Part shown: in pieces, positions 1 to 64,000 of the stretch
Layout of the letters: each line of letters opens with the position of its first letter
Position numbering within the stretch: the first letter of the stretch is position 1
Origin: Rhodopirellula islandica
Lineage (GTDB): Bacteria; Planctomycetota; Planctomycetia; Pirellulales; Pirellulaceae
DNA length: 64,000 bases
Assembly: GCF_001027925.1 (NCBI RefSeq)
Contig: NZ_LECT01000048.1
Location: 62,001 to 126,000, forward strand
Direction of reading: 5' to 3'
The notes under the pieces: generated by a model
Databases searched by the model: none
The model's input: only the letters and a program-made list of their open reading frames with translations
What the model was told of the DNA's origin: nothing
Position numbers and translations under genes: made by a program

Positions 1-2
1 AG

Positions 3-164
3 CCTTTGTACCCCAACGAAATGCTTTATTGGCACAAAGACCGCTACCACAACTATTATGACAATGGTCGTGGTATGAACCGCACGCGAGCGATTTACTA
101 CAGCCCGCCGGTTCGCCAAGCCGCCAGCAATTTCTACTGGAACACGTTGCGTCTGCCTCGCTGA
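3..164 (+). CDS. C-terminal fragment of a small secreted-type protein (5' cut by window edge)
   Basis: An open frame runs from the window edge to TGA at 162-164 and gives about 53 residues ending in TLRLPR. It is rich in Tyr, Asn and His (for example RYHNYYDNGRG) and resembles in composition the next gene, which has a clear signal peptide. Both lie on the same strand about 105 bases apart, so they may be a pair of small exported proteins. No family was recognised and the true start is outside the window. Confidence 0.5.
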   Translation, partial: PLYPNEMLYWHKDRYHNYYDNGRGMNRTRAIYYSPPVRQAASNFYWNTLRLPR

Positions 165-269
165 TCCAGCCTCTGGCAACGCGAACCTTTCGCGAAACTG
201 ACTCCCCCCGTCCGTTCTTTGCAGCGGAATGTTGTTGCCAAAACCACCGTCCTCGAGGACCCCCGAGCT

Positions 270-650
270 ATGAAACGCATCGTCCTTTGTCTCGCCGCCT
301 TGGCTGCTTTCAGCGGCTTGGCCGGTTCATCCGAACAAGCCCAAGCGGCTGACCCGTACGCGGTGACCCAGGTTTGGAACCACAACTTTGCACAAACGCG
401 TGCTTGGCACAGCAATTACTACTACGCCCCGAACGGGCAACCGACCGCGATGGTCGTCCCCCCAACCGCTCACCTGCGGCAAACGTATTCGTGGGGCGTC
501 AGCCAAAATACGAACCACCCGATTTATCACCAGTACGGTCGCAATGCTAGCACGCCAGGTGCAGCGGCACCGGGTCGTTTTCAGGCGACACCGAACTGGC
601 CCAGCCACACCGATCAATTCGGTTTGAACTACGTTCGCGCCCCTTGGTGA
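270..650 (+). CDS. Small secreted protein of unknown function
   Basis: This is a 126-residue protein. The ATG at 270 was chosen over an upstream in-frame ATG at 219 because it starts a textbook signal peptide (MKRIVLCLAALAAFSGLAG, cleavage near AQA-ADP). The mature part is rich in Tyr, Asn, His, Pro and Trp and has no cysteine-based or enzyme-like motif that I recognise. The gene follows a truncated gene of similar composition. A terminator-like hairpin with a T-run lies about 75 bases downstream. Function unknown; an envelope role is only inferred from the signal peptide. Confidence 0.65.
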   Translation: MKRIVLCLAALAAFSGLAGSSEQAQAADPYAVTQVWNHNFAQTRAWHSNYYYAPNGQPTAMVVPPTAHLRQTYSWGVSQNTNHPIYHQYGRNASTPGAAAPGRFQATPNWPSHTDQFGLNYVRAPW

Positions 651-1171
651 GTTGAACGCAGATCGAACAAGCCATTTTGAAGCAGCGGACGAATACTTCC
701 GCTGAATCAATGCAACACATGACGGGACGGTGTTCCCGCTGAATCAGCTCGTCCGGGGCTGATTTGGCGGAGGCACCGTCTCGTTTTTTGCGCGCGGTAA
801 GAAGTTCCCGCCCGGGACGCTTCCACAGCATGCAGGCGCCGTCTCAATCAGAACAACCGCCATAGTTCACGCACGCCGCCTGGAATCCCATCCCAACCGG
901 ACGGTTGTTCACTGAGCTCGCCGCATCGATCGTGAGAGCGTCCTAGGCTTCAGAGTCACAATCCAGCGATTGCGTCCTGAACGGTGTTGGCCGCCAAAGG
1001 CGGGGACAGGGATCATGCACCCACCCCCACTTTTGCCACCATGTTCCCAATTGATACACAGACCAGGCATCGAAAAGTGGACCAAACAGGCCGACTTTGC
1101 CGATGAGAAGGTTGCTGGATTGAGACGCATGCGTTTTTCGTCTCACTCATTCAAATCTTCTTTGGTTCGTC
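651..1171. other. Intergenic region upstream of fliD
   Basis: This gap of about 520 bases holds the terminator-like hairpin at 726-789 and presumably the fliD promoter. No convincing sigma-28 or sigma-54 promoter and no coding region were seen. Confidence 0.4.
726..789 (+). terminator. Probable intrinsic terminator
   Basis: An outer stem GACGGTG/CACCGTC (726-732 with 774-780) and an inner stem AATCAGC/GCTGATT (742-748 with 58-64 of the same line, 758-764) form a long two-part hairpin. A run of six T follows at about 784-789. It lies downstream of the small secreted-protein gene on the same strand. Confidence 0.5.
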
Positions 1172-3553
1172 ATGGCTCGCTTGCAATCATCGATCGGATT
1201 GGTCACCGGAACCGACATCGTCGGGACGGTCGATCAATTGATGGCCATCAGTGGACAACCTCGCGACCGCCTGCTCGCGAAAACAGAAGAGCTGCTTGGT
1301 CAACAACAACAAATCGCCTCGCTGACAGCGTCTGTGATTGGTGTCCAACTGTCTGGCGATGCGCTCGGCTCGTCGGCGTTGTTCAGCAGCAAGAACGCGA
1401 CTTCGTCCAATGACGATGCGTTGTCCGTGTCGACTCGCGACGAAGTCACCAACGGCAACCACCTGATTCGCACGCTCCGGACGGCCGCCACCCACAGTGT
1501 CGCTTCCGCGCAGAGTTTCAGCTCGTTCGATGAGGGGTTGAGCCTGTCGGGTTCGCTCACGATCAAACCTAGCGGGTTTGTTGACACCAAGGTCAGCCTG
1601 TCCCAGCTCAACAATGGCTTGGGCGTCGAGGGCGGTTCAATCCGCCTGACCGACCGCAGTGGAACGTCCGCGGAGGTCGACCTTTCCCAAGCTCGCACCG
1701 TCGACGATGTGCTGCAAGCGATCAACGACGCTGACGTTGATATCCAAGCCACGACATCTGGCGGAAAGATTCAACTGATCGATCAGACGGGCCAAACGCT
1801 CAGCAATCTGAAAGTCGAACAACTCGGAACCGCGGAAACCGCCGCTGACCTCGGCCTGCACGGAATTGATGTGGCCGCCAGCACCGTCGACGGCCACGAC
1901 ATTCCGATGCCCGACGGGGTGGAATCACTCAACGGAGCCAGCCTGTCGCAATTGGGCGGTGGCAACGGGCTGGGCACCCTGACGACTCTGGACATTCAAA
2001 CCGGCGACGGCAGCACGGCCAGCGTCGATCTGTCCGGGGCAACCTCGCTCAACGAAGTCATTGATGCAATCAATGGCAGTGGACTGGACGTCATCGCTCG
2101 AATCAACGACGCCGGCAACGGACTCCGCCTGCGTGACGTCTCTGGCGGAGCCGGCACGTTCGAGATCAGTGCGGCGGATGATACCGCTACCAATCTCGGC
2201 ATCGCCGCCTCAACCACCGATGACATCGTGGTTGGCGAAGACCTCAACTTTCAATCGGTGACGGTCGACACCAAACTGTCCGAATTGAACGCTGGGGCAG
2301 GCGTCGGCTCCGGCAGCTTCACCATCCGAGACAGCAACGGATCCACTGGCGGGATCAACTTGGCCGTTGACGAGATTGAAACGATCGGCGACCTGATCGA
2401 TCGAATCAATTCCTTGGAGATTGGTGTCGAAGCCGCGATCAACGAAAGCGGTGACGGCGTCGTGATCACGGACACCGCTGGCGGTGCATCCACACTCAAG
2501 ATTGAAGACACCGGCACCGGAACCGTCGCCGCCGGTTTGGGATTGGCGGGCACCGCTGCCCCGGGCGAAAGCATCGCCGGCAGCGAGTCCATTTCGATCG
2601 AGATCACCGAAGACGACACGCTCGAATCAATCGTTGAGAAGATCAATTTGTCGGATCGCTACGCGGACGCATCGATCGTGTCGAACTCCGACGGTTCGTA
2701 CGGGTTGCAAATCCGAAGCAAGCAGGGCGGCGACGCAGGACGGATCTCCGTCAACCTGGAAGGGATCGACCTGAATCTACGGACCGCCTCGAAAGGCCAA
2801 GACGCTCTGCTGTCGATCTCGACCGACGGCGGAACCGAACGTTTCTTGACATCGACCGACGGTGTGTTTGAAGACGAAATCAGTGGGCTGAATCTGACCG
2901 TCAAGGAATTGTCAGACGATCCCATCAGCGTCAACGTGGACGACGATCACGACACAATCGTGTCCGCCATCACACGATTTGCAGATCAATACAACAAACT
3001 GATCGACAACATCGAAGAAGTGACGTTCTTCGATGCGGAAGCCAACGAAGTGGGACTGCTATTCGGATCCTCCGAAACCTTGCGGATCCAAAATGGGTAT
3101 TCGCGATTGCTGACCGGAACGTTGCCGTCGAGCAGCGGCGACTCCATTCGCTCGTTCAGTCAAATCGGCGTGCGGATCGATGAGAACGGCCAACTGCAAG
3201 TCGACGAAACCAAATTGAAGGCCGCCTTGGAAACCGACACGGATGCCGTGGAAGAGTTCTTCAACAAAACCAACGACGAGGATGAGAACATCGGCATGGT
3301 GGGCCAGTTGAAGAACCTCGCCGACACCTACGCCGGCGTGGACAACGGCATGTTGATTCGCAAAACACAGACTTTGTCGGATCACATCGAACGCAACGAT
3401 GACCGGGTGGATTCCATGAACACTCTGTTGGACGCTCAACGAGAACGATTGCTGAGCCAGTACTACGCGATGGAAGAAGCCATCGCCAAGATCCAGGCCA
3501 ACACCTCTTCCATCAGCAGCATCGAGTACATCGGCCCGGTTGGCTCCGAGTGA
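1172..3553 (+). CDS. fliD: Flagellar hook-associated protein 2 (filament cap)
   Basis: FliD forms the pentameric cap at the filament tip, under which exported flagellin folds. The 793-residue protein has the FliD N-terminal signature (SSIGLVTGTDIVGTVDQLM, residues 6-24). Its conserved C-terminal region (about 545-785) ends in a coiled-coil-like helix with DRVDSMNTLLDAQRERLLSQ. Between them lie three successive units of roughly 110 residues (about 141-250, 257-360, 367-470). Each begins with a LSQL/LSEL..G.G hook-IN type motif followed by a D-hydrophobic-AIN segment. Enteric FliD is under 500 residues, so the growth is in this exposed middle part. No other flagellar gene is adjacent in the window; ispF is convergent downstream. 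Confidence 0.88.
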   Translation: MARLQSSIGLVTGTDIVGTVDQLMAISGQPRDRLLAKTEELLGQQQQIASLTASVIGVQLSGDALGSSALFSSKNATSSNDDALSVSTRDEVTNGNHLIRTLRTAATHSVASAQSFSSFDEGLSLSGSLTIKPSGFVDTKVSLSQLNNGLGVEGGSIRLTDRSGTSAEVDLSQARTVDDVLQAINDADVDIQATTSGGKIQLIDQTGQTLSNLKVEQLGTAETAADLGLHGIDVAASTVDGHDIPMPDGVESLNGASLSQLGGGNGLGTLTTLDIQTGDGSTASVDLSGATSLNEVIDAINGSGLDVIARINDAGNGLRLRDVSGGAGTFEISAADDTATNLGIAASTTDDIVVGEDLNFQSVTVDTKLSELNAGAGVGSGSFTIRDSNGSTGGINLAVDEIETIGDLIDRINSLEIGVEAAINESGDGVVITDTAGGASTLKIEDTGTGTVAAGLGLAGTAAPGESIAGSESISIEITEDDTLESIVEKINLSDRYADASIVSNSDGSYGLQIRSKQGGDAGRISVNLEGIDLNLRTASKGQDALLSISTDGGTERFLTSTDGVFEDEISGLNLTVKELSDDPISVNVDDDHDTIVSAITRFADQYNKLIDNIEEVTFFDAEANEVGLLFGSSETLRIQNGYSRLLTGTLPSSSGDSIRSFSQIGVRIDENGQLQVDETKLKAALETDTDAVEEFFNKTNDEDENIGMVGQLKNLADTYAGVDNGMLIRKTQTLSDHIERNDDRVDSMNTLLDAQRERLLSQYYAMEEAIAKIQANTSSISSIEYIGPVGSE

Positions 3554-3597
3554 TCAGCTCCGAGTGATCGCCAACGGAATGCCCGGCAGCCTGCCGT

Positions 3598-4095
3598 TCA
3601 ACGGCGGTGGAGCATCACCACGACTCTTGCCGCAATCGCTTCGCTGCGTCCGACTGCGTCGACTCCTTCTCCGGTCTTGGCCTTCAAACCAACCTGCTCG
3701 ACGCTGGTTTGCAACATCTCCGCTAGCGTTTCCCGCATCGAGTCAATGTGCGGTGCCATCTTGGGCTTCTGCGCTAGGATGACCGCGTCGAGGTTGTTGA
3801 TTTGGTACCCCGCCGCCTGCACTCGCCGGAGCGCTTCGACGACAAAGTCGCGGCTGTCTCGGTCCCGGTTGACTTCGGCATCATCCGGGAACAACCGGCC
3901 GATATCAGGTCCGGCGATGGCTCCCATCAACGCATCGGTGACGGCGTGCAGCAAGACATCGGCGTCGCTGTGACCGATGGCATGAAAATCCCCGGGAATT
4001 TCAACACCACCGACACGCAGTGGACCGCTTTCCCCCAGCCGATGTGAGTCGTACCCCAGTCCAATTCGAAAGGCGAGGGATGGAGAACTGGTCAT
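3598..4095 (-). CDS. ispF: 2-C-methyl-D-erythritol 2,4-cyclodiphosphate synthase
   Basis: IspF converts CDP-methylerythritol 2-phosphate to the cyclic diphosphate in the MEP route to isoprenoids. The 165-residue length is usual for the family. Visible family motifs are GYDSHRL near the N-terminus (Asp and His metal ligands), the HSDADVLLHAVTDAL metal/substrate segment, DIGRLFPD, LDAVILAQKPKMAPHI and the C-terminal KTGEGVDAVGR loop. The ATG at 4095 was chosen over an upstream in-frame start at 4143 because the fold begins directly with FRIGLGYD. The gene converges on fliD with only 44 bases between stops. Confidence 0.93.
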   Translation of the reverse strand: MTSSPSLAFRIGLGYDSHRLGESGPLRVGGVEIPGDFHAIGHSDADVLLHAVTDALMGAIAGPDIGRLFPDDAEVNRDRDSRDFVVEALRRVQAAGYQINNLDAVILAQKPKMAPHIDSMRETLAEMLQTSVEQVGLKAKTGEGVDAVGRSEAIAARVVVMLHRR

Positions 4096-5197
4096 GAAAC
4101 AATCCGTCGGAGTACCGGAAACGAACGGGCAACAAGGGTCCAAGCAACCGAGCGCCGGGCTCAGCCAAAGTGGGCTGGCGTCCAGCAGCGGACCATAAAT
4201 TCAACGGTATCACCTGATTCGACAAGCCGCCAACGCAAAACAAATCCTTCTGAGGCACCGGGAAAGCGGCCAAACACGTACGGCACTTGGTTACCGGGAG
4301 ATGATCGAGGTTGGGTGGAATATCGACGTGGTTGGCAAGTCGCCGATTGGCGCTAGCCTGGGCTGTCAAAACTTGAGGGTTATCACGAACAATACGGCGA
4401 TAATTTTGGTTCTGTCCCACGCCCCAACGGGGCAGCGCTATAATAGCCCCAGGCATCGCCTGGGGTTTCGTGACGGAGGCTCCATCGCGAGCCCCAACGG
4501 GGCGGCCCTAACAGAGAATCCCCCAAAAACGCTAGGGCCGCCCCGTTGGGGCTTTGCAATTTTGGTCCCGCCATAAGCCAGGGCGTTGCCCTGGGCTGTC
4601 ATAGGTCTGCCCCCTTGGGGCGGAGTCGTGGAACAGAACTTGCGCAAACCGATACGCTCCACAACACCAAGCATTTCGCAGCCCAGCGGTAGCCCACGGT
4701 TACCGAAAACGAACCGGACGCGATCGCGTTCCGGCTGATTGAATCAACAGCCTGTGGCGCGCCGGGTTCGTATTTTGACTTGCAACGAAGGAGGAAACCT
4801 GCCTGCTCAATCCTGAGCATTCACTCTGTCACCCGCGTGCAGCGAACCGACCGGAATCATTTGCCGCAGTCCAATCGACCTGCGGATGAAGCCGAATTTC
4901 GTCCACACACGCCCCCTAGGAATCTCGGGGGCCTTTCAATGCAGTTGAGACGACTCGGTCCTCCACGGGATGGAATCCCCAGGGGCCGTCACCCGAATCC
5001 TAGTTGGCGAACAAACCATCGCCCGAGTTCGTGCGTACGTCGCGAACAAGGAACCTCCTGAACGAATGTTTCTTGCCGGGGCCAGCCCCTGCGAATCGAC
5101 GGGCCCTTTCAATGGACGGTCCCACCCTTTCGCGATCACGCTCGATTTGGTGTGCTTTCGCGTCCCATCGTACGTTTTCCCTTCCTCGGTCTTTCGC
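4096..5197. other. Long intergenic region with clustered hairpin repeats
   Basis: About 1.1 kb separates ispF from the cyclophilin-like gene. The middle (4421-4621) holds four copies of a GCCCCAACGGGGC-type palindrome and several other short dyads, annotated separately. I see no convincing gene in the rest; open frames here lack recognisable signals. Confidence 0.5.
4421..4621. repeat. Cluster of GCCCCAACGGGGC palindromic repeats
   Basis: GCCCCAACGGGGC occurs at 4421-4433 and 4491-4503. Its inverse GCCCCGTTGGGGC is at 4540-4552 and a variant GCCCCCTTGGGGC at 4609-4621. Copies two and three form a perfect 20-base inverted repeat (4491-4510 with 4533-4552, loop 22). Smaller dyads CCCCAGGC/GCCTGGGG (4447-4465) and CAGGGC/GCCCTG (4579-4593) sit between them. 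Arrangement and spacing are irregular, unlike a CRISPR. Confidence 0.8.
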
Positions 5198-6595
5198 ATG
5201 CTCGCTTTCTCGAACCAATCTTCTCGACGGTCACGCAGGCTAGCAACGGCCCCGATTTTGATCGCCATGTTCTTGACGGCTGGACTGGGCGTTCCCGCTC
5301 TGACGGGCTGGGTTGATCCAGCCACGGCGCAGGAATCCGGAGCCAGCTCGGACGAGGATGCCCACGACCACTCTCACGACGACGCCGCCCAGACGCAGCA
5401 GGGCGTTGACGGTGGCCGAGTCAAAGACGATCCCGAGATGATCGCCAAGACCTTGGCGGAGATGCCCGACGATGTTCGCAAAGAGGCCGAGGAGATCTAT
5501 GCGAAATTTCGTTCCACTCACCATGAGTTGCTGGCATCAATGCTGGAACTTCGCAAGATTCACATTCGATACAACAACGACATCGATCGCAGCCGGGAAG
5601 CCTCGAAAGCATTTCGGGTTCAGCAACACAAGACATGGGACCTGATGCAGGAGCAGATGGAAAACTCGGTCAAGGTTTTTCGATTGCTGCCCAGTCCTGA
5701 AGCGGCCAGCTACATGGTCACAATGGTCCAGCACCATTTCGACAACGACATCTACGATCTCGCCACCTTCGAAGCCGCGGCGAGATTGATTGATATCGGC
5801 CAGAACTATCGCTACTTGTTTCTGACCGCTGCGCGGGCGGGAATCGCCAACGGCAACTTCGAGACCGCTCGCAAGGTCTACGAATCACTTGAACAGGACG
5901 AACTGGAACAGGTTGACCTGGCCAACAAGCACTTCCTCGATGCATTGGAAAAGCAGTACAAAGAAGAACAAGAACGGATGGAGAAGATCGATCGGGATTC
6001 GCTTCCACAAGTTCGCCTGACCACCACTCGCGGTGATGTCCTGATCGAGCTGTATCCCGAAGAAGCTCCCTCGACGGTGGCCCACTTCATGAAGCTGGTG
6101 GAAGACGGGTTCTACGATGGCCTGGACTTCACCCAAGTCGTTGCCAACATGCTGGCGATGTCAGGTGACCCGGCCGGAGACGGACGCGGCAACAGCGGCC
6201 AATTCTTGATCGATGAGCACACCAACGAGAACTCGCATCATGTTCTCCGGGGTTCGGTGGTGATGGCCAAGATCCCCATGGGCGAAGGCCGCTTCATCGA
6301 AAACTCCGCCAGCTCACAAATCGCCATTTTCTTCTTGCCCGTCGCCGTGGCCTCCAGTCACCAGACCGTCTTCGGAAGGGTCATCGAAGGCATGGACCGC
6401 GTCAGCGCGATGCGCCGCCGCGATCCATCGAAGAGTGACGAGAAGAAAATCCAGTTGCCGCCCGATGCGATCATCTCTGCTGAAGTCGTTCGCAAGGGGC
6501 CAGATCTGCCTGAACCCAACTACGTCGATATGCAGGCAGAATTGGAAAAAGCGGAAGCAGCCGGCCTGATCAAACTGAAAAAGCCGAAGGAATAG
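5198..6595 (+). CDS. Secreted cyclophilin-type PPIase-like protein with altered active site
   Basis: This is a protein of about 465 residues. I chose the ATG at 5198 because it opens a basic stretch and a hydrophobic export signal (RRSRRLATAPILIAMFLTAG) ending near ATAQ-ES; the frame stays open upstream to 4970. A His/Asp-rich linker and a helical region (about 70-265) precede a cyclophilin domain (about 269-411), recognisable from TRGDVLIELYPEEAPSTVAHF, NSASSQIAIFF and HQTVFGRVIEGMDRV. The catalytic strand that normally reads FHRxxPGFMxQGGD reads FTQVVANMLAMSGD here, so the usual catalytic Arg, Phe and Gln are absent. Peptidyl-prolyl isomerase activity is therefore doubtful and a binding or chaperone role is possible. 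Confidence 0.82.
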   Translation: MLAFSNQSSRRSRRLATAPILIAMFLTAGLGVPALTGWVDPATAQESGASSDEDAHDHSHDDAAQTQQGVDGGRVKDDPEMIAKTLAEMPDDVRKEAEEIYAKFRSTHHELLASMLELRKIHIRYNNDIDRSREASKAFRVQQHKTWDLMQEQMENSVKVFRLLPSPEAASYMVTMVQHHFDNDIYDLATFEAAARLIDIGQNYRYLFLTAARAGIANGNFETARKVYESLEQDELEQVDLANKHFLDALEKQYKEEQERMEKIDRDSLPQVRLTTTRGDVLIELYPEEAPSTVAHFMKLVEDGFYDGLDFTQVVANMLAMSGDPAGDGRGNSGQFLIDEHTNENSHHVLRGSVVMAKIPMGEGRFIENSASSQIAIFFLPVAVASSHQTVFGRVIEGMDRVSAMRRRDPSKSDEKKIQLPPDAIISAEVVRKGPDLPEPNYVDMQAELEKAEAAGLIKLKKPKE

Positions 6596-6735
6596 GCCAA
6601 CATTTGATCGAATTGCCGTTCACCGCGGCGGCATTGTTGGCCCCTTGGTTTCGACTGGGTTAAACTGCACGCTGCAGCAGTGGCGGCCTCGCGTCTCTGT
6701 CCCCGCCTTGTCGAAATCCCCTTCGCGAACATTTC

Positions 6736-8160
6736 ATGCCTTCACGCTCCTCCGTGCCGCCCGAAAACGAATCGCCGAACGATCCAGCTGGCGATCCGCT
6801 TTCCGGTTCCAAGCGATCGGCCGTGTTGGACCAACGCGCCAATCGTCGCAAATTCATCCAAAGCGGCGGCATCATGCTGGCCGGCGGCAGTGTGCTGGGG
6901 ACCAACCTCAGCGTCGCTCAGGGGGCTCATGTCTACGGCGACGACACGCTGAAGATTGGCTTGATCGGCTGTGGCAGTCGCGGCACCAACGCGGTGATCC
7001 AAGCCCTGAACACCGACGGCGCAACCCGCTTGGTCGCCATGGCGGACGCGTTCGAGAACAATTTGCAATCTGCCTACCGTGCCATCAAGAGCAAACACGG
7101 CAACAGCGGCCCAGGCGGGAAACGAGTCGATGTGGACGGGGCTCGGTTTGTCGGCCTGGACGGCTGGAAACAGGTGCTCCAAAGCGATGCGGACATCGTC
7201 TTCCTCACCACGCCTCCCGGATTCCGACCGCTGCATTTCGAGAAGGCGATTGAAGCCGGCAAACATGTCTTCATGGAGAAACCGGTTGCGACCGACGCGC
7301 CGGGAGTCCGCCGTGTCCTGGCGGCCAACGAAGTCGCGAAGCAAAAGGGTTTGGCTGTTGCGGTTGGCTTGCAACGCCACCATGAATCACGCTACCGCGA
7401 ATGTGTCCAACGACTTCAAGAAGGCGCGATCGGTGATCCAATCTTTGCCCGCGCCTACTGGAATGGTGCCGGGTCCAGGTTGCGCCCTCGTCCGAACAAC
7501 GCTTCGGAACTGGAATATCAACTTCGCCAGTGGCAACACTTCAATTGGACTGGCGGCGACCACATCGCGGAACAACACGTTCACAACCTGGATGTGATCA
7601 ATTGGGTGCTGGGGCAGCACCCAGTCTCCGCTCAAGGCCAAGGCGGCCGCGATTCACGATCCGATCAAACGCTGGGTGAAACATTTGATCATCACATGGT
7701 CGAGTTCACCTACGCGAAGGACGTGCGACTGCTCAGTCAATGCCGCCATGTTCGTGGATGTTGGAACACGGTCAGCGAACACATCCACGGCACGCAAGGA
7801 TCCTGTGACATCAGCGCCGCGATCATTCGCGACACGAGCGGCAAAGTGGTCTGGCAGAGCGCCCAGAAAAACTCCAAGGACAAAGGCTGCCAGCAAGCCC
7901 AGGACGACCTCTTCGCCGCACTTCGAAATGGAGACATTCCCAACGAAGGTGAGTACGGGGCGACCAGCACCATGACCGCAATCATGGGTCGAATGGCCAG
8001 TTACTCAGGCAAAATCGTCCGTTGGAACGAGACCCTGCAAAGCGACCAATGCTTGGCCGATGTTGACGCGTTGAATTCCCTTCAGGACATCGCCCCGGTT
8101 CAGCCACTTCCCGACGGAAACTACGCTGTCGCGATTCCCGGGCAGACCAAAGTTCTCTAA
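6736..8160 (+). CDS. Tat-exported Gfo/Idh/MocA family oxidoreductase
   Basis: This 474-residue NAD(P)-dependent sugar-dehydrogenase-like protein has a twin-arginine signal (RRKFIQSGGIMLAGG, about residues 36-50). The Rossmann motif LKIGLIGCGSRGTNAV and the family EKP motif (HVFMEKPVATDAPG) follow, then the C-terminal substrate domain with GDHIAEQHVHNLDVINWVLG. The substrate cannot be told; exported members are abundant in planctomycetes and usually act on sugar derivatives. The TAA stop (8158-8160) lies inside the terminal repeat of a palindromic element that starts at 8157, so the element abuts the end of the coding region. Confidence 0.88.
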   Translation: MPSRSSVPPENESPNDPAGDPLSGSKRSAVLDQRANRRKFIQSGGIMLAGGSVLGTNLSVAQGAHVYGDDTLKIGLIGCGSRGTNAVIQALNTDGATRLVAMADAFENNLQSAYRAIKSKHGNSGPGGKRVDVDGARFVGLDGWKQVLQSDADIVFLTTPPGFRPLHFEKAIEAGKHVFMEKPVATDAPGVRRVLAANEVAKQKGLAVAVGLQRHHESRYRECVQRLQEGAIGDPIFARAYWNGAGSRLRPRPNNASELEYQLRQWQHFNWTGGDHIAEQHVHNLDVINWVLGQHPVSAQGQGGRDSRSDQTLGETFDHHMVEFTYAKDVRLLSQCRHVRGCWNTVSEHIHGTQGSCDISAAIIRDTSGKVVWQSAQKNSKDKGCQQAQDDLFAALRNGDIPNEGEYGATSTMTAIMGRMASYSGKIVRWNETLQSDQCLADVDALNSLQDIAPVQPLPDGNYAVAIPGQTKVL

Positions 8161-8285
8161 GCAGGTCGGCAGGAGTGATCAAGCACAACCATGTGAGCCG
8201 TTTGGGCGTTCGCCCCGGTTGTGCGTGAAAACCGTGGCGAACGCCAGCGGCTCACATACCCGATGACACCTGCGTACCTGCTTAG
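8157..8285 (+). repeat. Palindromic repeat element, copy A (full length)
   Basis: This 129-base element is bounded by perfect 10-base inverted ends CTAAGCAGGT (8157-8166) and ACCTGCTTAG (8276-8285). The two arms are imperfect inverted copies of each other (ATGTGAGCCGTTTGGGCG against CGCCAGCGGCTCACAT), so the whole can fold into one hairpin. Its reverse complement is nearly identical to copy E at 41887-42014. Confidence 0.88.
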
Positions 8286-8395
8286 CTCAAACGCCGGGGG
8301 AGCCCAATCGCATCAAAAGCGAACATCGCCGGATCTGAAACGCCATGCGTTCATGAACGGCCACCCATCCATGAACGCCCAACGGCGTCAGCCTG

Positions 8396-9646
8396 TCATT
8401 TCGCAGGCAAATCCGCGACGAATCGGGTCAATCGATTGCTGAAATCACGCACGTCGCTGCCGACCACGCGTTCAAAATCGATCATCCGTTGTCCGGACCG
8501 ATAGGTTTCAAACGGAGGCCGTGTGGCCGTGAAGTTCAGAATGTCCGCGAAGGCATCGGTGTCGCGTTCGGCCAGATAAAACATCATCGACCAAGCCAGT
8601 GCGTAGGCTGTGTGGATCGTGGTTGGATTGCGAAACAGGTCATCACTGCGAATCATCCGGTCCACCCATCGCGCCACTTCGGCGGGATCATCCATGTCGA
8701 TGGTTTCACGGAGTTGCCGGACAGAATCCTTGTTCACACGCTCGACCAACCGGGTCCCGCTTCGTCCCGAACTCATCGCGGTCGGTTCGAACATTTGACC
8801 GATGCCTTCCGTCACCCAACTCGGGGTGTCGTTGACTCGGCTGTGCACACCGCAATTGAAGGCTGATTGATGAGCCGCTTCATGGCGAACGGTTGCGGCG
8901 ATGGAACTCAATGCACCACCGTCATGCGTCATCACACGGTTGCACTTGTTGGCGTACAGCCCCGCGACACGCGAGACATCGATTCCCAATCTCGCGATCT
9001 CGTCGTACATGGCGCGAGCATCGGGCAAAACCACTGCCACCATCGGAAAACGACCTTCGCGAACCTTCACGCCGCGTCGTTCCATGTAGTTCACAAACGA
9101 ACGATGACATTGCTCGAACATCTTCGGCCAACGACTTCCGCGACCTCTGGGTTGGACCACCAAAAAGTTTTGGGTGGCAATCACTTCAAACTCCCTGCCG
9201 AACTCAGCACGCAATTGGTTGCGAAGTTCCACCGACGTGGTCGGCAGGAACTTCCCCGTCACCGAACGCATCGACTCTGATTTTTCTGTTCGACTGATCG
9301 TGTGCAGCCAACCGTCTCTGCCAATGACCAGCGATTCGTCTTGCGACTCAATCAAGTGCAGACCGCTTTGCCACTTGTTCCCAATTCGAAACTCGACCAA
9401 CCCCGGTCGGATCGAGGGAGCCAGCGTTTTCGAGGACACGAGGTGCTGAGAGCGTTCTGGAGACGCGGGCGTGACTGGCTCACCACCGGCTTCGTTGTGC
9501 AACAATCCAGTGCACAGGATGGCAGCGGCCAACCCGACACCACGTTTCCGTCGAGATCGAGTCCTGCCAAACGACGCAGGTCGACGCCGCGCGCAAGCAG
9601 GCACGACGTTCAATGTTTTCGCGATGGTGGTGAAAGTCATCGACAT
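8396..9646 (-). CDS. DUF1570-type secreted putative zinc metallopeptidase
   Basis: This is a protein of about 416 residues. An ATG at 9646 (or 9640) was preferred; the frame stays open to 9709. A basic segment and hydrophobic stretch (RSRRKRGVGLAAAILCTGLL) indicate export. The C-terminal half carries a gluzincin-like zinc site: HEAAH (about residues 255-259) and, 21 residues on, WVTEG with the third-ligand Glu. This fits the DUF1570/peptidase MA-like family common in planctomycetes. The substrate is unknown. The gene is divergent from the next gene (206 bases apart) and separated from the upstream oxidoreductase by a repeat element. Confidence 0.75.
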   Translation of the reverse strand: MSMTFTTIAKTLNVVPACARRRPASFGRTRSRRKRGVGLAAAILCTGLLHNEAGGEPVTPASPERSQHLVSSKTLAPSIRPGLVEFRIGNKWQSGLHLIESQDESLVIGRDGWLHTISRTEKSESMRSVTGKFLPTTSVELRNQLRAEFGREFEVIATQNFLVVQPRGRGSRWPKMFEQCHRSFVNYMERRGVKVREGRFPMVAVVLPDARAMYDEIARLGIDVSRVAGLYANKCNRVMTHDGGALSSIAATVRHEAAHQSAFNCGVHSRVNDTPSWVTEGIGQMFEPTAMSSGRSGTRLVERVNKDSVRQLRETIDMDDPAEVARWVDRMIRSDDLFRNPTTIHTAYALAWSMMFYLAERDTDAFADILNFTATRPPFETYRSGQRMIDFERVVGSDVRDFSNRLTRFVADLPAK

Positions 9647-9851
9647 GATGGAATTCAACGGCGAGGAGCAACACAGGAACACAACCGAACCGTTGATGCC
9701 CCCCAACACCCACGCGATCTATTCAAGCCTAGGTTAAGATTGAAGCGTCGGACGGGCGGACACCGGTTTTGGACGGAAGGTTCCTCGTACCCTCACGGTT
9801 TTAACGCTCACCATCTATTTTTCAGTTCAAAACTTCTCTCGAAAGCTTGAC

Positions 9852-11183
9852 ATGCACCGTTTTCACGTCACGCATCCTCGGCTTGTCACGATTGCGGTGA
9901 CCTTGATGGCCCTCTGCGTGACCGCCATTGCCGGGACGCCGCTGTTTGGACAAGACGCAACCGAGACCACGGACCTGGAACTGGAGGTTCCGATCTGGAT
10001 CGCCGAGCTCGACGCCGATGAAGCACAAACACGTCGTGCAGCGGAGCAAAAGTTGATCGATGCCGGACAGGAAGCCGCCGACTATCTCCCCGCGATTCTC
10101 GATGACTTGTCGATCGAGGCACGCGAACGCCTCAATCGGGTGCGTGCGGAATGGGCGACTCGCAAAGCGGAAACGCATGTTGAAACACAACTGATCCGCC
10201 TGCAAAACGCCAAGACGCTGGGTGAGGCTCTCGAGGCAATCTCGGCCGCCAGCGAAGTCGAATTTGATCTCGAAGCCGCTGGGCCAGGCATCGATCCAGG
10301 CCAATCGATTCAGGCCCCGCGTTCGCCACTGAATTTCTGGCACGCCGTCGACCATGTCCTCGATCAAGCCGATTTGGACATCAATTTCTACGGCGGCGAC
10401 CGAACCACCTTGATGCTGATCCCACGCCAGGCCAACCGTCCGTCCCGGGTGGAATCGGCCGCCTACGTCGGCATCTATCGGCTCGAGCCCACGGTGGTGA
10501 CAGCCCGACGTGTTTTGCGTTCACCAGAACTGAGCGGGCTGAACCTCAATCTCAGCATTGAATGGCAACCCAACCGAACGCCCATCGGATTGTCGCTGCC
10601 GATCAGCGCCGTCAATGGAAAGCTGAGCTCGGGGGAAGCCTTGGTGCCGCAAACCAGTGGTGAAACGATTGACATCGCCACCAACAGTGAAATGGCGCAG
10701 AGCGAGTTCTTTTTACCCATGCAGCTTCCCAGTTTGCCCGCGGAGAAGATCGAACGGTTGTCAGGAACGCTGACCGCAATGATCCCCGGCCGACGCGAAA
10801 CATTCACCTTGGACCTCAACGATCCCGCCGCCTCTCAAACGGAAGACCAAATGACAGTCGCGATCGAATCCGTTCGAGACGCCGACCCACTTCGCGAAAT
10901 TCGCGTCGGCGTCGAACTGCAATCCGCCGGTCGATCGCTGGAGAGTCATCGACAATGGATCTTCGAAAACGAAGCCTACGTTTTGCTCGAAGACGAAACA
11001 CGATTGGATCACTTGGGTTACCAAGTCTTTCGACAAACGGATTCCGGCGTTGGGATTGGCTACCTGTTTGACTTTGGTGCCGCAGGATCACCTCCCCCAG
11101 GGTCAAAGCTGATCTACGAGTCGCCCACCTCCGTCGCACAAGACGCGGTCGATTTCATCCTCAACGACATCCCAACACCGTAA
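9852..11183 (+). CDS. Exported protein of unknown function
   Basis: This 443-residue protein has a signal peptide (RLVTIAVTLMALCVTAIAG, cleavage near LFGQ-DATE). Residues about 45-120 are acidic, helical and heat-repeat-like (DEAQTRRAAEQKLIDAGQEA). The rest looks beta-rich, with no catalytic motif that I recognise. It resembles secreted planctomycete hypothetical proteins in general style only. It is divergent from the DUF1570 gene and followed by a 330-base gap full of inverted repeats. Confidence 0.7.
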   Translation: MHRFHVTHPRLVTIAVTLMALCVTAIAGTPLFGQDATETTDLELEVPIWIAELDADEAQTRRAAEQKLIDAGQEAADYLPAILDDLSIEARERLNRVRAEWATRKAETHVETQLIRLQNAKTLGEALEAISAASEVEFDLEAAGPGIDPGQSIQAPRSPLNFWHAVDHVLDQADLDINFYGGDRTTLMLIPRQANRPSRVESAAYVGIYRLEPTVVTARRVLRSPELSGLNLNLSIEWQPNRTPIGLSLPISAVNGKLSSGEALVPQTSGETIDIATNSEMAQSEFFLPMQLPSLPAEKIERLSGTLTAMIPGRRETFTLDLNDPAASQTEDQMTVAIESVRDADPLREIRVGVELQSAGRSLESHRQWIFENEAYVLLEDETRLDHLGYQVFRQTDSGVGIGYLFDFGAAGSPPPGSKLIYESPTSVAQDAVDFILNDIPTP

Positions 11184-11512
11184 ACATCGGGTGAACACAA
11201 ACCGCGGTAGTGGATGAGGCAACGAATCCTTCGGCTCGGGACGTTTCGCCTCGTCCACCACCGCAATTCCGTATCCGATGCTCTCGCACCTAATATTCAG
11301 CCAGTCCCCATCGTAGTCCTGGTGAGGCACGACACATCACACTCCTTCACCGCCACCATTCCCGTAGTGGACGAGGCAACGAGTCCTCAGCAATTCCCGA
11401 AATGGATGAGGCAACGAATCCTTCGGCTCGCGTTTCGTCGCATCGTCCACAACCGATTCAGCCGAATTGATCATCTAGCGACATACATTCCACCGACGCA
11501 GGACCAAAGTTG
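11184..11512. other. Intergenic region with GTAGTGGAYGAGGC repeats
   Basis: This gap of about 330 bases contains three copies of the GTAGTGGAYGAGGC-type repeat, listed separately. No gene is apparent. Confidence 0.5.
11207..11454. repeat. Three GTAGTGGAYGAGGC-type repeats
   Basis: A unit beginning GTAGTGGATGAGGCAACGA starts at 11207 and is closed by GCCTCGTCCAC at about 11248-11258, giving an inverted pair. A second unit, GTAGTGGACGAGGCAACGAG, starts at 11363. A third (ATGGATGAGGCAACGAATCC) starts at 11402 and is closed by CATCGTCCAC near 11441-11450. The same unit makes a perfect palindrome at 24707-24772. Confidence 0.75.
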
Positions 11513-12424
11513 ATGAACCAACGAAACTTTCGCAACAGTTTTCTTGTCGTCCTGCTGTTGATCTCGGGATGCGGGCCGCAGTCCAATCAATTCTCGACCA
11601 AGCTCGACGTCATGAGCGAGCAAGCCGTTCCAGAACAACCTGCATCCTTCTCGCTCGCACAAGCTCCGAATCGCCGCCCGGATTTCGATGAGGCCGACAC
11701 TGAATCATTGGACGCAGACCAATCAAGCGAGAACGCAAAAACCAATCGACGAATCGTTTACAACACCCACCTGTCTTTGGTCGTGAAAGAGTACGCGACC
11801 TTTGAATCAAAACTGCCAGCCCTGGTCGACCAGCATGGAGGATTCATTTCCAACAGCGAAACGAATCGCCGCTACAACAATCGACAATCTGGCGAGTGGG
11901 TCGCTCGCATTCCAGTTGCGAACTACGTCGCCTTCCTTCGAGGCGTCACCGGATTGGGATTTGCGGAATCTCGCACCGAAGACGCTCAAGACGTCACCGA
12001 AGAATTCGTCGACGTCGAGGCGAGAATCCGAAACAACAAGAAGCTCGAAGAACGCATCATCACGATGCTCGAAGAACGAACCGGAAAGCTATCCGATGTC
12101 TTAGAAATCGAACGCGAACTTTCGCGTGTTCGCGAAGAGATCGAACGCATGGAAGGTCGCCTGCGAGTGCTATCGGATCGTTCCGCTTTGGCGACCATCA
12201 CGATTCAGTGCCGCGAAGAAAAGGAGTACGTCCCTCCGGCAGCGCCGACATTCAGTTCACGAATCCAGAAATCTTGGTCACACTCCATCAACGCGATGAA
12301 GCAGACCGGTGAACACATCGTCATCGCTGCCATCGCGATCCTGCCTTGGTTGCTTGTTTTCGGCGGACTCATTCTGGTGAGCGTTGCAGTGGGCCGACGA
12401 TTGCTACGCAAGCGATCGAAGTAG
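11513..12424 (+). CDS. DUF4349-domain lipoprotein
   Basis: This is a 303-residue protein; the ATG at 11513 follows an in-frame TTG at 11510. The N-terminus is a lipoprotein signal with lipobox LISGC. The DUF4349 core (about 80-245) shows RRIVYNTHLSLVVKEY, GGFISNSE, WVARIPVANY, FVDVEARIRN and a long charged coiled-coil stretch (RTGKLSDVLEIERELSRVRE). A C-terminal transmembrane helix (IAILPWLLVFGGLILVSVAV) with a basic tail follows. The protein would thus be held at both ends. The biochemical role of DUF4349 is not established. Confidence 0.85.
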   Translation: MNQRNFRNSFLVVLLLISGCGPQSNQFSTKLDVMSEQAVPEQPASFSLAQAPNRRPDFDEADTESLDADQSSENAKTNRRIVYNTHLSLVVKEYATFESKLPALVDQHGGFISNSETNRRYNNRQSGEWVARIPVANYVAFLRGVTGLGFAESRTEDAQDVTEEFVDVEARIRNNKKLEERIITMLEERTGKLSDVLEIERELSRVREEIERMEGRLRVLSDRSALATITIQCREEKEYVPPAAPTFSSRIQKSWSHSINAMKQTGEHIVIAAIAILPWLLVFGGLILVSVAVGRRLLRKRSK

Positions 12425-12639
12425 CGGGGAAGAACGACACCGCTTGCTGCTTACGCTGCCGCCAGAAAACGATGCGACACCGATCGCTAGTTAGCAAACG
12501 GTCCCAGAGATGACTCCATCACTCGCATTCGCTTCATGGTGCAACGGATGACAGGTGGCACCATCCGGCGATCCGTTGCTTGGCTGGTCCAACCATTGCG
12601 TCGCAGCTAGTCCAGTCAATCAGTGACGTGTTTTGTCGG

Positions 12640-14121
12640 TCAGCGAGCGTTGAAACGGAACGAATACAGGTCTGCGTCCTTGATCACAAACCGTAGCCGA
12701 ATGGGTTTTCCGGAAAGCGACGCCACGTCGCTCCCGTGATCCCATCGGACCACGCGGTCGATTTCATTTCCGATCTGTTCCACCGATTCGGAGAAGGTGA
12801 AGCCTGGGACGGGCTGTCCGACAGCATCCTGAATCTCCACTCGAACACCGCCGGCGGCTGAAGTCCCAAAGTTGATCGACAGTTCGTTGCCGGAAAACGT
12901 CAGCGGTTTCGTCAATAACTCGCCGCCGCGAAACGGTGCCTGAGCCGAAGTGAATCCATCGAGCCGCATCGAGTACCGGTGCAAGTGAGAAGTCGGTTGG
13001 GCATAATCTTGATTGAGGTAAACCGACATCTCCTCCGATCCTGTTGGCACGATGTTGAGCGCCGGGTAGTTCGTCCTCGAAACCCAGTTTTCCGCACCGA
13101 TGCCGGGACGAATGAATCCCCCGAGGAAGGTCCGGTCATAGACCGACCCACCGCGAGAGGTCATCAAGATCGCATCGGAAGTGTCCTTGAAGTACCGGGG
13201 CGCAACGTTGATTGCCTCAGCCTGCGATTCAGACAGCACCTGGCGCCCCGGCATGAAACGAGCCGCCACGGCGACGTACAAATGTGGGGCACGGAAATAG
13301 GGATGCGTTTGGTTGGTATAGAGATGTTCCATCGGTGCCTTGCCCCCGTGGTGTCGATACTCCATCAAGGTGGGTGCGGACCAGTTCACAAAGTCATCGC
13401 TGGTCGATCGACAGATGCGACGAATCCCGCTTTCGAAGACACGAAAGTAACACAGGTACCGTTGTTCCGATGCAGACCAAAAGACAACGTTCTGCGAATC
13501 GAACATGTAGTCGTACGGAACCATCTCAGAGGAGATCACTGGTTCGTCCTGCATCTTTTCCCAATGAATGCCATCCGCTGAAACCATGGCGATCAAACCG
13601 CTGGTCATCGTCCCGCCGATCGCCTTGAACCGTTCCTGGGCAGGCACGTCGGGTCGAGTGTCAAGCATCGGGCTGAAATTGTGGGTCACCGGCGCCGCAT
13701 CGGCCAGGACGATGTTGTTCTTGGTGCTGCCCTGGAACTCATACAGATTCAGCTCGGGTTTGACCCATCGAATCCCATCTTGGGATTCGGCATAGCAGTA
13801 GGTTTCGCCGGGGTTGCCATCGGCACCGGCTTTCGGGCTGCCGCGATAATACAGTCGGTACAGATCACCATCTTGAATCACGGTGCAGTATCCGCAGAAC
13901 GGTCCTTCCCACGGTTTGTCGAACCGCAACGCCACCCCTTCATCCCGCGGCCGATTGAGCACCAGACGAACGTTTTCAAGCTGATCAATCAGCAGGTGAT
14001 CGACGAACAATTCGCGACGGTTGCCGATCTCAATCCCTTCATCGTCAGCACGCAACGATGCCTGGGAATGGAACGTCACCGACAACAGGAACAAACAAAC
14101 CGCACGGGCCAAGACACGCAT
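12640..14121 (-). CDS. Secreted five-bladed beta-propeller glycosidase-like protein
   Basis: This is a 493-residue protein. The ATG at 14121 was chosen because it opens a signal peptide (MRVLARAVCLFLLSVTFHS) and has GAGGTGG nine bases upstream; the frame stays open to 14307. Repeated blade-like segments (YRLYYRGSPKAG, YAESQDGIRWVKPELNLYEF, MVSADGIHWEKM, STSDDFVNWSAP) match the pattern of GH32/GH43-superfamily propellers as widely found in planctomycetes. A beta-sandwich-like tail (about 390-490) follows. The catalytic residues cannot be assigned by eye. It lies downstream of the DUF1553/DUF1501 pair on the same strand, but a 616-base gap argues against co-transcription. Confidence 0.72.
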   Translation of the reverse strand: MRVLARAVCLFLLSVTFHSQASLRADDEGIEIGNRRELFVDHLLIDQLENVRLVLNRPRDEGVALRFDKPWEGPFCGYCTVIQDGDLYRLYYRGSPKAGADGNPGETYCYAESQDGIRWVKPELNLYEFQGSTKNNIVLADAAPVTHNFSPMLDTRPDVPAQERFKAIGGTMTSGLIAMVSADGIHWEKMQDEPVISSEMVPYDYMFDSQNVVFWSASEQRYLCYFRVFESGIRRICRSTSDDFVNWSAPTLMEYRHHGGKAPMEHLYTNQTHPYFRAPHLYVAVAARFMPGRQVLSESQAEAINVAPRYFKDTSDAILMTSRGGSVYDRTFLGGFIRPGIGAENWVSRTNYPALNIVPTGSEEMSVYLNQDYAQPTSHLHRYSMRLDGFTSAQAPFRGGELLTKPLTFSGNELSINFGTSAAGGVRVEIQDAVGQPVPGFTFSESVEQIGNEIDRVVRWDHGSDVASLSGKPIRLRFVIKDADLYSFRFNAR

Positions 14122-14737
14122 TTTCAAACCACCTCGAATCGAGTTTTTGAGGTTAGCATACACCTTCCAATCGAAAGGGAGTGAAAAGGGAAGAACTCTC
14201 AACACCCAGCCCAGCGGGCGACACAAACTCAGGTTGCCCAAGCTTGCGTTGTCAGCTGGACTGGCGTTGGTTGGGTGATTGATGCCCGCTCGACACAACC
14301 GCAGCATCGAGACACTTTCGATGTTCCGCGATTCTTCGGTTGCACCAATGCTTGCACCAAGTCCCTGCCTTCATTCATGCATTTGCGAAAGGAATCGCCC
14401 TTCCTTTTCAAAATGGGCCTTGTCTCTATCTGTCATGCAAGCATCCCGTTGAAATTCAAGTCGCCACTACTGCAACTCAACCCATTTGTAGAGGTTGACG
14501 ATTCCGTCTCCTTCAATCTCGATTTTCCCGGAATAAGACTTACCGACGGCTACCATCTTGCATCCCTACCGGGATGAAAACTTGCGCAAGCGACAATACT
14601 CTCCGAGCCCAAACGTTCAGCAGTCCAGGCGAACGCCCAAACGGCTCATATGGTGATGCCCGATCATTCCTGCCGACTTGCTTATCGGGGCAACAACACC
14701 CCAAAGACGGCAGCCCACCGCAACGCCCGCGTTTTAG
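14122..14737. other. Intergenic region with half palindromic element
   Basis: This gap of about 616 bases contains a half copy of the CTAAGCAGGT element (14627-14684) and a short dyad CATCCCTACCGGGATG (about 14562-14577). No gene recognised. Confidence 0.45.
14627..14684 (-). repeat. Palindromic repeat element, copy B (half element)
   Basis: Only one arm is present: GGCGAACGCCCAAACGGCTC through to TGCCGACTTGCTTA. It matches the right arm of copies D and E. The other arm is missing, so this is a truncated remnant. Confidence 0.75.
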
Positions 14738-16198
14738 CTACGCCAAAACCTCACGAATCAGGTGACCTTCGACGTTGGTCAAGCGTCGTTCAATGCCGTT
14801 GTGCTCGAACGTCAGACGTTCATGATCGAGCCCCAACAGGTGCAGGATCGTAGCGTTCAAATCGTAGAGCGGATGGATGTCCTCGACCGCCTTCTGACCG
14901 AGCTCGTCTGTCACGCCATGACTGACACCTGGCTTCACCCCGGCACCGGTCATCCAACAAGTGAATCCGTCGGGGTTGTGATCGCGTCCTTTGGCTCCCT
15001 TTTGGAAGAACGGCATGCGTCCGAACTCGGTGCACCAGACGATCAATGTGTCTTCGAGCAGCCCACGGGCCTTCATGTCTTGAATCATCGCCGCGGTGGG
15101 TTGGTCCAAAATCTCAGCGTGCGTGTCGTATTGCTCCTTCAGTTTGCCGTGCCCGTCCCAGTTGAGGGCACCGCCACTGGCATAGGCTCCATTGAACAAC
15201 TGTACAAATCGCACGCCGCTTTCGATCAATCGACGAGCCAGGATGCAGTTTTTGGCATAGGCCGCACGGGTCGGATTGGAATCATCGTCCGCTCCGTAGC
15301 TTTTCAACACGTGAGCCGGTTCCGATGACAGGTCGGTGATCTCTGGAACGCTCAACTGCATTCGGGCGGCCAGTTCATAGCTGGCAATCCGGGCCGCCAA
15401 TTTGCTGTCCCCGGGGTGTTGTTCCAGATGGCGTTCGTTCATTCGCTTTAGCAACGAGCGACTCGCTTCGTCCGCGACGTCTGACATGCCAGGCGCACGG
15501 AGGTGCCGAATCGGTGATTTCGAACTGACCGTCGTGCCTTGGAATGCAGCCGGCAAGAATCCCGGTCCCCAGTTGTTGGAACCATTCTGCGGCACGCCTC
15601 GTGGGTCAGGAATCGCCACATAGGCGGGCAAGTTTTGGTTCTCCGTCCCCAGTGCATAGCTGGTCCATGATCCCAGGCTCGGGAACCCATCCAACTGGCT
15701 GCCGGTGGACAAGAAGTTTTCCGCTGGCCCGTGGGTGTTGGTGATGCTGGTCAGCGAGTGAATGAAGGCGATGTCATCGGTCAATTCCGCCAGGTGCGGA
15801 AGCATGTCGCTGACCCACTTCCCAGTCTGGCCGCGTTGTCGAAACTTGTATTGCGGACGCGCTAAGTCACCCGCCGGCCCTTGAAAGGTGACCGCCGGCC
15901 CACCTTCCAAGGGACGTCCATCGAGCTTGATGAGCTCCGGTTTGTAGTCCCACGTTTCGAGTTGGCTGACCCCGCCAGCACAAAAGATCACCAGCACGTT
16001 CTTGGCTTTGGCCGGAAAATGACCGGGCCGCAGCGCAAACGGACGGGCTGGGTCGATCTGCGGTTGGTTGGCCAACAATCGATCCTTGGCCAACAAGTCC
16101 AAGAGAGCGATGGATCCCAATCCGGTCGCAGCATTGCCAAGGAACCCGCGGCGATTCAGAAATTGGCGACCGCCGTTGGAGAGGTGGGGAGTGGACAT
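14738..16198 (-). CDS. Tat-exported DUF1501 protein
   Basis: This is a 486-residue protein. The ATG at 16198 was chosen over an upstream TTG at 16219. A twin-arginine signal ([20 protein letters not shown]) precedes a DUF1501 domain of the alkaline-phosphatase/sulfatase-like fold. Landmarks are [62 protein letters not shown] and [13 protein letters not shown]. Members are common in planctomycetes next to DUF1549/DUF1553 genes. Here the partner gene ends 60 bases upstream on the same strand, so the two probably form an operon. The biochemical role is not established. Confidence 0.9.
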
Positions 16199-16258
16199 GG
16201 TGGAACGGGCAACTTTCAAGGAGACAGAATGAACGAATCGCGAAGGACGTGTTGAGAC

Positions 16259-19200
16259 TCAAGGAAGAAACAAGAATTCATTGCAGTTGAACAAGGCTCG
16301 ACAAAACGTCTCCAACCCAAATTCGCGAACAACGGAAACCGCGTCTGATAACTCTTCGGCCGACGGCTTTCGGTTGAGCCCTACCCAGTAGGCTCGCTGA
16401 ACCTGTTGGCTGACATCGTCTTTCGCTTGCTCTTGCAGCACATCCGCGAATGCTTTGGCCTGTTCCATCGTGAAGGGACTGTTGAACAGATTGAGAGCTT
16501 GAATGGGGGTCGTCGACTCGATCCTTCGTGCGGCACTTTGCCCGCCGTCCGGACAATCAAATGCACCAAACACGGCATCTCGCTCACGTCGCACTTTGTG
16601 GGCATAGATCATCCGCCGCAGCCCATCCCCTTGGAACGATTCCACGGGAACAAACCCCGACAAGCCACCACGTTTGTTGAACAGGCTGAAACCGCGTCCG
16701 CCCATTTTCAGGTCGAGCTGACCATTGATCGCCAAGATTGAATCCCGGATCGCTTCCCCATCCAGGCGTCGCGACGGGTACCGCCACAACCACCGCACAT
16801 CGGCGTCTTTCGCGGCCGCCAGCTCGTTGTGCTGAGTCGATTGGCGATAGGTTGCCGACAACACGATCACGCGATGCATGTGCTTGATCGACCATTCACC
16901 TCGAATCAATTCCAAAGCGAGCCAGTCCAACAGTTCCGGGTGAGTGGGCTGCGATCCATTCCGACCGAAATCGTTTGGCGTGTCGACGAAGCCGACGCCA
17001 AAGTGCCACTGCCAAATTCGATTCGCCATCACGCGGGCCGTCAGCGGATTGTCGGGACGCGCAATCCAATCAGCCAACGCTTTCCGGCGTTCCTGTTCGG
17101 GAGTCTTAGCAGAAAGTTGCACGTCGCCCAGCGAACTCAGCACCGCGGGAACCACCGCTTCCTTGGGTTGCTCCGGATCACCGCGATTCAGCAAGTGAAT
17201 GTCATCGGGTTTGCGAAACGTTCCGGCGAACACGGACGGCCCCTTTCGGTTTTCGCGAATCTTCTTTTCGAGGTGGGCTTTCTCTTTCTGCAGGCCGCTG
17301 GCAACGCGGGTCTCATCGGGCGTCAATCCGACCAGCAGGAACTCAGCGGATGGCTTGGTACCTGCGTCCCAGACAACACGATCCCTGGAATCAGCGATCC
17401 GCCGCCAATCTTGATCGAGGGCCGTCTCGATGAGGTACTCGGTCGCCAAGCGGTCATCGAATTTCCCCTCACGATCCCGTCCCCACACGACCCGCTCGAT
17501 CTCCTGCTCGCGAGCGAACTGCAGTTCCACCCAGCCCTTCCCGTCTTCACTGGACATCCACGAACTCGCGTTGCCGTGTCGGCCGTCGTTGATAAAACGT
17601 GGGTCATGACGGTTTGCAACCAGGTTGTCACCGGATGTTTTGACCGAAGTCCCCATGCTGGCCAAGGCAATGTTTTCGCCCTCTGTGTTGAAGACTTCCA
17701 ACTCGTCCAAGCAGGGTTCCAGTCGGTTGGTTGCCAAAACAGTGAAACGCAGGCGATTGGCACGCACCGGGGTGATGCGATCGGTGTTCATCGTCGCTTG
17801 AACCGATCTGCGACGCGGTTCGAGATGAGCCAGCGTTGTCAGCTTTTCCTCCGACACTCCCGCTTCCAACGTGTAGGACGTCGCAAGTCGATCCGTCAGC
17901 TTTCCCAGACGGTCGCGACCCCAGACCACTTTCCCAATCCGTATCGGTTCCGGCAATTCAAACATCACCCACCCCGTGCCATTGGTGTCGGACATCCAAC
18001 TGCTTGGATTGCCGTACACGCCATCGTTGAGATGGATCAACTTGTGATTGCTGGACTCCACGCTTCCCGATGCGGTTGCTTGAGCGCCCAGGGAAGCCAA
18101 GGCAACGTTTCGAGGTTCAGCCTCGTCGGTGTAGATCTCGAACTCATCAATGCAGGGCGCGATCAGGCCAAGACTGGGATGCAAGTTGGAATCGTGGATC
18201 GTGAACCGAATGAACTTTGCCTCCAACGGCTCAAAGGTCTCGGTGTTCTTGCGAGCGTTGGTGGTGCGAATCGGCTCGCCATCATCAGGCCTGGGCCGAG
18301 CAATGGGAACGAACCGAGAGAGCTGCTCTTCAATTTCCGTCACCCTTTTCGCCCAGATCTCTGCCTGCTTCTTGAGAGCTTCGGATTCGGGCGTCTTCAA
18401 CTCACGATCCTTGTATTCGACCCCCGCCACGAATGCCTGCATGCTGTAGTAGTCTTTGGCCGAAATCGGATCGAACTTGTGGTCGTGACACCTCGCACAA
18501 CCGACGCTCAAGCCAAGAAACGTTTGCGAAACGTTGTTGACGATTTCATCGAGCGAGTCCTGCCGAGCCAATCGTTTCGAAGGCTCGTCGGCACCGATCT
18601 GCCCAGGCAGCAGGACGGAAGCCGTGACCAAGAATCCGGTGGCCCGATCCCGCCCCAAGGCGTCCCCCACGATCTGCTCTTTGATGAACTGATCGTAGGG
18701 CGTGTCCCGGTTCATCGATTCAATCACGTAGTCACGGTACGGCCAAGCATTCGGCCGTTCGGTATTGACCTCAAAGCCATGCGTGTCCGCGTAACGAACC
18801 ACATCCAGCCAGTGTTGAGCCCAGCGTTCACCATAGCGAGGAGATTCCAGCAATCGTTCCACCACCTCGCTGAAAGCCGCTTCCCCGTGCTCGAGGCGTC
18901 CTAGAAAATCGTTCACCTCGTTGGGCGTGGGGGGCAAACCTGTCAAGTCAAACGTCACCCGCCGCAACCAAACCACCGGGTCTGCTGGCGGCGAAGGCGA
19001 CAGTCCTTCCTGTTCCAATCGGGCCAGCACCATTCGATCGAGGGGGCCGCGTGGCCAATCAGCCTTGGATACCTGAGGCATGTCCGGCATCACGACCGGT
19101 TCGAACGACCAATGATCCATGCGATCTTCCAACACCGCCAGGTCGACTCCGTCGGGCCAGTCGGCGCCTTGTTCGACCCAATTGGTCAGGGTCGCGATTT

Positions 19201-19528
19201 CTGACGATGACAAAGGATCGCCTTCCGGTGGCATGCGAGAACTCTCGTCTTCGCTGGTCACCCACTCGATCAACGGACTGTCTTCAGGTTCGCCTTCGAT
19301 CACGAACGGCCCCCAACCATCGCCTCCCTTGAAGGCCTCTGATTTGATGTCCAGTCGCAATCCACTCCGCTGCTTTTCCTCGCCGTGGCAGGAATAGCAA
19401 TGCTGTTGCAAAATCGGTCGGACGTCATGAACAAAGTCGACCTCGTCAGCCCGCAAGAGAACGGGAACCAAACTTCCGATCAAAAGAACGAAGAGAGGCA
19501 AAACGAACAGTCCGAAAAGGTTAGGCAT
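16259..19528 (-). CDS. DUF1549/DUF1553 c-type cytochrome with two discoidin-like modules
   Basis: This is a 1089-residue exported protein; the ATG at 19528 was chosen over a GTG at 19546. The signal peptide is followed by a planctomycete cytochrome-c domain (haem site CYSCH, residues 44-48). DUF1549 follows (about 155-375), with a second CxxCH, GCARCHDHKFDP, near 343-354. Two tandem F5/8-type-C-like units come next (about 430-580 and 585-725), each with a SSWMSxxxGxGWVxxxL and VVWGRDRxGKxxDRLAT stretch. The C-terminal DUF1553 contains NPLTARVMANRIWQWHFGVG. The discoidin-like pair suggests binding to carbohydrate or surfaces. It likely forms an operon with the DUF1501 gene 60 bases downstream. 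Confidence 0.9.
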   Translation of the reverse strand: MPNLFGLFVLPLFVLLIGSLVPVLLRADEVDFVHDVRPILQQHCYSCHGEEKQRSGLRLDIKSEAFKGGDGWGPFVIEGEPEDSPLIEWVTSEDESSRMPPEGDPLSSSEIATLTNWVEQGADWPDGVDLAVLEDRMDHWSFEPVVMPDMPQVSKADWPRGPLDRMVLARLEQEGLSPSPPADPVVWLRRVTFDLTGLPPTPNEVNDFLGRLEHGEAAFSEVVERLLESPRYGERWAQHWLDVVRYADTHGFEVNTERPNAWPYRDYVIESMNRDTPYDQFIKEQIVGDALGRDRATGFLVTASVLLPGQIGADEPSKRLARQDSLDEIVNNVSQTFLGLSVGCARCHDHKFDPISAKDYYSMQAFVAGVEYKDRELKTPESEALKKQAEIWAKRVTEIEEQLSRFVPIARPRPDDGEPIRTTNARKNTETFEPLEAKFIRFTIHDSNLHPSLGLIAPCIDEFEIYTDEAEPRNVALASLGAQATASGSVESSNHKLIHLNDGVYGNPSSWMSDTNGTGWVMFELPEPIRIGKVVWGRDRLGKLTDRLATSYTLEAGVSEEKLTTLAHLEPRRRSVQATMNTDRITPVRANRLRFTVLATNRLEPCLDELEVFNTEGENIALASMGTSVKTSGDNLVANRHDPRFINDGRHGNASSWMSSEDGKGWVELQFAREQEIERVVWGRDREGKFDDRLATEYLIETALDQDWRRIADSRDRVVWDAGTKPSAEFLLVGLTPDETRVASGLQKEKAHLEKKIRENRKGPSVFAGTFRKPDDIHLLNRGDPEQPKEAVVPAVLSSLGDVQLSAKTPEQERRKALADWIARPDNPLTARVMANRIWQWHFGVGFVDTPNDFGRNGSQPTHPELLDWLALELIRGEWSIKHMHRVIVLSATYRQSTQHNELAAAKDADVRWLWRYPSRRLDGEAIRDSILAINGQLDLKMGGRGFSLFNKRGGLSGFVPVESFQGDGLRRMIYAHKVRRERDAVFGAFDCPDGGQSAARRIESTTPIQALNLFNSPFTMEQAKAFADVLQEQAKDDVSQQVQRAYWVGLNRKPSAEELSDAVSVVREFGLETFCRALFNCNEFLFLP

Positions 19529-20120
19529 GGGATTCCTACAGGACACTCTTTGCAGGGACGACTACCGGCAGGGTGTTTCCCAAACTCAAATCATTCGTCA
19601 AATGAACAGAATCAGAGTTGGAACAGCTGCGAACTGGTGGCCGAGGAGTCGTTAGGCGGGACCGCCAATTGTAGCAGAACTCGTCCAACGTATTTGCTTC
19701 AACCAGGTCGGCAGGAATGATCGGGTGCAACGATGTGAGCCGTTCGGGCGTTCGCCCCGGTTGTATGTGGGAGCAACGACGCTACCCAAAACATTCCAAA
19801 TGCTGAAAGACTCCTGCCGAACTGCTTGTCACAACTTCCCCGTGTCTCCACCAGCAAAGAACGAAAGGAGGCCAAGCCATGCGTTTTGTTGGCGTAACAC
19901 GCCGACAGACAAAGATGCGGACGATGCGGATCTTGTCTTGCGAAGCAACACCAGGCTGACACTGAATTATTGTAGACTCACGCTGCAGTCGCATCCCAAT
20001 GCTCCGACAGGAGATGGCACGCATCTTGCGCTGATTCAACGCGGTTCGGGACAACGTCATTCACGACGTTTCGCAGACGCCAACGAAGTGCCCTGACCTA
20101 GCTTCCACTTGAGACCGCTC
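19529..20120. other. Intergenic region with diverged palindromic element
   Basis: A divergent gap of about 590 bases between the DUF1553 gene and the three-gene operon. It holds copy C of the palindromic element (19701-19828) and presumably promoters for both sides. No gene was recognised. Confidence 0.45.
19701..19828 (+). repeat. Palindromic repeat element, copy C (diverged)
   Basis: This is a colinear but decayed relative of the reverse complement of copy D. The shared track is AGGTCGGCAGGAATGATCGG, then GTGAGCCGTTCGGGCGTTCG, GTGGGAGCAACGACG, CTACCCAAA and CTCCTGCCGAACTGCTTG. The terminal CTAAGCAGGT has become AACCAGGT. Confidence 0.75.
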
Positions 20121-20990
20121 ATGCCCACGATGCACCGTTTCCCGTACATCAACCGTTACGTCAACGATGTGTTTGCGAAGGAAACATCGCACTGGGACTT
20201 TGTCTTTCTTCGTCCTCTGTTGCTGGTCGCCTATTTTTTCATCCGCACGCTCCTGTTCCCGTTCAAGTTCGTTTTCCATCGGGTGCCATATGGATTTGAG
20301 GCCTACGCGATCGACAAAACGATGACGTGGGGAATGAAGCACTTGGCGAAGACGGATGCGGCAGAGCTGTTCCTGCGTCACGTGCAAATCGAGCCGATTC
20401 TCTATCGGCATGTGCTTCAACGCCAGAACGCCGATCCACCTACAGAAATCAAGAAGCTGAACGGAATCGATGGCGACTTTTCAGTTGAGAATCTGCCCAC
20501 AGCCGTCCAGAACAACATGACCATCGGTCACGATTTGTTGTCGTATGAATTGGTGGATCGCTTCGACAAACAAGCTTTCCTGGACAATCTCGATTACATC
20601 CGCAGCCAGCGACCACTCGACCATGAACAATTCAGCAAAGAGGCGTTGAACGAAAACCGAGAACACTCTTGGCAGGTTCTCGGCGCAACCAACATCGTCC
20701 TGTTGATCGTGACGACGATCACTGTCTTCGGTGACTTGAAGACCACGATGAGTGCCCTGAATTCGTTCAGTTCCGACTCCATTCTGCTGTGGTGTCTGAA
20801 GCGGATCTATGCGAGTGACCAAGAAATTCAAGTTGATTTGGATTTTTTCATGCAAGAAGTCAGCAACCGCGGGCACTACCACAGCAGTGCATTTTTTTCC
20901 AACCCGAGCCAGTACCTGTACTACCACATCGTCTTTGACGAAGTCGTGTATGACATGCTGTGCAACCGACCGCCGAGTACACAGCAGTGA
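20121..20990 (+). CDS. Membrane protein of unknown function, first gene of KAS III-like operon
   Basis: This is a 289-residue protein; the ATG at 20121 was taken over an upstream TTG at 20109. A strongly hydrophobic segment with aromatic and basic residues lies near the N-terminus (RPLLLVAYFFIRTLLFPFKF, about 28-47). A second lies near 190-208 (LGATNIVLLIVTTITVF). The rest is soluble and His/Asp/Glu-rich (LFLRHVQIEPILYRHVL; FDKQAFLDNLDYI; C-terminal YHSSAFFSNPSQYLYYHIVF). I recall a DUF6999 label for proteins of this kind but cannot confirm it. The stop overlaps a possible GTG start of the ketoacyl-synthase-like gene (GTGA at 20987-20990), pointing to joint translation and a shared pathway. 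Confidence 0.75.
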   Translation: MPTMHRFPYINRYVNDVFAKETSHWDFVFLRPLLLVAYFFIRTLLFPFKFVFHRVPYGFEAYAIDKTMTWGMKHLAKTDAAELFLRHVQIEPILYRHVLQRQNADPPTEIKKLNGIDGDFSVENLPTAVQNNMTIGHDLLSYELVDRFDKQAFLDNLDYIRSQRPLDHEQFSKEALNENREHSWQVLGATNIVLLIVTTITVFGDLKTTMSALNSFSSDSILLWCLKRIYASDQEIQVDLDFFMQEVSNRGHYHSSAFFSNPSQYLYYHIVFDEVVYDMLCNRPPSTQQ

Positions 20991-22117
20991 ATTCGTCGCC
21001 CCCCTCGCGAAGCAGCCATCATCCTGTCGCCTCCTGTTTCATCACGCGGACCGGATCGTTCTTGCCCGGCCCACGGGTGACAAATGAACGCCTGACCGAA
21101 TTTCTTGGGAATCTCCCCGGCGAAGAGGAAGTGATGCGGCAGGTGCTGCGTATGAACGGGATTGTCGGCCGACACTACGCTCAGGACACGAACCAAATAC
21201 CCACGCACGATGTTTATGAACTGGGAACGCTCGCAGCCATGCATTGCTTGGATTCCAGCCCCCTCCAAGTCTCACCCAGCTACCTTGCCGCCGGCACAAC
21301 CCACTGCCCGCTGTCAGGTCCTGGCCTGAGTTCCATCGTCCATCGTCAATTGGCAGATCGAGGCTATCTCAATCGGTCTGTCGAAATCAGTTCCCATTCA
21401 GGCATTTGCACGTCGTCTTCGGCCGCCTTCGTGGGGGCGGTGCGAGCCGTGAAGTCCGGCGACCATCATGCGGCCCTCTGTCTGGGAACAGAACACGCAT
21501 CTGAAATTCTTAAGTCGACCAAAATCCAGCCGATCGATGACCGGAACGCTCACGTCGATCTCCGGAACAGCCAGTGGTTCATGGCAGTGTTTTTGAGGTT
21601 CATGTTGTCCGACGGCGCGGGGGCGTTCTTGATTGAGAACGAACCTTCAGACACGCGTCCATCGTTGCGGGTGAACTGGACGCATAGCGTTTCCTTCGCG
21701 CATGAGGCCCCACTGTGCATGAAGTTGGAAAACGAAACGGGATTGCTCACCCAAGATGTGAAAATCCTGTCGCGTCACATGTTTGAACTCGGTGGTCGCG
21801 CGTTTTCGCAATCGCTCCAACAGCACGGGGAATCTCTCGATGAATACGCGATGATTCTGCCGCACATGTCCTCGTTCTTCTTCCGACGCAAAATGGAACG
21901 CGTGATTGCCAGTCACTGCAGCGACCAATCTGCACCGGTGCCCTACTGGACCAACCTCGCGGACGTTGGCAACACCGGTGCCGCCAGCATCTACGTGATG
22001 CTCGATCACCACTTGCGTTCAGAAACACCCCAGGCCGGTGAGCGTTTGCTGTTGTTCATTCCCGAATCGGGGCAATTCAATTTCGTCCTGGTGAGCTTGA
22101 CTGTGGTGATGCCATGA
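20960..22117 (+). CDS. Beta-ketoacyl-ACP synthase III-like condensing enzyme
   Basis: This is a 385-residue thiolase-fold protein. A complete Cys-His-Asn triad of the FabH type is visible: Cys150 in HSGICTSSSAA, His302 in ILPHMSSFF and Asn338 in DVGNTGAAS. LSDGAGAFLIENE is also typical. The most upstream start is GTG 20960; a GTG at 20987 overlapping the previous stop is an attractive alternative, since the fold begins only near residue 23. It is diverged from housekeeping FabH in the N-terminal half, has no adjacent fatty-acid genes and sits between a membrane protein and a monooxygenase. A specialised acyl condensation or acyl transfer is therefore likelier than routine fatty-acid initiation. 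The ATGA overlap with the next gene supports coupling. Confidence 0.82.
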   Translation: MQPTAEYTAVNSSPPSRSSHHPVASCFITRTGSFLPGPRVTNERLTEFLGNLPGEEEVMRQVLRMNGIVGRHYAQDTNQIPTHDVYELGTLAAMHCLDSSPLQVSPSYLAAGTTHCPLSGPGLSSIVHRQLADRGYLNRSVEISSHSGICTSSSAAFVGAVRAVKSGDHHAALCLGTEHASEILKSTKIQPIDDRNAHVDLRNSQWFMAVFLRFMLSDGAGAFLIENEPSDTRPSLRVNWTHSVSFAHEAPLCMKLENETGLLTQDVKILSRHMFELGGRAFSQSLQQHGESLDEYAMILPHMSSFFFRRKMERVIASHCSDQSAPVPYWTNLADVGNTGAASIYVMLDHHLRSETPQAGERLLLFIPESGQFNFVLVSLTVVMP

Positions 22118-23826
22118 GCGAACACGCGTCGCCTGTACCGGTCGGTTCGCAGGTTGCCGTTCCGAAACCGAAACCGCGTTTGGCAATCGTCGGTTGCGGG
22201 AGCAGCGGATTGGTGACGCTGAAGAATGCACGCGATCAATTGCCTGATTGGGAGATCGTGTGCTTCGAAAAATCAGATCGAATCACGGGTTGTTGGGGCA
22301 ATCCTTCTCCGGGATTTGTTTCGACCTCGACCAAGTACACGACGCAGTTTGCGTGTTTTCCCTTGTTCGATGACAGTGTCTCAGGTGACGGCGTGTCCGA
22401 TTTCCGTGACTTCTTTTGCGACGGGGAGTACGGCGACTACCTGGAATCCTTCGCGACCGCGTTCTCACTTCATTCGTCCATTCGGTGCAAAACGCGGGTC
22501 GACCAAATCCGCTACGTCGAAGCGTCGAATGAGTGGCAACTGAAAACCCGCGGCCTCGAACCCGACGACAGCCCCCAACGAATCGAGATCTTTCAGGCGG
22601 TGATCATCTGCACGGGATTGGCAGCCCGAGCACGGACCATTCCGCCGTCCCGTGCCCAGTCGGCCAACCAAGCCAGCCTCCGTTCCGAAACACCGCGATT
22701 GCTAAACAATGCCCAACAGATCGATGAGATCGAGAATCAAACCGTCGTCGTGATTGGCGGTGGAGAATCAGCGGTTGATTTCGCCGATCGATTGTCTCGC
22801 CCCGAGCGGAACAATCGAGTCTTCCTCTCGCTGAAGTCGGGCATTCGGGTGAGCCCCCGCTACCACCCCATCCACGGCGTCCCTTCGGACTTTTTGCGCA
22901 ATCGCCTGATGCTTTCAATCCATCCCGACCTACGCAATTGGATCGGGGAACGATTCGTGAAGGCACGCATTCGATACGCAGATGCATTTCGTCGATGGTT
23001 CCCGACCCACAAGGCCTCGCCATCCCAACAAGATGAGCCACAAAGCGATCGCGAGCGGAAGAAAAACGATTGGGCGATGCGACTGACGCGGGCCGCCAAG
23101 GATGACTTGTTCAATATGTTTCATAACAAGAGCGACCGCTTTCTCGACTCGGTCGCCGATGATCGCATTTGCATCGTTGGCCCCGCAGCAGATTCACTGG
23201 ACACCTACTTCGATTTCGAACGCGAAAGGACACGGAAACTTTGTCCGGATGTCGTCGTCCCCGCGATCGGATACGAATCCTGCTTGGAAGCCCTCTCGGA
23301 TTCAGAGATCCAACTGAGCGACTTCTACCTTGGCTGTTGCCATCGCAGATTCCGGAACCTCTTTTTGGTTGGGTTTGCCCGCCCCATCATCGGCAACGTC
23401 CCCACGATCAGCGAGATGCAAGCGAAGTTCGCTGTCAAACTGCTCTCAGGAGATTGTTCCCTGCCAATTGATTTTGCACGTCAGCATGATCGAGACACAA
23501 GCAATCAGCGGATGCGTTTTGGCAAACTCAATCTGGCAGCAATCTATCCCGTCGAGATGATTCCTTATTGTGACCGGCTTTCAAGACTCATGGGCGACTA
23601 CCCCAGCCTCAAACGGTGTGGTTCACTCGGGGCCTGGTTCCGGGTCCAGTTGGCCACCTCAACCACGATGCACTATGAGCTTGATGATCGCTCCACTCGA
23701 TCACGTTTGAGCCAGGCAAAGGTGTTGATGCCACCTCTCTTCATCGTCCTGTTGCTGATGCTCAAGCCAGTTGATTGGTCGTATCGTTTGCTGACGTGGC
23801 GAAGAAGAGCTCCAAAGAAAGTTTGA
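22114..23826 (+). CDS. Membrane-anchored flavin-containing monooxygenase-like oxidoreductase
   Basis: This is a 570-residue protein. Its ATG overlaps the stop of the condensing-enzyme gene (ATGA, 22114-22117). An FAD-binding GxGxxG (LAIVGCGSSGLVTL, about 23-36) and an NAD(P)-binding VVVIGGGESAVDFADRL (about 208-224) give the two-dinucleotide architecture of FMO/Baeyer-Villiger-type enzymes. ACFPLFDD and GNVPTISEMQAKFAVKLLSG fit the FMO fold. The canonical FMO FxGxxxHxxxY motif is not evident. A C-terminal hydrophobic helix (MPPLFIVLLLMLKPVDW) and a basic tail suggest a tail anchor. The expected role is oxygenation of the product of the neighbouring condensing enzyme; the substrate is unknown. 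Confidence 0.8.
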   Translation: MSEHASPVPVGSQVAVPKPKPRLAIVGCGSSGLVTLKNARDQLPDWEIVCFEKSDRITGCWGNPSPGFVSTSTKYTTQFACFPLFDDSVSGDGVSDFRDFFCDGEYGDYLESFATAFSLHSSIRCKTRVDQIRYVEASNEWQLKTRGLEPDDSPQRIEIFQAVIICTGLAARARTIPPSRAQSANQASLRSETPRLLNNAQQIDEIENQTVVVIGGGESAVDFADRLSRPERNNRVFLSLKSGIRVSPRYHPIHGVPSDFLRNRLMLSIHPDLRNWIGERFVKARIRYADAFRRWFPTHKASPSQQDEPQSDRERKKNDWAMRLTRAAKDDLFNMFHNKSDRFLDSVADDRICIVGPAADSLDTYFDFERERTRKLCPDVVVPAIGYESCLEALSDSEIQLSDFYLGCCHRRFRNLFLVGFARPIIGNVPTISEMQAKFAVKLLSGDCSLPIDFARQHDRDTSNQRMRFGKLNLAAIYPVEMIPYCDRLSRLMGDYPSLKRCGSLGAWFRVQLATSTTMHYELDDRSTRSRLSQAKVLMPPLFIVLLLMLKPVDWSYRLLTWRRRAPKKV

Positions 23827-23899
23827 CACGCCGCCCCAACCCTTCCCAGAACACCCCAATCACCGCCCACCAGAATCCCCCGCACTTCAGTTCATGTGC

Positions 23900-24280
23900 T
23901 CAGAGGTCTTGGGCCGGATCCACCAACTCGCTTTGGAGAGCAGGTGCAAACCTCCCCAGCGGCGACTTCAGGACTCGCAAGCGTTTCATGATCACGCCCT
24001 CTTCCAACAAGCGTTGTTCTTGCAAGGAAGGGTTGACCGGCGGCAACCTGCCGTCGTTGTAGACCACTCGCCACCAAGGCAACGCATCAGAGGATGCTCC
24101 GAGCAATTGCCCCACCGCTCGGTGGCGGCGCGGATAGCCTGCTCGCGCGGCGACATCGCCGTAGCTGACCACCTCCCCCGGTCGCAGTGCCTCGATGGCG
24201 GCGACAAAGGCGGTTCGCATGGGATCGGACTCCGGTTCTCGTTCGGTCCATTCCGGCGATTTGGGCGACTCAGAAGTCAT
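23900..24280 (-). CDS. Alkyltransferase-like (ATL/MGMT C-terminal family) protein
   Basis: This is a 126-residue protein; the ATG at 24280 was chosen because it leaves a short acidic lead before the family domain. The O6-alkylguanine-DNA alkyltransferase C-terminal fold is clear from VVSYGDVAARAGYPRRHRAV and LPWWRVV. The alkyl-acceptor Cys of the usual PCHR motif is Trp (PWWR, Trp69), as in ATL proteins, which bind alkylated DNA without repairing it directly and flag it for nucleotide excision repair. The retained Arg in RRHRAVG fits DNA-base flipping. The gene is convergent with the FMO-like gene. Confidence 0.82.
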   Translation of the reverse strand: MTSESPKSPEWTEREPESDPMRTAFVAAIEALRPGEVVSYGDVAARAGYPRRHRAVGQLLGASSDALPWWRVVYNDGRLPPVNPSLQEQRLLEEGVIMKRLRVLKSPLGRFAPALQSELVDPAQDL

Positions 24281-24461
24281 GGGCTCAGAATTCCACTCGA
24301 TTTTCGTTTGGCGGCCGCGAACCTGAATTTGGTTGCATGCGTCTTGACTACCGACGATCATGTCGTCACTGGGTCGCGATTCCGCGTCGCGACAAAACTT
24401 CCGCACGTTCGCTTGTCTGTTCTGGTTGGCACCTGGGCAAGTGGCGTCGAACCAAATTTTC

Positions 24462-24518
24462 AAAGGAGGTGATCAAGTGGATTATTGCTGTATTAGCCAA
24501 CGGGGTGGAAACCCTTGA
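24462..24518 (+). other. Perfect extended Shine-Dalgarno site with 13-codon frame
   Basis: AAAGGAGGTGATC (24462-24474) is an exact complement of the usual 3' end of bacterial 16S rRNA. Three bases later a GTG (24477) opens a frame of 13 codons (MDYCCISQRGGNP) ending in TGA. It could be a leader peptide, a relic of a lost gene or chance. No gene follows on this strand. Confidence 0.3.
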
Positions 24519-24587
24519 CGAAAGTCGGCGGGCTGACGCCAGGGTCAGCCACCCCACTCGCGATCACTTTCTAGAACGCGAGCCTAG

Positions 24588-24632
24588 CCCGTTTGCTGAG
24601 ATGGTTACCTTGGTCTCAGCAGACGGGTTTTT
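24588..24632 (+). terminator. Terminator-like hairpin
   Basis: CCCGTTTGCTGAGA (24588-24601) pairs with TCTCAGCAGACGGG (24614-24627) with one mismatch and is followed by five T. No obvious plus-strand gene precedes it. Confidence 0.45.
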
Positions 24633-24673
24633 CGTGCGCTGACCAGTTCAGACCCACGCATGTTTCAATCCTA

Positions 24674-24798
24674 GTGGTCTGTTAAAGCTAAAAGTTAGGG
24701 TTGGTCGTAGTGGACGAGGCCACGAGTCCTTGGATTTGACGCCAGTTCAGGACTCGTGGCCTCGTCCACTACCTTAAAAACAAGTCGTGACAGACCAC
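24674..24798. repeat. Nested inverted-repeat element (GTAGTGGACGAGGC family)
   Basis: The inner part is a perfect 24-base inverted repeat, 24707-24730 (starts GTAGTGGACGAGGCCACGAG) with 24749-24772, spacer 18. An outer pair GTGGTCTGT (24674-24682) and ACAGACCAC (24790-24798) encloses it. The inner unit matches those at 11207-11454. Confidence 0.8.
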
Positions 24799-24853
24799 GA
24801 GGCTTGTTCAAATTGGCAGGAACATGTCACGAAGCATCGTTGCAGCGAATGCT

Positions 24854-25636
24854 TCAGTTCACACTGAATGGGGGCGGAAACTCTTTTCGGGATCCAGACG
24901 ACTCTGCCAAGTCGACGTTGCCTTCTTCCACGCTGACGGACTGCAGGTTCAAACCGCCCCGCTGGATCATTCGAATCAGTGTTTCGGCTCGTTGATCCAC
25001 ATCGGACATTGCCAGCAGCTTGATCTTTTCATCGGGATCAAACGGCAACGTGTAAGCGATGATGTCGGTGATCGGCCCGACCCCCATTTGCCCAGCCATC
25101 AAATCATGCAGGGACTTTTGGGAACCTTCGCTGACGGGAATGATCTTTCCGAAGGCCTCGAGCAACCGCTTCTTCAGATCGGCCCGTTTTTGTGTTCCGG
25201 CGGGCAGATAGAAGTCGTCAATCAGATCGACACGGGCCGTCCGGAACGAACGCCCGGTGTCCAGTTCATGACGCACCGTGGCGCGGCGGATCCCCACCAC
25301 CAAAATGTTGTGTCGATCGCCTTCGAGTTCCGCGTGCGAAATGATCTTGCCGACACACACGGTCGGCGAAATCGGAGGCAACATATTCAACGGCAACTTC
25401 AGGTTCGCCGTGTCATCCAACACCACGCTGCCCTGAGAATTGGTCAGCGTCGCCATCGTGATCAGGTGATCCGTCGACAAGGCTTCTTGCAGCATGTCGA
25501 CGTATCGAGGTTCGAACACGTGCAGAGGCTGCATCGCGTGAGGGAACAAAACCATTCCCGGAAACGGAAACAACCGGACCAGCCCGTCGAAATCATCCGG
25601 CAGACTGGTCACACCCGTGATCGAATCAAAACTCAT
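24854..25636 (-). CDS. LON substrate-binding-domain protein
   Basis: This 260-residue protein consists mainly of the N-terminal PUA-like domain of Lon proteases, without ATPase or protease parts. The start of the domain is typical: RLFPFPGMVLFPHAMQPLHVFEPRYVDML, seen here as LFPFPGMVLFPHAMQP followed by LHVFEPRYVDM. VCVGKIISHAELEGDRHNIL and DLKKRLLEAF also fit. Stand-alone LON-domain proteins are widespread but their role is unclear; binding of unfolded peptides is inferred. The start lies three bases after the stop of the Bax-inhibitor gene, so the two are almost certainly co-transcribed. Confidence 0.87.
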   Translation of the reverse strand: MSFDSITGVTSLPDDFDGLVRLFPFPGMVLFPHAMQPLHVFEPRYVDMLQEALSTDHLITMATLTNSQGSVVLDDTANLKLPLNMLPPISPTVCVGKIISHAELEGDRHNILVVGIRRATVRHELDTGRSFRTARVDLIDDFYLPAGTQKRADLKKRLLEAFGKIIPVSEGSQKSLHDLMAGQMGVGPITDIIAYTLPFDPDEKIKLLAMSDVDQRAETLIRMIQRGGLNLQSVSVEEGNVDLAESSGSRKEFPPPFSVN

Positions 25637-25639
25637 GAA

Positions 25640-26386
25640 TCAGTCGTTGCTGGAGAAGGCAATCAGGATTCGCAGCACGTAGTAGAACAACAACGCGACC
25701 GAAGCAAACAACGCCAAGGACGCGGCGACGTACTGACGCGTGTCGTAGTGGTGCAAAACATTGGAGGTGTCATACAGAATGTAGCCGCATGCCAAGGCCA
25801 CCATCGCGGCGCTGAAGAACAGCCCCAATGAGAAACCAAAGAAAACGCCACAGACGACGACGCCCATCGCGACCAATCCGGCCACGAACAAATAAGTGCC
25901 CCACGATGCCAAGTCGACTCGCGTGAGCATCACGAACCCGGTCAGCCCGGCGAAAGTGAGCGTGGTGATGATCCCTGCCAAAATCGGGATCTGAGGTTGC
26001 CCCATGACGCGAATGGCGATGTACATGAGCGGAAGCATGATCACGGCTTGGGCGACGACGTACAGTCCCAACCCGGCGTACTGCAGACCGCGAGATTGTC
26101 CGCTGCTGGCCCAAGAACGAGCCATCCAACTGACGGCCATGAAGGCGCCCAGCACCAACAGCCAACCGTATCCGCCCGTCATCCGCTGGACCATCATGTC
26201 CATGGTCGCGGCAGGAACCATCGTGAACAGCACGACTTCCAACGCCAAGAAAGCGAAGACCGCTCCTGAAAGGTGAGCGTAGGTGCGGCGAATGAACGCA
26301 ATTCGATCGGTCTCATCTGCGTAGATCGCTGCGTTGCCGTAGGCGGCACCATCCACGCCGGAAGAGTAAGGATTCATGTTGCTCAT
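25640..26386 (-). CDS. Bax inhibitor-1/YccA family membrane protein
   Basis: This is a 248-residue protein with seven hydrophobic segments in the BI-1 pattern. A cytosolic N-terminus (ETDRIAFIRRTYAHLSGAVF) leads into TM1. Typical stretches follow: GLGLYVVAQAVIMLPLMYIA, TLTFAGLTGFVMLTR, and GYILYDTSNVLHHYDTRQYV with the conserved Asp of the pH/Ca-sensing pair. Family members YetJ and TMBIM act as calcium-leak channels, and YccA interacts with the FtsH protease. Coupling with the LON-domain gene downstream suggests a link to protein quality control, by inference. Start ATG 26386; ATG 26377 is an alternative. Confidence 0.9.
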   Translation of the reverse strand: MSNMNPYSSGVDGAAYGNAAIYADETDRIAFIRRTYAHLSGAVFAFLALEVVLFTMVPAATMDMMVQRMTGGYGWLLVLGAFMAVSWMARSWASSGQSRGLQYAGLGLYVVAQAVIMLPLMYIAIRVMGQPQIPILAGIITTLTFAGLTGFVMLTRVDLASWGTYLFVAGLVAMGVVVCGVFFGFSLGLFFSAAMVALACGYILYDTSNVLHHYDTRQYVAASLALFASVALLFYYVLRILIAFSSND

Positions 26387-26907
26387 AGGTCGTTCGTTTC
26401 AGTTGAAAGGCTGAATCAAGGGAGGGAGACAAAAATCCGATCGCGGAAGGCCATCGGTATCGGAAACTCAAAAACGGACTGGATTCCCAAACGCCAAGGT
26501 GCTGCTTGCAGCCTTGCCACCCAGGATGAACACTCCACTCTCGAAATTCACGATCGTTTCTGATGGAGAGGACGGGGGCTGAGCAGCTTTCACGTCGATC
26601 TCACAAGTTGTGCGGGTCGAACCGGTTCTACGGAGCAAATCGGTTGTTGCTCGCTTCGAACCGTCGGCTTTCCAGAAATATACCCCAATGCGACATCTCG
26701 GGGATCAATCTCAACCCGGAAGTGGTTAAATTGCCAGGAGCAGCCCAGACAACGAACCGCTCATCCGGCCCCAATCCTTTCAAATCCCCTGAATGCCATC
26801 CCGCTTGTCGGGCAAGGGACATTCTCGGTGATTCATCGAGTGCCGATCTTTTTGAGTGGCGCCTCCCGTCCCGCACCTCGCCACGTTCCGCTTAGGAAAC
26901 ACAGTCG
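26387..26907. other. Divergent intergenic region upstream of dcd
   Basis: About 520 bases between the Bax-inhibitor gene and dcd. I see no gene, repeat or clear terminator; promoters for both sides must lie here. Confidence 0.4.
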
Positions 26908-27486
26908 ATGATCCTTTCCGGTCAAGACATCCAACAGCGATTGGGCAACGACATCGTGATCGATCCGTTTGATCCGTCCCGCTTGTCGCCTAACAGCTAC
27001 AACCTAACGCTTCACGATGAGTTGCTGGTTTACGAAGAAGTCGTGCTGGATGCCGCTTCTCCCAATCGGTATCGCCGCCTGCCCATTCCCAAAGAGGGCC
27101 TGACGTTGCAACCCGGAACGTTGTATTTGGGCCGAACGGTCGAGCACACCGAAACGCACGGGTTGGTGCCCATCGTCCAGGGCAGATCCTCCCTTGGACG
27201 CCTGGGGTTGTTCCTGAATCCTGGCGGCAGCCTCGGGCACGCGGGTTATCGCGGCACTTGGACCCTCGAATTGCACTGTGTTCAGCCGGTCCGGATCTAC
27301 CCAAACATTCAGATTTGCCAAATCACGTACTGGGAAATCAGCGGCGACAGCCCCGAAGAAGCCAGCGAGAAATACCAAAACAGCCACGACATTCAGCCCT
27401 CGCTGATGCACCGCGAACTTGGATTTGACGATCGTGACACGCAGCTTGAGTTGGGGTTTGATGAAGCGATTCAGAGCCTTCCGTGA
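26908..27486 (+). CDS. dcd: dCTP deaminase
   Basis: This 192-residue enzyme of the dUTPase/dCTP-deaminase fold deaminates dCTP to dUTP for thymidylate synthesis. The start MILSGQDIQQRL is usual. Family motifs are VQGRSSLGRLGLF (about 90-102; Arg and Ser contact the triphosphate) and GYRGTWTLELHC (about 113-124), with the catalytic Glu at 121. The length matches the family. I cannot tell by eye whether it is the bifunctional deaminase/dUTPase type. It stands alone with long gaps on both sides. Confidence 0.92.
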   Translation: MILSGQDIQQRLGNDIVIDPFDPSRLSPNSYNLTLHDELLVYEEVVLDAASPNRYRRLPIPKEGLTLQPGTLYLGRTVEHTETHGLVPIVQGRSSLGRLGLFLNPGGSLGHAGYRGTWTLELHCVQPVRIYPNIQICQITYWEISGDSPEEASEKYQNSHDIQPSLMHRELGFDDRDTQLELGFDEAIQSLP

Positions 27487-28102
27487 ATTTCGCCGAAACA
27501 TCGGGCTGTTTCCCGCGACCAAATGTCGCTGCCTGAGTGCTTTTGCCTGAACCTTTGCCTGAATCATCGGGCGTGGAAATCGCCGGAAACGGCCACAAGG
27601 AGCGAGTTGTCGGTGCGATCCGACGGCCTGAAAGCGTCTTCCCCAACGGCTTTGGACACTGGCGTTCCAACGAAGCGACCAACGCATTTCGCTGGCGGAT
27701 CATCCAGGCAGGCGGTTTTCGCTGCAAAATGCCGCGAATTCCCAGGTTCGAAGAGCGGCGGTGAAGTTCGATGGGGTCGGCACGACCACCCCCAACGGCT
27801 TGTTGATTCGTTCGATTTCACAACCCGACGCGTGAGCGAGGGCCCCATAGGCTCGCTGCAACGGCACACGATCCCTCGCTCACGCTTCGGGTTAGGATGA
27901 AAACAACAGGCCGCCAAGGGGTGAGTGCAATGGATTCAACGCCACCAATCCCACCAACCGTCCGGGAAAGCTGAAACGGACATTTCTGGGCCCCTCCCTA
28001 ACCTTGCTGGAAACAGGCAAGAACGGCTAAACTACGTGGTCTGACTCAAAAACTCGACCTATCTGATCCAAACGTCCGCGAGCCCGGAGTTCTCTACTCT
28101 CT
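27487..28102. other. Intergenic region between dcd and aceE
   Basis: This gap of about 616 bases holds the long hairpin repeat at 27822-27893 and the aceE promoter region. No gene is recognised. Confidence 0.45.
27822..27893. repeat. Inverted repeat AACCCGACGCGTGAGCGAGG
   Basis: A 21-base arm (27822-27842, beginning AACCCGACGCGTGAGCGAGG) faces a near-perfect inverse (27873-27893, CCCTCGCTCACGCTTCGGGT), one mismatch, spacer 30. No T-run follows, so it looks like a dispersed repeat rather than a terminator. Confidence 0.75.
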
Positions 28103-30835
<2,733 letters not shown>

Positions 30836-30968
30836 CTCTGGCCGGACACATGCAAACGTCCGTTTCGAGATGCGGTCAGCTGGCCTCGATTCCCAACCAG
30901 GAACGGCCACGACCGCCAGGACCGGGCGTCTCAACATTCTCCAATCACACCCCTGACATACCTTTCCC

Positions 30969-32369
30969 ATGACTGAAGTCAAACTCCCTGAACTCGGCGA
31001 CGGCATCGAATCTGGCGATGTCCTCGAAATTTTCGTTTCCGTCGGCGACACGATCACCGCTGGCCAGGACATCGTGGAAATGGAAACGGACAAAGCGACC
31101 GTTCCCGTGCCCAGCGATGTGGGTGGCAAGGTCACCAAGATTTCGGTCAGCGAAGGGGACACGGTTCCCATCGGTGGCGTGCTGCTAGAAGTCGAAGCCG
31201 CTGCCGGAGCAGAATCGGCTCCCGAACCGGCCGCTCCAGCGCAACCAGAAAAGAAGCCCGACCCCAAACCAGAACCTCAGGCGGCAGCGCCTGCTCCCGA
31301 GCCCGCCGCTCCTCCTGCTCCAAAGCCGGCGGCACCGCCCGTTGCTCAACCCGTCGCAACCCCAGCCGCTCAGGCTCCCGCGGTCGCCGATGAACCCGAT
31401 GCACCAGTCGAGGGCGGTGGATCGATCCCAGCCGGTCCAGCGATTCGTCGCTTCGCTCGCGAGACAGGTGTCAACTTGGCCACCGTCACCGGCACGGGTG
31501 CTGGCGGACGCATCACCCGGGACGACGTCTTGGCTGTGGTTCGCTCGGCCAGCCAAAGGGCTGCCGCACCCGCCGCCAAGCCGGCTCCTGCCGCAGGCAA
31601 GTCGGCTCCGCGAGCCAACGTCACATCGGGCGATTTGCCCGGCACCCCTGACAATGATGACTACGGCCCCATTCGCGTCGAGCGAATGAGCAAGATCCGG
31701 AAAACGATCGCGGCTCAAATGCACTTGTCATGGTCCACCGTTCCACGGGTGACCAACTTCGACGACGCCGACATCACCGATCTCGAACGTCTCCGGCAAA
31801 GCAGCAAAGAAGACTACGCGGCTCAAGGTCTGAAACTGACCACGATGCCATTCTTGGTCAAAGCCGTGGCAACCGCTCTTCGTCATCACCCATCGCTCAA
31901 CGCGGTGATCGATTCCGAGAATCAGCAAGTGATCTACAAGGATTACGTCAACATCGGCATCGCGGTGGATACCGACAACGGCTTGGTCGTTCCCGTGATG
32001 CACAACGCTGACCAAATGGGCATTCCTGACACTGCTCGCAACATCGCCGAAATGGCCGGCAAAGTTCGCGGCGGCAAGTTCGGCGTCAACGACCTGCGTG
32101 GTGGATCGTTCACGATCAGCAACCTGGGTGCAATTGGTGGCCAGTACAGCACACCCATCGTCAACGTTCCCGAAGTTGCCATCCTGTTGGTTGGCCGTTC
32201 ACGGAAGTTGCCCGTTGTGATGCCCGACGATTCGATCCAACCTCGTTTGATGATGCCGTTGAGTCTTTCGTACGACCACCGCTTGGTCGACGGAGGAACC
32301 GCAGCCCGCTTCCTCAACGATGTGATCGGGTACCTGCAAGCCCCAAGTCGCTTGTTGTTGGCTCTCTGA
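30969..32369 (+). CDS. aceF: Pyruvate dehydrogenase E2, dihydrolipoamide acetyltransferase
   Basis: This 466-residue protein contains one lipoyl domain (1-78, lipoylated Lys in METDKATVPVPS) and a flexible Pro/Ala-rich linker (about 80-145). A peripheral-subunit-binding domain follows (GPAIRRFARETGVNLATVTG, about 150-190). A second Ala/Pro linker leads to the catalytic acetyltransferase domain (about 235-466), with the active-site His in LSYDHRLVDGGTAARF. It transfers acetyl groups from AceE to CoA. A strong terminator follows directly. Confidence 0.96.
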   Translation: MTEVKLPELGDGIESGDVLEIFVSVGDTITAGQDIVEMETDKATVPVPSDVGGKVTKISVSEGDTVPIGGVLLEVEAAAGAESAPEPAAPAQPEKKPDPKPEPQAAAPAPEPAAPPAPKPAAPPVAQPVATPAAQAPAVADEPDAPVEGGGSIPAGPAIRRFARETGVNLATVTGTGAGGRITRDDVLAVVRSASQRAAAPAAKPAPAAGKSAPRANVTSGDLPGTPDNDDYGPIRVERMSKIRKTIAAQMHLSWSTVPRVTNFDDADITDLERLRQSSKEDYAAQGLKLTTMPFLVKAVATALRHHPSLNAVIDSENQQVIYKDYVNIGIAVDTDNGLVVPVMHNADQMGIPDTARNIAEMAGKVRGGKFGVNDLRGGSFTISNLGAIGGQYSTPIVNVPEVAILLVGRSRKLPVVMPDDSIQPRLMMPLSLSYDHRLVDGGTAARFLNDVIGYLQAPSRLLLAL

Positions 32370-32399
32370 GTTCGCAACGTTCAAAACGAAAAATGCCCC

Positions 32400-32430
32400 A
32401 AGGCCGAGTCTCACCGACTCGGCCTTTTTT
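32400..32430 (+). terminator. Intrinsic terminator after aceF
   Basis: AGGCCGAGTC (32401-32410) pairs perfectly with GACTCGGCCT (32416-32425), followed by an uninterrupted T-run to 32430. It lies 31 bases after the aceF stop. Confidence 0.92.
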
Positions 32431-32560
32431 GTGCGCAAACAGCGAATCATCCGTGCCCAACCAAACGGCACCAAGTCCATACATTGGACAAGGGCTGTCC
32501 TCACGACAATCATTGGAGGTTCCCCACGCCTCATGCTATCTCATCGATCCCCACACGCTG

Positions 32561-34948
32561 ATGAAAACGATCTATCTGTCTGTGATTCTTGGCACGCTGC
32601 TTCCCGCCTGCGTGTTCGCTCAGTCGCCCGACCATAGTCCGCTTAGTGATGAGGGTGTCGCTCGACGCGCCGCTCACACGTTTCTGTTCGAAGAGTTTTC
32701 GAAAGGAAAAGAAACGACCTATCGCGGTGAAGGCGACCAACGAAACCTGTTCGAGACGGTCCTCTCCAACGAAACCATTCACCTCAGCGGTGATGTCTCG
32801 ATTGAATTGCCAGAGGGAAGCCAACGTGTCGCATCGCTATTCAAGTACATCATTCTCCGCGGTGAAAACTTGAATCATCTCGGTGGGATCGATGTCGCTC
32901 CCTATTCCGGCGGCGGCACCGTCGAACGCAGCACGCAACAACCCAACCTGTACCGATTCAAGTTGCCCGCAATGCCCGTTCCCAGCGAAGGCATGCCCCC
33001 GATTCGAATTCGAACACAGTGCGCCGAAGGCAAAACCGCCACCATCACACAGATCGCCTTCCACTCCCAAGGCAATTTGCCAGTGCAGTTCGACGACCTG
33101 CCCTACCGAACATTGGGAGCCGACCAACCGCGGGTTCCGGTCCAAGTCAAAATCGACCTGCAACACGAACTTTCGATCGCTGGTCACTCCGACCTGGAAC
33201 GCGAAAAGTTCTTTCGCTACTACGCGGCCCCAGGGACGTGCGATCCCAGTTTCGAACGCTGGGCGAGCGAACGCAACTTCAAACCGGGACGCCAGATTTT
33301 CAAACTCCAACCTGGATTGGTGGTTGGCTACGGACGCGGTGAGAAGCTCAAAGAAAACCCAACTGAACCAGGTGCCGCTGATTTGAGCTTCTTTGAACGT
33401 CATGATTCATCCGCCCCCAAAACGATCCCCGCGTTTGAGGACGTTGATTATGCGATGTGTTTGAACGACTACCCAGAGTTCATGTCCGTCGAACACGTCG
33501 GACGCGGCACACCCTTGATCGAACACTTTGGAGACGCGGCCGATCTTGCGGCCGCACACATTGCTGACCAAAAAGCGGACGGTGGACGCACCGCGAAATG
33601 GTGGGAAGTCAAAAATGAATCCACGATCAAAGCCGAGTGGGACTACCACTATCAAAAAGAACATGATTCCTGGGAACTGCTCGCCCAATTTCACAACGAT
33701 GTTGCTCAAGCCGTCCACACGAAAACTCCGACGGTCAATGTGGGTGGCCCCACGTCAGCTTGGATGCAATTGCATGTCAATCAATTTGGACTCTACCGTG
33801 ACCAAGCCCGGTTCATGGATCTGACTCGAGACCACTTGGATTTCTACTCCCACCACTTCTATGAAAACATGGGTTCGCTCGGAGCCTGGGAACGTCGTGA
33901 CAAAGGCTACTCGGGTTACCTACTGGGTCGTCTCGAAGCAACACTCGACATGTTGCAGGCCCACATGGAAGAGACCGACAATGTCAAACCGATCCTGATC
34001 ACGGAGTGTGGCTCGCTGCAAGCTGGGCGTGGAGCAGCGGACTACTGGTTGCGTCTGCGATCGTACAGTGCATTCGTCCACAAGCTGATGAACCGCCCTC
34101 ATCAGATCGATTTGGCAGTCCCGTTTGTGTTCACCAACATGCACTGGAATCCCAACAGCGGAAACGTTGCTTTCATCCCAACCGAAGGAGCCTCCGCTCG
34201 CGGTCCCTTGTCCGATTTCCAGCCCACTCCAGTCGCGAATTACTTCGAACTGTGGCGTGATTTCGATGGCCGCCGACTTCCCGTCCAAATCAGCGGCCTG
34301 GCTACTGTGGGTCTGAATGCGACGGCTGTCTATCAAGGCAATCGTCTGCAAATCGCACTGACCAACATGACCAGTCGTCAACTCAGCGTTGACCTGTCCA
34401 ATTTCGCAGGCGACACACTGAACGCATCGTCCATTCAGCAACGACGTCTGCGATACAACGACGGCCAAGTCCTCTACGAAGACGCAAACTCGTTGTCCGA
34501 TTCGAAGGCGGTTCCGGTCGACGCGGAGGAGACAACCGTTGTGACGTTCTGGTTTGACAAACAGATCCAACCGACCAAAACGCTTCACCGTGAATTTACT
34601 TACGCTCCCGGCACCGCCGTGACTGCCGATCAAACGCGTGCGTTCCAAATCGAAATTGATGACGCATCAAAAATCCATTCGGCGAAGCTGATCATCGGTG
34701 TTCATCGCAACAGCGGACTGGAACAAGCCGTTGCCGGAACCTTCAATGGACAGTCTTTTGAGTCTCACCCAGAGTGGGCCCACCAGTTTGACCAACTAAT
34801 GGCTCCGTTGGAGATTTCAATTCCCAAAACCTGGCTGCAGAACAACAACCAAATCCAAATCGAACCCCAACCCGGACTGACGATCACCTCAGTCCACTTG
34901 ATTCGCGACAGCATCAGTGAGGCCCTCGATAGCAAAAACAGTCAATGA
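32561..34948 (+). CDS. Secreted GH86-like beta-agarase/porphyranase
   Basis: This is a 795-residue protein. The ATG at 32561 opens a signal peptide (MKTIYLSVILGTLLPACVFAQ). The catalytic region (about 200-590) is a TIM barrel with the likely acid/base Glu353 in KWWEVKNES and nucleophile Glu482 in ILITECGSL. LNDYPEFM and DFYSHHFYEN also fit GH86 enzymes that cut agar or porphyran. Beta-sandwich regions follow (about 600-795). GH86 is my reading of motifs and could be another clan-A family. It opens a region of polysaccharide-acting genes. A DUF1697 gene starts 70 bases downstream. Confidence 0.75.
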   Translation: MKTIYLSVILGTLLPACVFAQSPDHSPLSDEGVARRAAHTFLFEEFSKGKETTYRGEGDQRNLFETVLSNETIHLSGDVSIELPEGSQRVASLFKYIILRGENLNHLGGIDVAPYSGGGTVERSTQQPNLYRFKLPAMPVPSEGMPPIRIRTQCAEGKTATITQIAFHSQGNLPVQFDDLPYRTLGADQPRVPVQVKIDLQHELSIAGHSDLEREKFFRYYAAPGTCDPSFERWASERNFKPGRQIFKLQPGLVVGYGRGEKLKENPTEPGAADLSFFERHDSSAPKTIPAFEDVDYAMCLNDYPEFMSVEHVGRGTPLIEHFGDAADLAAAHIADQKADGGRTAKWWEVKNESTIKAEWDYHYQKEHDSWELLAQFHNDVAQAVHTKTPTVNVGGPTSAWMQLHVNQFGLYRDQARFMDLTRDHLDFYSHHFYENMGSLGAWERRDKGYSGYLLGRLEATLDMLQAHMEETDNVKPILITECGSLQAGRGAADYWLRLRSYSAFVHKLMNRPHQIDLAVPFVFTNMHWNPNSGNVAFIPTEGASARGPLSDFQPTPVANYFELWRDFDGRRLPVQISGLATVGLNATAVYQGNRLQIALTNMTSRQLSVDLSNFAGDTLNASSIQQRRLRYNDGQVLYEDANSLSDSKAVPVDAEETTVVTFWFDKQIQPTKTLHREFTYAPGTAVTADQTRAFQIEIDDASKIHSAKLIIGVHRNSGLEQAVAGTFNGQSFESHPEWAHQFDQLMAPLEISIPKTWLQNNNQIQIEPQPGLTITSVHLIRDSISEALDSKNSQ

Positions 34949-35018
34949 ATTTGGTTGGTTTCATTTGCACCGTGCTTTGTCACAGCTGCACCGATGTTCC
35001 ATTCCATTGCGGAAAATC

Positions 35019-35558
35019 ATGACAACCTGGATCGCTCTTTTTCGCGGCATCAACGTTGGTGGCAAGAACAAGTTGCCGATGGCTGCCCTGCGATCAATTT
35101 TGGAATCCATCGGATGTCAGTCGGTTCTCACTTACATTCAAAGTGGGAACGTCGTGTTCTCGTGCGAGCCTAGCTCGAAAGAAGCAATTGCCGAACGAAT
35201 TGCCGACGCGGTGGACGAGAACTTCGGGTTCAGGCCTCAAGTGATGCTTCTGACGAAAGATGAATTTCAATCCACCGTCGCGAACAATCCGTTCGCCGAT
35301 GCTGTTGCCGCTCCCAAGACGCTCCACTACTTTTTTCTCTCGACCCCACCGGTTCATCGAGATCTTGCGACACTCGCCGAACTCGCGACCGCTACCGAAC
35401 GCTTCGATTTGATTGAAAACGTGTTCTATCTCCACGCTCCCGACGGGTTTGGAACGTCCAAATTGGCCAACAGCGTTGAACGAAAGCTGGGTGTTGCCAC
35501 GACCGCTCGCAACCACTCAACGATTGAAAAACTCGCGAGCCTTTTGAATTCGGGATAG
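35019..35558 (+). CDS. DUF1697 family protein
   Basis: This is a 179-residue cytosolic protein; the ATG at 35019 was chosen since the family begins directly with TWIALFRGINVGGKNKLPMA. Further hallmarks are YIQSGNVVFSC, LHYFFLSTPP and the C-terminal GTSKLANSVERKLGVATTARN. DUF1697 is a widespread small family of unknown biochemical function. It lies between two secreted polysaccharide-degrading enzymes but has no export signal, so the neighbourhood is probably incidental. Confidence 0.9.
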   Translation: MTTWIALFRGINVGGKNKLPMAALRSILESIGCQSVLTYIQSGNVVFSCEPSSKEAIAERIADAVDENFGFRPQVMLLTKDEFQSTVANNPFADAVAAPKTLHYFFLSTPPVHRDLATLAELATATERFDLIENVFYLHAPDGFGTSKLANSVERKLGVATTARNHSTIEKLASLLNSG

Positions 35559-35607
35559 TGCATCATGTATGCTGGCTTAGACAAACGAATGCTCACAGAG
35601 ACTTACC

Positions 35608-36618
35608 ATGCAGCGGATATCCATCGCGATCCTGGCGGTTTTCGCCGTCAACGCTTCACTGCTCTTCGCCGCGACGCCGGCCGAGAAAGTTGCACGGCAA
35701 CCTGGCGAATGGTTCCGAGGTGCTGAAGGGCAACGAGCGATGCGTTGCATTCTGTCTTGGCAAACCGATCACGGCGATTGGCCAAAGAACATCGATACCA
35801 CAACAAAACCGTTCCCTGCGGACCGAGACAAACCCAACGGCACCTTCGACAATGGTGCCACCATTGGTGAACTGCAAGCCTTGGCGAGAGCGTTCAAAGC
35901 GACGAGCCAAGACGAATACAAGTCAGCCTTTTTGAAAGGTTTTGATCATCTCTTGGCCGCCCAGTATCCCAATGGTGGTTGGCCACAGTACTTTCCGCTC
36001 AGCAAAAAGTACCACCGCCACATCACCTTCAATGACGGCACGATGATCAACATCATGCAGTTCCTTGAAGAGGTGGCTGAAATCCCAACCTACGAGTTCT
36101 TGGACGAGCAACGCTTGGTTCGGACGCGAACCGCATTGACTCGCGGGATCGAGTGCATTTTGGATTGCCAGGTAATCGTTGACGGTGAACGGACCGTTTG
36201 GTGTGCTCAGCATCATGCCGAAACGCTCGCCCCGGTCCTGGCTAGAAGCTACGAGCATCCATCGCTCAGTGGTGCTGAGAGTGCAGGAATACTCCTCTAC
36301 CTGATGGAATTGAATGAACCATCACCACGAGTGATTCAGGCAGTGGAATCCGGCGTGAAGTGGTTCGACTCGGTTCAAGTGAACGGGTACCACTATCAAA
36401 AGCGAAAGGAGCTTCCATCGCTGATTGCAGACAACAACGCTCCGTCAATCTGGGCTCGTTTTTACGACATCAAAACCAACCGTCCGATGTTTAGCGATCG
36501 CGATGGGACAATCGTTTACGATTTGGACCTGGTTGGTGAAGAAAGAAGAAGTGGCTACACGTGGTATGGAAACTGGGGATCAAAGGTCGCCAAAGCTCAC
36601 GCAAAATGGATGAAGTAG
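35608..36618 (+). CDS. Secreted pectate lyase, PL10-like
   Basis: This 336-residue protein has a signal peptide (MQRISIAILAVFAVNASLLF). PL10 landmarks run through the chain: WQTDHGDWPKNID, GTFDNGATIGELQ, AAQYPNGGWPQYFPL, HITFNDGTM, TVWCAQHHAETLAPVLAR and SYEHPSLSGAES, ending with RDGTIVYDLD and GYTWYGNW. PL10 enzymes cleave polygalacturonate by Ca-dependent beta-elimination. The length matches single-domain PL10 proteins. It starts 49 bases after the DUF1697 stop. Confidence 0.87.
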   Translation: MQRISIAILAVFAVNASLLFAATPAEKVARQPGEWFRGAEGQRAMRCILSWQTDHGDWPKNIDTTTKPFPADRDKPNGTFDNGATIGELQALARAFKATSQDEYKSAFLKGFDHLLAAQYPNGGWPQYFPLSKKYHRHITFNDGTMINIMQFLEEVAEIPTYEFLDEQRLVRTRTALTRGIECILDCQVIVDGERTVWCAQHHAETLAPVLARSYEHPSLSGAESAGILLYLMELNEPSPRVIQAVESGVKWFDSVQVNGYHYQKRKELPSLIADNNAPSIWARFYDIKTNRPMFSDRDGTIVYDLDLVGEERRSGYTWYGNWGSKVAKAHAKWMK

Positions 36619-36749
36619 CCCGACGCAATGCCCATTCGATCACGGTGAACTGTATCAAATGCCGGCATACATGATTCGGTCGCGCACTGGGGCTATCATG
36701 AATCGCTCGCTACGACTGCCTCCACCTGCCGAACGAAGCCGAGTTGAAG

Positions 36750-37865
36750 ATGAATCATTCTTTCCGCCTATCAGTCCTGTTAACGCTGACGCTGACCGCC
36801 GCATGTTGCTGGACTTCGGACGCGTTTGCGCAGCGTGAACGTCCGACCATCAAGAATCGATTGGAAAACGATGATTCGAACGACGACGGGAAAGTCACCA
36901 AGGATGAATTCAGTGGTCCCCCGAAACTATTCGAGCGTCTTGACCGTGACGGCGACGGTCAAATCGACATTGAGGAAGTTGTCGGAAACATGTCCGTAAG
37001 ACGTCCCGAAAACGGCCGAAACCCATCTCCTCGTGCACCGCGAGGTGTCGAAGTCAAACGCGATGTCGTCTTCGGTAAAGGCGGCGACCGCGACCTCAAA
37101 ATGCACATCGTTTTGCCCGAGTCAAAACCGAGCAAACCATTGCCGGCTTATGTTTGGATCCACGGTGGTGGATGGCAAGCGGGTTCCAAGGAAGGCGGCG
37201 TCAACCAAGTCGCGAGAATCGTGGCGGAGGGCTTTGTTGGCGCGACGATCGAATATCGCCTGACCGGTGAAGCCCCATTTCCGGCACAAATCGAAGACTG
37301 CAAATGTGCCATTCGCTTTCTTCGTGAACACGCCGACCAATACGGTATCGATCCAGATCGCATCGCTGTCGGTGGCAGTTCAGCGGGCGGCCACTTGGTT
37401 GCATTGCTCGGAACCAGCGGCGACGTCGATGAACTCGAAGGCTCCGGCGGTTGGCCGGAGCAATCCAGTCGCGTGCAGGCAGTGGTCGACCTTTATGGAC
37501 CAACTGACTTTTCGAAGTTTGTCACCACGAAAGGTTTTGAGTCCCACAACCGGGATGGTTCGCCGGAATCGAAATTGCTCGGCGGAGGTGATGTCCTCGG
37601 AAACGACAAAGGAATCCGTCGCGTCAATCCAATCACCTACATCGATGACAAGGATCCGCCCTTTCTGATCATTCACGGAACGAGTGATCCCGTCGTTCCG
37701 GCGAACCAGAGCCAACTGATCCATGAAGCTCTCGAATCAGCCGGGGTCGAAACAACTCTCAAACTGATTCGAGGCGCAAAGCATGGTGGCCGCGAATTTG
37801 CAGATCCCGAAATTCGCGACCTGATCACGACGTTTTTGAAGAAGCACCTTCAACCGTCTGAGTGA
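36750..37865 (+). CDS. Secreted esterase/alpha-beta hydrolase with EF-hand pair
   Basis: This is a 371-residue protein; the ATG at 36750 was preferred to the TTG at 36744. A signal peptide ends near AFAQ-RE. Two EF-hand-like calcium loops follow (DDSNDDGKVTKDEF and DRDGDGQIDIEEV, about 40-85). The alpha/beta-hydrolase domain (about 105-370) has an oxyanion HGGGW, nucleophile GGSSAGGH, acid in HGTSDPVVP and catalytic His in RGAKHGG. It is probably a carbohydrate esterase or lipase of the BD-FAE/HSL type. It lies after the pectate lyase, consistent with deacetylation of the same polymers (inference). It converges on the DUF1853 gene with 15 bases between. Confidence 0.85.
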   Translation: MNHSFRLSVLLTLTLTAACCWTSDAFAQRERPTIKNRLENDDSNDDGKVTKDEFSGPPKLFERLDRDGDGQIDIEEVVGNMSVRRPENGRNPSPRAPRGVEVKRDVVFGKGGDRDLKMHIVLPESKPSKPLPAYVWIHGGGWQAGSKEGGVNQVARIVAEGFVGATIEYRLTGEAPFPAQIEDCKCAIRFLREHADQYGIDPDRIAVGGSSAGGHLVALLGTSGDVDELEGSGGWPEQSSRVQAVVDLYGPTDFSKFVTTKGFESHNRDGSPESKLLGGGDVLGNDKGIRRVNPITYIDDKDPPFLIIHGTSDPVVPANQSQLIHEALESAGVETTLKLIRGAKHGGREFADPEIRDLITTFLKKHLQPSE

Positions 37866-37880
37866 AGACGTTGCCCTGAC

Positions 37881-38882
37881 TCAGTTGTCGGGCCACTGAT
37901 TGGGAACAATGAAGAAACGCTCGATGAGGTCCGTCGAGGCGACACGGGACAGGCAACGACGAGCCGCGAAAATGGGGCGGTCAAACTGCGCGGATTGCTG
38001 GTCGACGGCGGTGAGAAACTTCTCGATATCCATCCATGGTGCTGACGCATCACCGCTTGAATTCACCGACAACCAGTGAGGCTTTTTCAGTATTCGAAAT
38101 TCACACCCCGGGTCCGTAACCTTCTGCAGTTCGCGATGATGCACCCACAATCCTCGGTCGTGATTGGCTGACATCCATCTTGGCTGCTCTGGCACGCTGT
38201 CGACCCCGGGCGGGTAGAACAAGCAACCTTTCACGATCGCTTCGCGAACTTCAATGTCCTTTCGAATGCGTTCGCTCAACAACAACTGATGTTCATGCAT
38301 CCGTTGCGTCTTCCGCTCGAACGTGTCGCTTGAGTTCGGTCCCACAAAGTGACTTCCGCGACAGGGTTGCCCGGTCAGGTACAGGTAAAATTTCACCGCG
38401 ACTTCCCAGTGAGTGAGCCTGCCTCGCTCGTCAACGAAAAGAAAATCAATCTCGCCGAGCGTCTTGCCTTGGTCGCGAATCGGCAATGCGTGTGCGATAA
38501 TTTCCAAGCCGCGAATGTGTTGGAGCCAATACAAGATCAATCGTTCAAAGTACGGCCCGACCTTGTTCGACACCTGCTCCTCCATGAAAGCCCAGAGGTG
38601 CTGCTCATCAATTTGGCTAAGCGCAAGCGACGAGCCATCCGCTGCTGGCGAAAGGAGGGATGGGCTGTTCACCACCCAAAGCAAGTCTTTGGCGTATTGA
38701 TTCAACCTATCGTCGTAGTGCATTGTCATGGGACGTGCGGCGGCGAATCGTCGGAACGATTCGGGCGACCGTGCGAACAAATCCTTCATGTCGTCCGCGT
38801 TGTATCCAAAGGCGGACTCAAACGCGTTGATCTCCGCAAGCACCTCTTTCTCGTCGTTGGCGGCTGCACTTCTCTCTGACAT
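37881..38882 (-). CDS. DUF1853 family protein with nuclease-like motif
   Basis: This is a 333-residue cytosolic protein. The middle shows TLGEIDFLFVDERG, then HWEVAVKFYLYL, then a PCRGSHFVGPNSSDTFERKT segment, all typical of DUF1853. The Asp in EIDFL and the E-V-A-V-K are laid out like a PD-(D/E)xK nuclease core, but no activity is established. It is minus-strand within a plus-strand polysaccharide region and converges with the esterase gene. A palindromic element (copy D) begins 48 bases upstream of its start. Confidence 0.8.
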   Translation of the reverse strand: MSERSAAANDEKEVLAEINAFESAFGYNADDMKDLFARSPESFRRFAAARPMTMHYDDRLNQYAKDLLWVVNSPSLLSPAADGSSLALSQIDEQHLWAFMEEQVSNKVGPYFERLILYWLQHIRGLEIIAHALPIRDQGKTLGEIDFLFVDERGRLTHWEVAVKFYLYLTGQPCRGSHFVGPNSSDTFERKTQRMHEHQLLLSERIRKDIEVREAIVKGCLFYPPGVDSVPEQPRWMSANHDRGLWVHHRELQKVTDPGCEFRILKKPHWLSVNSSGDASAPWMDIEKFLTAVDQQSAQFDRPIFAARRCLSRVASTDLIERFFIVPNQWPDN

Positions 38883-39426
38883 TTGATTTACCTTGCATCA
38901 GCCATATACGTTGAAAGCGACGTGGCATCGCTAAGCAGGTCGGCAGGAATCTCTCGGTATTTGAACCGTTTGGGTAGACGTTGTTGCTCCCACCTAAAAC
39001 CGGGGCCGACGCCCAAACGGCTCACATGGTGATGCCCGATCATTCCTGCCGACCTGCTTAGCTTCCCTCGCGGTGACGGACATGACCATTGGGCAGGGAC
39101 AAATCAGCCGTCAATTCTTGCGATTTGGAAAGTCTGTCCATCGAGCATTTGAAATGGACCCACGTCTGGGGTCGCGGGTTCCTGGGGTCGACCGTGCTCC
39201 TCAATCGCCACCGAACGCTTTACTACGACCCGTTGTCATGCTAGCCTAGCCATCACCGCAAGAGGCGAACTGCCCCACCCCCCAGGAAACGTCGCCGTTG
39301 ATGCTCGTTCAAGTTAACAAGTAGGCAATCAACGTCTCACACCTGCGCTCCCGCACCCTTCGAACGCTCGAAACCACTCAGTTTCTCCGTCACACTATTG
39401 ACCGTTCATCTCCCCATCCCCATTTG
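38883..39426. other. Divergent intergenic region with palindromic element
   Basis: About 540 bases contain copy D of the CTAAGCAGGT element (38931-39061) and the promoter regions of the DUF1853 and GH2 genes. Nothing else was recognised. Confidence 0.45.
38931..39061 (-). repeat. Palindromic repeat element, copy D (full length)
   Basis: 131 bases with perfect ends CTAAGCAGGT (38931-38940) and ACCTGCTTAG (39052-39061). The right arm carries GCCCAAACGGCTCACATGGT and GATGCCCGATCATTCCTGCC; the left arm carries TTGAACCGTTTGGGTAGACG and GTTGTTGCTCCCACC. It belongs to the same sub-family as copy C, in opposite orientation. Confidence 0.88.
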
Positions 39427-41760
39427 ATGAGTTCCCCCATGACAAATGCTGGCTTCAAGTCCATTTCGAAGCATTCACTGCTGTTGAGCGGATGGTTCCT
39501 TTTGCTCTTCTGCCATGCTGTCACCGCGCAAGAGATCAACGATGCGTGGAAGTTCCAGCTGAAAGCACCCGCTGAAGGCTGGCAACAACCCGGTTTTGAC
39601 GATTCAGACTGGTCGGACGCGGCCGGAGGTTTTGGGACGCATGAAACCCCCGCTGCACGAATTGGACACGTTTGGGACACCGACTCGATTTGGCTGCGAA
39701 AGTCGTTTGAGCTTGAATCGGTTCCCGCGAATCCAGCCCTGTTGGTCCATCACGATGAAGACACCGAGGTTTATTTGAATGGGGAATTGGTTGCCAAGTT
39801 GAGCGGCTACAGCACCCAGTACCACACGCTTCCTCTCGAACCAGCCCAAGCGGCGGCACTTCGCATCGGAACGAACCTGATGGCGGTGCATTGCGTGCAA
39901 AAAGCGGGGGGCCAGTTCATCGATGTTCACGTGGTCGATTCGCAGAACATCCCCCAACTTCCAAAACCAGAACTGAGCACGAAACCGTTCCACTCGGAAC
40001 TCATCACCAAGTGGGGAGCTGCACTGACGGCAGACAACGCGTGGACCGAATACCCGCGACCTCAACTGCAACGATCCAATTGGACCAACCTGAACGGCAA
40101 CTGGGACTACGCAATCACGCCGAAGCAATCGCAAACGCCCACTCAATGGGCTGGCGAGATTCTGGTCCCGTTTCCACTGGAATCCAAACTGAGTGGCGTC
40201 CAGCGTCTGCTCGATTCAGAAGAAGCACTTTGGTATCGACGGGACTTTGAATGCAACCAAGCAGCAGGCAAGCGTACGCTGCTGAACTTCGAAGCGGTCG
40301 ACTATCGATGTGAAGCGTTCGTCAACGGACAACCAGTCGGCGCTCACACGGGAGGCAACACGCCGTTCGCGTTTGATATCACCGACGCTGTCCAAGCTGG
40401 ACCAAATGAGCTGATTGTCCGCGTGGAAGATGCAACCGAAGAGTGGCAATTGCGTGGCAAGCAAACCTTGAACGCTCACGGGATTTGGTACACCCAAGTC
40501 TCGGGGATCTGGCAAACCGTTTGGTTGGAAGAAGTCGCTTCGGAGCACATCCAAGATCTTAAGATCCAAACAGACGCCCAAACTGGGTCGATCTCCATCG
40601 CAGTCGAGCGGACCGGCAGCGGCCCCGTTGAAATTCAAATCCAAGACGGTGACCAAGTCGTTGCCAGCGGGACCGCCCAATCCGAGCCCCTGACCCTGAC
40701 CATTCCCAGCGCAAAGTTGTGGTCACCGAATTCTCCGCACCTTTACACAATCCATGCGAACTTGCTGGACAGCAGTGGCAACGGCCAGGATCAGATCCAG
40801 TCCTACGCAGGAATTCGGGATGTCGGGAAAGTCCAAGATGCCGACGGAAACTGGCGTTTCACCCTCAATGGCGAAACCATCTTTCACTGGGGGCCACTCG
40901 ACCAGGGTTGGTGGCCGGACGGATTGCTCACGCCACCGTCCGACGAGGCGATGCTTTTTGACATCGAGTGGCTGAAGTCCGCTGGCTTCAACATGATTCG
41001 CAAGCACATCAAGGTGGAACCACGCCGGTACTACTATCACTGCGACCGCCTGGGGATGATGGTTTGGCAGGACCAGGTCAGCGGTGGTGTTCGCGAGCAA
41101 GCATGGCCCAAGTGGACACGACTGGCGGCCAATCCGGCTGACGCCGCTTGGCCTGCCGAACCACACGCCCAGTTCATGCGTGAACTGGAGTGGATGATTG
41201 ATTCGCTCGAGAACCATCCATCGATCGTGTGCTGGGTCCCCTTCAACGAAGCTTGGGGCCAGCATTTGACGATGGACGTGGGCGAGTGGACCGTCGAACG
41301 AGATCCTTCGCGTCTCGTCAACATCGCCAGTGGAGGCAACTTCTGGCCGGTGGGCGACATCGTCGATGAACACCGATACCCGCACCCGGGATTCCCGTTC
41401 CAATTGAATCAGAATGGACGCTTCGATGATTTCATCAAGGTCATCGGCGAATTCGGTGGCCACGGCTATCCCGTCCAAGGACACCTTTGGGACGCCAATC
41501 GTCGCAACTGGGGATACGGCACGCTCCCCAAAAACGAAGCGGAATACAAAGACCGCTACAGAACGTCGATTGAGAAGCTCCAAGAGCTCAAACGACAAGG
41601 CATCGCCGCTGGCGTCTACACACAGACGACGGATGTTGAAGGAGAAATCAACGGGCTGATGACCTATGACCGCGAGGTGATCAAAATCCCAGCCGAGGAG
41701 TTGGTCGAACTTCATGCACCGCTTCTCGAACCAACCGCTTCAGCCAACTCCAACGAATGA
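39427..41760 (+). CDS. Secreted GH2 family glycosidase (beta-galactosidase/glucuronidase-like)
   Basis: This is a 777-residue protein; the start is ATG 39427 or 39439. A signal peptide ends near VTAQ-EIN. The N-terminal part (about 30-180) contains a jelly-roll-like unit (WLRKSFELESVPANPALLVH, DTEVYLNGELVAKLSG). GH2 sugar-binding and immunoglobulin-like domains follow (RRDFECNQAAGKRTLLNFEA), then a TIM barrel. Acid/base Glu608 lies in VPFNEAWGQ and nucleophile Glu675 in KVIGEFGGHG. Planctomycete members of this shape are annotated as sugar-binding GH2 proteins; the exact glycoside is unknown. A clear terminator follows. Confidence 0.88.
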   Translation: MSSPMTNAGFKSISKHSLLLSGWFLLLFCHAVTAQEINDAWKFQLKAPAEGWQQPGFDDSDWSDAAGGFGTHETPAARIGHVWDTDSIWLRKSFELESVPANPALLVHHDEDTEVYLNGELVAKLSGYSTQYHTLPLEPAQAAALRIGTNLMAVHCVQKAGGQFIDVHVVDSQNIPQLPKPELSTKPFHSELITKWGAALTADNAWTEYPRPQLQRSNWTNLNGNWDYAITPKQSQTPTQWAGEILVPFPLESKLSGVQRLLDSEEALWYRRDFECNQAAGKRTLLNFEAVDYRCEAFVNGQPVGAHTGGNTPFAFDITDAVQAGPNELIVRVEDATEEWQLRGKQTLNAHGIWYTQVSGIWQTVWLEEVASEHIQDLKIQTDAQTGSISIAVERTGSGPVEIQIQDGDQVVASGTAQSEPLTLTIPSAKLWSPNSPHLYTIHANLLDSSGNGQDQIQSYAGIRDVGKVQDADGNWRFTLNGETIFHWGPLDQGWWPDGLLTPPSDEAMLFDIEWLKSAGFNMIRKHIKVEPRRYYYHCDRLGMMVWQDQVSGGVREQAWPKWTRLAANPADAAWPAEPHAQFMRELEWMIDSLENHPSIVCWVPFNEAWGQHLTMDVGEWTVERDPSRLVNIASGGNFWPVGDIVDEHRYPHPGFPFQLNQNGRFDDFIKVIGEFGGHGYPVQGHLWDANRRNWGYGTLPKNEAEYKDRYRTSIEKLQELKRQGIAAGVYTQTTDVEGEINGLMTYDREVIKIPAEELVELHAPLLEPTASANSNE

Positions 41761-41796
41761 ACTTCTAACAACTGAAGTGAATCAAAAGTATCTTTT

Positions 41797-41831
41797 CGCT
41801 CGGATCGTTTTCGGTCCGAGCGTTTTCTTTT
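41797..41831 (+). terminator. Intrinsic terminator after the GH2 gene
   Basis: CGCTCGGA (41797-41804) pairs with TCCGAGCG (41815-41822) around a CG-closed TTTT loop, followed by TTTTCTTTT. It lies about 36 bases after the GH2 stop. Confidence 0.85.
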
Positions 41832-41886
41832 GCAGGATCAACTTGTTGCATCGCTCCATCGGCAACGCGACAATCCGTGGCTCTCG

Positions 41887-42014
41887 CTAAGCAGGTACGC
41901 AGGTGTCATCGGGTATGTGAGCCGTTGGCGTTAGCCACGGTTTTCACGCGCAACCGGGGCGAACGCCCAAACGGCTCACATGGTTGTGCCCGATCATTCC
42001 AGCCGACCTGCTTA
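41887..42014 (-). repeat. Palindromic repeat element, copy E (full length)
   Basis: 128 bases from CTAAGCAGGT (41887-41896) to ACCTGCTTA (42006-42014). It is nearly the exact reverse complement of copy A; for instance CTAAGCAGGTACGCAGGTGT and GGCGAACGCCCAAACGGCTC are shared. The frame of the next gene reads open through its right arm, giving a false N-terminal extension (MCPIIPADLL). Confidence 0.88.
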
Positions 42015-42100
42015 TCACGCCCCTTCCGTCTCAAACCAAGCCATCATTCGATCCCAGACTCCCCCCAATTCCTTCCCACCACAATGAGGAAATCACCCTG

Positions 42101-43573
42101 ATGATTCGCCCCCACCTGAAATTTCTGCGACAACGAACTCCGATTCGTTCGCTGGCCACCTGCCTGCTGCTTTTTCTGAATCCCTTCGCAACGGACACCG
42201 CGGCAGCAACCGTCGATGACAAGCGTCCCAATGTGCTACTTGTGTTCATTGACGACATGGGCTGGGAAGACTTCTCATGCTTTGGAAACCACGACGCCCA
42301 AACACCGCACATCGACGAGATGGCGAGTGAGGGCGTTCGTTTCGAACAATTCTATGTGAACTCGCCGATTTGCTCGCCATCAAGAACGGCCATCTCAACC
42401 GGCCACTACCCACAACGTTGGCGAATTGGCTCCTACCTCAGCAATCGCGACCACAACGAACAACGCGGAATCGCTCAGTGGCTCGATCCCAAGGCTCCGA
42501 TGCTGGCCCGTTCGCTGAAACAATCCGGGTACGCTACCGGTCACTTTGGCAAGTGGCACATGGGCGGGCAGCGGAATGTCGATGACGCACCATACATCAC
42601 CGAGTACGGCTTCGATGAGTCGCTCACGAACTTTGAAGGCATGGGCCCAAAGCTGCTGCCTCTGACGCTGAAACCGGGCGATGAAGAACCCGGACGAATC
42701 TGGGCCGATGCTGAACGACTCGGCGATGGTTACCGTTGGATGCAGCGTTCGGAAATCACTGGCGGATTCGTCGACGCTGCGATTCCCTTCATTCAGCGTG
42801 CGAAAGCCAAGCAGCAGCCGTTCTACATCAACCTGTGGCCCGACGATGTCCACTCGCCCTTCTGGCCACCGGTGGATCAATGGGCGGACGGCAAACGCGG
42901 TTTGTACCTTTCCGTGTTGGAAGAAATGGATCGCCAACTCGGCAAACTATTCGACGTGATTCGGAACGACGAAGAACTTCGCAACAACACGCTGGTATTG
43001 ATTTGCTCGGACAACGGGCCCGAAAAGGACGCCGGTTCGGCAGGTCCCTTCCGCGGCTACAAAACCCATCTCTACGAAGGTGGTCTTCGTTCGTCACTGA
43101 TTGCCTGGGGCCCTGGCCTCGTCAAACGCTCTGGCGAGGTGGACCGCACGTCGGTCTTCTCGGCAATCGATTTGGTTCCGACCCTGTTGGACCTGACGAG
43201 CAGCGATCACCCTGCCGGAGCCCAATTCGACGGTGAGTCGGTATTGTCTGCGATCACCGGTGACGGTGGATCACGAACCTCCCCGTTGTTCTTTCGCAGG
43301 CCTCCTGATCGCGATGCCTACTACGGCGTGAGCGACCTACCCGACCTGGCGATGCGAAAGGGAAAATGGAAACTGCTGTGTGAATACGACGGTTCTTCCG
43401 CCGAGTTGTACAACCTCAACGAAGATCGAGGAGAAACCACTGACGTCGCTGCAGCGCACCCCAACGTGGTCCAAGAAATGTCCGTCGCGGTGGTTGCCTG
43501 GCACCGTTCGCTCCCCAACGACAACGGCGCCACCTACCGCGACAAGCCGAGAAAGAAAGGCCGCCCCCGTTGA
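42101..43573 (+). CDS. Secreted sulfatase (S1 family)
   Basis: This is a 490-residue protein; the ATG at 42101 was taken because upstream codons fall in the repeat element. A hydrophobic signal (LATCLLLFLNPFATDTAAA) is present. The S1 sulfatase core shows Asp51-Asp52 in VFIDDMGW (calcium ligands), the formylglycine motif CSPSR with Cys91, the GHFGKWHMGG segment and SDNGPEKD. The Cys-type active site needs conversion to formylglycine by an FGE encoded elsewhere. Sulfatases act on sulfated algal polysaccharides, which fits the agarase-like, GH2 and pectate lyase neighbours. Confidence 0.93.
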   Translation: MIRPHLKFLRQRTPIRSLATCLLLFLNPFATDTAAATVDDKRPNVLLVFIDDMGWEDFSCFGNHDAQTPHIDEMASEGVRFEQFYVNSPICSPSRTAISTGHYPQRWRIGSYLSNRDHNEQRGIAQWLDPKAPMLARSLKQSGYATGHFGKWHMGGQRNVDDAPYITEYGFDESLTNFEGMGPKLLPLTLKPGDEEPGRIWADAERLGDGYRWMQRSEITGGFVDAAIPFIQRAKAKQQPFYINLWPDDVHSPFWPPVDQWADGKRGLYLSVLEEMDRQLGKLFDVIRNDEELRNNTLVLICSDNGPEKDAGSAGPFRGYKTHLYEGGLRSSLIAWGPGLVKRSGEVDRTSVFSAIDLVPTLLDLTSSDHPAGAQFDGESVLSAITGDGGSRTSPLFFRRPPDRDAYYGVSDLPDLAMRKGKWKLLCEYDGSSAELYNLNEDRGETTDVAAAHPNVVQEMSVAVVAWHRSLPNDNGATYRDKPRKKGRPR

Positions 43574-43646
43574 GGAGGGCGACCTTTCATGCGTCTTGAA
43601 GCAGGCTCACCTGAACTCATCTCACGATGAGTTCAAGTGCCCTGGC

Positions 43647-43844
43647 TCAGCGATAGTTGTCTTCGTAGTTCTCAGTTTGTTGCTGAGCCTGCTCTTCGTA
43701 GTCTTGAAGTTCTTGTTCGGTCATCGGACCATCTTCGGATTCGACAACGGTGTTCCCACCTGGTCCACATCCGGTGAAGGTGAGCGGCATGCCAGCAACG
43801 AGGGCAACCAAGCACAGCCGTTTCATCCAAGAGGTATCATTCAT
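43647..43844 (-). CDS. Small lipoprotein paired with DUF1559 gene (copy 1)
   Basis: This is a 65-residue protein (or 59 from ATG 43826). A lipoprotein signal with lipobox FTGC precedes GPGG and a short acidic, Gln/Tyr-rich tail (MTEQELQDYEEQAQQQTENY). It is clearly related in plan to the 62-residue lipoprotein at 47076-47264 (GCGPSG, MTEDEKQAQEDYDAQ). It lies 125 bases downstream of a DUF1559 gene. Function unknown; association with the pseudopilin-like protein is inferred from the doubled arrangement. Confidence 0.72.
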   Translation of the reverse strand: MNDTSWMKRLCLVALVAGMPLTFTGCGPGGNTVVESEDGPMTEQELQDYEEQAQQQTENYEDNYR

Positions 43845-43969
43845 TGAGTTCGCTCGATTCTAAAAAGGGTTTGAAATAGAAATCAAAGGATGGTGCCGCG
43901 ACGGCGTTCAGCTACCCAGCGGGCAGCTTTCAAGCGGACAAGGCACCATCCCATCAGACGAGGAAGGGA

Positions 43970-45211
43970 TCAGAACGCCCCTTCGATCGTCTCCTTGCCG
44001 TTCCGAGTGCCAAGTGCACCCCAAACGCCATAGGGCGATTCCGCCCCAGGGCTGTTGTTGGCCCAGATCACTTCGGCGTGGATGTTGCCTGCGTCAATGC
44101 TGTCGGTGATGAACTTCACCGCGCCATCGCCGAGCACGACATGAACGCCGCCCTGGTGCTGACTGCTTGGCGGAGCGATCGCCCAGGCGGAATCCGAACG
44201 GTTTGGCATCACCATCTCACGGTTCGGAGGAAGAATCGTGTTGAATGCAGAATAGATCGTGGCACCATCTGCCCAACGAAAACCGCGGCCATAACCTGAG
44301 TTGAGGTTACGAACGATCGAGTCCGTGGTGTCCAACCAGAATTGTGGTCGAGCAGGATCTTTGGCAGCCGTCGTGTCAGCCCAGCCTGGGTCCGAACCAA
44401 GTTGAGTAAAACCTGGACCAACTGCCGCATCAGTGTTGATCGCACGCGGGTTCACGTGGGTTGCCATTTCGCCCAACATGATCGTGTTGCTGAGCCCGTC
44501 CGTGACGTCACGGAAACGCATCAAAGGACGTGTGCGGGCTTGGCCCAATCCTTTGATACCGTTGACCGTGTTGCGGAAGATGAAAAATCCACGCAACGAC
44601 TGGTTGACTTGGTTCGCACGGCCACTGTCTTCGTAGTAGAAACCACCCGATGCATTGAGCGGACCAACATCCCCGTAGTGCAATCCATCGCCGTAGCTGC
44701 AAGCGTAATTGCTTCGTCCCATGGCGGGCGAACCAACCCCTGGGTCACTGGGGCAACGGAATGTGCCGATGTCCGTCATCCAAGGCGTGTAGTTGCGATC
44801 CCAAGCCCGCGGTCCCATCGCGGGATAGTTCACTGTGCCGTCACCATCGGAATCCATTGGATTGCTGATCTGTTCCCACAACGCTTGTTGCTCAACGTAG
44901 GGCAAGATTGGGATCAACCAACTGATTCGTCGACCATTTCCCGCGTTGCCATTTTGAGTCGTCTGACTTCCGGCAGTGTTGTCGGTGCCTCCCCCATTGG
45001 GTGGCAGGCCGTTGAACGCACTGTGGTAGTTGTGAATTGAAAGTCCAAGTTGCTTCATGTTGTTTCCGCAACTCATTCTCCGCGCAGCTTCACGAGCTGC
45101 TTGAACGGCCGGCAAAAGTAACCCGACCAACACTCCAATGATGGCAATCACCACGAGCAGCTCAACCAGCGTAAACGCATCGCGACCACTCCTCTGTTCC
45201 GTTTTGATCAT
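43970..45211 (-). CDS. DUF1559 protein with prepilin-type N-terminus (copy 1)
   Basis: This is a 413-residue protein; ATG 45211. The N-terminus is a type IV prepilin/pseudopilin signal (DAFTLVELLVVIAIIGVLVG) followed by LLPAVQAAREAARRMSCGNN and KQLGLSIHNYHSAFNGLPPN, all standard DUF1559. The C-terminal part ends with QHQGGVHVVLGDGAVKFITD, the H-x-DG domain. These proteins are strongly expanded in planctomycetes and are thought to be surface or pseudopilus-like; the role is not established. A second copy follows upstream on the same strand. Confidence 0.93.
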   Translation of the reverse strand: MIKTEQRSGRDAFTLVELLVVIAIIGVLVGLLLPAVQAAREAARRMSCGNNMKQLGLSIHNYHSAFNGLPPNGGGTDNTAGSQTTQNGNAGNGRRISWLIPILPYVEQQALWEQISNPMDSDGDGTVNYPAMGPRAWDRNYTPWMTDIGTFRCPSDPGVGSPAMGRSNYACSYGDGLHYGDVGPLNASGGFYYEDSGRANQVNQSLRGFFIFRNTVNGIKGLGQARTRPLMRFRDVTDGLSNTIMLGEMATHVNPRAINTDAAVGPGFTQLGSDPGWADTTAAKDPARPQFWLDTTDSIVRNLNSGYGRGFRWADGATIYSAFNTILPPNREMVMPNRSDSAWAIAPPSSQHQGGVHVVLGDGAVKFITDSIDAGNIHAEVIWANNSPGAESPYGVWGALGTRNGKETIEGAF

Positions 45212-45660
45212 TGATCAATCCTTCAAATCTGAGAAAGAATAAGACAAGGCAGACAGGAACACACGCAGCACGATCCAAATGCTCAGAAAGCCATTTAGAC
45301 ACTTCATTACGAGTCCCCGCTACTTAAATTTCGCGCCTCGCGGCCCCCGTGTCAAGCTCCAGAGTGCCAATCTGCACCTCTGTTATGGAAGTAGTCCGCT
45401 CCCACCCTCTCAACCCTTGGTGTTTCGGCGAAGCACCGGGTTTGGGCAATCAGCAAAATCACACGTGTCCAACGGGACCGCCTTTGGTAGATCAGCAACA
45501 AACTGAAGCCCGAAAAGCAATCCAGACACCCATTACACTGTACATTTGCACCTATCCGTTTCTGTCTGCGATCGGATCGACTTCACCTGCACGCGCATAA
45601 AAAAACCGCGTGGTGCTTGAAGCACCACGCGGTCGTGATCTCAAATCAGAGGAACGAGCC
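45212..45660. other. Intergenic region between the two DUF1559 genes
   Basis: About 450 bases hold the strong terminator of the upstream DUF1559 gene (45599-45633) and the presumed promoter of the downstream one. Nothing else is visible. Confidence 0.5.
45599..45633 (-). terminator. Strong intrinsic terminator of DUF1559 copy 2
   Basis: Read on the minus strand, ACCGCGTGGTGCTT pairs perfectly over 14 bases with AAGCACCACGCGGT (45605-45618 with 45620-45633) and is followed by seven T (A-run at 45599-45605 on the plus strand). It sits 28 bases after the stop of the 45661-46857 gene. Confidence 0.93.
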
Positions 45661-46857
45661 TCAGAATTCAGTGTCGATGACTTCTTTCATGCCCTTGGTG
45701 CCCAAAGCACCCCAGAGGCCATAGGGACTTTCGCGTCCCGCACCGCCATTGGCACCACGACCGTCGCCATTGTCACGGCCGTAAGCCACATGATCCTGGT
45801 TCCCAGCATCGATCGACGAGGTGACAAACTTCACGGCACCGTCTCCCATCAAGATGTGCACACCACCCTGGTGGCGACTGGCAGCGGAGTAGATACCGAA
45901 GTTGCCTTCGCCACGACAGACGTTGAAACTATTCGGTGGCGCGATAGTCATGAACGAGGTGTAGGTTGGACGCCCGTCCGCCCAACGACGACCACGTTGG
46001 TGGTTGGGATTGCTGTCCCAATTGGCGCTGTCGGACCAGAACTGAGGACGTGCCGGATCAATCACGCCCGCAGTCGTCCAATGGCTCGGCGGGAGATTGG
46101 CGACGTTCCCGTCCCGGTGAATCGAGTTGAAGATTTCACGGTTGCCATTGCCCACGACAATCTCTCCACACATGATCGTGTTGGACAGACCATCCAGGAC
46201 ATCACGGAATCCGGTGAAGTTTCGTCCGTGGAATGTTCCACGAGCCCAACGATTCCCTGCAGTGGATCCCCAGGTCCCGTCACCGCTGGGCTGACCGTTC
46301 CCGTCCTGATAACCATTGTGATGTTGTTCAAAGAATGCGTCACCCGTGCAGGCAGCGTAGTTCGTGAACGCAACCTGTGTCGGCGCGGGAACGACAGGAT
46401 CGCTCGGGCAGCGATACATCGGCACCTGAGTCAACCAAGGTTGGTAGTCCTCATTCCAGGGTGTTCCGCCCATCGCGGCGTAGGTGTTGGGAGCGGTCAA
46501 AGCGTTCCCGTTCCGATCAAAGTTGAACGGATTGGAAATGGTTTCCCACATGCCCTGTTGTTCAACGAAAGGCAAGATGCCAACCAAGAAGGAAAGATAA
46601 CCACGGTTGTGGGTGTAGTTGTTTCCCCCATCGATGTGCGTGCCGCTTTTGTGCTTTGGCAGCTTGTTGTAAGCAGCATGGTAGTTGTGCAGTCCCAGCC
46701 CCATTTGCTTGAAGTTGTTACTGCAACTCATTCGACGCGCGGCTTCTCGTGCAGCTTGTACAGCCGGCAGCAAGAGCCCCACGAGAACCCCAATGATCGC
46801 AATGACGACCAGGAGTTCGACAAGAGTGAAACCCTGTCGGGTTTGATTGCTTCTCAT
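45661..46857 (-). CDS. DUF1559 protein with prepilin-type N-terminus (copy 2)
   Basis: This is a 398-residue protein. The ATG at 46857 (MRSNQTRQGFTLVELLVVIA) was chosen over an open upstream extension to 47067, because prepilin signals begin close to the FTLVELL motif. It is a paralogue of the 43970-45211 gene: same LLPAVQAAREAARRMSCSNN, HNYHAAYNKLPKHKSG and a C-terminal RHQGGVHILMGDGAVKFVTS. The downstream strong terminator separates it from copy 1, so the two are separate transcription units. A small lipoprotein gene lies 218 bases upstream. Confidence 0.93.
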   Translation of the reverse strand: MRSNQTRQGFTLVELLVVIAIIGVLVGLLLPAVQAAREAARRMSCSNNFKQMGLGLHNYHAAYNKLPKHKSGTHIDGGNNYTHNRGYLSFLVGILPFVEQQGMWETISNPFNFDRNGNALTAPNTYAAMGGTPWNEDYQPWLTQVPMYRCPSDPVVPAPTQVAFTNYAACTGDAFFEQHHNGYQDGNGQPSGDGTWGSTAGNRWARGTFHGRNFTGFRDVLDGLSNTIMCGEIVVGNGNREIFNSIHRDGNVANLPPSHWTTAGVIDPARPQFWSDSANWDSNPNHQRGRRWADGRPTYTSFMTIAPPNSFNVCRGEGNFGIYSAASRHQGGVHILMGDGAVKFVTSSIDAGNQDHVAYGRDNGDGRGANGGAGRESPYGLWGALGTKGMKEVIDTEF

Positions 46858-47075
46858 AAAATTCAAAATCCAAAAATAGAAAAGAAAAGAAAGTCTTTGT
46901 TGGTGACCATCAATGAAGATCCGCTGATGCCACCTTGAATGTGCCCCAAGGGGAACAATGCCCCTTCTATCAACACCTATCGTCCATCCACGTCTCTTAA
47001 GAATCGTTCGATTTGATCGAATCCAATTCACGCTCCCGAGGAAGTCTCCACGAAAGGCAACCCTCAATCAAGATT

Positions 47076-47264
47076 TCAGTTGCCGTACTGTTCCTTGAAG
47101 TCCTTCTCCATCTGAGCGTCGTAGTCCTCTTGGGCCTGCTTCTCGTCTTCCGTCATGGCAGGCACCTCGGATGGGTCGTACTCGGCATCCCCACTTGGCC
47201 CGCACCCTCCCAACGCAATGCATCCAAGAGACAAGAACAATGAGAACACAACGCTTCGGTACAT
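47076..47264 (-). CDS. Small lipoprotein paired with DUF1559 gene (copy 2)
   Basis: This 62-residue protein has a lipoprotein signal (MYRSVVFSLFLSLGCIALGG, lipobox LGGC) and a short acidic tail PSGDAEYDPSEVP then MTEDEKQAQEDYDAQMEKDF. It parallels the 65-residue lipoprotein at 43647-43844, with the same GCGPxG after the Cys and an MTE-led acidic helix. It is upstream of its DUF1559 partner, whereas copy 1 is downstream. Confidence 0.75.
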   Translation of the reverse strand: MYRSVVFSLFLSLGCIALGGCGPSGDAEYDPSEVPAMTEDEKQAQEDYDAQMEKDFKEQYGN

Positions 47265-47387
47265 ATCGTCAGACCTAAAAGTGGGGGAGAAATCGATCGC
47301 CGAAAAGACAAGACAAACCGCCCGCCAAGAAGGAGGAACGGGAGTGGAAGCGATCGCTAATCGAATGGTAAGGCAACCTCACCGACA

Positions 47388-50348
47388 CTATCTATCATAG
47401 CGAGTGGCGTTGATCACGCCAGAGCCTTCTAAGATTTGATACCGTTGGTTGACCGGCAGCGTTACGACTGTCTCTTTCAAACCGGAAGGCCACGCAATCT
47501 TCAGAGTGACAGTTCCCGTTGATTCGCCCAAGCCAACGTGCATCAAACCCTGACCGGTGCTCATATAACCCCCTCCGGAAAGGACAAAACCAGTCATGTT
47601 CTGACCGCCGGTTTCGGTGTTGTAGGACAGCCCAACGATGGCACCCACAGCCGCTTTTTCGCCGTGTTTTCCAATGAATTCGAGCTGAACGGAGTCTTCC
47701 GAAGGGGTGTCATTCCTCAGCAATGCGACCGGTCGATCAAGATGGTTTGCCAAGAGGTCCATCCGCCCGTCGCCGTTGTAGTCCAATAGCGCGAGTGTGC
47801 GTCCAATTTGTTCACCTGCGAAATATGAACCGCTCATCTGGGTGTGCTCTGATACAAACCCACGCTCCCCGCCGCGAAATAACTGCGGCAGCATCTTGAA
47901 CGGGACACCCTGAGAATTTTTGTTAAACAGGTGACCGTTCAAAACAGCCAGGTCCAGCCAGCCATCGTTGTCGAAGTCAGCTGCTTGGGTTCCAAAGCCT
48001 GTGGTGGACCGCGAGGGCGTGTCCAACCCATACGCCAGCGATTCATCGGCGAAGAATCCTCCGGCTGTCTGCACAAACAGATTCACAGACTCCTTATGGA
48101 AGTTGGTCACATGAAGGTCCAACCGACCGTCTCGGTTGAAGTCTCCAGCGGCGATCCCCATGCAGGCTTCTCCAATACCACTGCGGCCCACCGCACAACC
48201 TGCCAACCCGGCATTCTCAATCATCCCGGCAATTGATTGAACACTCTTTCCGTCTCTCCCCCCCGAGCCTTCTCCATCGGCGGGGGGACTGGAACACTCC
48301 GAGACCCAAAAGTGATTGAGGTCACCGTCATTGGAAACAAAGAAATCGTTTCCACAGCGGCTGTCAAAGTTTCCAATGATCAGTCCAAACCCAAGCTTTG
48401 GACGTGCAGCCATCGCATCGCACACTGCTTCCCATGGGATCAAGGTCCCATCGGGTTGCATTTCATAGGCATAGTCTTGGGCAACGCGATAGCTTTGTGG
48501 TTGGCAGTTGTCGAATGGAGGTGAGCACTTCACTTGGAAGGCGGACGGATCGTCGATGTAGTTGATCTCGACCAATTCGGGCAACGCATCGCCATTCAAG
48601 TCAGCGAGCCCCAAACTGGATGTCCACCGATTTTCGTTGCCGACGATCCGATTGGGATCGAGCCGAAAGGTACCGTCACCTTGATTGACATAGACGCTGT
48701 TTCGTCCGATGTTCGCCACAAGAATGTCGGGGAAACCATCCTGGTTCACGTCACCCACGCAGATCCCTTGTCCATACCCGCGGTCGCCGGCCTGGCAGAC
48801 GTCGGTCACTTCTTGAAAATGCCCGTTGGGCAACTGGCGATAGAGTTGATTCGGTCGTGAATTCATCTTGTTCGGATCGCCCCCAGCTCGAGCGAAGTAG
48901 GTGTCACAGCGACCGTCCAAGTCGTAGTCCAAAGCAGCCAGTCCAACGCCGTTGGCTTCATGCAAATAGAACTCCTTCCCATCGGCTGGATACCCGTTTG
49001 TGAAAGCCGTGTTGATCCCCAATTCTGCGGCCACGTCGTGGAAGACCAGCGGTGTTTGCAAGGATCTCTCGGTCGCGCCAGCGATCTCAATGGAGTCGTT
49101 CAACGTTGGCATTCGAAACGGTTCCGGGGCAAATCCCACGGTCCGTAGAAGTCGCGCCTGCTGGATCTGCGACTCTGATGCTTTTGCCTCCCAAACCAAC
49201 AAGGCTTGCCTACGTTGCTCAAGCTCCGGAAGCAGACCGGGAAGCTTGCCCGTCATTTGCCCGGCCCGTCTCGTCCATGCCGCTGACTCCCAAGGACGAA
49301 ACCAGCTTTGCATTCGCTCTGCGATCCACTCCGCTTGCTCTGCATCGGCGTCCCGAGCGAGCCGAAAAACCTTGTCGAGATCGCCCATCCACTGTCGCAG
49401 TCGTGGAAGTTGCTTGTGCCATTTCGAAGATTCCGGCAACTGCTTCTCCGTCGTCGAGACGATCAATCGGAGCGCAGCGCGGTTGGTTGGGTCGCGACGA
49501 AGCGTTTCCGCCCATGCGTCCACGGCCTTCACGTGCTGATTTCCGTGTGCCAACCAAATTCCGATCGCCAACCAGAATTCAGGTTCATCCGGCAATGTCA
49601 TCGGTCGATCCATCCCTGCCACACCGTCAGCGACTGACCTCGACGTTTTGACTTCTTTGACATCGTCCGGCAGTTCAGAAATCCATTCTTGGAGTTCGTC
49701 CCATCGTGCGTTTTCAGCCAGCACGCGACCGGTCAACGCCACGACCGTTGAATGGTCGGGATGACTGCGACGAACCTTCATTAGCATGGGCAGGACGACG
49801 TCCGCTTCAGCCCGCGGCGAGAAATAGGCAATGCGGGCATCTCCCAACCCGAACATCGTTTCGGGCCCCATTCCGGGCATCCCACCATAGTGCACCAAAG
49901 AAAACGGCCCACTCAGGTCAATGAGACTGAGCAATTCGTGATGTTCAATCACCCGCATTCGGATCAGCTGACGCACGTGCTGGCTTGCCTCATACCGACG
50001 CCCTTGGGCACTCAGCAATTGTGCTAGCAGGCGGCGGGACGTGACATCGTCCGAATCCCGCTCCACCGCACTCTTGAGCAGCGTTTCCGCCTCAGAAAAC
50101 TTTGACGAACGGAGCAACTCATCGAACGCTTTCGCCGTATCCTTTACGATCGGAGCGGCGTTGCGATCCGTTGTCGCAGCTCGTTTCGCCACTTCCCTGG
50201 GAGTGGATCCGGACGGCTGGTCCGTCGAAGCCGCTGGTTCGGATCCCGATCGACCACACCCGCTCACACAGCTCACGCCGAACAAAACAAGAACGAACCA
50301 TTCTCGGCAGAGCGAGTAGCAATCGAATCGAAGCAAAGAAGACGTCAT
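47388..50348 (-). CDS. TPR and FG-GAP/UnbV (CRTAC1-type) lipoprotein, paralogue 1
   Basis: This is a 986-residue protein; the ATG at 50348 opens a lipoprotein signal with lipobox VSGC. The N-terminal half (about 70-400) is TPR-like helical (RRLLAQLLSAQGRRYEASQH). The C-terminal half is a beta-propeller of FG-GAP/VCBS repeats with calcium-binding loops DYDLDGRCD, DVNQDGFPD, DLNGDALPE, DFNRDGRLD, DFDNDGWLD and DYNGDGRMD. An ASPIC/UnbV domain at the end has GGYMSTGQGLMHVGLGE and IAWPSGLKE. The gene is divergent from two paralogues, 229 bases apart. Family members are exported and function is unproven; binding of protein or glycan at the surface is a guess from the propeller. Confidence 0.9.
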   Translation of the reverse strand: MTSSLLRFDCYSLCREWFVLVLFGVSCVSGCGRSGSEPAASTDQPSGSTPREVAKRAATTDRNAAPIVKDTAKAFDELLRSSKFSEAETLLKSAVERDSDDVTSRRLLAQLLSAQGRRYEASQHVRQLIRMRVIEHHELLSLIDLSGPFSLVHYGGMPGMGPETMFGLGDARIAYFSPRAEADVVLPMLMKVRRSHPDHSTVVALTGRVLAENARWDELQEWISELPDDVKEVKTSRSVADGVAGMDRPMTLPDEPEFWLAIGIWLAHGNQHVKAVDAWAETLRRDPTNRAALRLIVSTTEKQLPESSKWHKQLPRLRQWMGDLDKVFRLARDADAEQAEWIAERMQSWFRPWESAAWTRRAGQMTGKLPGLLPELEQRRQALLVWEAKASESQIQQARLLRTVGFAPEPFRMPTLNDSIEIAGATERSLQTPLVFHDVAAELGINTAFTNGYPADGKEFYLHEANGVGLAALDYDLDGRCDTYFARAGGDPNKMNSRPNQLYRQLPNGHFQEVTDVCQAGDRGYGQGICVGDVNQDGFPDILVANIGRNSVYVNQGDGTFRLDPNRIVGNENRWTSSLGLADLNGDALPELVEINYIDDPSAFQVKCSPPFDNCQPQSYRVAQDYAYEMQPDGTLIPWEAVCDAMAARPKLGFGLIIGNFDSRCGNDFFVSNDGDLNHFWVSECSSPPADGEGSGGRDGKSVQSIAGMIENAGLAGCAVGRSGIGEACMGIAAGDFNRDGRLDLHVTNFHKESVNLFVQTAGGFFADESLAYGLDTPSRSTTGFGTQAADFDNDGWLDLAVLNGHLFNKNSQGVPFKMLPQLFRGGERGFVSEHTQMSGSYFAGEQIGRTLALLDYNGDGRMDLLANHLDRPVALLRNDTPSEDSVQLEFIGKHGEKAAVGAIVGLSYNTETGGQNMTGFVLSGGGYMSTGQGLMHVGLGESTGTVTLKIAWPSGLKETVVTLPVNQRYQILEGSGVINATRYDR

Positions 50349-50577
50349 CAATTTTGGCTTTGCGAATGAGAGGGCGACTCGACGCGTCGTTAACGGGCAA
50401 TCCGTTATCCTAGATGGTATCGCGGCTCGGACGCAGGACTGAATGCAGAGAGACGTTTTCATTCGATGCCTGTTTCTTTCGATTCAATGACATCCCCAAA
50501 CGGTCTCGACGCCGTTACGAAACAACTCTGCAATTGCTTTGACACACCCTATCCACTCGGACATTCCTGAGCCCCCC
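50349..50577. promoter_or_regulatory. Divergent promoter region between CRTAC1-type genes
   Basis: About 229 bases lie between the divergent starts at 50348 (minus) and 50578 (plus). Promoters for both directions must be here, so shared regulation is plausible. No specific promoter or operator motif could be assigned by eye. Confidence 0.35.
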
Positions 50578-53500
50578 GTGCCCCGAACCCGGATCGTCAT
50601 CGACGCCGTGGGCAGTTGCCTCTTGTGCTGCCTGCTCTCGGGATGCAACGGCTCAGATGATGCATCGCCCAAGGCCGCACCCAGCCCGCCAGCCGAGAAC
50701 CATGCCGCTTCGGTTGACTCGCCCCAGGCCTCCAACACTCACTACCAGGAAGCGATTCAGTCGGTGCGTCGTGGCGATTTTCGATCCGCTGAGCGAGCTC
50801 TTCGTGACCACTTGCTGGCCAATCCCACCGATGAGCTGGCGATGGAATTGGCGGGTGATGTCTCTGCTCGGACCGGCGACATTGCTCAGTCAATTCAGTG
50901 GTACCGTGATGCAGTGGAGCAAACAGCCGTTCCCAGCGATGCTTTGCTGAACAAATTGGCGAAGCATCTGATGGCCAATGGACTGGCCTATGACTCAGTG
51001 GAGGTTTTGAAGCAAATGATCTCCACGTACCCCGAATTGGAACGTCCACGGTATGACCTGGCCGGACTGGTCACCGTGCTTGGACTCAATCGCGAGGCGA
51101 TTGGTCCGCTGCAGTGGCTGATCCAGCACAACCTGAGCGACGAAGAGAGCCTGGTCGTGCTTTCCAATCCCGATCGCGTCCAACCCGACCCAGAGTTCTG
51201 TCACAAACTGTTGAGCCGCGCCCCCGAGGACCTCCGACCGCATTTCGCACTCGCAAAATTGGATGCCGCCAAACAAGACTGGCTGGCAGTCACGCAACAA
51301 CTCACCCCCGTCCTCCAGCAGCATCCGGACTTCCTTCCTGCGTGGGCCTTGCAGGGTCAAGCGTTGGTTTCACTTGCGGTGGCGAATCCTGATGTTGCCG
51401 AAAGCCGTTCGAATTTGCTTCAATGGAGTCAGACAAAACCGCCCGGATTGGAAACTCTTCCGGAATACTGGAATGCCGCGGGCATGTGGGCGAAGTTCAC
51501 GGGCGAAAACGCTTCAGCAGTCCGCTCATTCACCGAAGCAGCACGCCTGCATCAATCCAATCACGGGCCCTCCCTGGCAGATCTGCAAGCCAGCTTGCGA
51601 CAATACGGCCGGGAAGCAGAAGCCGAGCAAGTCGCACGACGATTCGATCACATCGCTGGCTTGAACGATGCCGTCAAAACGTTCCTGGAACGAAACTCCC
51701 AGTCCCAGCTTGCAGCACTCAAAGTTGCCTATCGCATGATCGATTTAGGTCGGATTTGGGAAGCCGAGGCCTGGACCCGGCTTGCCAAATCCCTCACACA
51801 GGATCCCGTTCCGAGCATCGAACAAGCGCATCTGGCAATCCGATCTCGTCTGCGCGCCGACACGCCCTGGCAGTCCCAATCCAGCTTGGTAGCGGATTCC
51901 ATCCAGGTCAGCGATCTGCCAACCGTGTCGTGGAACGCATCCAGCAATCGCGTTCGCGAAATCGCCAATCAAATCGATGTCGCACCCCTTCAATTTCTCG
52001 AACAAGCCGCTGAGCTGGGGTTGAAGCACACGGTCTCATTGGCCCCCGAAGCAGAATCCGAAGGCCACTGGATCTATCAAAGCACGGGAGGCGGCGCCGC
52101 CGTGCTCGACTTCGATCTGAATGGTTGGCCCGACGTCGCGCTCGCCAATCTCGATGGCAAACCGCTGCTCAAAAATTCGTCGCCCAATCAACTGTTCCGA
52201 AATTTGGAGGGGCACTTTCAGAACACAACTGCCCCAAGCAAATACCTGGACACCGGATTCGCTCAAGGCATCACATCAGGCGATTTCAACGACGATGGAT
52301 TTCCGGATCTGTTTGACGCGAATGTCGGTCGCAACCGCCTGTATCGCAACAACGGAGATGGAACCTTCTCCGATGCAACGGATGACGTGGGATTGGTGGG
52401 CAGCGAGTGGACCACCTCCGCTGTCATCGCCGATGTCAACGGAGACGGGAATGCAGACCTGTTCGAAGTCAACTACTGCGGTGGGATGGCCCCCTACGAA
52501 ACCCCATGCCGAAGCGAAGCAAACGGCAAGCTTTCGAGTTGCCCTCCTTTGAAATTCGAAGCCAGTCCCGATCACATCTGGAGTGGCGACGGCAAGGGCG
52601 GCTTTCAAAACGCCAGCCGGCAGTGGATGCAACCGACCAGCATTGGTCGTGGGTTGGGAATCATTGCTGGACAGCTCGACGAACTCCCAGGACTCGATCT
52701 TTTCATCGCCAACGACATGTCCGTCAATCATCTCTGGTCCTCCTCTCATTCCGCCCACACGAACGAGAGAACCTCGCCTGAGCAGACAACACGGCTGACC
52801 GACATTGGTACCGTGAGGGGATTGGCGATGAGCGGGCAATCCAATTCCCAGGCGTCGATGGGAATGGCAGTTGGTGACCCCGACGGTGATGGAGACCTGG
52901 ATTTTTTTCTCACCCACTTCGCAGAAGAACACAACACTTACTACGAACAAGTCGCCCCTGGTCTTTGGGAAGACCGGACTCATGCGGTGGGACTCTACGA
53001 ACCCTCGCTGGATCAACTCGGTTTCGGCGCCACGTGGACCGACTTCAACCTGGATGGTGCAACCGAACTGCTGATCACCAATGGGCATGTCAGCGACACC
53101 GGACGCACCGACATCGGGTATCAAATGCCACCTCAACTGTTCACACGTTTGGGGTCAGGCCGTTGGGAAGAGATTCCCAATGACTCCCTCGGGTCCTACT
53201 TTGAGCAATCGCATCTTGGACGCGCATTGGTCACTCTGGATGCGAACAACGATGGCCGAACGGACGCGCTCATCACACACCTCTACGAACCCGTTGCCTT
53301 GCTCATCAATGAGTCCATGCCTGCCTGCGAGTCCACCGGCTTGGAATTCAAAGCAACGACCGGACACCGCGATGCAATCGGCACCACCGTGGAAGTTCGA
53401 AACCCCAACGATCAACGCACACTTCAGCTGACTGCCGGTGATGGCTACATGAGCAGCCAGGAACGCAAGCTGAACCTGCCAATTCCTAGCGGCAACACAT

Positions 53501-53628
53501 CCAGCGACATCCAGGTTCACTGGCCGTCGGGACTCAGCCAGTTGTTCCGAGGTTTAGACGCTGGGCAAGACTACCTCTTGGTGGAGGGAATCGAAAAACC
53601 GATTCCAACGAAAAAGCATGTTCGGTGA
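50578..53628 (+). CDS. TPR and FG-GAP/UnbV (CRTAC1-type) lipoprotein, paralogue 2
   Basis: This is a 1016-residue protein from GTG 50578, chosen because it yields a normal-length lipoprotein signal (MPRTRIVIDAVGSCLLCCLL, lipobox LSGC). A TTG at 50539 is the only earlier alternative and no ATG is available. The TPR-like N-terminal half includes AIQSVRRGDFRSAERALRDH. FG-GAP loops DFDLNGWPD, DFNDDGFPD, DVNGDGNAD, DPDGDGDLD, DFNLDGATE and DANNDGRTD lead to a C-terminal UnbV domain (GDGYMSSQERKLNLPI, VHWPSGLSQLF). The stop lies 11 bases inside the next gene, so translation is probably coupled. Confidence 0.88.
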   Translation: MPRTRIVIDAVGSCLLCCLLSGCNGSDDASPKAAPSPPAENHAASVDSPQASNTHYQEAIQSVRRGDFRSAERALRDHLLANPTDELAMELAGDVSARTGDIAQSIQWYRDAVEQTAVPSDALLNKLAKHLMANGLAYDSVEVLKQMISTYPELERPRYDLAGLVTVLGLNREAIGPLQWLIQHNLSDEESLVVLSNPDRVQPDPEFCHKLLSRAPEDLRPHFALAKLDAAKQDWLAVTQQLTPVLQQHPDFLPAWALQGQALVSLAVANPDVAESRSNLLQWSQTKPPGLETLPEYWNAAGMWAKFTGENASAVRSFTEAARLHQSNHGPSLADLQASLRQYGREAEAEQVARRFDHIAGLNDAVKTFLERNSQSQLAALKVAYRMIDLGRIWEAEAWTRLAKSLTQDPVPSIEQAHLAIRSRLRADTPWQSQSSLVADSIQVSDLPTVSWNASSNRVREIANQIDVAPLQFLEQAAELGLKHTVSLAPEAESEGHWIYQSTGGGAAVLDFDLNGWPDVALANLDGKPLLKNSSPNQLFRNLEGHFQNTTAPSKYLDTGFAQGITSGDFNDDGFPDLFDANVGRNRLYRNNGDGTFSDATDDVGLVGSEWTTSAVIADVNGDGNADLFEVNYCGGMAPYETPCRSEANGKLSSCPPLKFEASPDHIWSGDGKGGFQNASRQWMQPTSIGRGLGIIAGQLDELPGLDLFIANDMSVNHLWSSSHSAHTNERTSPEQTTRLTDIGTVRGLAMSGQSNSQASMGMAVGDPDGDGDLDFFLTHFAEEHNTYYEQVAPGLWEDRTHAVGLYEPSLDQLGFGATWTDFNLDGATELLITNGHVSDTGRTDIGYQMPPQLFTRLGSGRWEEIPNDSLGSYFEQSHLGRALVTLDANNDGRTDALITHLYEPVALLINESMPACESTGLEFKATTGHRDAIGTTVEVRNPNDQRTLQLTAGDGYMSSQERKLNLPIPSGNTSSDIQVHWPSGLSQLFRGLDAGQDYLLVEGIEKPIPTKKHVR

Positions 53629-56600
53629 TTCAACGAAACGTTTGAATGTTGGCACAATGCTGCTCACGCTCTCTTGGCTGGGGTGGATCGTTGGGTGCTC
53701 CGCTGAACCATCCGATTTCGAAAAGCTGCGCAAGCAACAGCAGCACAACGAAACCAACCAAGCCACTTCCAAACAGGACGTGGACGAACAAATCGTATTG
53801 GCAAAGCAAGAACTGAAACTGGGCTCAGTTGAGCGTGCCGAAGCAATGCTCGAACCAATCTTGATGAGCCATCCCGACCGGACGGATGTCATGCGTTTGA
53901 TGGCCGAGGTGCAACACAGATCCGGCAGTCCCGTCGCCGCCGCTGACTTGCTTGCGTCCATCCCCTACAGCAACCCCGAGCGATCTTCTGCGGCAAAACT
54001 GAAGGCCGTCGATTGGTACTTGCAGGCCAACGCCTATGAACCGGCCATCGACCTCTTGAACAATGCGACGGAAACGACCACCGATCAGGATCGCGTCCGC
54101 CATCGGTTGGCCGAAGTCCTCAATCAGACGGGGCAACGCGTCGTGGCATGTCGTGTTTTGCAACCATTGATCCGCAAAGGCAAGGCCAGTGAACGAGACC
54201 TTTTCTCAGTGATCACTCGGGGAGAAGCGTTCATTGACGAATCGCTTTCGGCCCCCGACTTTTCAAAACTGAGCCTGGCTTCGTTGTCGCTGGCACGTCG
54301 ACAACACGACGAAGCCAAATTGAGCGAGTCCAATGAACTGCTCAGTGATCTCCGTCAGAAATACCCGGAATCGACGGCAATCGCCGCCTTCCAAGGCCGC
54401 GTGCTAGCGGATCTGCAGGATTTCGAGTCACTCCAAGCGTGGCGTCACTCGCTTCCCTCGAACATTCAGGAAGAACCGGAGTACTGGCACGCCTTAGGAA
54501 AACTCGCTTCTCACCGCAACGATCACGAGGTGGCAATTCGCTGTTTGGGGGAGGCCATTCAACGCGACCCAACGGACCGCAACTCTCTTGTTCTCGTTGC
54601 TCGGGCGTTGCGACAAGTCGGTCTCAACGAGGAGGCCGGGCAAGCCATGCGGCAATTCGAACTGCTCGAACGGACCGCCGAACTGGCGAAGATCTTTGGT
54701 TTGGCGTCGGGAACCCCAGCCGAGTATCGCGAAATGGCAGATCTGCTGTCGGAACTCGGACGCCCGTGGGAATCACTTGCGTGGGAACGCATTGCGGTTG
54801 CCATGACGGGAAGTCAACCACTCGATCAGACCGCGTTGAGCCAGAAACGCAAGCAACTGGTGGAGCTAGAAGCCTCAAACCCCGCTCTGCAACTTGCTCC
54901 ATCGGTTCCCTGGTCACGCGAGAATCTATCCCAATGGCCGCTGCCGGCAGCACTCGATTCAGCCACGCTCGACCGCGATCATTCATCCCAGCCTCAGGGT
55001 TCCTCCCAACTCAACTCCGTCCCCGCCCCCATTCGGTTTCGCAACGTAGCCCCATTGCTGAACCTCCGTTTCCAGTACGACAACGGGGATGATCAGACCG
55101 ACGAAAAGTTTTATCTGCATCAACAAACAGGCGGTGGATTGGGCGTCCTGGATTTTGACCGTGACGGCTGGGTTGATCTCTACTGCTCTCAAGCTGGCGT
55201 CGACGCCCTTGACTCGCAATCCCCCACCCCCAATCAACTGTTTCGCAACCTCTCTGCGAACTCTGTTCAAGACGTCACGTTGGATTCACAAACCGACGAC
55301 CGAGGGTACGGACAGGGAATCGCCGTCGCAGACATCAACCAAGATGGCTTCCCAGATCTTTTGGTTGCCAACATCGGCGTCAACGTTGCTCTCAAAAACA
55401 ACGGTGACGGAACCTTCTCTCGGGCCGAACTCCCGGGGGAAGGCGATGGCAAATGGACCACCTCAATCGCTTGCGGTGACCTCAACGGAGATCACTTGCC
55501 GGAGATCATCGAAGTCAACTACATCGACGATCCCAGCGCATTCGAAATCCCCTGCGTTCCAGACAACGACGCCTGCGGCCCCAGTCGTTTCCAACCTGCC
55601 GTTGACCGTTGGCTAACGCTCGATGCACGGGGTGCCTTTCAATCCTTTTTGCGGTCCGAAGGATCCTCTCCGAATGCAGGCCATGGTTTCGCAGTCCTGC
55701 TCGGCAATCTCAATGGCCAGCTGGGCAATGACGTCTACATTGCGAACGATGGCGATGCGAACCACTTCTGGCAAAATCGTGGCCGGCGAGCATCCGCCAG
55801 TGTGACTGACGGTTCCCTCCTCGCCGATTCCCAACTGCCACCAACCAATCAAGCAACTTGGCTCGCGGAGGAGACAGCCTCTCTCTCTGGAATCGCGAGC
55901 AGCCAACTGGGAGGACGACATGGATCAATGGGGCTGGCGTTCGCGGATTTTGATCGCAACGGTCTGCCCGACCTTCACGTGACCAACTACTGGGATCAAG
56001 AAGCCGATCTCTACCTTCAAGAAGAGGGCAAGACGTTCCGACATTCCAGCCGCCACTGGCAAATTCATGAACGCAGCAAACCAACGGTGGGATGGGGCAC
56101 CCAAGCCGCCGACTTTGACCGCGACGGGCGAGCGGACCTGATGGTTCTCAATGGACACATTGTCGACCATCGGCATCGAGGCGTGCCGTTTCGAATGCTG
56201 CCTCAGTTGTTCCAAGGTCACGACAACCATTTCGAATTCGTCTCCGATTCAACCGACGCTGACGCTGGGCAGCGTGATGAGTTCTGGAGCCAACCGACAC
56301 TAGGCCGAACGCTTGCGGTGCTGGACTGGAATCGAGACGGTCTGCCGGACGTCTTTGCCAATCATCTCGACCAACCAGCCACGCTTTTGCAGAACGAATC
56401 CGCCCCTCGAGCCTGGCTGCAGCTCGAATTGATTGGAACACATAGCGAACGAGACGCCGTTGGAGCCACGGTGGAGATTCAATCAGGATCCCAACGCTGG
56501 ACCAACTGGCAGGTCAACGGCGGATTCTTGGCGAACAATGAAGCCGTGTTGGACTTTGCACTCGGCGACTCCGAGCAACCCTGCCAAGTCGCGATCCAGT

Positions 56601-56713
56601 GGCCATCGGGATCCAAACAAACTCTCACCAACCTTCCACCCAACTATCGATACGTTGTCACCGAAGGTGACTCCGAAAAGCCTTGGATACGCCTGAGTCA
56701 TTCTCGCAAGTGA
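53618..56713 (+). CDS. TPR and FG-GAP/UnbV (CRTAC1-type) lipoprotein, paralogue 3
   Basis: This 1031-residue protein has a lipoprotein signal with lipobox IVGC (Cys about 27); the ATG at 53618 lies inside the end of paralogue 2. TPR-like repeats span about 55-400 (RHRLAEVLNQTGQRVVACRV; HRNDHEVAIRCLGEAIQRDP). FG-GAP loops are DFDRDGWVD, DINQDGFPD, DLNGDHLPE, DFDRNGLPD, DFDRDGRAD and DWNRDGLPD. The UnbV tail has GGFLANNEAVLDFALGDSE and IQWPSGSKQTL. Like paralogue 1 it contains VNYIDDPSAFEIPC between blades. Its 3' end overlaps by 16 bases the end of the convergent cytochrome gene. Confidence 0.9.
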   Translation: MFGDSTKRLNVGTMLLTLSWLGWIVGCSAEPSDFEKLRKQQQHNETNQATSKQDVDEQIVLAKQELKLGSVERAEAMLEPILMSHPDRTDVMRLMAEVQHRSGSPVAAADLLASIPYSNPERSSAAKLKAVDWYLQANAYEPAIDLLNNATETTTDQDRVRHRLAEVLNQTGQRVVACRVLQPLIRKGKASERDLFSVITRGEAFIDESLSAPDFSKLSLASLSLARRQHDEAKLSESNELLSDLRQKYPESTAIAAFQGRVLADLQDFESLQAWRHSLPSNIQEEPEYWHALGKLASHRNDHEVAIRCLGEAIQRDPTDRNSLVLVARALRQVGLNEEAGQAMRQFELLERTAELAKIFGLASGTPAEYREMADLLSELGRPWESLAWERIAVAMTGSQPLDQTALSQKRKQLVELEASNPALQLAPSVPWSRENLSQWPLPAALDSATLDRDHSSQPQGSSQLNSVPAPIRFRNVAPLLNLRFQYDNGDDQTDEKFYLHQQTGGGLGVLDFDRDGWVDLYCSQAGVDALDSQSPTPNQLFRNLSANSVQDVTLDSQTDDRGYGQGIAVADINQDGFPDLLVANIGVNVALKNNGDGTFSRAELPGEGDGKWTTSIACGDLNGDHLPEIIEVNYIDDPSAFEIPCVPDNDACGPSRFQPAVDRWLTLDARGAFQSFLRSEGSSPNAGHGFAVLLGNLNGQLGNDVYIANDGDANHFWQNRGRRASASVTDGSLLADSQLPPTNQATWLAEETASLSGIASSQLGGRHGSMGLAFADFDRNGLPDLHVTNYWDQEADLYLQEEGKTFRHSSRHWQIHERSKPTVGWGTQAADFDRDGRADLMVLNGHIVDHRHRGVPFRMLPQLFQGHDNHFEFVSDSTDADAGQRDEFWSQPTLGRTLAVLDWNRDGLPDVFANHLDQPATLLQNESAPRAWLQLELIGTHSERDAVGATVEIQSGSQRWTNWQVNGGFLANNEAVLDFALGDSEQPCQVAIQWPSGSKQTLTNLPPNYRYVVTEGDSEKPWIRLSHSRK

Positions 56714-58800
56714 ATCGGCTGATGGTTTCTTCGTTCTAGAAACTCTCTCGCTCGCAAGAAGTCAAAACGCCCCTCCTCATCGACCAAGACCTCTGGTTTG
56801 GGCTCCATCTGAAGCGACTTGTCGATCGCTTCAATCGCCGCATTGAACGCGTGCATCCGCTGACCAGCAGGAGCCATCGCGTCCATCGGTTTGGAAACTC
56901 GGTTGGGAAGTGTGCGTAGAGACTTCTCCGCCACAATCCGAATGGCATCGTAAGGGTCATTCAAGGCCAACAACAAATACGGTTCCATCCACTCTGTTCC
57001 CGAAGCCTCCTGGGCGGGAGCCCAACCCATCGCGGCCACTTGGACAGCACGTTGAGCAGCATCACCACTCAACAAATGCAACGCCGATGTCGAGAGATCA
57101 ACCTCGTTTCCCGGTGCCTCCCGATCCGGAAGAGGCTGGCCGTACCAATCGTGCAAGTGATTGGCGACCCAATGGAAACCTCGATCAAGGTGACACAACG
57201 AACAGGCATTGGCCCGGTCACTGACACGGCTTTGTTCGATCGAAGGGCTTGAAATCTGATGGCTGCGAATGGTTTTCAACAACCCATACGTGGTGTGAGG
57301 CATGTGGCAATTCATGCATCGACTGCCATGGGAATCAACCGCGTGATGGGTGTGCATTTCGATTTGCTCTCCCATCTCCGCATGGCACTGCAAACAAGCA
57401 TCGTCCCCGGCCATCCCCTGACCAAGTTGATCGTTCCGCCAACTTGCCAATTGGGTTTCTCGATCCGTCCCTGGGACTTCTGGCGGGTGCATTTGATGGC
57501 AAGACAAACACGTCATTTCACCCTGTTGGAAACAAGCCGACTCGATCAATCCGTTGTATTCACGCCCGGCGATGCGAGGCATGCCATCCGACCAAAACGC
57601 ACCGCCCACATCTTCCATCTCTGACCAGCGTTGAAACGTCTCTGAGTCGCGATGTTCGTCGGTTGCACGGACGACCCTCGAAAATCCGATTTCATCGAGT
57701 CGATCGCCTGGGCGAAACGGGTTCCCCGTCTGCTCATACTCCTGCAAACTCACGACGTCGTAATCGGGCAGAAACACACTGTGACATTGGCCGCAAACAT
57801 CCGCGGATCGCCGCTTGGAAAGCTTCGCTGGATTCACCACCAGATCCGTGACGGCTTCCGTCGTCAAACTCTCCTCCGAGTCTTCGTCTTCGCGGTTGGA
57901 GTGGCGAAGGACATGCCCCTTTCCTTCCCCATGGCACGCTTCGCAGGCGATGCCGAATTCTGCCACGCGAGTGTCCCATTCCAGTGTCTGCTCATTCGAA
58001 CGCTCACGAGGATGCGTCGAATGACATCGACTGCACGTCCGATTCCACGTGCCCAATTCCAGCCCAGCGTGATGGTCTGGAGGTTGCAGAAAACTGGAAT
58101 CGCGAGGAATCCAGCGTTCTTCCTCTATCAGATAGACAATGTCGAGTTGGGCTGGGGTTCCCAAATGGTCGGACGCGTGCCAAAAGACATGCATGTGATG
58201 CGATCCGGTCATCATCAGCAGTTCCCGACGCAACACCATTCCTCCCCGGAACGGATCGGCATAAGTGACGAAAAATGCGTCCTCGTGTCTCTCGAAGGCG
58301 TAACGCTTTCCGTTGACGACCACCTGTTTGTTGACAATGGATTCAGGAGCCGTTTCCTCGCGGATGATTTGTGTCATTGTCCGGTGAAACGATGCGTCCC
58401 AGGATTGGTGCTCCTCAGCGTGGCACTGCAGACAAGTTTCGGAAGCAACGAACCCCGCTTGGAGATCAGCGACGGGACGCAACTGAGACGTCGTCAGCGT
58501 GACCTCGGGTTCCAAGGGCGCGCTGTTCCGATCGTTTTTGCCGACTGGACCGATCGCTTGGGATTCCAGGCGGGATTGAATTCCTGTTGCCTCATCACCC
58601 TCCATCGCCGTGTCGGAAGACACCGGCGAACGAGTGCATCCCAACAAATTGGCCGACAACAAAACGGCTAAAAAGGGCCAACCAAGACGGGGGCCCCAAC
58701 CACGAAAGGACCGTTTGTCAGCCTCCGGATCCTCAGCGATCGTCGCTCGCCTGGACGACCGATCTTCCATCCTCGACGCCTGCCTCTCGTTCCGTTTCAT
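56698..58800 (-). CDS. Octahaem c-type cytochrome lipoprotein
   Basis: This is a 700-residue protein from ATG 58800 (a TTG at 58821 and an ATG at 58770 are alternatives). A basic N-terminus and hydrophobic segment end in lipobox LLGC (Cys about 55). Eight CxxCH haem sites are present: near residues 123 (CLQCH), 256 (CSRCH), 286 (CEACH), 336 (CGQCH), 431 (CLSCH), 469 (CLQCH), 495 (CMNCH) and 533 (CSLCH). Many extra His (GSHHMHVFWHASDH) may serve as axial ligands. The C-terminal 130 residues look helical, HEAT/TPR-like. It resembles cytochrome c554/multihaem families; electron transfer outside the cytoplasm is expected, the partner unknown. It converges on and overlaps the third CRTAC1-type gene. 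Confidence 0.9.
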   Translation of the reverse strand: MKRNERQASRMEDRSSRRATIAEDPEADKRSFRGWGPRLGWPFLAVLLSANLLGCTRSPVSSDTAMEGDEATGIQSRLESQAIGPVGKNDRNSAPLEPEVTLTTSQLRPVADLQAGFVASETCLQCHAEEHQSWDASFHRTMTQIIREETAPESIVNKQVVVNGKRYAFERHEDAFFVTYADPFRGGMVLRRELLMMTGSHHMHVFWHASDHLGTPAQLDIVYLIEEERWIPRDSSFLQPPDHHAGLELGTWNRTCSRCHSTHPRERSNEQTLEWDTRVAEFGIACEACHGEGKGHVLRHSNREDEDSEESLTTEAVTDLVVNPAKLSKRRSADVCGQCHSVFLPDYDVVSLQEYEQTGNPFRPGDRLDEIGFSRVVRATDEHRDSETFQRWSEMEDVGGAFWSDGMPRIAGREYNGLIESACFQQGEMTCLSCHQMHPPEVPGTDRETQLASWRNDQLGQGMAGDDACLQCHAEMGEQIEMHTHHAVDSHGSRCMNCHMPHTTYGLLKTIRSHQISSPSIEQSRVSDRANACSLCHLDRGFHWVANHLHDWYGQPLPDREAPGNEVDLSTSALHLLSGDAAQRAVQVAAMGWAPAQEASGTEWMEPYLLLALNDPYDAIRIVAEKSLRTLPNRVSKPMDAMAPAGQRMHAFNAAIEAIDKSLQMEPKPEVLVDEEGRFDFLRAREFLERRNHQPIHLRE

Positions 58801-59031
58801 TCGTAACTCCGCCTGCGACAATCAACGAGGTTTCAGCTTTCAACATGCATTCCATCACCTCACCCAAACGGATGCAACGAAAGAGAATGACTCGCTGGTC
58901 GAACCGAGCACTGTTCGCGGTCCATCCCTCGGCGAATGCAATCAGAACGTCAATCTACTCCAAAGGGAGAGGTCCTGAATAGCGAGTGCCTGCCACGCCT
59001 TCCTGGCAGTGCGAGCACGAACGTCTCCGGT

Positions 59032-62000
59032 TCAAGACGCCGGCGAGGCTTGCTTTTCGACCATCGCTGCGTCGACGAATTCTTGCAACTCAGACAAGGT
59101 CGTGCGAAGTTGCTGCCATTCCGCCACTTCGATCGCCGCTTCACCCTTGATGGCAATCTCTGACAGTTGGCCCAGTCCGACTGTTCCACCGGAACCTCGG
59201 ATCTGATGCAAATGCTTGCCAACTTGTTCGAGGTCGCCCCGATCGTAGGCGTTGATGATACTGGGCATCGTCTGATCAACCTGATCGATCAAATCACAGG
59301 CAAACGTGTGCAACCAATCGTAGTTGAAGATTTTGTTTGGTTGTGAAACCACCTTCTCAGCGGTCACCGCCACTTCCTCAGCAACCAAGTCACTGACTTC
59401 GTCGTCAACGCTCGATGCGTCCGCAACCACCAAGTCCTCGTCGGTTGACACACGATCCTGCCCGATCGTGTTTCTTGCAACGCTCTGAAGGAGTGAATTG
59501 AGATCGAGCGGCTTGGTTTGGTACTCCGTGCACCCAGCTTCACGACAACGAATCTCATCCCCGGTCATGGCGTTGGCCGTCAATGCAATGATTGGCTGCT
59601 GCACCCCCGATTCACGCAAAGTTGTTGTTGCCGTGTAGCCATCCATCACCGGCATTTGCATGTCCATCAGCACAATGTCGACCATCTCTGGTTGACTCGT
59701 CAGTGCATCGACCGCTTCCTTGCCATTGGTACGGGTGAGAACCTCTGCTCCAGCGTCCTGCAGAAACAAGGACAACAACCGGCGATTCGTTTCACAATCG
59801 TCGACGACCAAAATCTGGACGCCACTCAAATCCACCTCGTCAAATAGGTTCTCTTGGACGCCGTTGCTCGGTGCCACCACCTCTTTCGGCCCCAGCACAC
59901 GGACACCCGGTGGACATTCGATTTCAAATTCGAGGATCATCTGGGTGCCAACGTTCTTCGCACTTGAGACATTCAATGTCCCGTTCAATGCTTCGGTCAA
60001 ACGCTTGCTGATCGACAATCCCAATCCGGTCCCGCCATATTCACGCGTGGTCGAAACATCCGCTTGTTTGAATGGTTCAAAGATCACCGTGCTTTGCTCG
60101 TCCGTCATTCCAATGCCAGTGTCTTCGACCACCAACGTCAACTGCGTGGGAGTTCGCTCGGTTCCGTCTGAAGTCGACGTATCGGACGCAATCGAGATGG
60201 TCACCCCGCCTGCGTTGGTGAATTTGATCGCGTTGCTGGTCAAGTTGGTCAGAATTTGACGAAGTCGCGTTGGATCACTGTAGATTTGCTCTGGAACATC
60301 ACTGTCCACACGAAACGCCAGCGTGATGTCCTTCTCAATCGCTTTGGAACGCAAGGAAGCAATCACGTCTTGGGCCATCCAGCTTGGATTGCAAAGGACC
60401 CGTTCCGTCTCGATCTTGTCGGCCTCGATCTTGGAAATGTCCAAGATGTCATTCAGCAAATGAAGCAGGTGAAGACCATTGGAATGAATCGTTTGCAGGT
60501 GCGACTCACGTTCCGCGTCATCCGTCACCACACCGCGCAACAACAACTCCGTGAATCCCAAGATCCCGGTGATGGGAGTGCGGATCTCGTGACTCATCCG
60601 TGCCAAAAATTCACTTTTGGCTTGATTCGCCTGTTCCGCGATTGTCTTCGCGATCTGAAGTTGATCTTTCGTTGCAGTCAATTGCTGGGCGGTCAGCTCG
60701 AGCTCTTTCGAATGACGCACAACGGAATCCGTTCGTTCCAAAACCTTCCTCTCAAGATTCAAGTTCAAATCTTGCAGTTGCTGGAAGCTGTTGGCCTTTT
60801 CCATCGCAGCGCCGGCTGCGGAGGTCAGATAGTCAGCGATTCGAATTTCATCGTCGTCGTAAAGATTCGAGAATCGCTCGTTGCTGACATACAGGTAGAA
60901 CACGGTCTGATCATTGACATCCACTGGGCTGCACAAGAACGTGCCTTGCCTTGACTTCGTGATGCCATTGGCAACCGTGTTCTCCACCTCCACCACCACC
61001 GTCTGACGAGTGCGGTTCACTTCTTGAACGATCGCTGCATCAAAGGGCATTTCAGGCGGCACTGTCTGATAGCCGCCGCTGTCGGAACGAATCACCAAGA
61101 AGACCTGTTCACCGCGGAGGATCTTTGTCGCGGCGCGACGCACTTCCTGGTAGATCTGTTCCGGAAGGACGCTGGTTGCGATCCGTCGTCCCGACGCAAG
61201 CAGGGAATCGAAACGATTCACCAACGAAAGCGATCCGCTTTCGTTGACGTCGTAGTCGCTGCATTCCAATGCCGCCAGTGTGCCTCGAGCACTTTCAATC
61301 GCATCGGCATCGATCGGCCAACCGAACACCGCCGCGAAATCGGCAAACAAGATCAACGTTTTGGCATGAGCCACCATGGCTCCCTGCTGCTCGGCGACCT
61401 GCAAACTATGTTGGAAGGCGGACTGAGCAGCCCGCAGCTTCCCCGTCAGCGCCAAGTAGGCCGCTCGCTCACGGAAAGCATGGGGAATTTCGTTGGTGAA
61501 CTGCTTGCTGACTTTCACCGCTGTCTTGGTCGCGTGGCCGAGTTCTCGTATCAATCGTTGGCGGCGCTTCGCACTGCGTGGCACCGTCGTTTCAAACTGC
61601 CGGCGCATCGCGGTGCAATACCATGGATAAACGGGACTGACATACGCATTTTTCACTCGAGTTGCCTTGGCGACTGAAATCGCTTTGGCAAATGACTTGA
61701 CTGCCTCGTCGAATTGGTCGTGGTAGAACTCCCGTACGCCTTTGGCCAACAAGACCTGACACATCCGTTGAGAATCCGCCAGATCCCTTGCGAGTTCGTT
61801 CTCGATCACGTCCTCGGGAATGTCCCCGTTGGTCGCTCGAGCCCACACGTCAATGATGTTGCCGGTTGCTTGAAAGTCCCCGCGTTTCAAAGCCGATTCG
61901 AAGTTGATGCGAGACTGTTCCAACGCTTCCTTGTGTCTGCCCAATCGATACAACGCCGCCGCCAACTGGTAACGAGCGATGTGCACTTCCCAGTAGTCAC

Positions 62001-64000
62001 CGGTGCGTTCGAGCATCTTCACCGCTTGCCCGGCTTGATCCACGCATGCCTCGTAGCGTGAAAAAGACAACAACAGAATGCTCAGGAAGTTCCGCGTTTG
62101 CCCCTGGCCCCACACATCGCTGAACGCCTTCCGAATCTCCAAGGACCGGCCAGCGTACTCCACGCCACGATTCTCCCAGCGCAGCAACGTCATCACCGGA
62201 GCATGCTCGGAATAGGACTGGGCCAGAAAGCGAGTGGGCTGAAAACGCTCCGCCGCATTCATCGACCGCAAGTGAGCCCACAGCGTGTAGTACTTGTCGC
62301 GGGTGTACCAATAGGCATGCGCAATTTGGCTGTACAATGACAGCGACATCTGTTCCTCTTCAGTAGGCTGCCCGCCACGTCGCCCAAGAAAACAAGGGAA
62401 CAATGAATTTCGCACCTGCCGGGCACCCTCCAGCGCGATGCGAGCCATCAGCGCCAATCGATTGTTGCAGACCGGTTGCCGAAGCTGCCTCAACGAAGCT
62501 TCAAAGCACTCCACCGCCAAGTTTTTGCTGCCACGTTTAAAATGCAACTCGCCGCGTTTCAACGAGATCCGGGCATGGTGCGTGTCTGTTTCTGCACTTT
62601 CACTGGCTTGATCGAGCCACGTTTCGGCCTTGTCATATTCGCCTTGCAATATCAGCACGTCGCTCATCATCATCTGAATGAGATGAGTCTTCGCACGGTC
62701 CGCATGCGAAATTGCCCGCACGGCAATTCGCAGTTGCTCCTCTGCGCTCACCAATGAAAAGCTGTTCCTCGCAATCTCGGCCGCCCGCAACGCAAACGGC
62801 AATGCTTGTTCGTGCATTTCCGCTGCGTCAAAGTGATAGGCCAACTTGAAGAACTCAAGCGGCTCATGCTCGACGTAGTACTGTCCGATTTGACCGTGCA
62901 TCGACCGAATCCGATCGTTCGACAACTCCTCCAAAATGGATTCCCGAATTTTGTCATGCACAAATGCCAAGATCCGATCGGGACGACTCCATACCAAACG
63001 TTGAACCCGCGCTGGATGGATGGCTTGGTGCGCGTCGGCAAGCCGAATGCCAACCAACTCAGCGGCGACTTCAAGATTGAAGTCGCGACCGATCACCGCG
63101 GCTGCGGTCAGCAACTCGCGTGTTTCATTGGGCAGCCGTGTCAGACGGTCCACCAAGATTTCGCTGGCATCGTCGGCCGCCTGAAAGCTGACCAGCTTCG
63201 CCTGATCGATGCCCCAACTTTTGTCGACCGGACGCAGCGCACTTGATTCGACCAACCCACGTACGATGGCAGATGCCATGAAGGGACTGCCGCCAGCAAA
63301 TCGCTGCACCACATCAATCGCAGCCTGTGGCAACTGCCCCGCCATCGATTCAGCCAGTTGTTGAACCGCTTGATCCGACAAAGGCCCCAGCGAAAGCTTG
63401 ACTGGGAAGCTCACATCATTCAAACGTGAACTCAAACCTTCGTCCGGGCGTGTCACGGCAAACAGAAACAGATGCCGCGCCGGATGCTCGCAGATCGCTT
63501 GGAGAATTCGAAACGATTGATCGTCCATCCATTGGCAATCGTCCAGCGTGATCATCACACTTGTTTCCGGCGTCCCCAGTTCCGTGAACAGGGTGCGGAA
63601 AGCAGAAACGATTCGGCCTTGCCCGAACTCTTCAGGACCAGAAAGCTTCGCGTTGCTCCATCCGAACGCCTTGGCAAGCGCCGGCAGTGCCGTGGTGACT
63701 TCTTGTCGATACGGCTCCATCCGATCGCGTGTGCACTTCAACATTTCTGGATCATTGATCAGATGCTTGATCAGTTGATCCATCGCCTGCAGCCAAATCG
63801 CCGATGGCTGCTGGTTCGCATCCGGTAGCGAACGCCCTCGAAGAACCAAGAATCGCTTCCGTGATGCCAGTCGCGAAACTTCGTTCAACAATCGTGTCTT
63901 CCCCATCCCCGACTCGCTGCGCAGCAGCACTCGATCGGACCGCCCGTCGATCACATTGTCCAAGGACTTCTCAAGCGTTCTGACATGTTCATCACGCCCG
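59032..64000 (-). CDS. Giant hybrid histidine kinase with AAA ATPase, GAF, receiver and HPt domains (5' cut)
   Basis: The frame is open to the window edge, so the start is missing; at least 1655 residues are visible. Counting from the TTG at 63963: AAA_16-type NTPase with Walker [11 protein letters not shown] (17-26) and DDCQWMD; TPR-like helices (about 370-920); a GAF-like domain (about 935-1075); a coiled coil; HisKA with phospho-accepting His1125 in [13 protein letters not shown]; HATPase boxes [18 protein letters not shown] and [13 protein letters not shown]; a receiver with [13 protein letters not shown] (Asp near 1434); and an HPt with LHQIRGSGG (His near 1584). The edge reads [12 protein letters not shown], the usual start of the AAA_16 domain, so a Ser/Thr-kinase domain may lie just outside. 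Confidence 0.93.

Follow-up and report, generated by a model that had tools for sequence, protein, structure and literature searches.

In the 64,000-nucleotide stretch of Rhodopirellula islandica DNA analysed here (the window), three genes in a row encode a divergent member of the family DUF6999, a β-ketosynthase resembling StlD and DarB, and a flavoprotein resembling flavin-containing monooxygenases (FMOs) (Table 1). Both joints between them are overlapping, and the two overlaps given by the initial annotation are indeed visible in the sequence. The first gene starts with ATG, with TTG 20109 and ATG 20130 as alternatives; the second starts with GTG 20987, which overlaps the TGA of the first and is the sole in-frame ATG, GTG, TTG or CTG in the 20 codons tested from that position, a further GTG lying upstream at 20960. 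Overlapping joints are common per se, and it is the conservation of the trio that exceeds chance. As had also been noted, no acyl carrier, ketoreductase or fatty-acid gene lies nearby, at least among the ten other window genes (11.5-32.4 kb) scanned against Pfam, one of which received no family assignment. The GC content of the trio (0.546 vs 0.562 for the window, with the DUF6999 gene lower at 0.507) and its GC3 (0.63-0.68 vs 0.66-0.76 in eight neighbouring genes) give no strong compositional sign of recent foreign DNA.

Table 1. Genes and overlaps of the trio, in window coordinates.
Feature	Coordinates	Strand	Basis
Gene 1, DUF6999 (PF22523) divergent member, 289 aa	20121..20990	+	Pfam, alignment, AF2 model
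Gene 2, StlD/DarB-like beta-ketosynthase, 376 aa	20987..22117	+	NF005293, PDB, AF2/Foldseek
Gene 3, FMO-like flavoprotein, 570 aa	22114..23826	+	PF00743, alignment
GTGA overlap, gene 1 stop / gene 2 start	20987..20990	+	Sequence
ATGA overlap, gene 2 stop / gene 3 start	22114..22117	+	Sequence

The three genes constitute one real conserved unit, with the same gene order across several phyla. Among 98 related genomes, which are not independent observations, the ketosynthase had any match in 18 and close orthologues (E < 1e-100) in 8, and the flavoprotein (E < 1e-60; up to 14 candidates scored per genome) was confined to those same 8; DUF6999 occurred in the same 8 and in G014, where it lies downstream of a ketosynthase-iron-oxidase fusion. 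In a sample of the phylum, 4 of 294 genomes carried the ketosynthase and all 4 carried DUF6999 (2 by the PF22523 profile alone, the rest via a purpose-made alignment), and the two of these 4 that were new had the three genes adjacent. In a second collection, of genome contigs, a single-protein query gave no relative; a further scan gave 191 ketosynthase relatives, and among the best 80 of these 191 loci 37 were close (48-61% identity), with labels from seven phyla (the distance comparison covers 32 of the 37). DUF6999 adjoins the ketosynthase in 36 of these 37 and so does the flavoprotein, both misses being contig ends, so that every neighbour is present for which the contig has room; the flavoprotein was found at none of the other 43 of the best 80, within the DNA available. 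The order DUF6999-ketosynthase-flavoprotein on a single strand was kept in 41 of 46 rows (the others being two of other kinds, two contig ends and one rearrangement), and an equal four-base overlap of the ATG of the flavoprotein gene with the TGA of the ketosynthase gene was scored in 19 of the 46, a count in which the locus pairs L027/L036 and L032/L048 are probably the same contigs entered twice. The co-occurrence in the same 8 of 98 genomes, together with the conserved neighbours and order, leads us to reject a chance gene neighbourhood. The proposal that the trio forms one unit was borne out in planctomycetes and in other phyla, and the finding that would have spoken against it, that the genes are rarely neighbours in relatives, did not materialize.

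By sequence and by predicted fold, the ketosynthase groups with StlD and DarB rather than with FabH or OleA. Its condensing triad, Cys141, His293 and Asn329 counted from GTG 20987 (the residues earlier numbered 150, 302 and 338 from 20960), does not vary among all the 31 ketosynthases that were aligned (24 of the 37 close loci, 6 of the 43 others and the window), and neither does FLRFMLSDG, which in StlD reads FLRWMLSDG; this motif, FLR(F/W)MLSDG, was picked from the alignments of this analysis. StlD (5gk0) is the best sequence match in the PDB (E 6e-39), and with the AF2 model (mean pLDDT 93.9) StlD chains took ranks 1-6 in Foldseek (top E 9e-38, TM 0.85), ahead of the best FabH (E 6e-23) and OleA (E 1e-21). 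The initial annotation had called for a comparison of the pocket with FabH, OleA and PqsD: the fold search ranks StlD above the former two, and PqsD did not appear in the list of 50 fold matches. The enzyme is unusual, as had been supposed, but StlD/DarB-like rather than a FabH- or OleA-like acyl condenser. It matches the StlD/DarB profile NF005293 (E 4e-73), although at 246.6 bits it falls below the curated cut-off of 450, which a Flavobacterium DarB (560) and the ketosynthase of the planctomycete G044 (485) exceed. Following Cys244-Met245, the 25 trio rows have a loop of 10 residues, or 12 in a single row, vs 31-32 in the 6 others. In view of the lower score and the shorter loop, pocket and reaction may differ from those of StlD and DarB. 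In the ketosynthase tree, from which the incomplete L072 was omitted and in which 'without partner' labels may err on short contigs, the trio-type enzymes fill one side of a branch with 100/100 support, a group of their own.

The flavoprotein matches PF00743 (79.5 bits vs a cut-off of 22), and its best PDB matches are ancestral FMOs. The two dinucleotide-binding motifs and the C-terminal hydrophobic helix that had been described for it are general: GxGS(S/A)G and GGGES(A/G) (GCGSSG 27-32 and GGGESA 215-220 in the window) and the C-terminal hydrophobic stretch occur in all 21 aligned flavoproteins (20 of 36 loci and the window). Class-B FMOs and Baeyer-Villiger monooxygenases carry the fingerprint FxGxxxHxxx(Y/F/W). 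While the FMO aligned with the flavoprotein has FKGQYFHSRQY at that position, the fingerprint is present in none of the 21 trio proteins, which share the FAD and NAD(P)H motifs with FMOs but have in addition the conserved C-terminal stretch. The designation monooxygenase therefore goes too far, and oxygenation by this protein is something that we infer.

The protein of the first gene, previously taken as unrecognised, belongs to Pfam DUF6999 (PF22523; 35.4 bits vs a cut-off of 27, which five copies from six relatives' genomes exceed and one does not). The family is known, but little studied as far as our literature search reached, which found no study of it. A control genome, that of Caulobacter vibrioides, also has a match to DUF6999. 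The two hydrophobic segments described earlier lie near residues 25-50 and 186-204 and, like the C-terminal stretch of the flavoprotein, fit the suggested membrane association of the two outer proteins. Across 34 aligned members (29 of 36 bearing loci, the window and 4 of the iron-oxidase type), R86, H87, H137, D138, D219 and E274 are invariant and E91, H252 and H269 nearly so. The AF2 model (mean pLDDT 84) is all-alpha, and a known fold was unsupported by Foldseek against the PDB (best E 1.1) or viral models (0.75) and by a sequence profile against the PDB (0.38).

DUF6999 is also found beside StlD/DarB-like ketosynthases in sister units (Paenibacillus, gammaproteobacteria and one planctomycete), where a haem-oxygenase-like iron oxidase (PF14518), sometimes fused to the ketosynthase, replaces the flavoprotein. 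PF14518, barely above its cut-off in the three proteins tested, was present at 11 of the 43 non-trio loci among the best 80 of 191, and the same 11 carry DUF6999, whose copies in these units share only 14-19% identity with that of the window. Our literature search found no description of a unit combining a ketosynthase, this iron oxidase and DUF6999. A P450 adjoins the trio in 15 of the 37 close loci (again among the best 80 of 191) and close P450 orthologues occur in 4 of the 8 trio genomes, the window's genome giving no match at E < 1e-40; it is thus not an obligatory fourth member. Rubripirellula obstinata CECT 8602, a cultured species, has the trio together with a P450 (locus L043).

DarB and StlD are described as welding two acyl chains, a β-ketoacyl and a 2-enoyl chain, into a 1,3-cyclohexanedione (PMC5515871, PMC3992019). 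Heterologous expression of darB and darA was reported to yield dialkylresorcinol (PMC3992019), so the absence of local acyl-carrier and fatty-acid genes is no anomaly. The trio shares the ketosynthase superfamily with the DarA/DarB pathway of flexirubin and arcuflavin clusters, and DarA, which is flavodoxin-like, has in two sequences a hydrophobic C-terminal stretch like that of the trio's flavoprotein. The window's ketosynthase is, however, only 30-35% identical to those of that pathway and its loop about 21 residues shorter; to StlD, the isopropylstilbene ketosynthase of Photorhabdus, with which it shares the triad, it is 30% identical over the fold alignment, and the partner genes differ. 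The trio has DUF6999 and the FMO-like protein but no DarA match: one planctomycete DarA query matched none of the 8 trio genomes and only 2 of the 98, its own (G044) and, weakly, G059, and since the sole strong match to this single query was in its own genome, a distant aromatase could be missed.

Given its placement, the ketosynthase is likely to link two acyl chains so that a six-membered dione ring forms. We tentatively favour the reading that the trio is a small DarB-like biosynthetic cassette, in which a ring-forming ketosynthase is accompanied by an anchored flavoprotein and DUF6999 in DarA's place; its product would probably be an undescribed ring-shaped lipid. The ketosynthase would take β-ketoacyl and 2-enoyl thioesters from primary metabolism, as DarB and StlD do, and condense the pair to a 2,5-dialkylcyclohexane-1,3-dione that initially bears a carboxyl group. 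With its C-terminal anchor, the FAD/NAD(P)H flavoprotein, in the position that DarA holds in dialkylresorcinol pathways, might then oxidise the ring at the membrane by aromatisation or hydroxylation. DUF6999, a helical protein that is putatively associated with the membrane and whose His/Asp/Glu cluster is conserved, would perform a step common to the trio and the iron-oxidase units, perhaps as a catalyst of ring processing or else by keeping the enzyme and its greasy substrate at the membrane, and in some lineages the P450 may further decorate the product.

It seems rather unlikely that the ketosynthase instead makes a linear β-keto lipid or ketone, in the manner of KAS III or OleA, which the flavoprotein then oxygenates, for example to a Baeyer-Villiger ester. 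A thiolase-fold enzyme with a full triad beside an FMO-like partner would suit such a route, and the shorter loop leaves room for other chemistry, but in the fold search the E-value of StlD is some 15 orders of magnitude better than those of FabH and OleA, and the class-B fingerprint is missing throughout. That missing fingerprint would also suit a flavoprotein acting as reductase or dehydrogenase in a different step (for instance desaturating a chain or passing electrons to the P450 found beside some trios), with the ketosynthase making the ring and DUF6999 only a scaffold. We consider this improbable: the patchy occurrence of the P450 and the lack of a match at E < 1e-40 in the window's genome make P450 service unlikely as a core role, and charged residues conserved across 34 divergent DUF6999 members look, in our judgement, more like an active site than a scaffold.

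That the ketosynthase is simply a spare KAS III of the ordinary kind, beside genes unrelated to it in function, is very improbable indeed. The Pfam KAS III C-terminal domain matches only at 23.5 bits, under its cut-off of 26.6, and the FabH profiles score far below theirs (27.2 vs 292.1 bits for TIGR00747, 48 vs 249 for NF006829), whereas other proteins of the window's genome are of FabH type, scoring 408 and 261 bits (cut-off 249); the best fold match to StlD and the strict co-occurrence of the trio likewise argue against it. Returning to the DarB-like cassette, a bolder form of it, which we regard as unlikely, is that the trio represents a third, undescribed way of finishing DarB-type rings: DUF6999 would be a new membrane metalloenzyme fold that acts on the cyclohexanedione as it forms. 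Either the flavoprotein or the iron protein could serve as its oxidant, and the outcome would be a class of membrane redox lipids or signals common to planctomycetes, verrucomicrobia, chloroflexi and others.

DarB-type products are described as signals in Photorhabdus (PMC4414361), as contributing to the antagonism of Pseudomonas towards fungi (PMC6403133) and as a component of flexirubin pigments (PMC3992019). Given these roles, a DarA-free branch makes further uses of this ring chemistry testable. The trio ties DUF6999, a family without a recognised fold, to a concrete pathway, and, being well defined, minimal and conserved over a wide range, it is a target in the search for a new lipid or signal among phyla of little-known chemistry.

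The three genes of the trio (DUF6999, a ketosynthase and a flavoprotein) form a real unit in the 7.4 Mb genome (55 contigs) of Rhodopirellula islandica, where they lie head to tail with overlaps. The initial annotation had described the overlapping joints, a Cys-His-Asn triad in gene 2 and two dinucleotide-binding motifs in gene 3, and all of these were found in the sequence. Pfam assigned gene 1 to DUF6999 (PF22523; 35.4 bits, cut-off 27) and gene 3 to an FMO-like family (79.5 bits, cut-off 22), while gene 2 scored under the cut-offs of the general thiolase-fold Pfam families. In NCBIfam, gene 2 grouped with StlD/DarB ketosynthases (E 4e-73), yet its 246.6 bits fall short of the cut-off, which is 450. 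Upstream, on the opposite strand, is a DUF1501 and PSD1/PSCyt cytochrome-type gene pair; such genes are frequent in planctomycetes, and members of the two clusters occurred near the trio in 7/45 and 9/45 loci, respectively.

Coordinates of the trio and of the other loci discussed
Feature	Location	Coordinates	Strand
Trio	window	20121-23826	+
Gene 1, DUF6999	window	20121-20990	+
Gene 2, ketosynthase	window	20987-22117	+
Gene 3, flavoprotein	window	22114-23826	+
DUF1501 and PSD1/PSCyt pair	window	14738-19546	opposite to trio
DpgA-like enzyme	L004 (window's genome)	G000:C36:69042-72308	
Flavoprotein match in two pieces	G276	L144:6218-8763	
Flavoprotein match in two pieces	G001	L029:7628-9388	
Flavoprotein remnant	G005	L142:16083-16298	
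P450 beside trio (example)	L043	L043:12965-14338	
Ketosynthase-iron-oxidase fusion, DUF6999 and histidine-rich membrane protein	G014	L033:7079-10437	
DarA cluster	G044	L034:3331-13888	

Of 98 related genomes, 18 had some ketosynthase match and 8 had a close orthologue (E < 1e-100); the flavoprotein (E < 1e-60) was found in the same 8, and DUF6999 in those 8 and one more, G014. In the phylum sample the ketosynthase (E < 1e-60) was present in only 4 of 294 genomes, and the trio is therefore a patchy, accessory unit. DUF6999 was called in two of these four by the Pfam model and in all four by the alignment built here; the two genomes lacking the Pfam call have all three genes adjacent, and in one of them the flavoprotein match is split in two. 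In G276 the flavoprotein match consists of two pieces about 860 bases apart, and this copy may be interrupted; that of G001 is also in two pieces, its reference contains a stop, and the copy may be broken or misassembled.

The initial annotation had also proposed looking for co-occurrence across planctomycetes and other phyla. From a second collection, the best 80 of 191 confirmed relatives were retained as ketosynthase loci. These fall into two clean sets: a close one of 37 loci (48-61% identity) and a distant one of 43 (30-35%). The partners are nearly always adjacent in the close set, DUF6999 and the flavoprotein each being present in 36/37 loci with both gaps at contig ends. Its records are labelled with seven phyla (Planctomycetota, Verrucomicrobiota, Chloroflexota, Acidobacteriota, Deinococcota, Bdellovibrionota and Rhodothermota; one merely 'bacterium'), but 36/37 are metagenome-assembled, the exception being Rubripirellula obstinata, and binning errors are possible for single-record phyla. 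Gene order and strand were alike in 41/46 rows, the remainder being explained, and protein distances among the three genes correlated at 0.89 to 0.95 (32 loci).

Within the window's genus, a close ketosynthase orthologue occurred in 3/13 genomes. The flanking methyltransferase and DUF4349 genes are directly adjacent in G004, with the intervening block absent. G005 retains an 85-residue remnant of the flavoprotein C-terminus, surrounded by stops in all frames and adjoining the same planctomycete cytochrome-type neighbour, with no match to the ketosynthase or DUF6999 at that site; we read the absence of the trio from this genome as a loss. A P450 gene adjoins the trio on either strand in 15/37 loci, all labelled planctomycete or verrucomicrobial, which suggests an extra oxidation in some lineages, but close P450 orthologues occur in only 4/8 trio genomes, the window's genome not among them.

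StlD was the best PDB match to the ketosynthase by sequence (E 6e-39). StlD chains also led the fold search with its AlphaFold2 model (mean pLDDT 93.9; E 9e-38, TM 0.85), followed by FabH (6e-23) and OleA (1e-21); this ranking covers the best 50 of 1066 significant hits. In a maximum-likelihood phylogeny, rooted for drawing only, 80 ketosynthases were compared, which placed the 37 trio-type rows on one side of a branch with support of 100/100, separate from the iron-oxidase-linked and DarA-linked types. Following Cys244-Met245, all 25 trio rows share a short loop of 10 residues (12 in one row), versus 31-32 in six others. StlD and DarB join a beta-ketoacyl chain to an unsaturated acyl chain, giving 2,5-dialkylcyclohexane-1,3-diones (PMC5515871), and heterologous darB and darA yielded a dialkylresorcinol (PMC3992019), so the lack of local carrier or fatty-acid genes is expected. 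Phosphopantetheine sites were matched 11 times in the window's genome, never on the trio's contig, and FabH-type proteins are encoded separately. The genome also encodes a DpgA-like enzyme of the thiolase fold, which scored 160.8 bits (cut-off 425).

The ring aromatase DarA had no match in the 8 trio genomes when a single planctomycete DarA, from G044, was the query. That protein is 29% identical to Flavobacterium DarA, and its neighbours are a DarB-like ketosynthase, a P450 and a polyketide synthase; ligase-like and desaturase-like genes were recognised there by eye, and the cluster is likely a dialkylresorcinol pathway. DarA matched flavodoxin models weakly, under cut-offs. In the trio flavoprotein, the class-B fingerprint was absent in 21/21 aligned sequences, with both dinucleotide motifs and the C-terminal hydrophobic stretch kept.

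The 43 distant loci carry DarA in 15 cases, a haem-oxygenase-like iron-oxidase domain in 11 and neither in 17. Exactly those 11 constitute a second setting of DUF6999 beside StlD/DarB-like ketosynthases; in three checked (L098, L078, L033), PF14518 scored 29.4-32.8 bits against a cut-off of 28.9. This setting recurs on a Pseudoalteromonas plasmid, where the genes are annotated as a ketosynthase, an iron-containing redox enzyme and a hypothetical protein. G014, which belongs to the same planctomycete family as the window's genome, has a ketosynthase-iron-oxidase fusion followed by DUF6999. Next in G014 is a 186-aa histidine-rich membrane protein, by eye like a 188-aa protein that adjoins the L078 unit; neither matched a Pfam family. 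DUF6999 itself matched no known fold. R86, H87, H137, D138, D219 and E274 are invariant in its alignment (34 members), and the predicted model places them on four separate helices.

DUF6999 is named in no paper found in the open-access literature, and a report elsewhere is possible. Searches of that literature on the iron-oxidase combination and on planctomycete cyclohexanediones turned up no description of the unit. DarB and StlD go unmentioned in a study of type III PKS clusters from planctomycetes (PMC10896814), and one 'resorcinol' cluster is reported for the planctomycete A. helgolandensis Q31a in a paper of 2026 (PMC13241502). From family and fold, we infer that the trio ketosynthase would form a ring; the oxidation step and the role of DUF6999 are more tentative. 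The simplest account is that the trio is a DarB-like cassette without DarA, in which the anchored flavoprotein and DUF6999 would complete the ring made by the ketosynthase.
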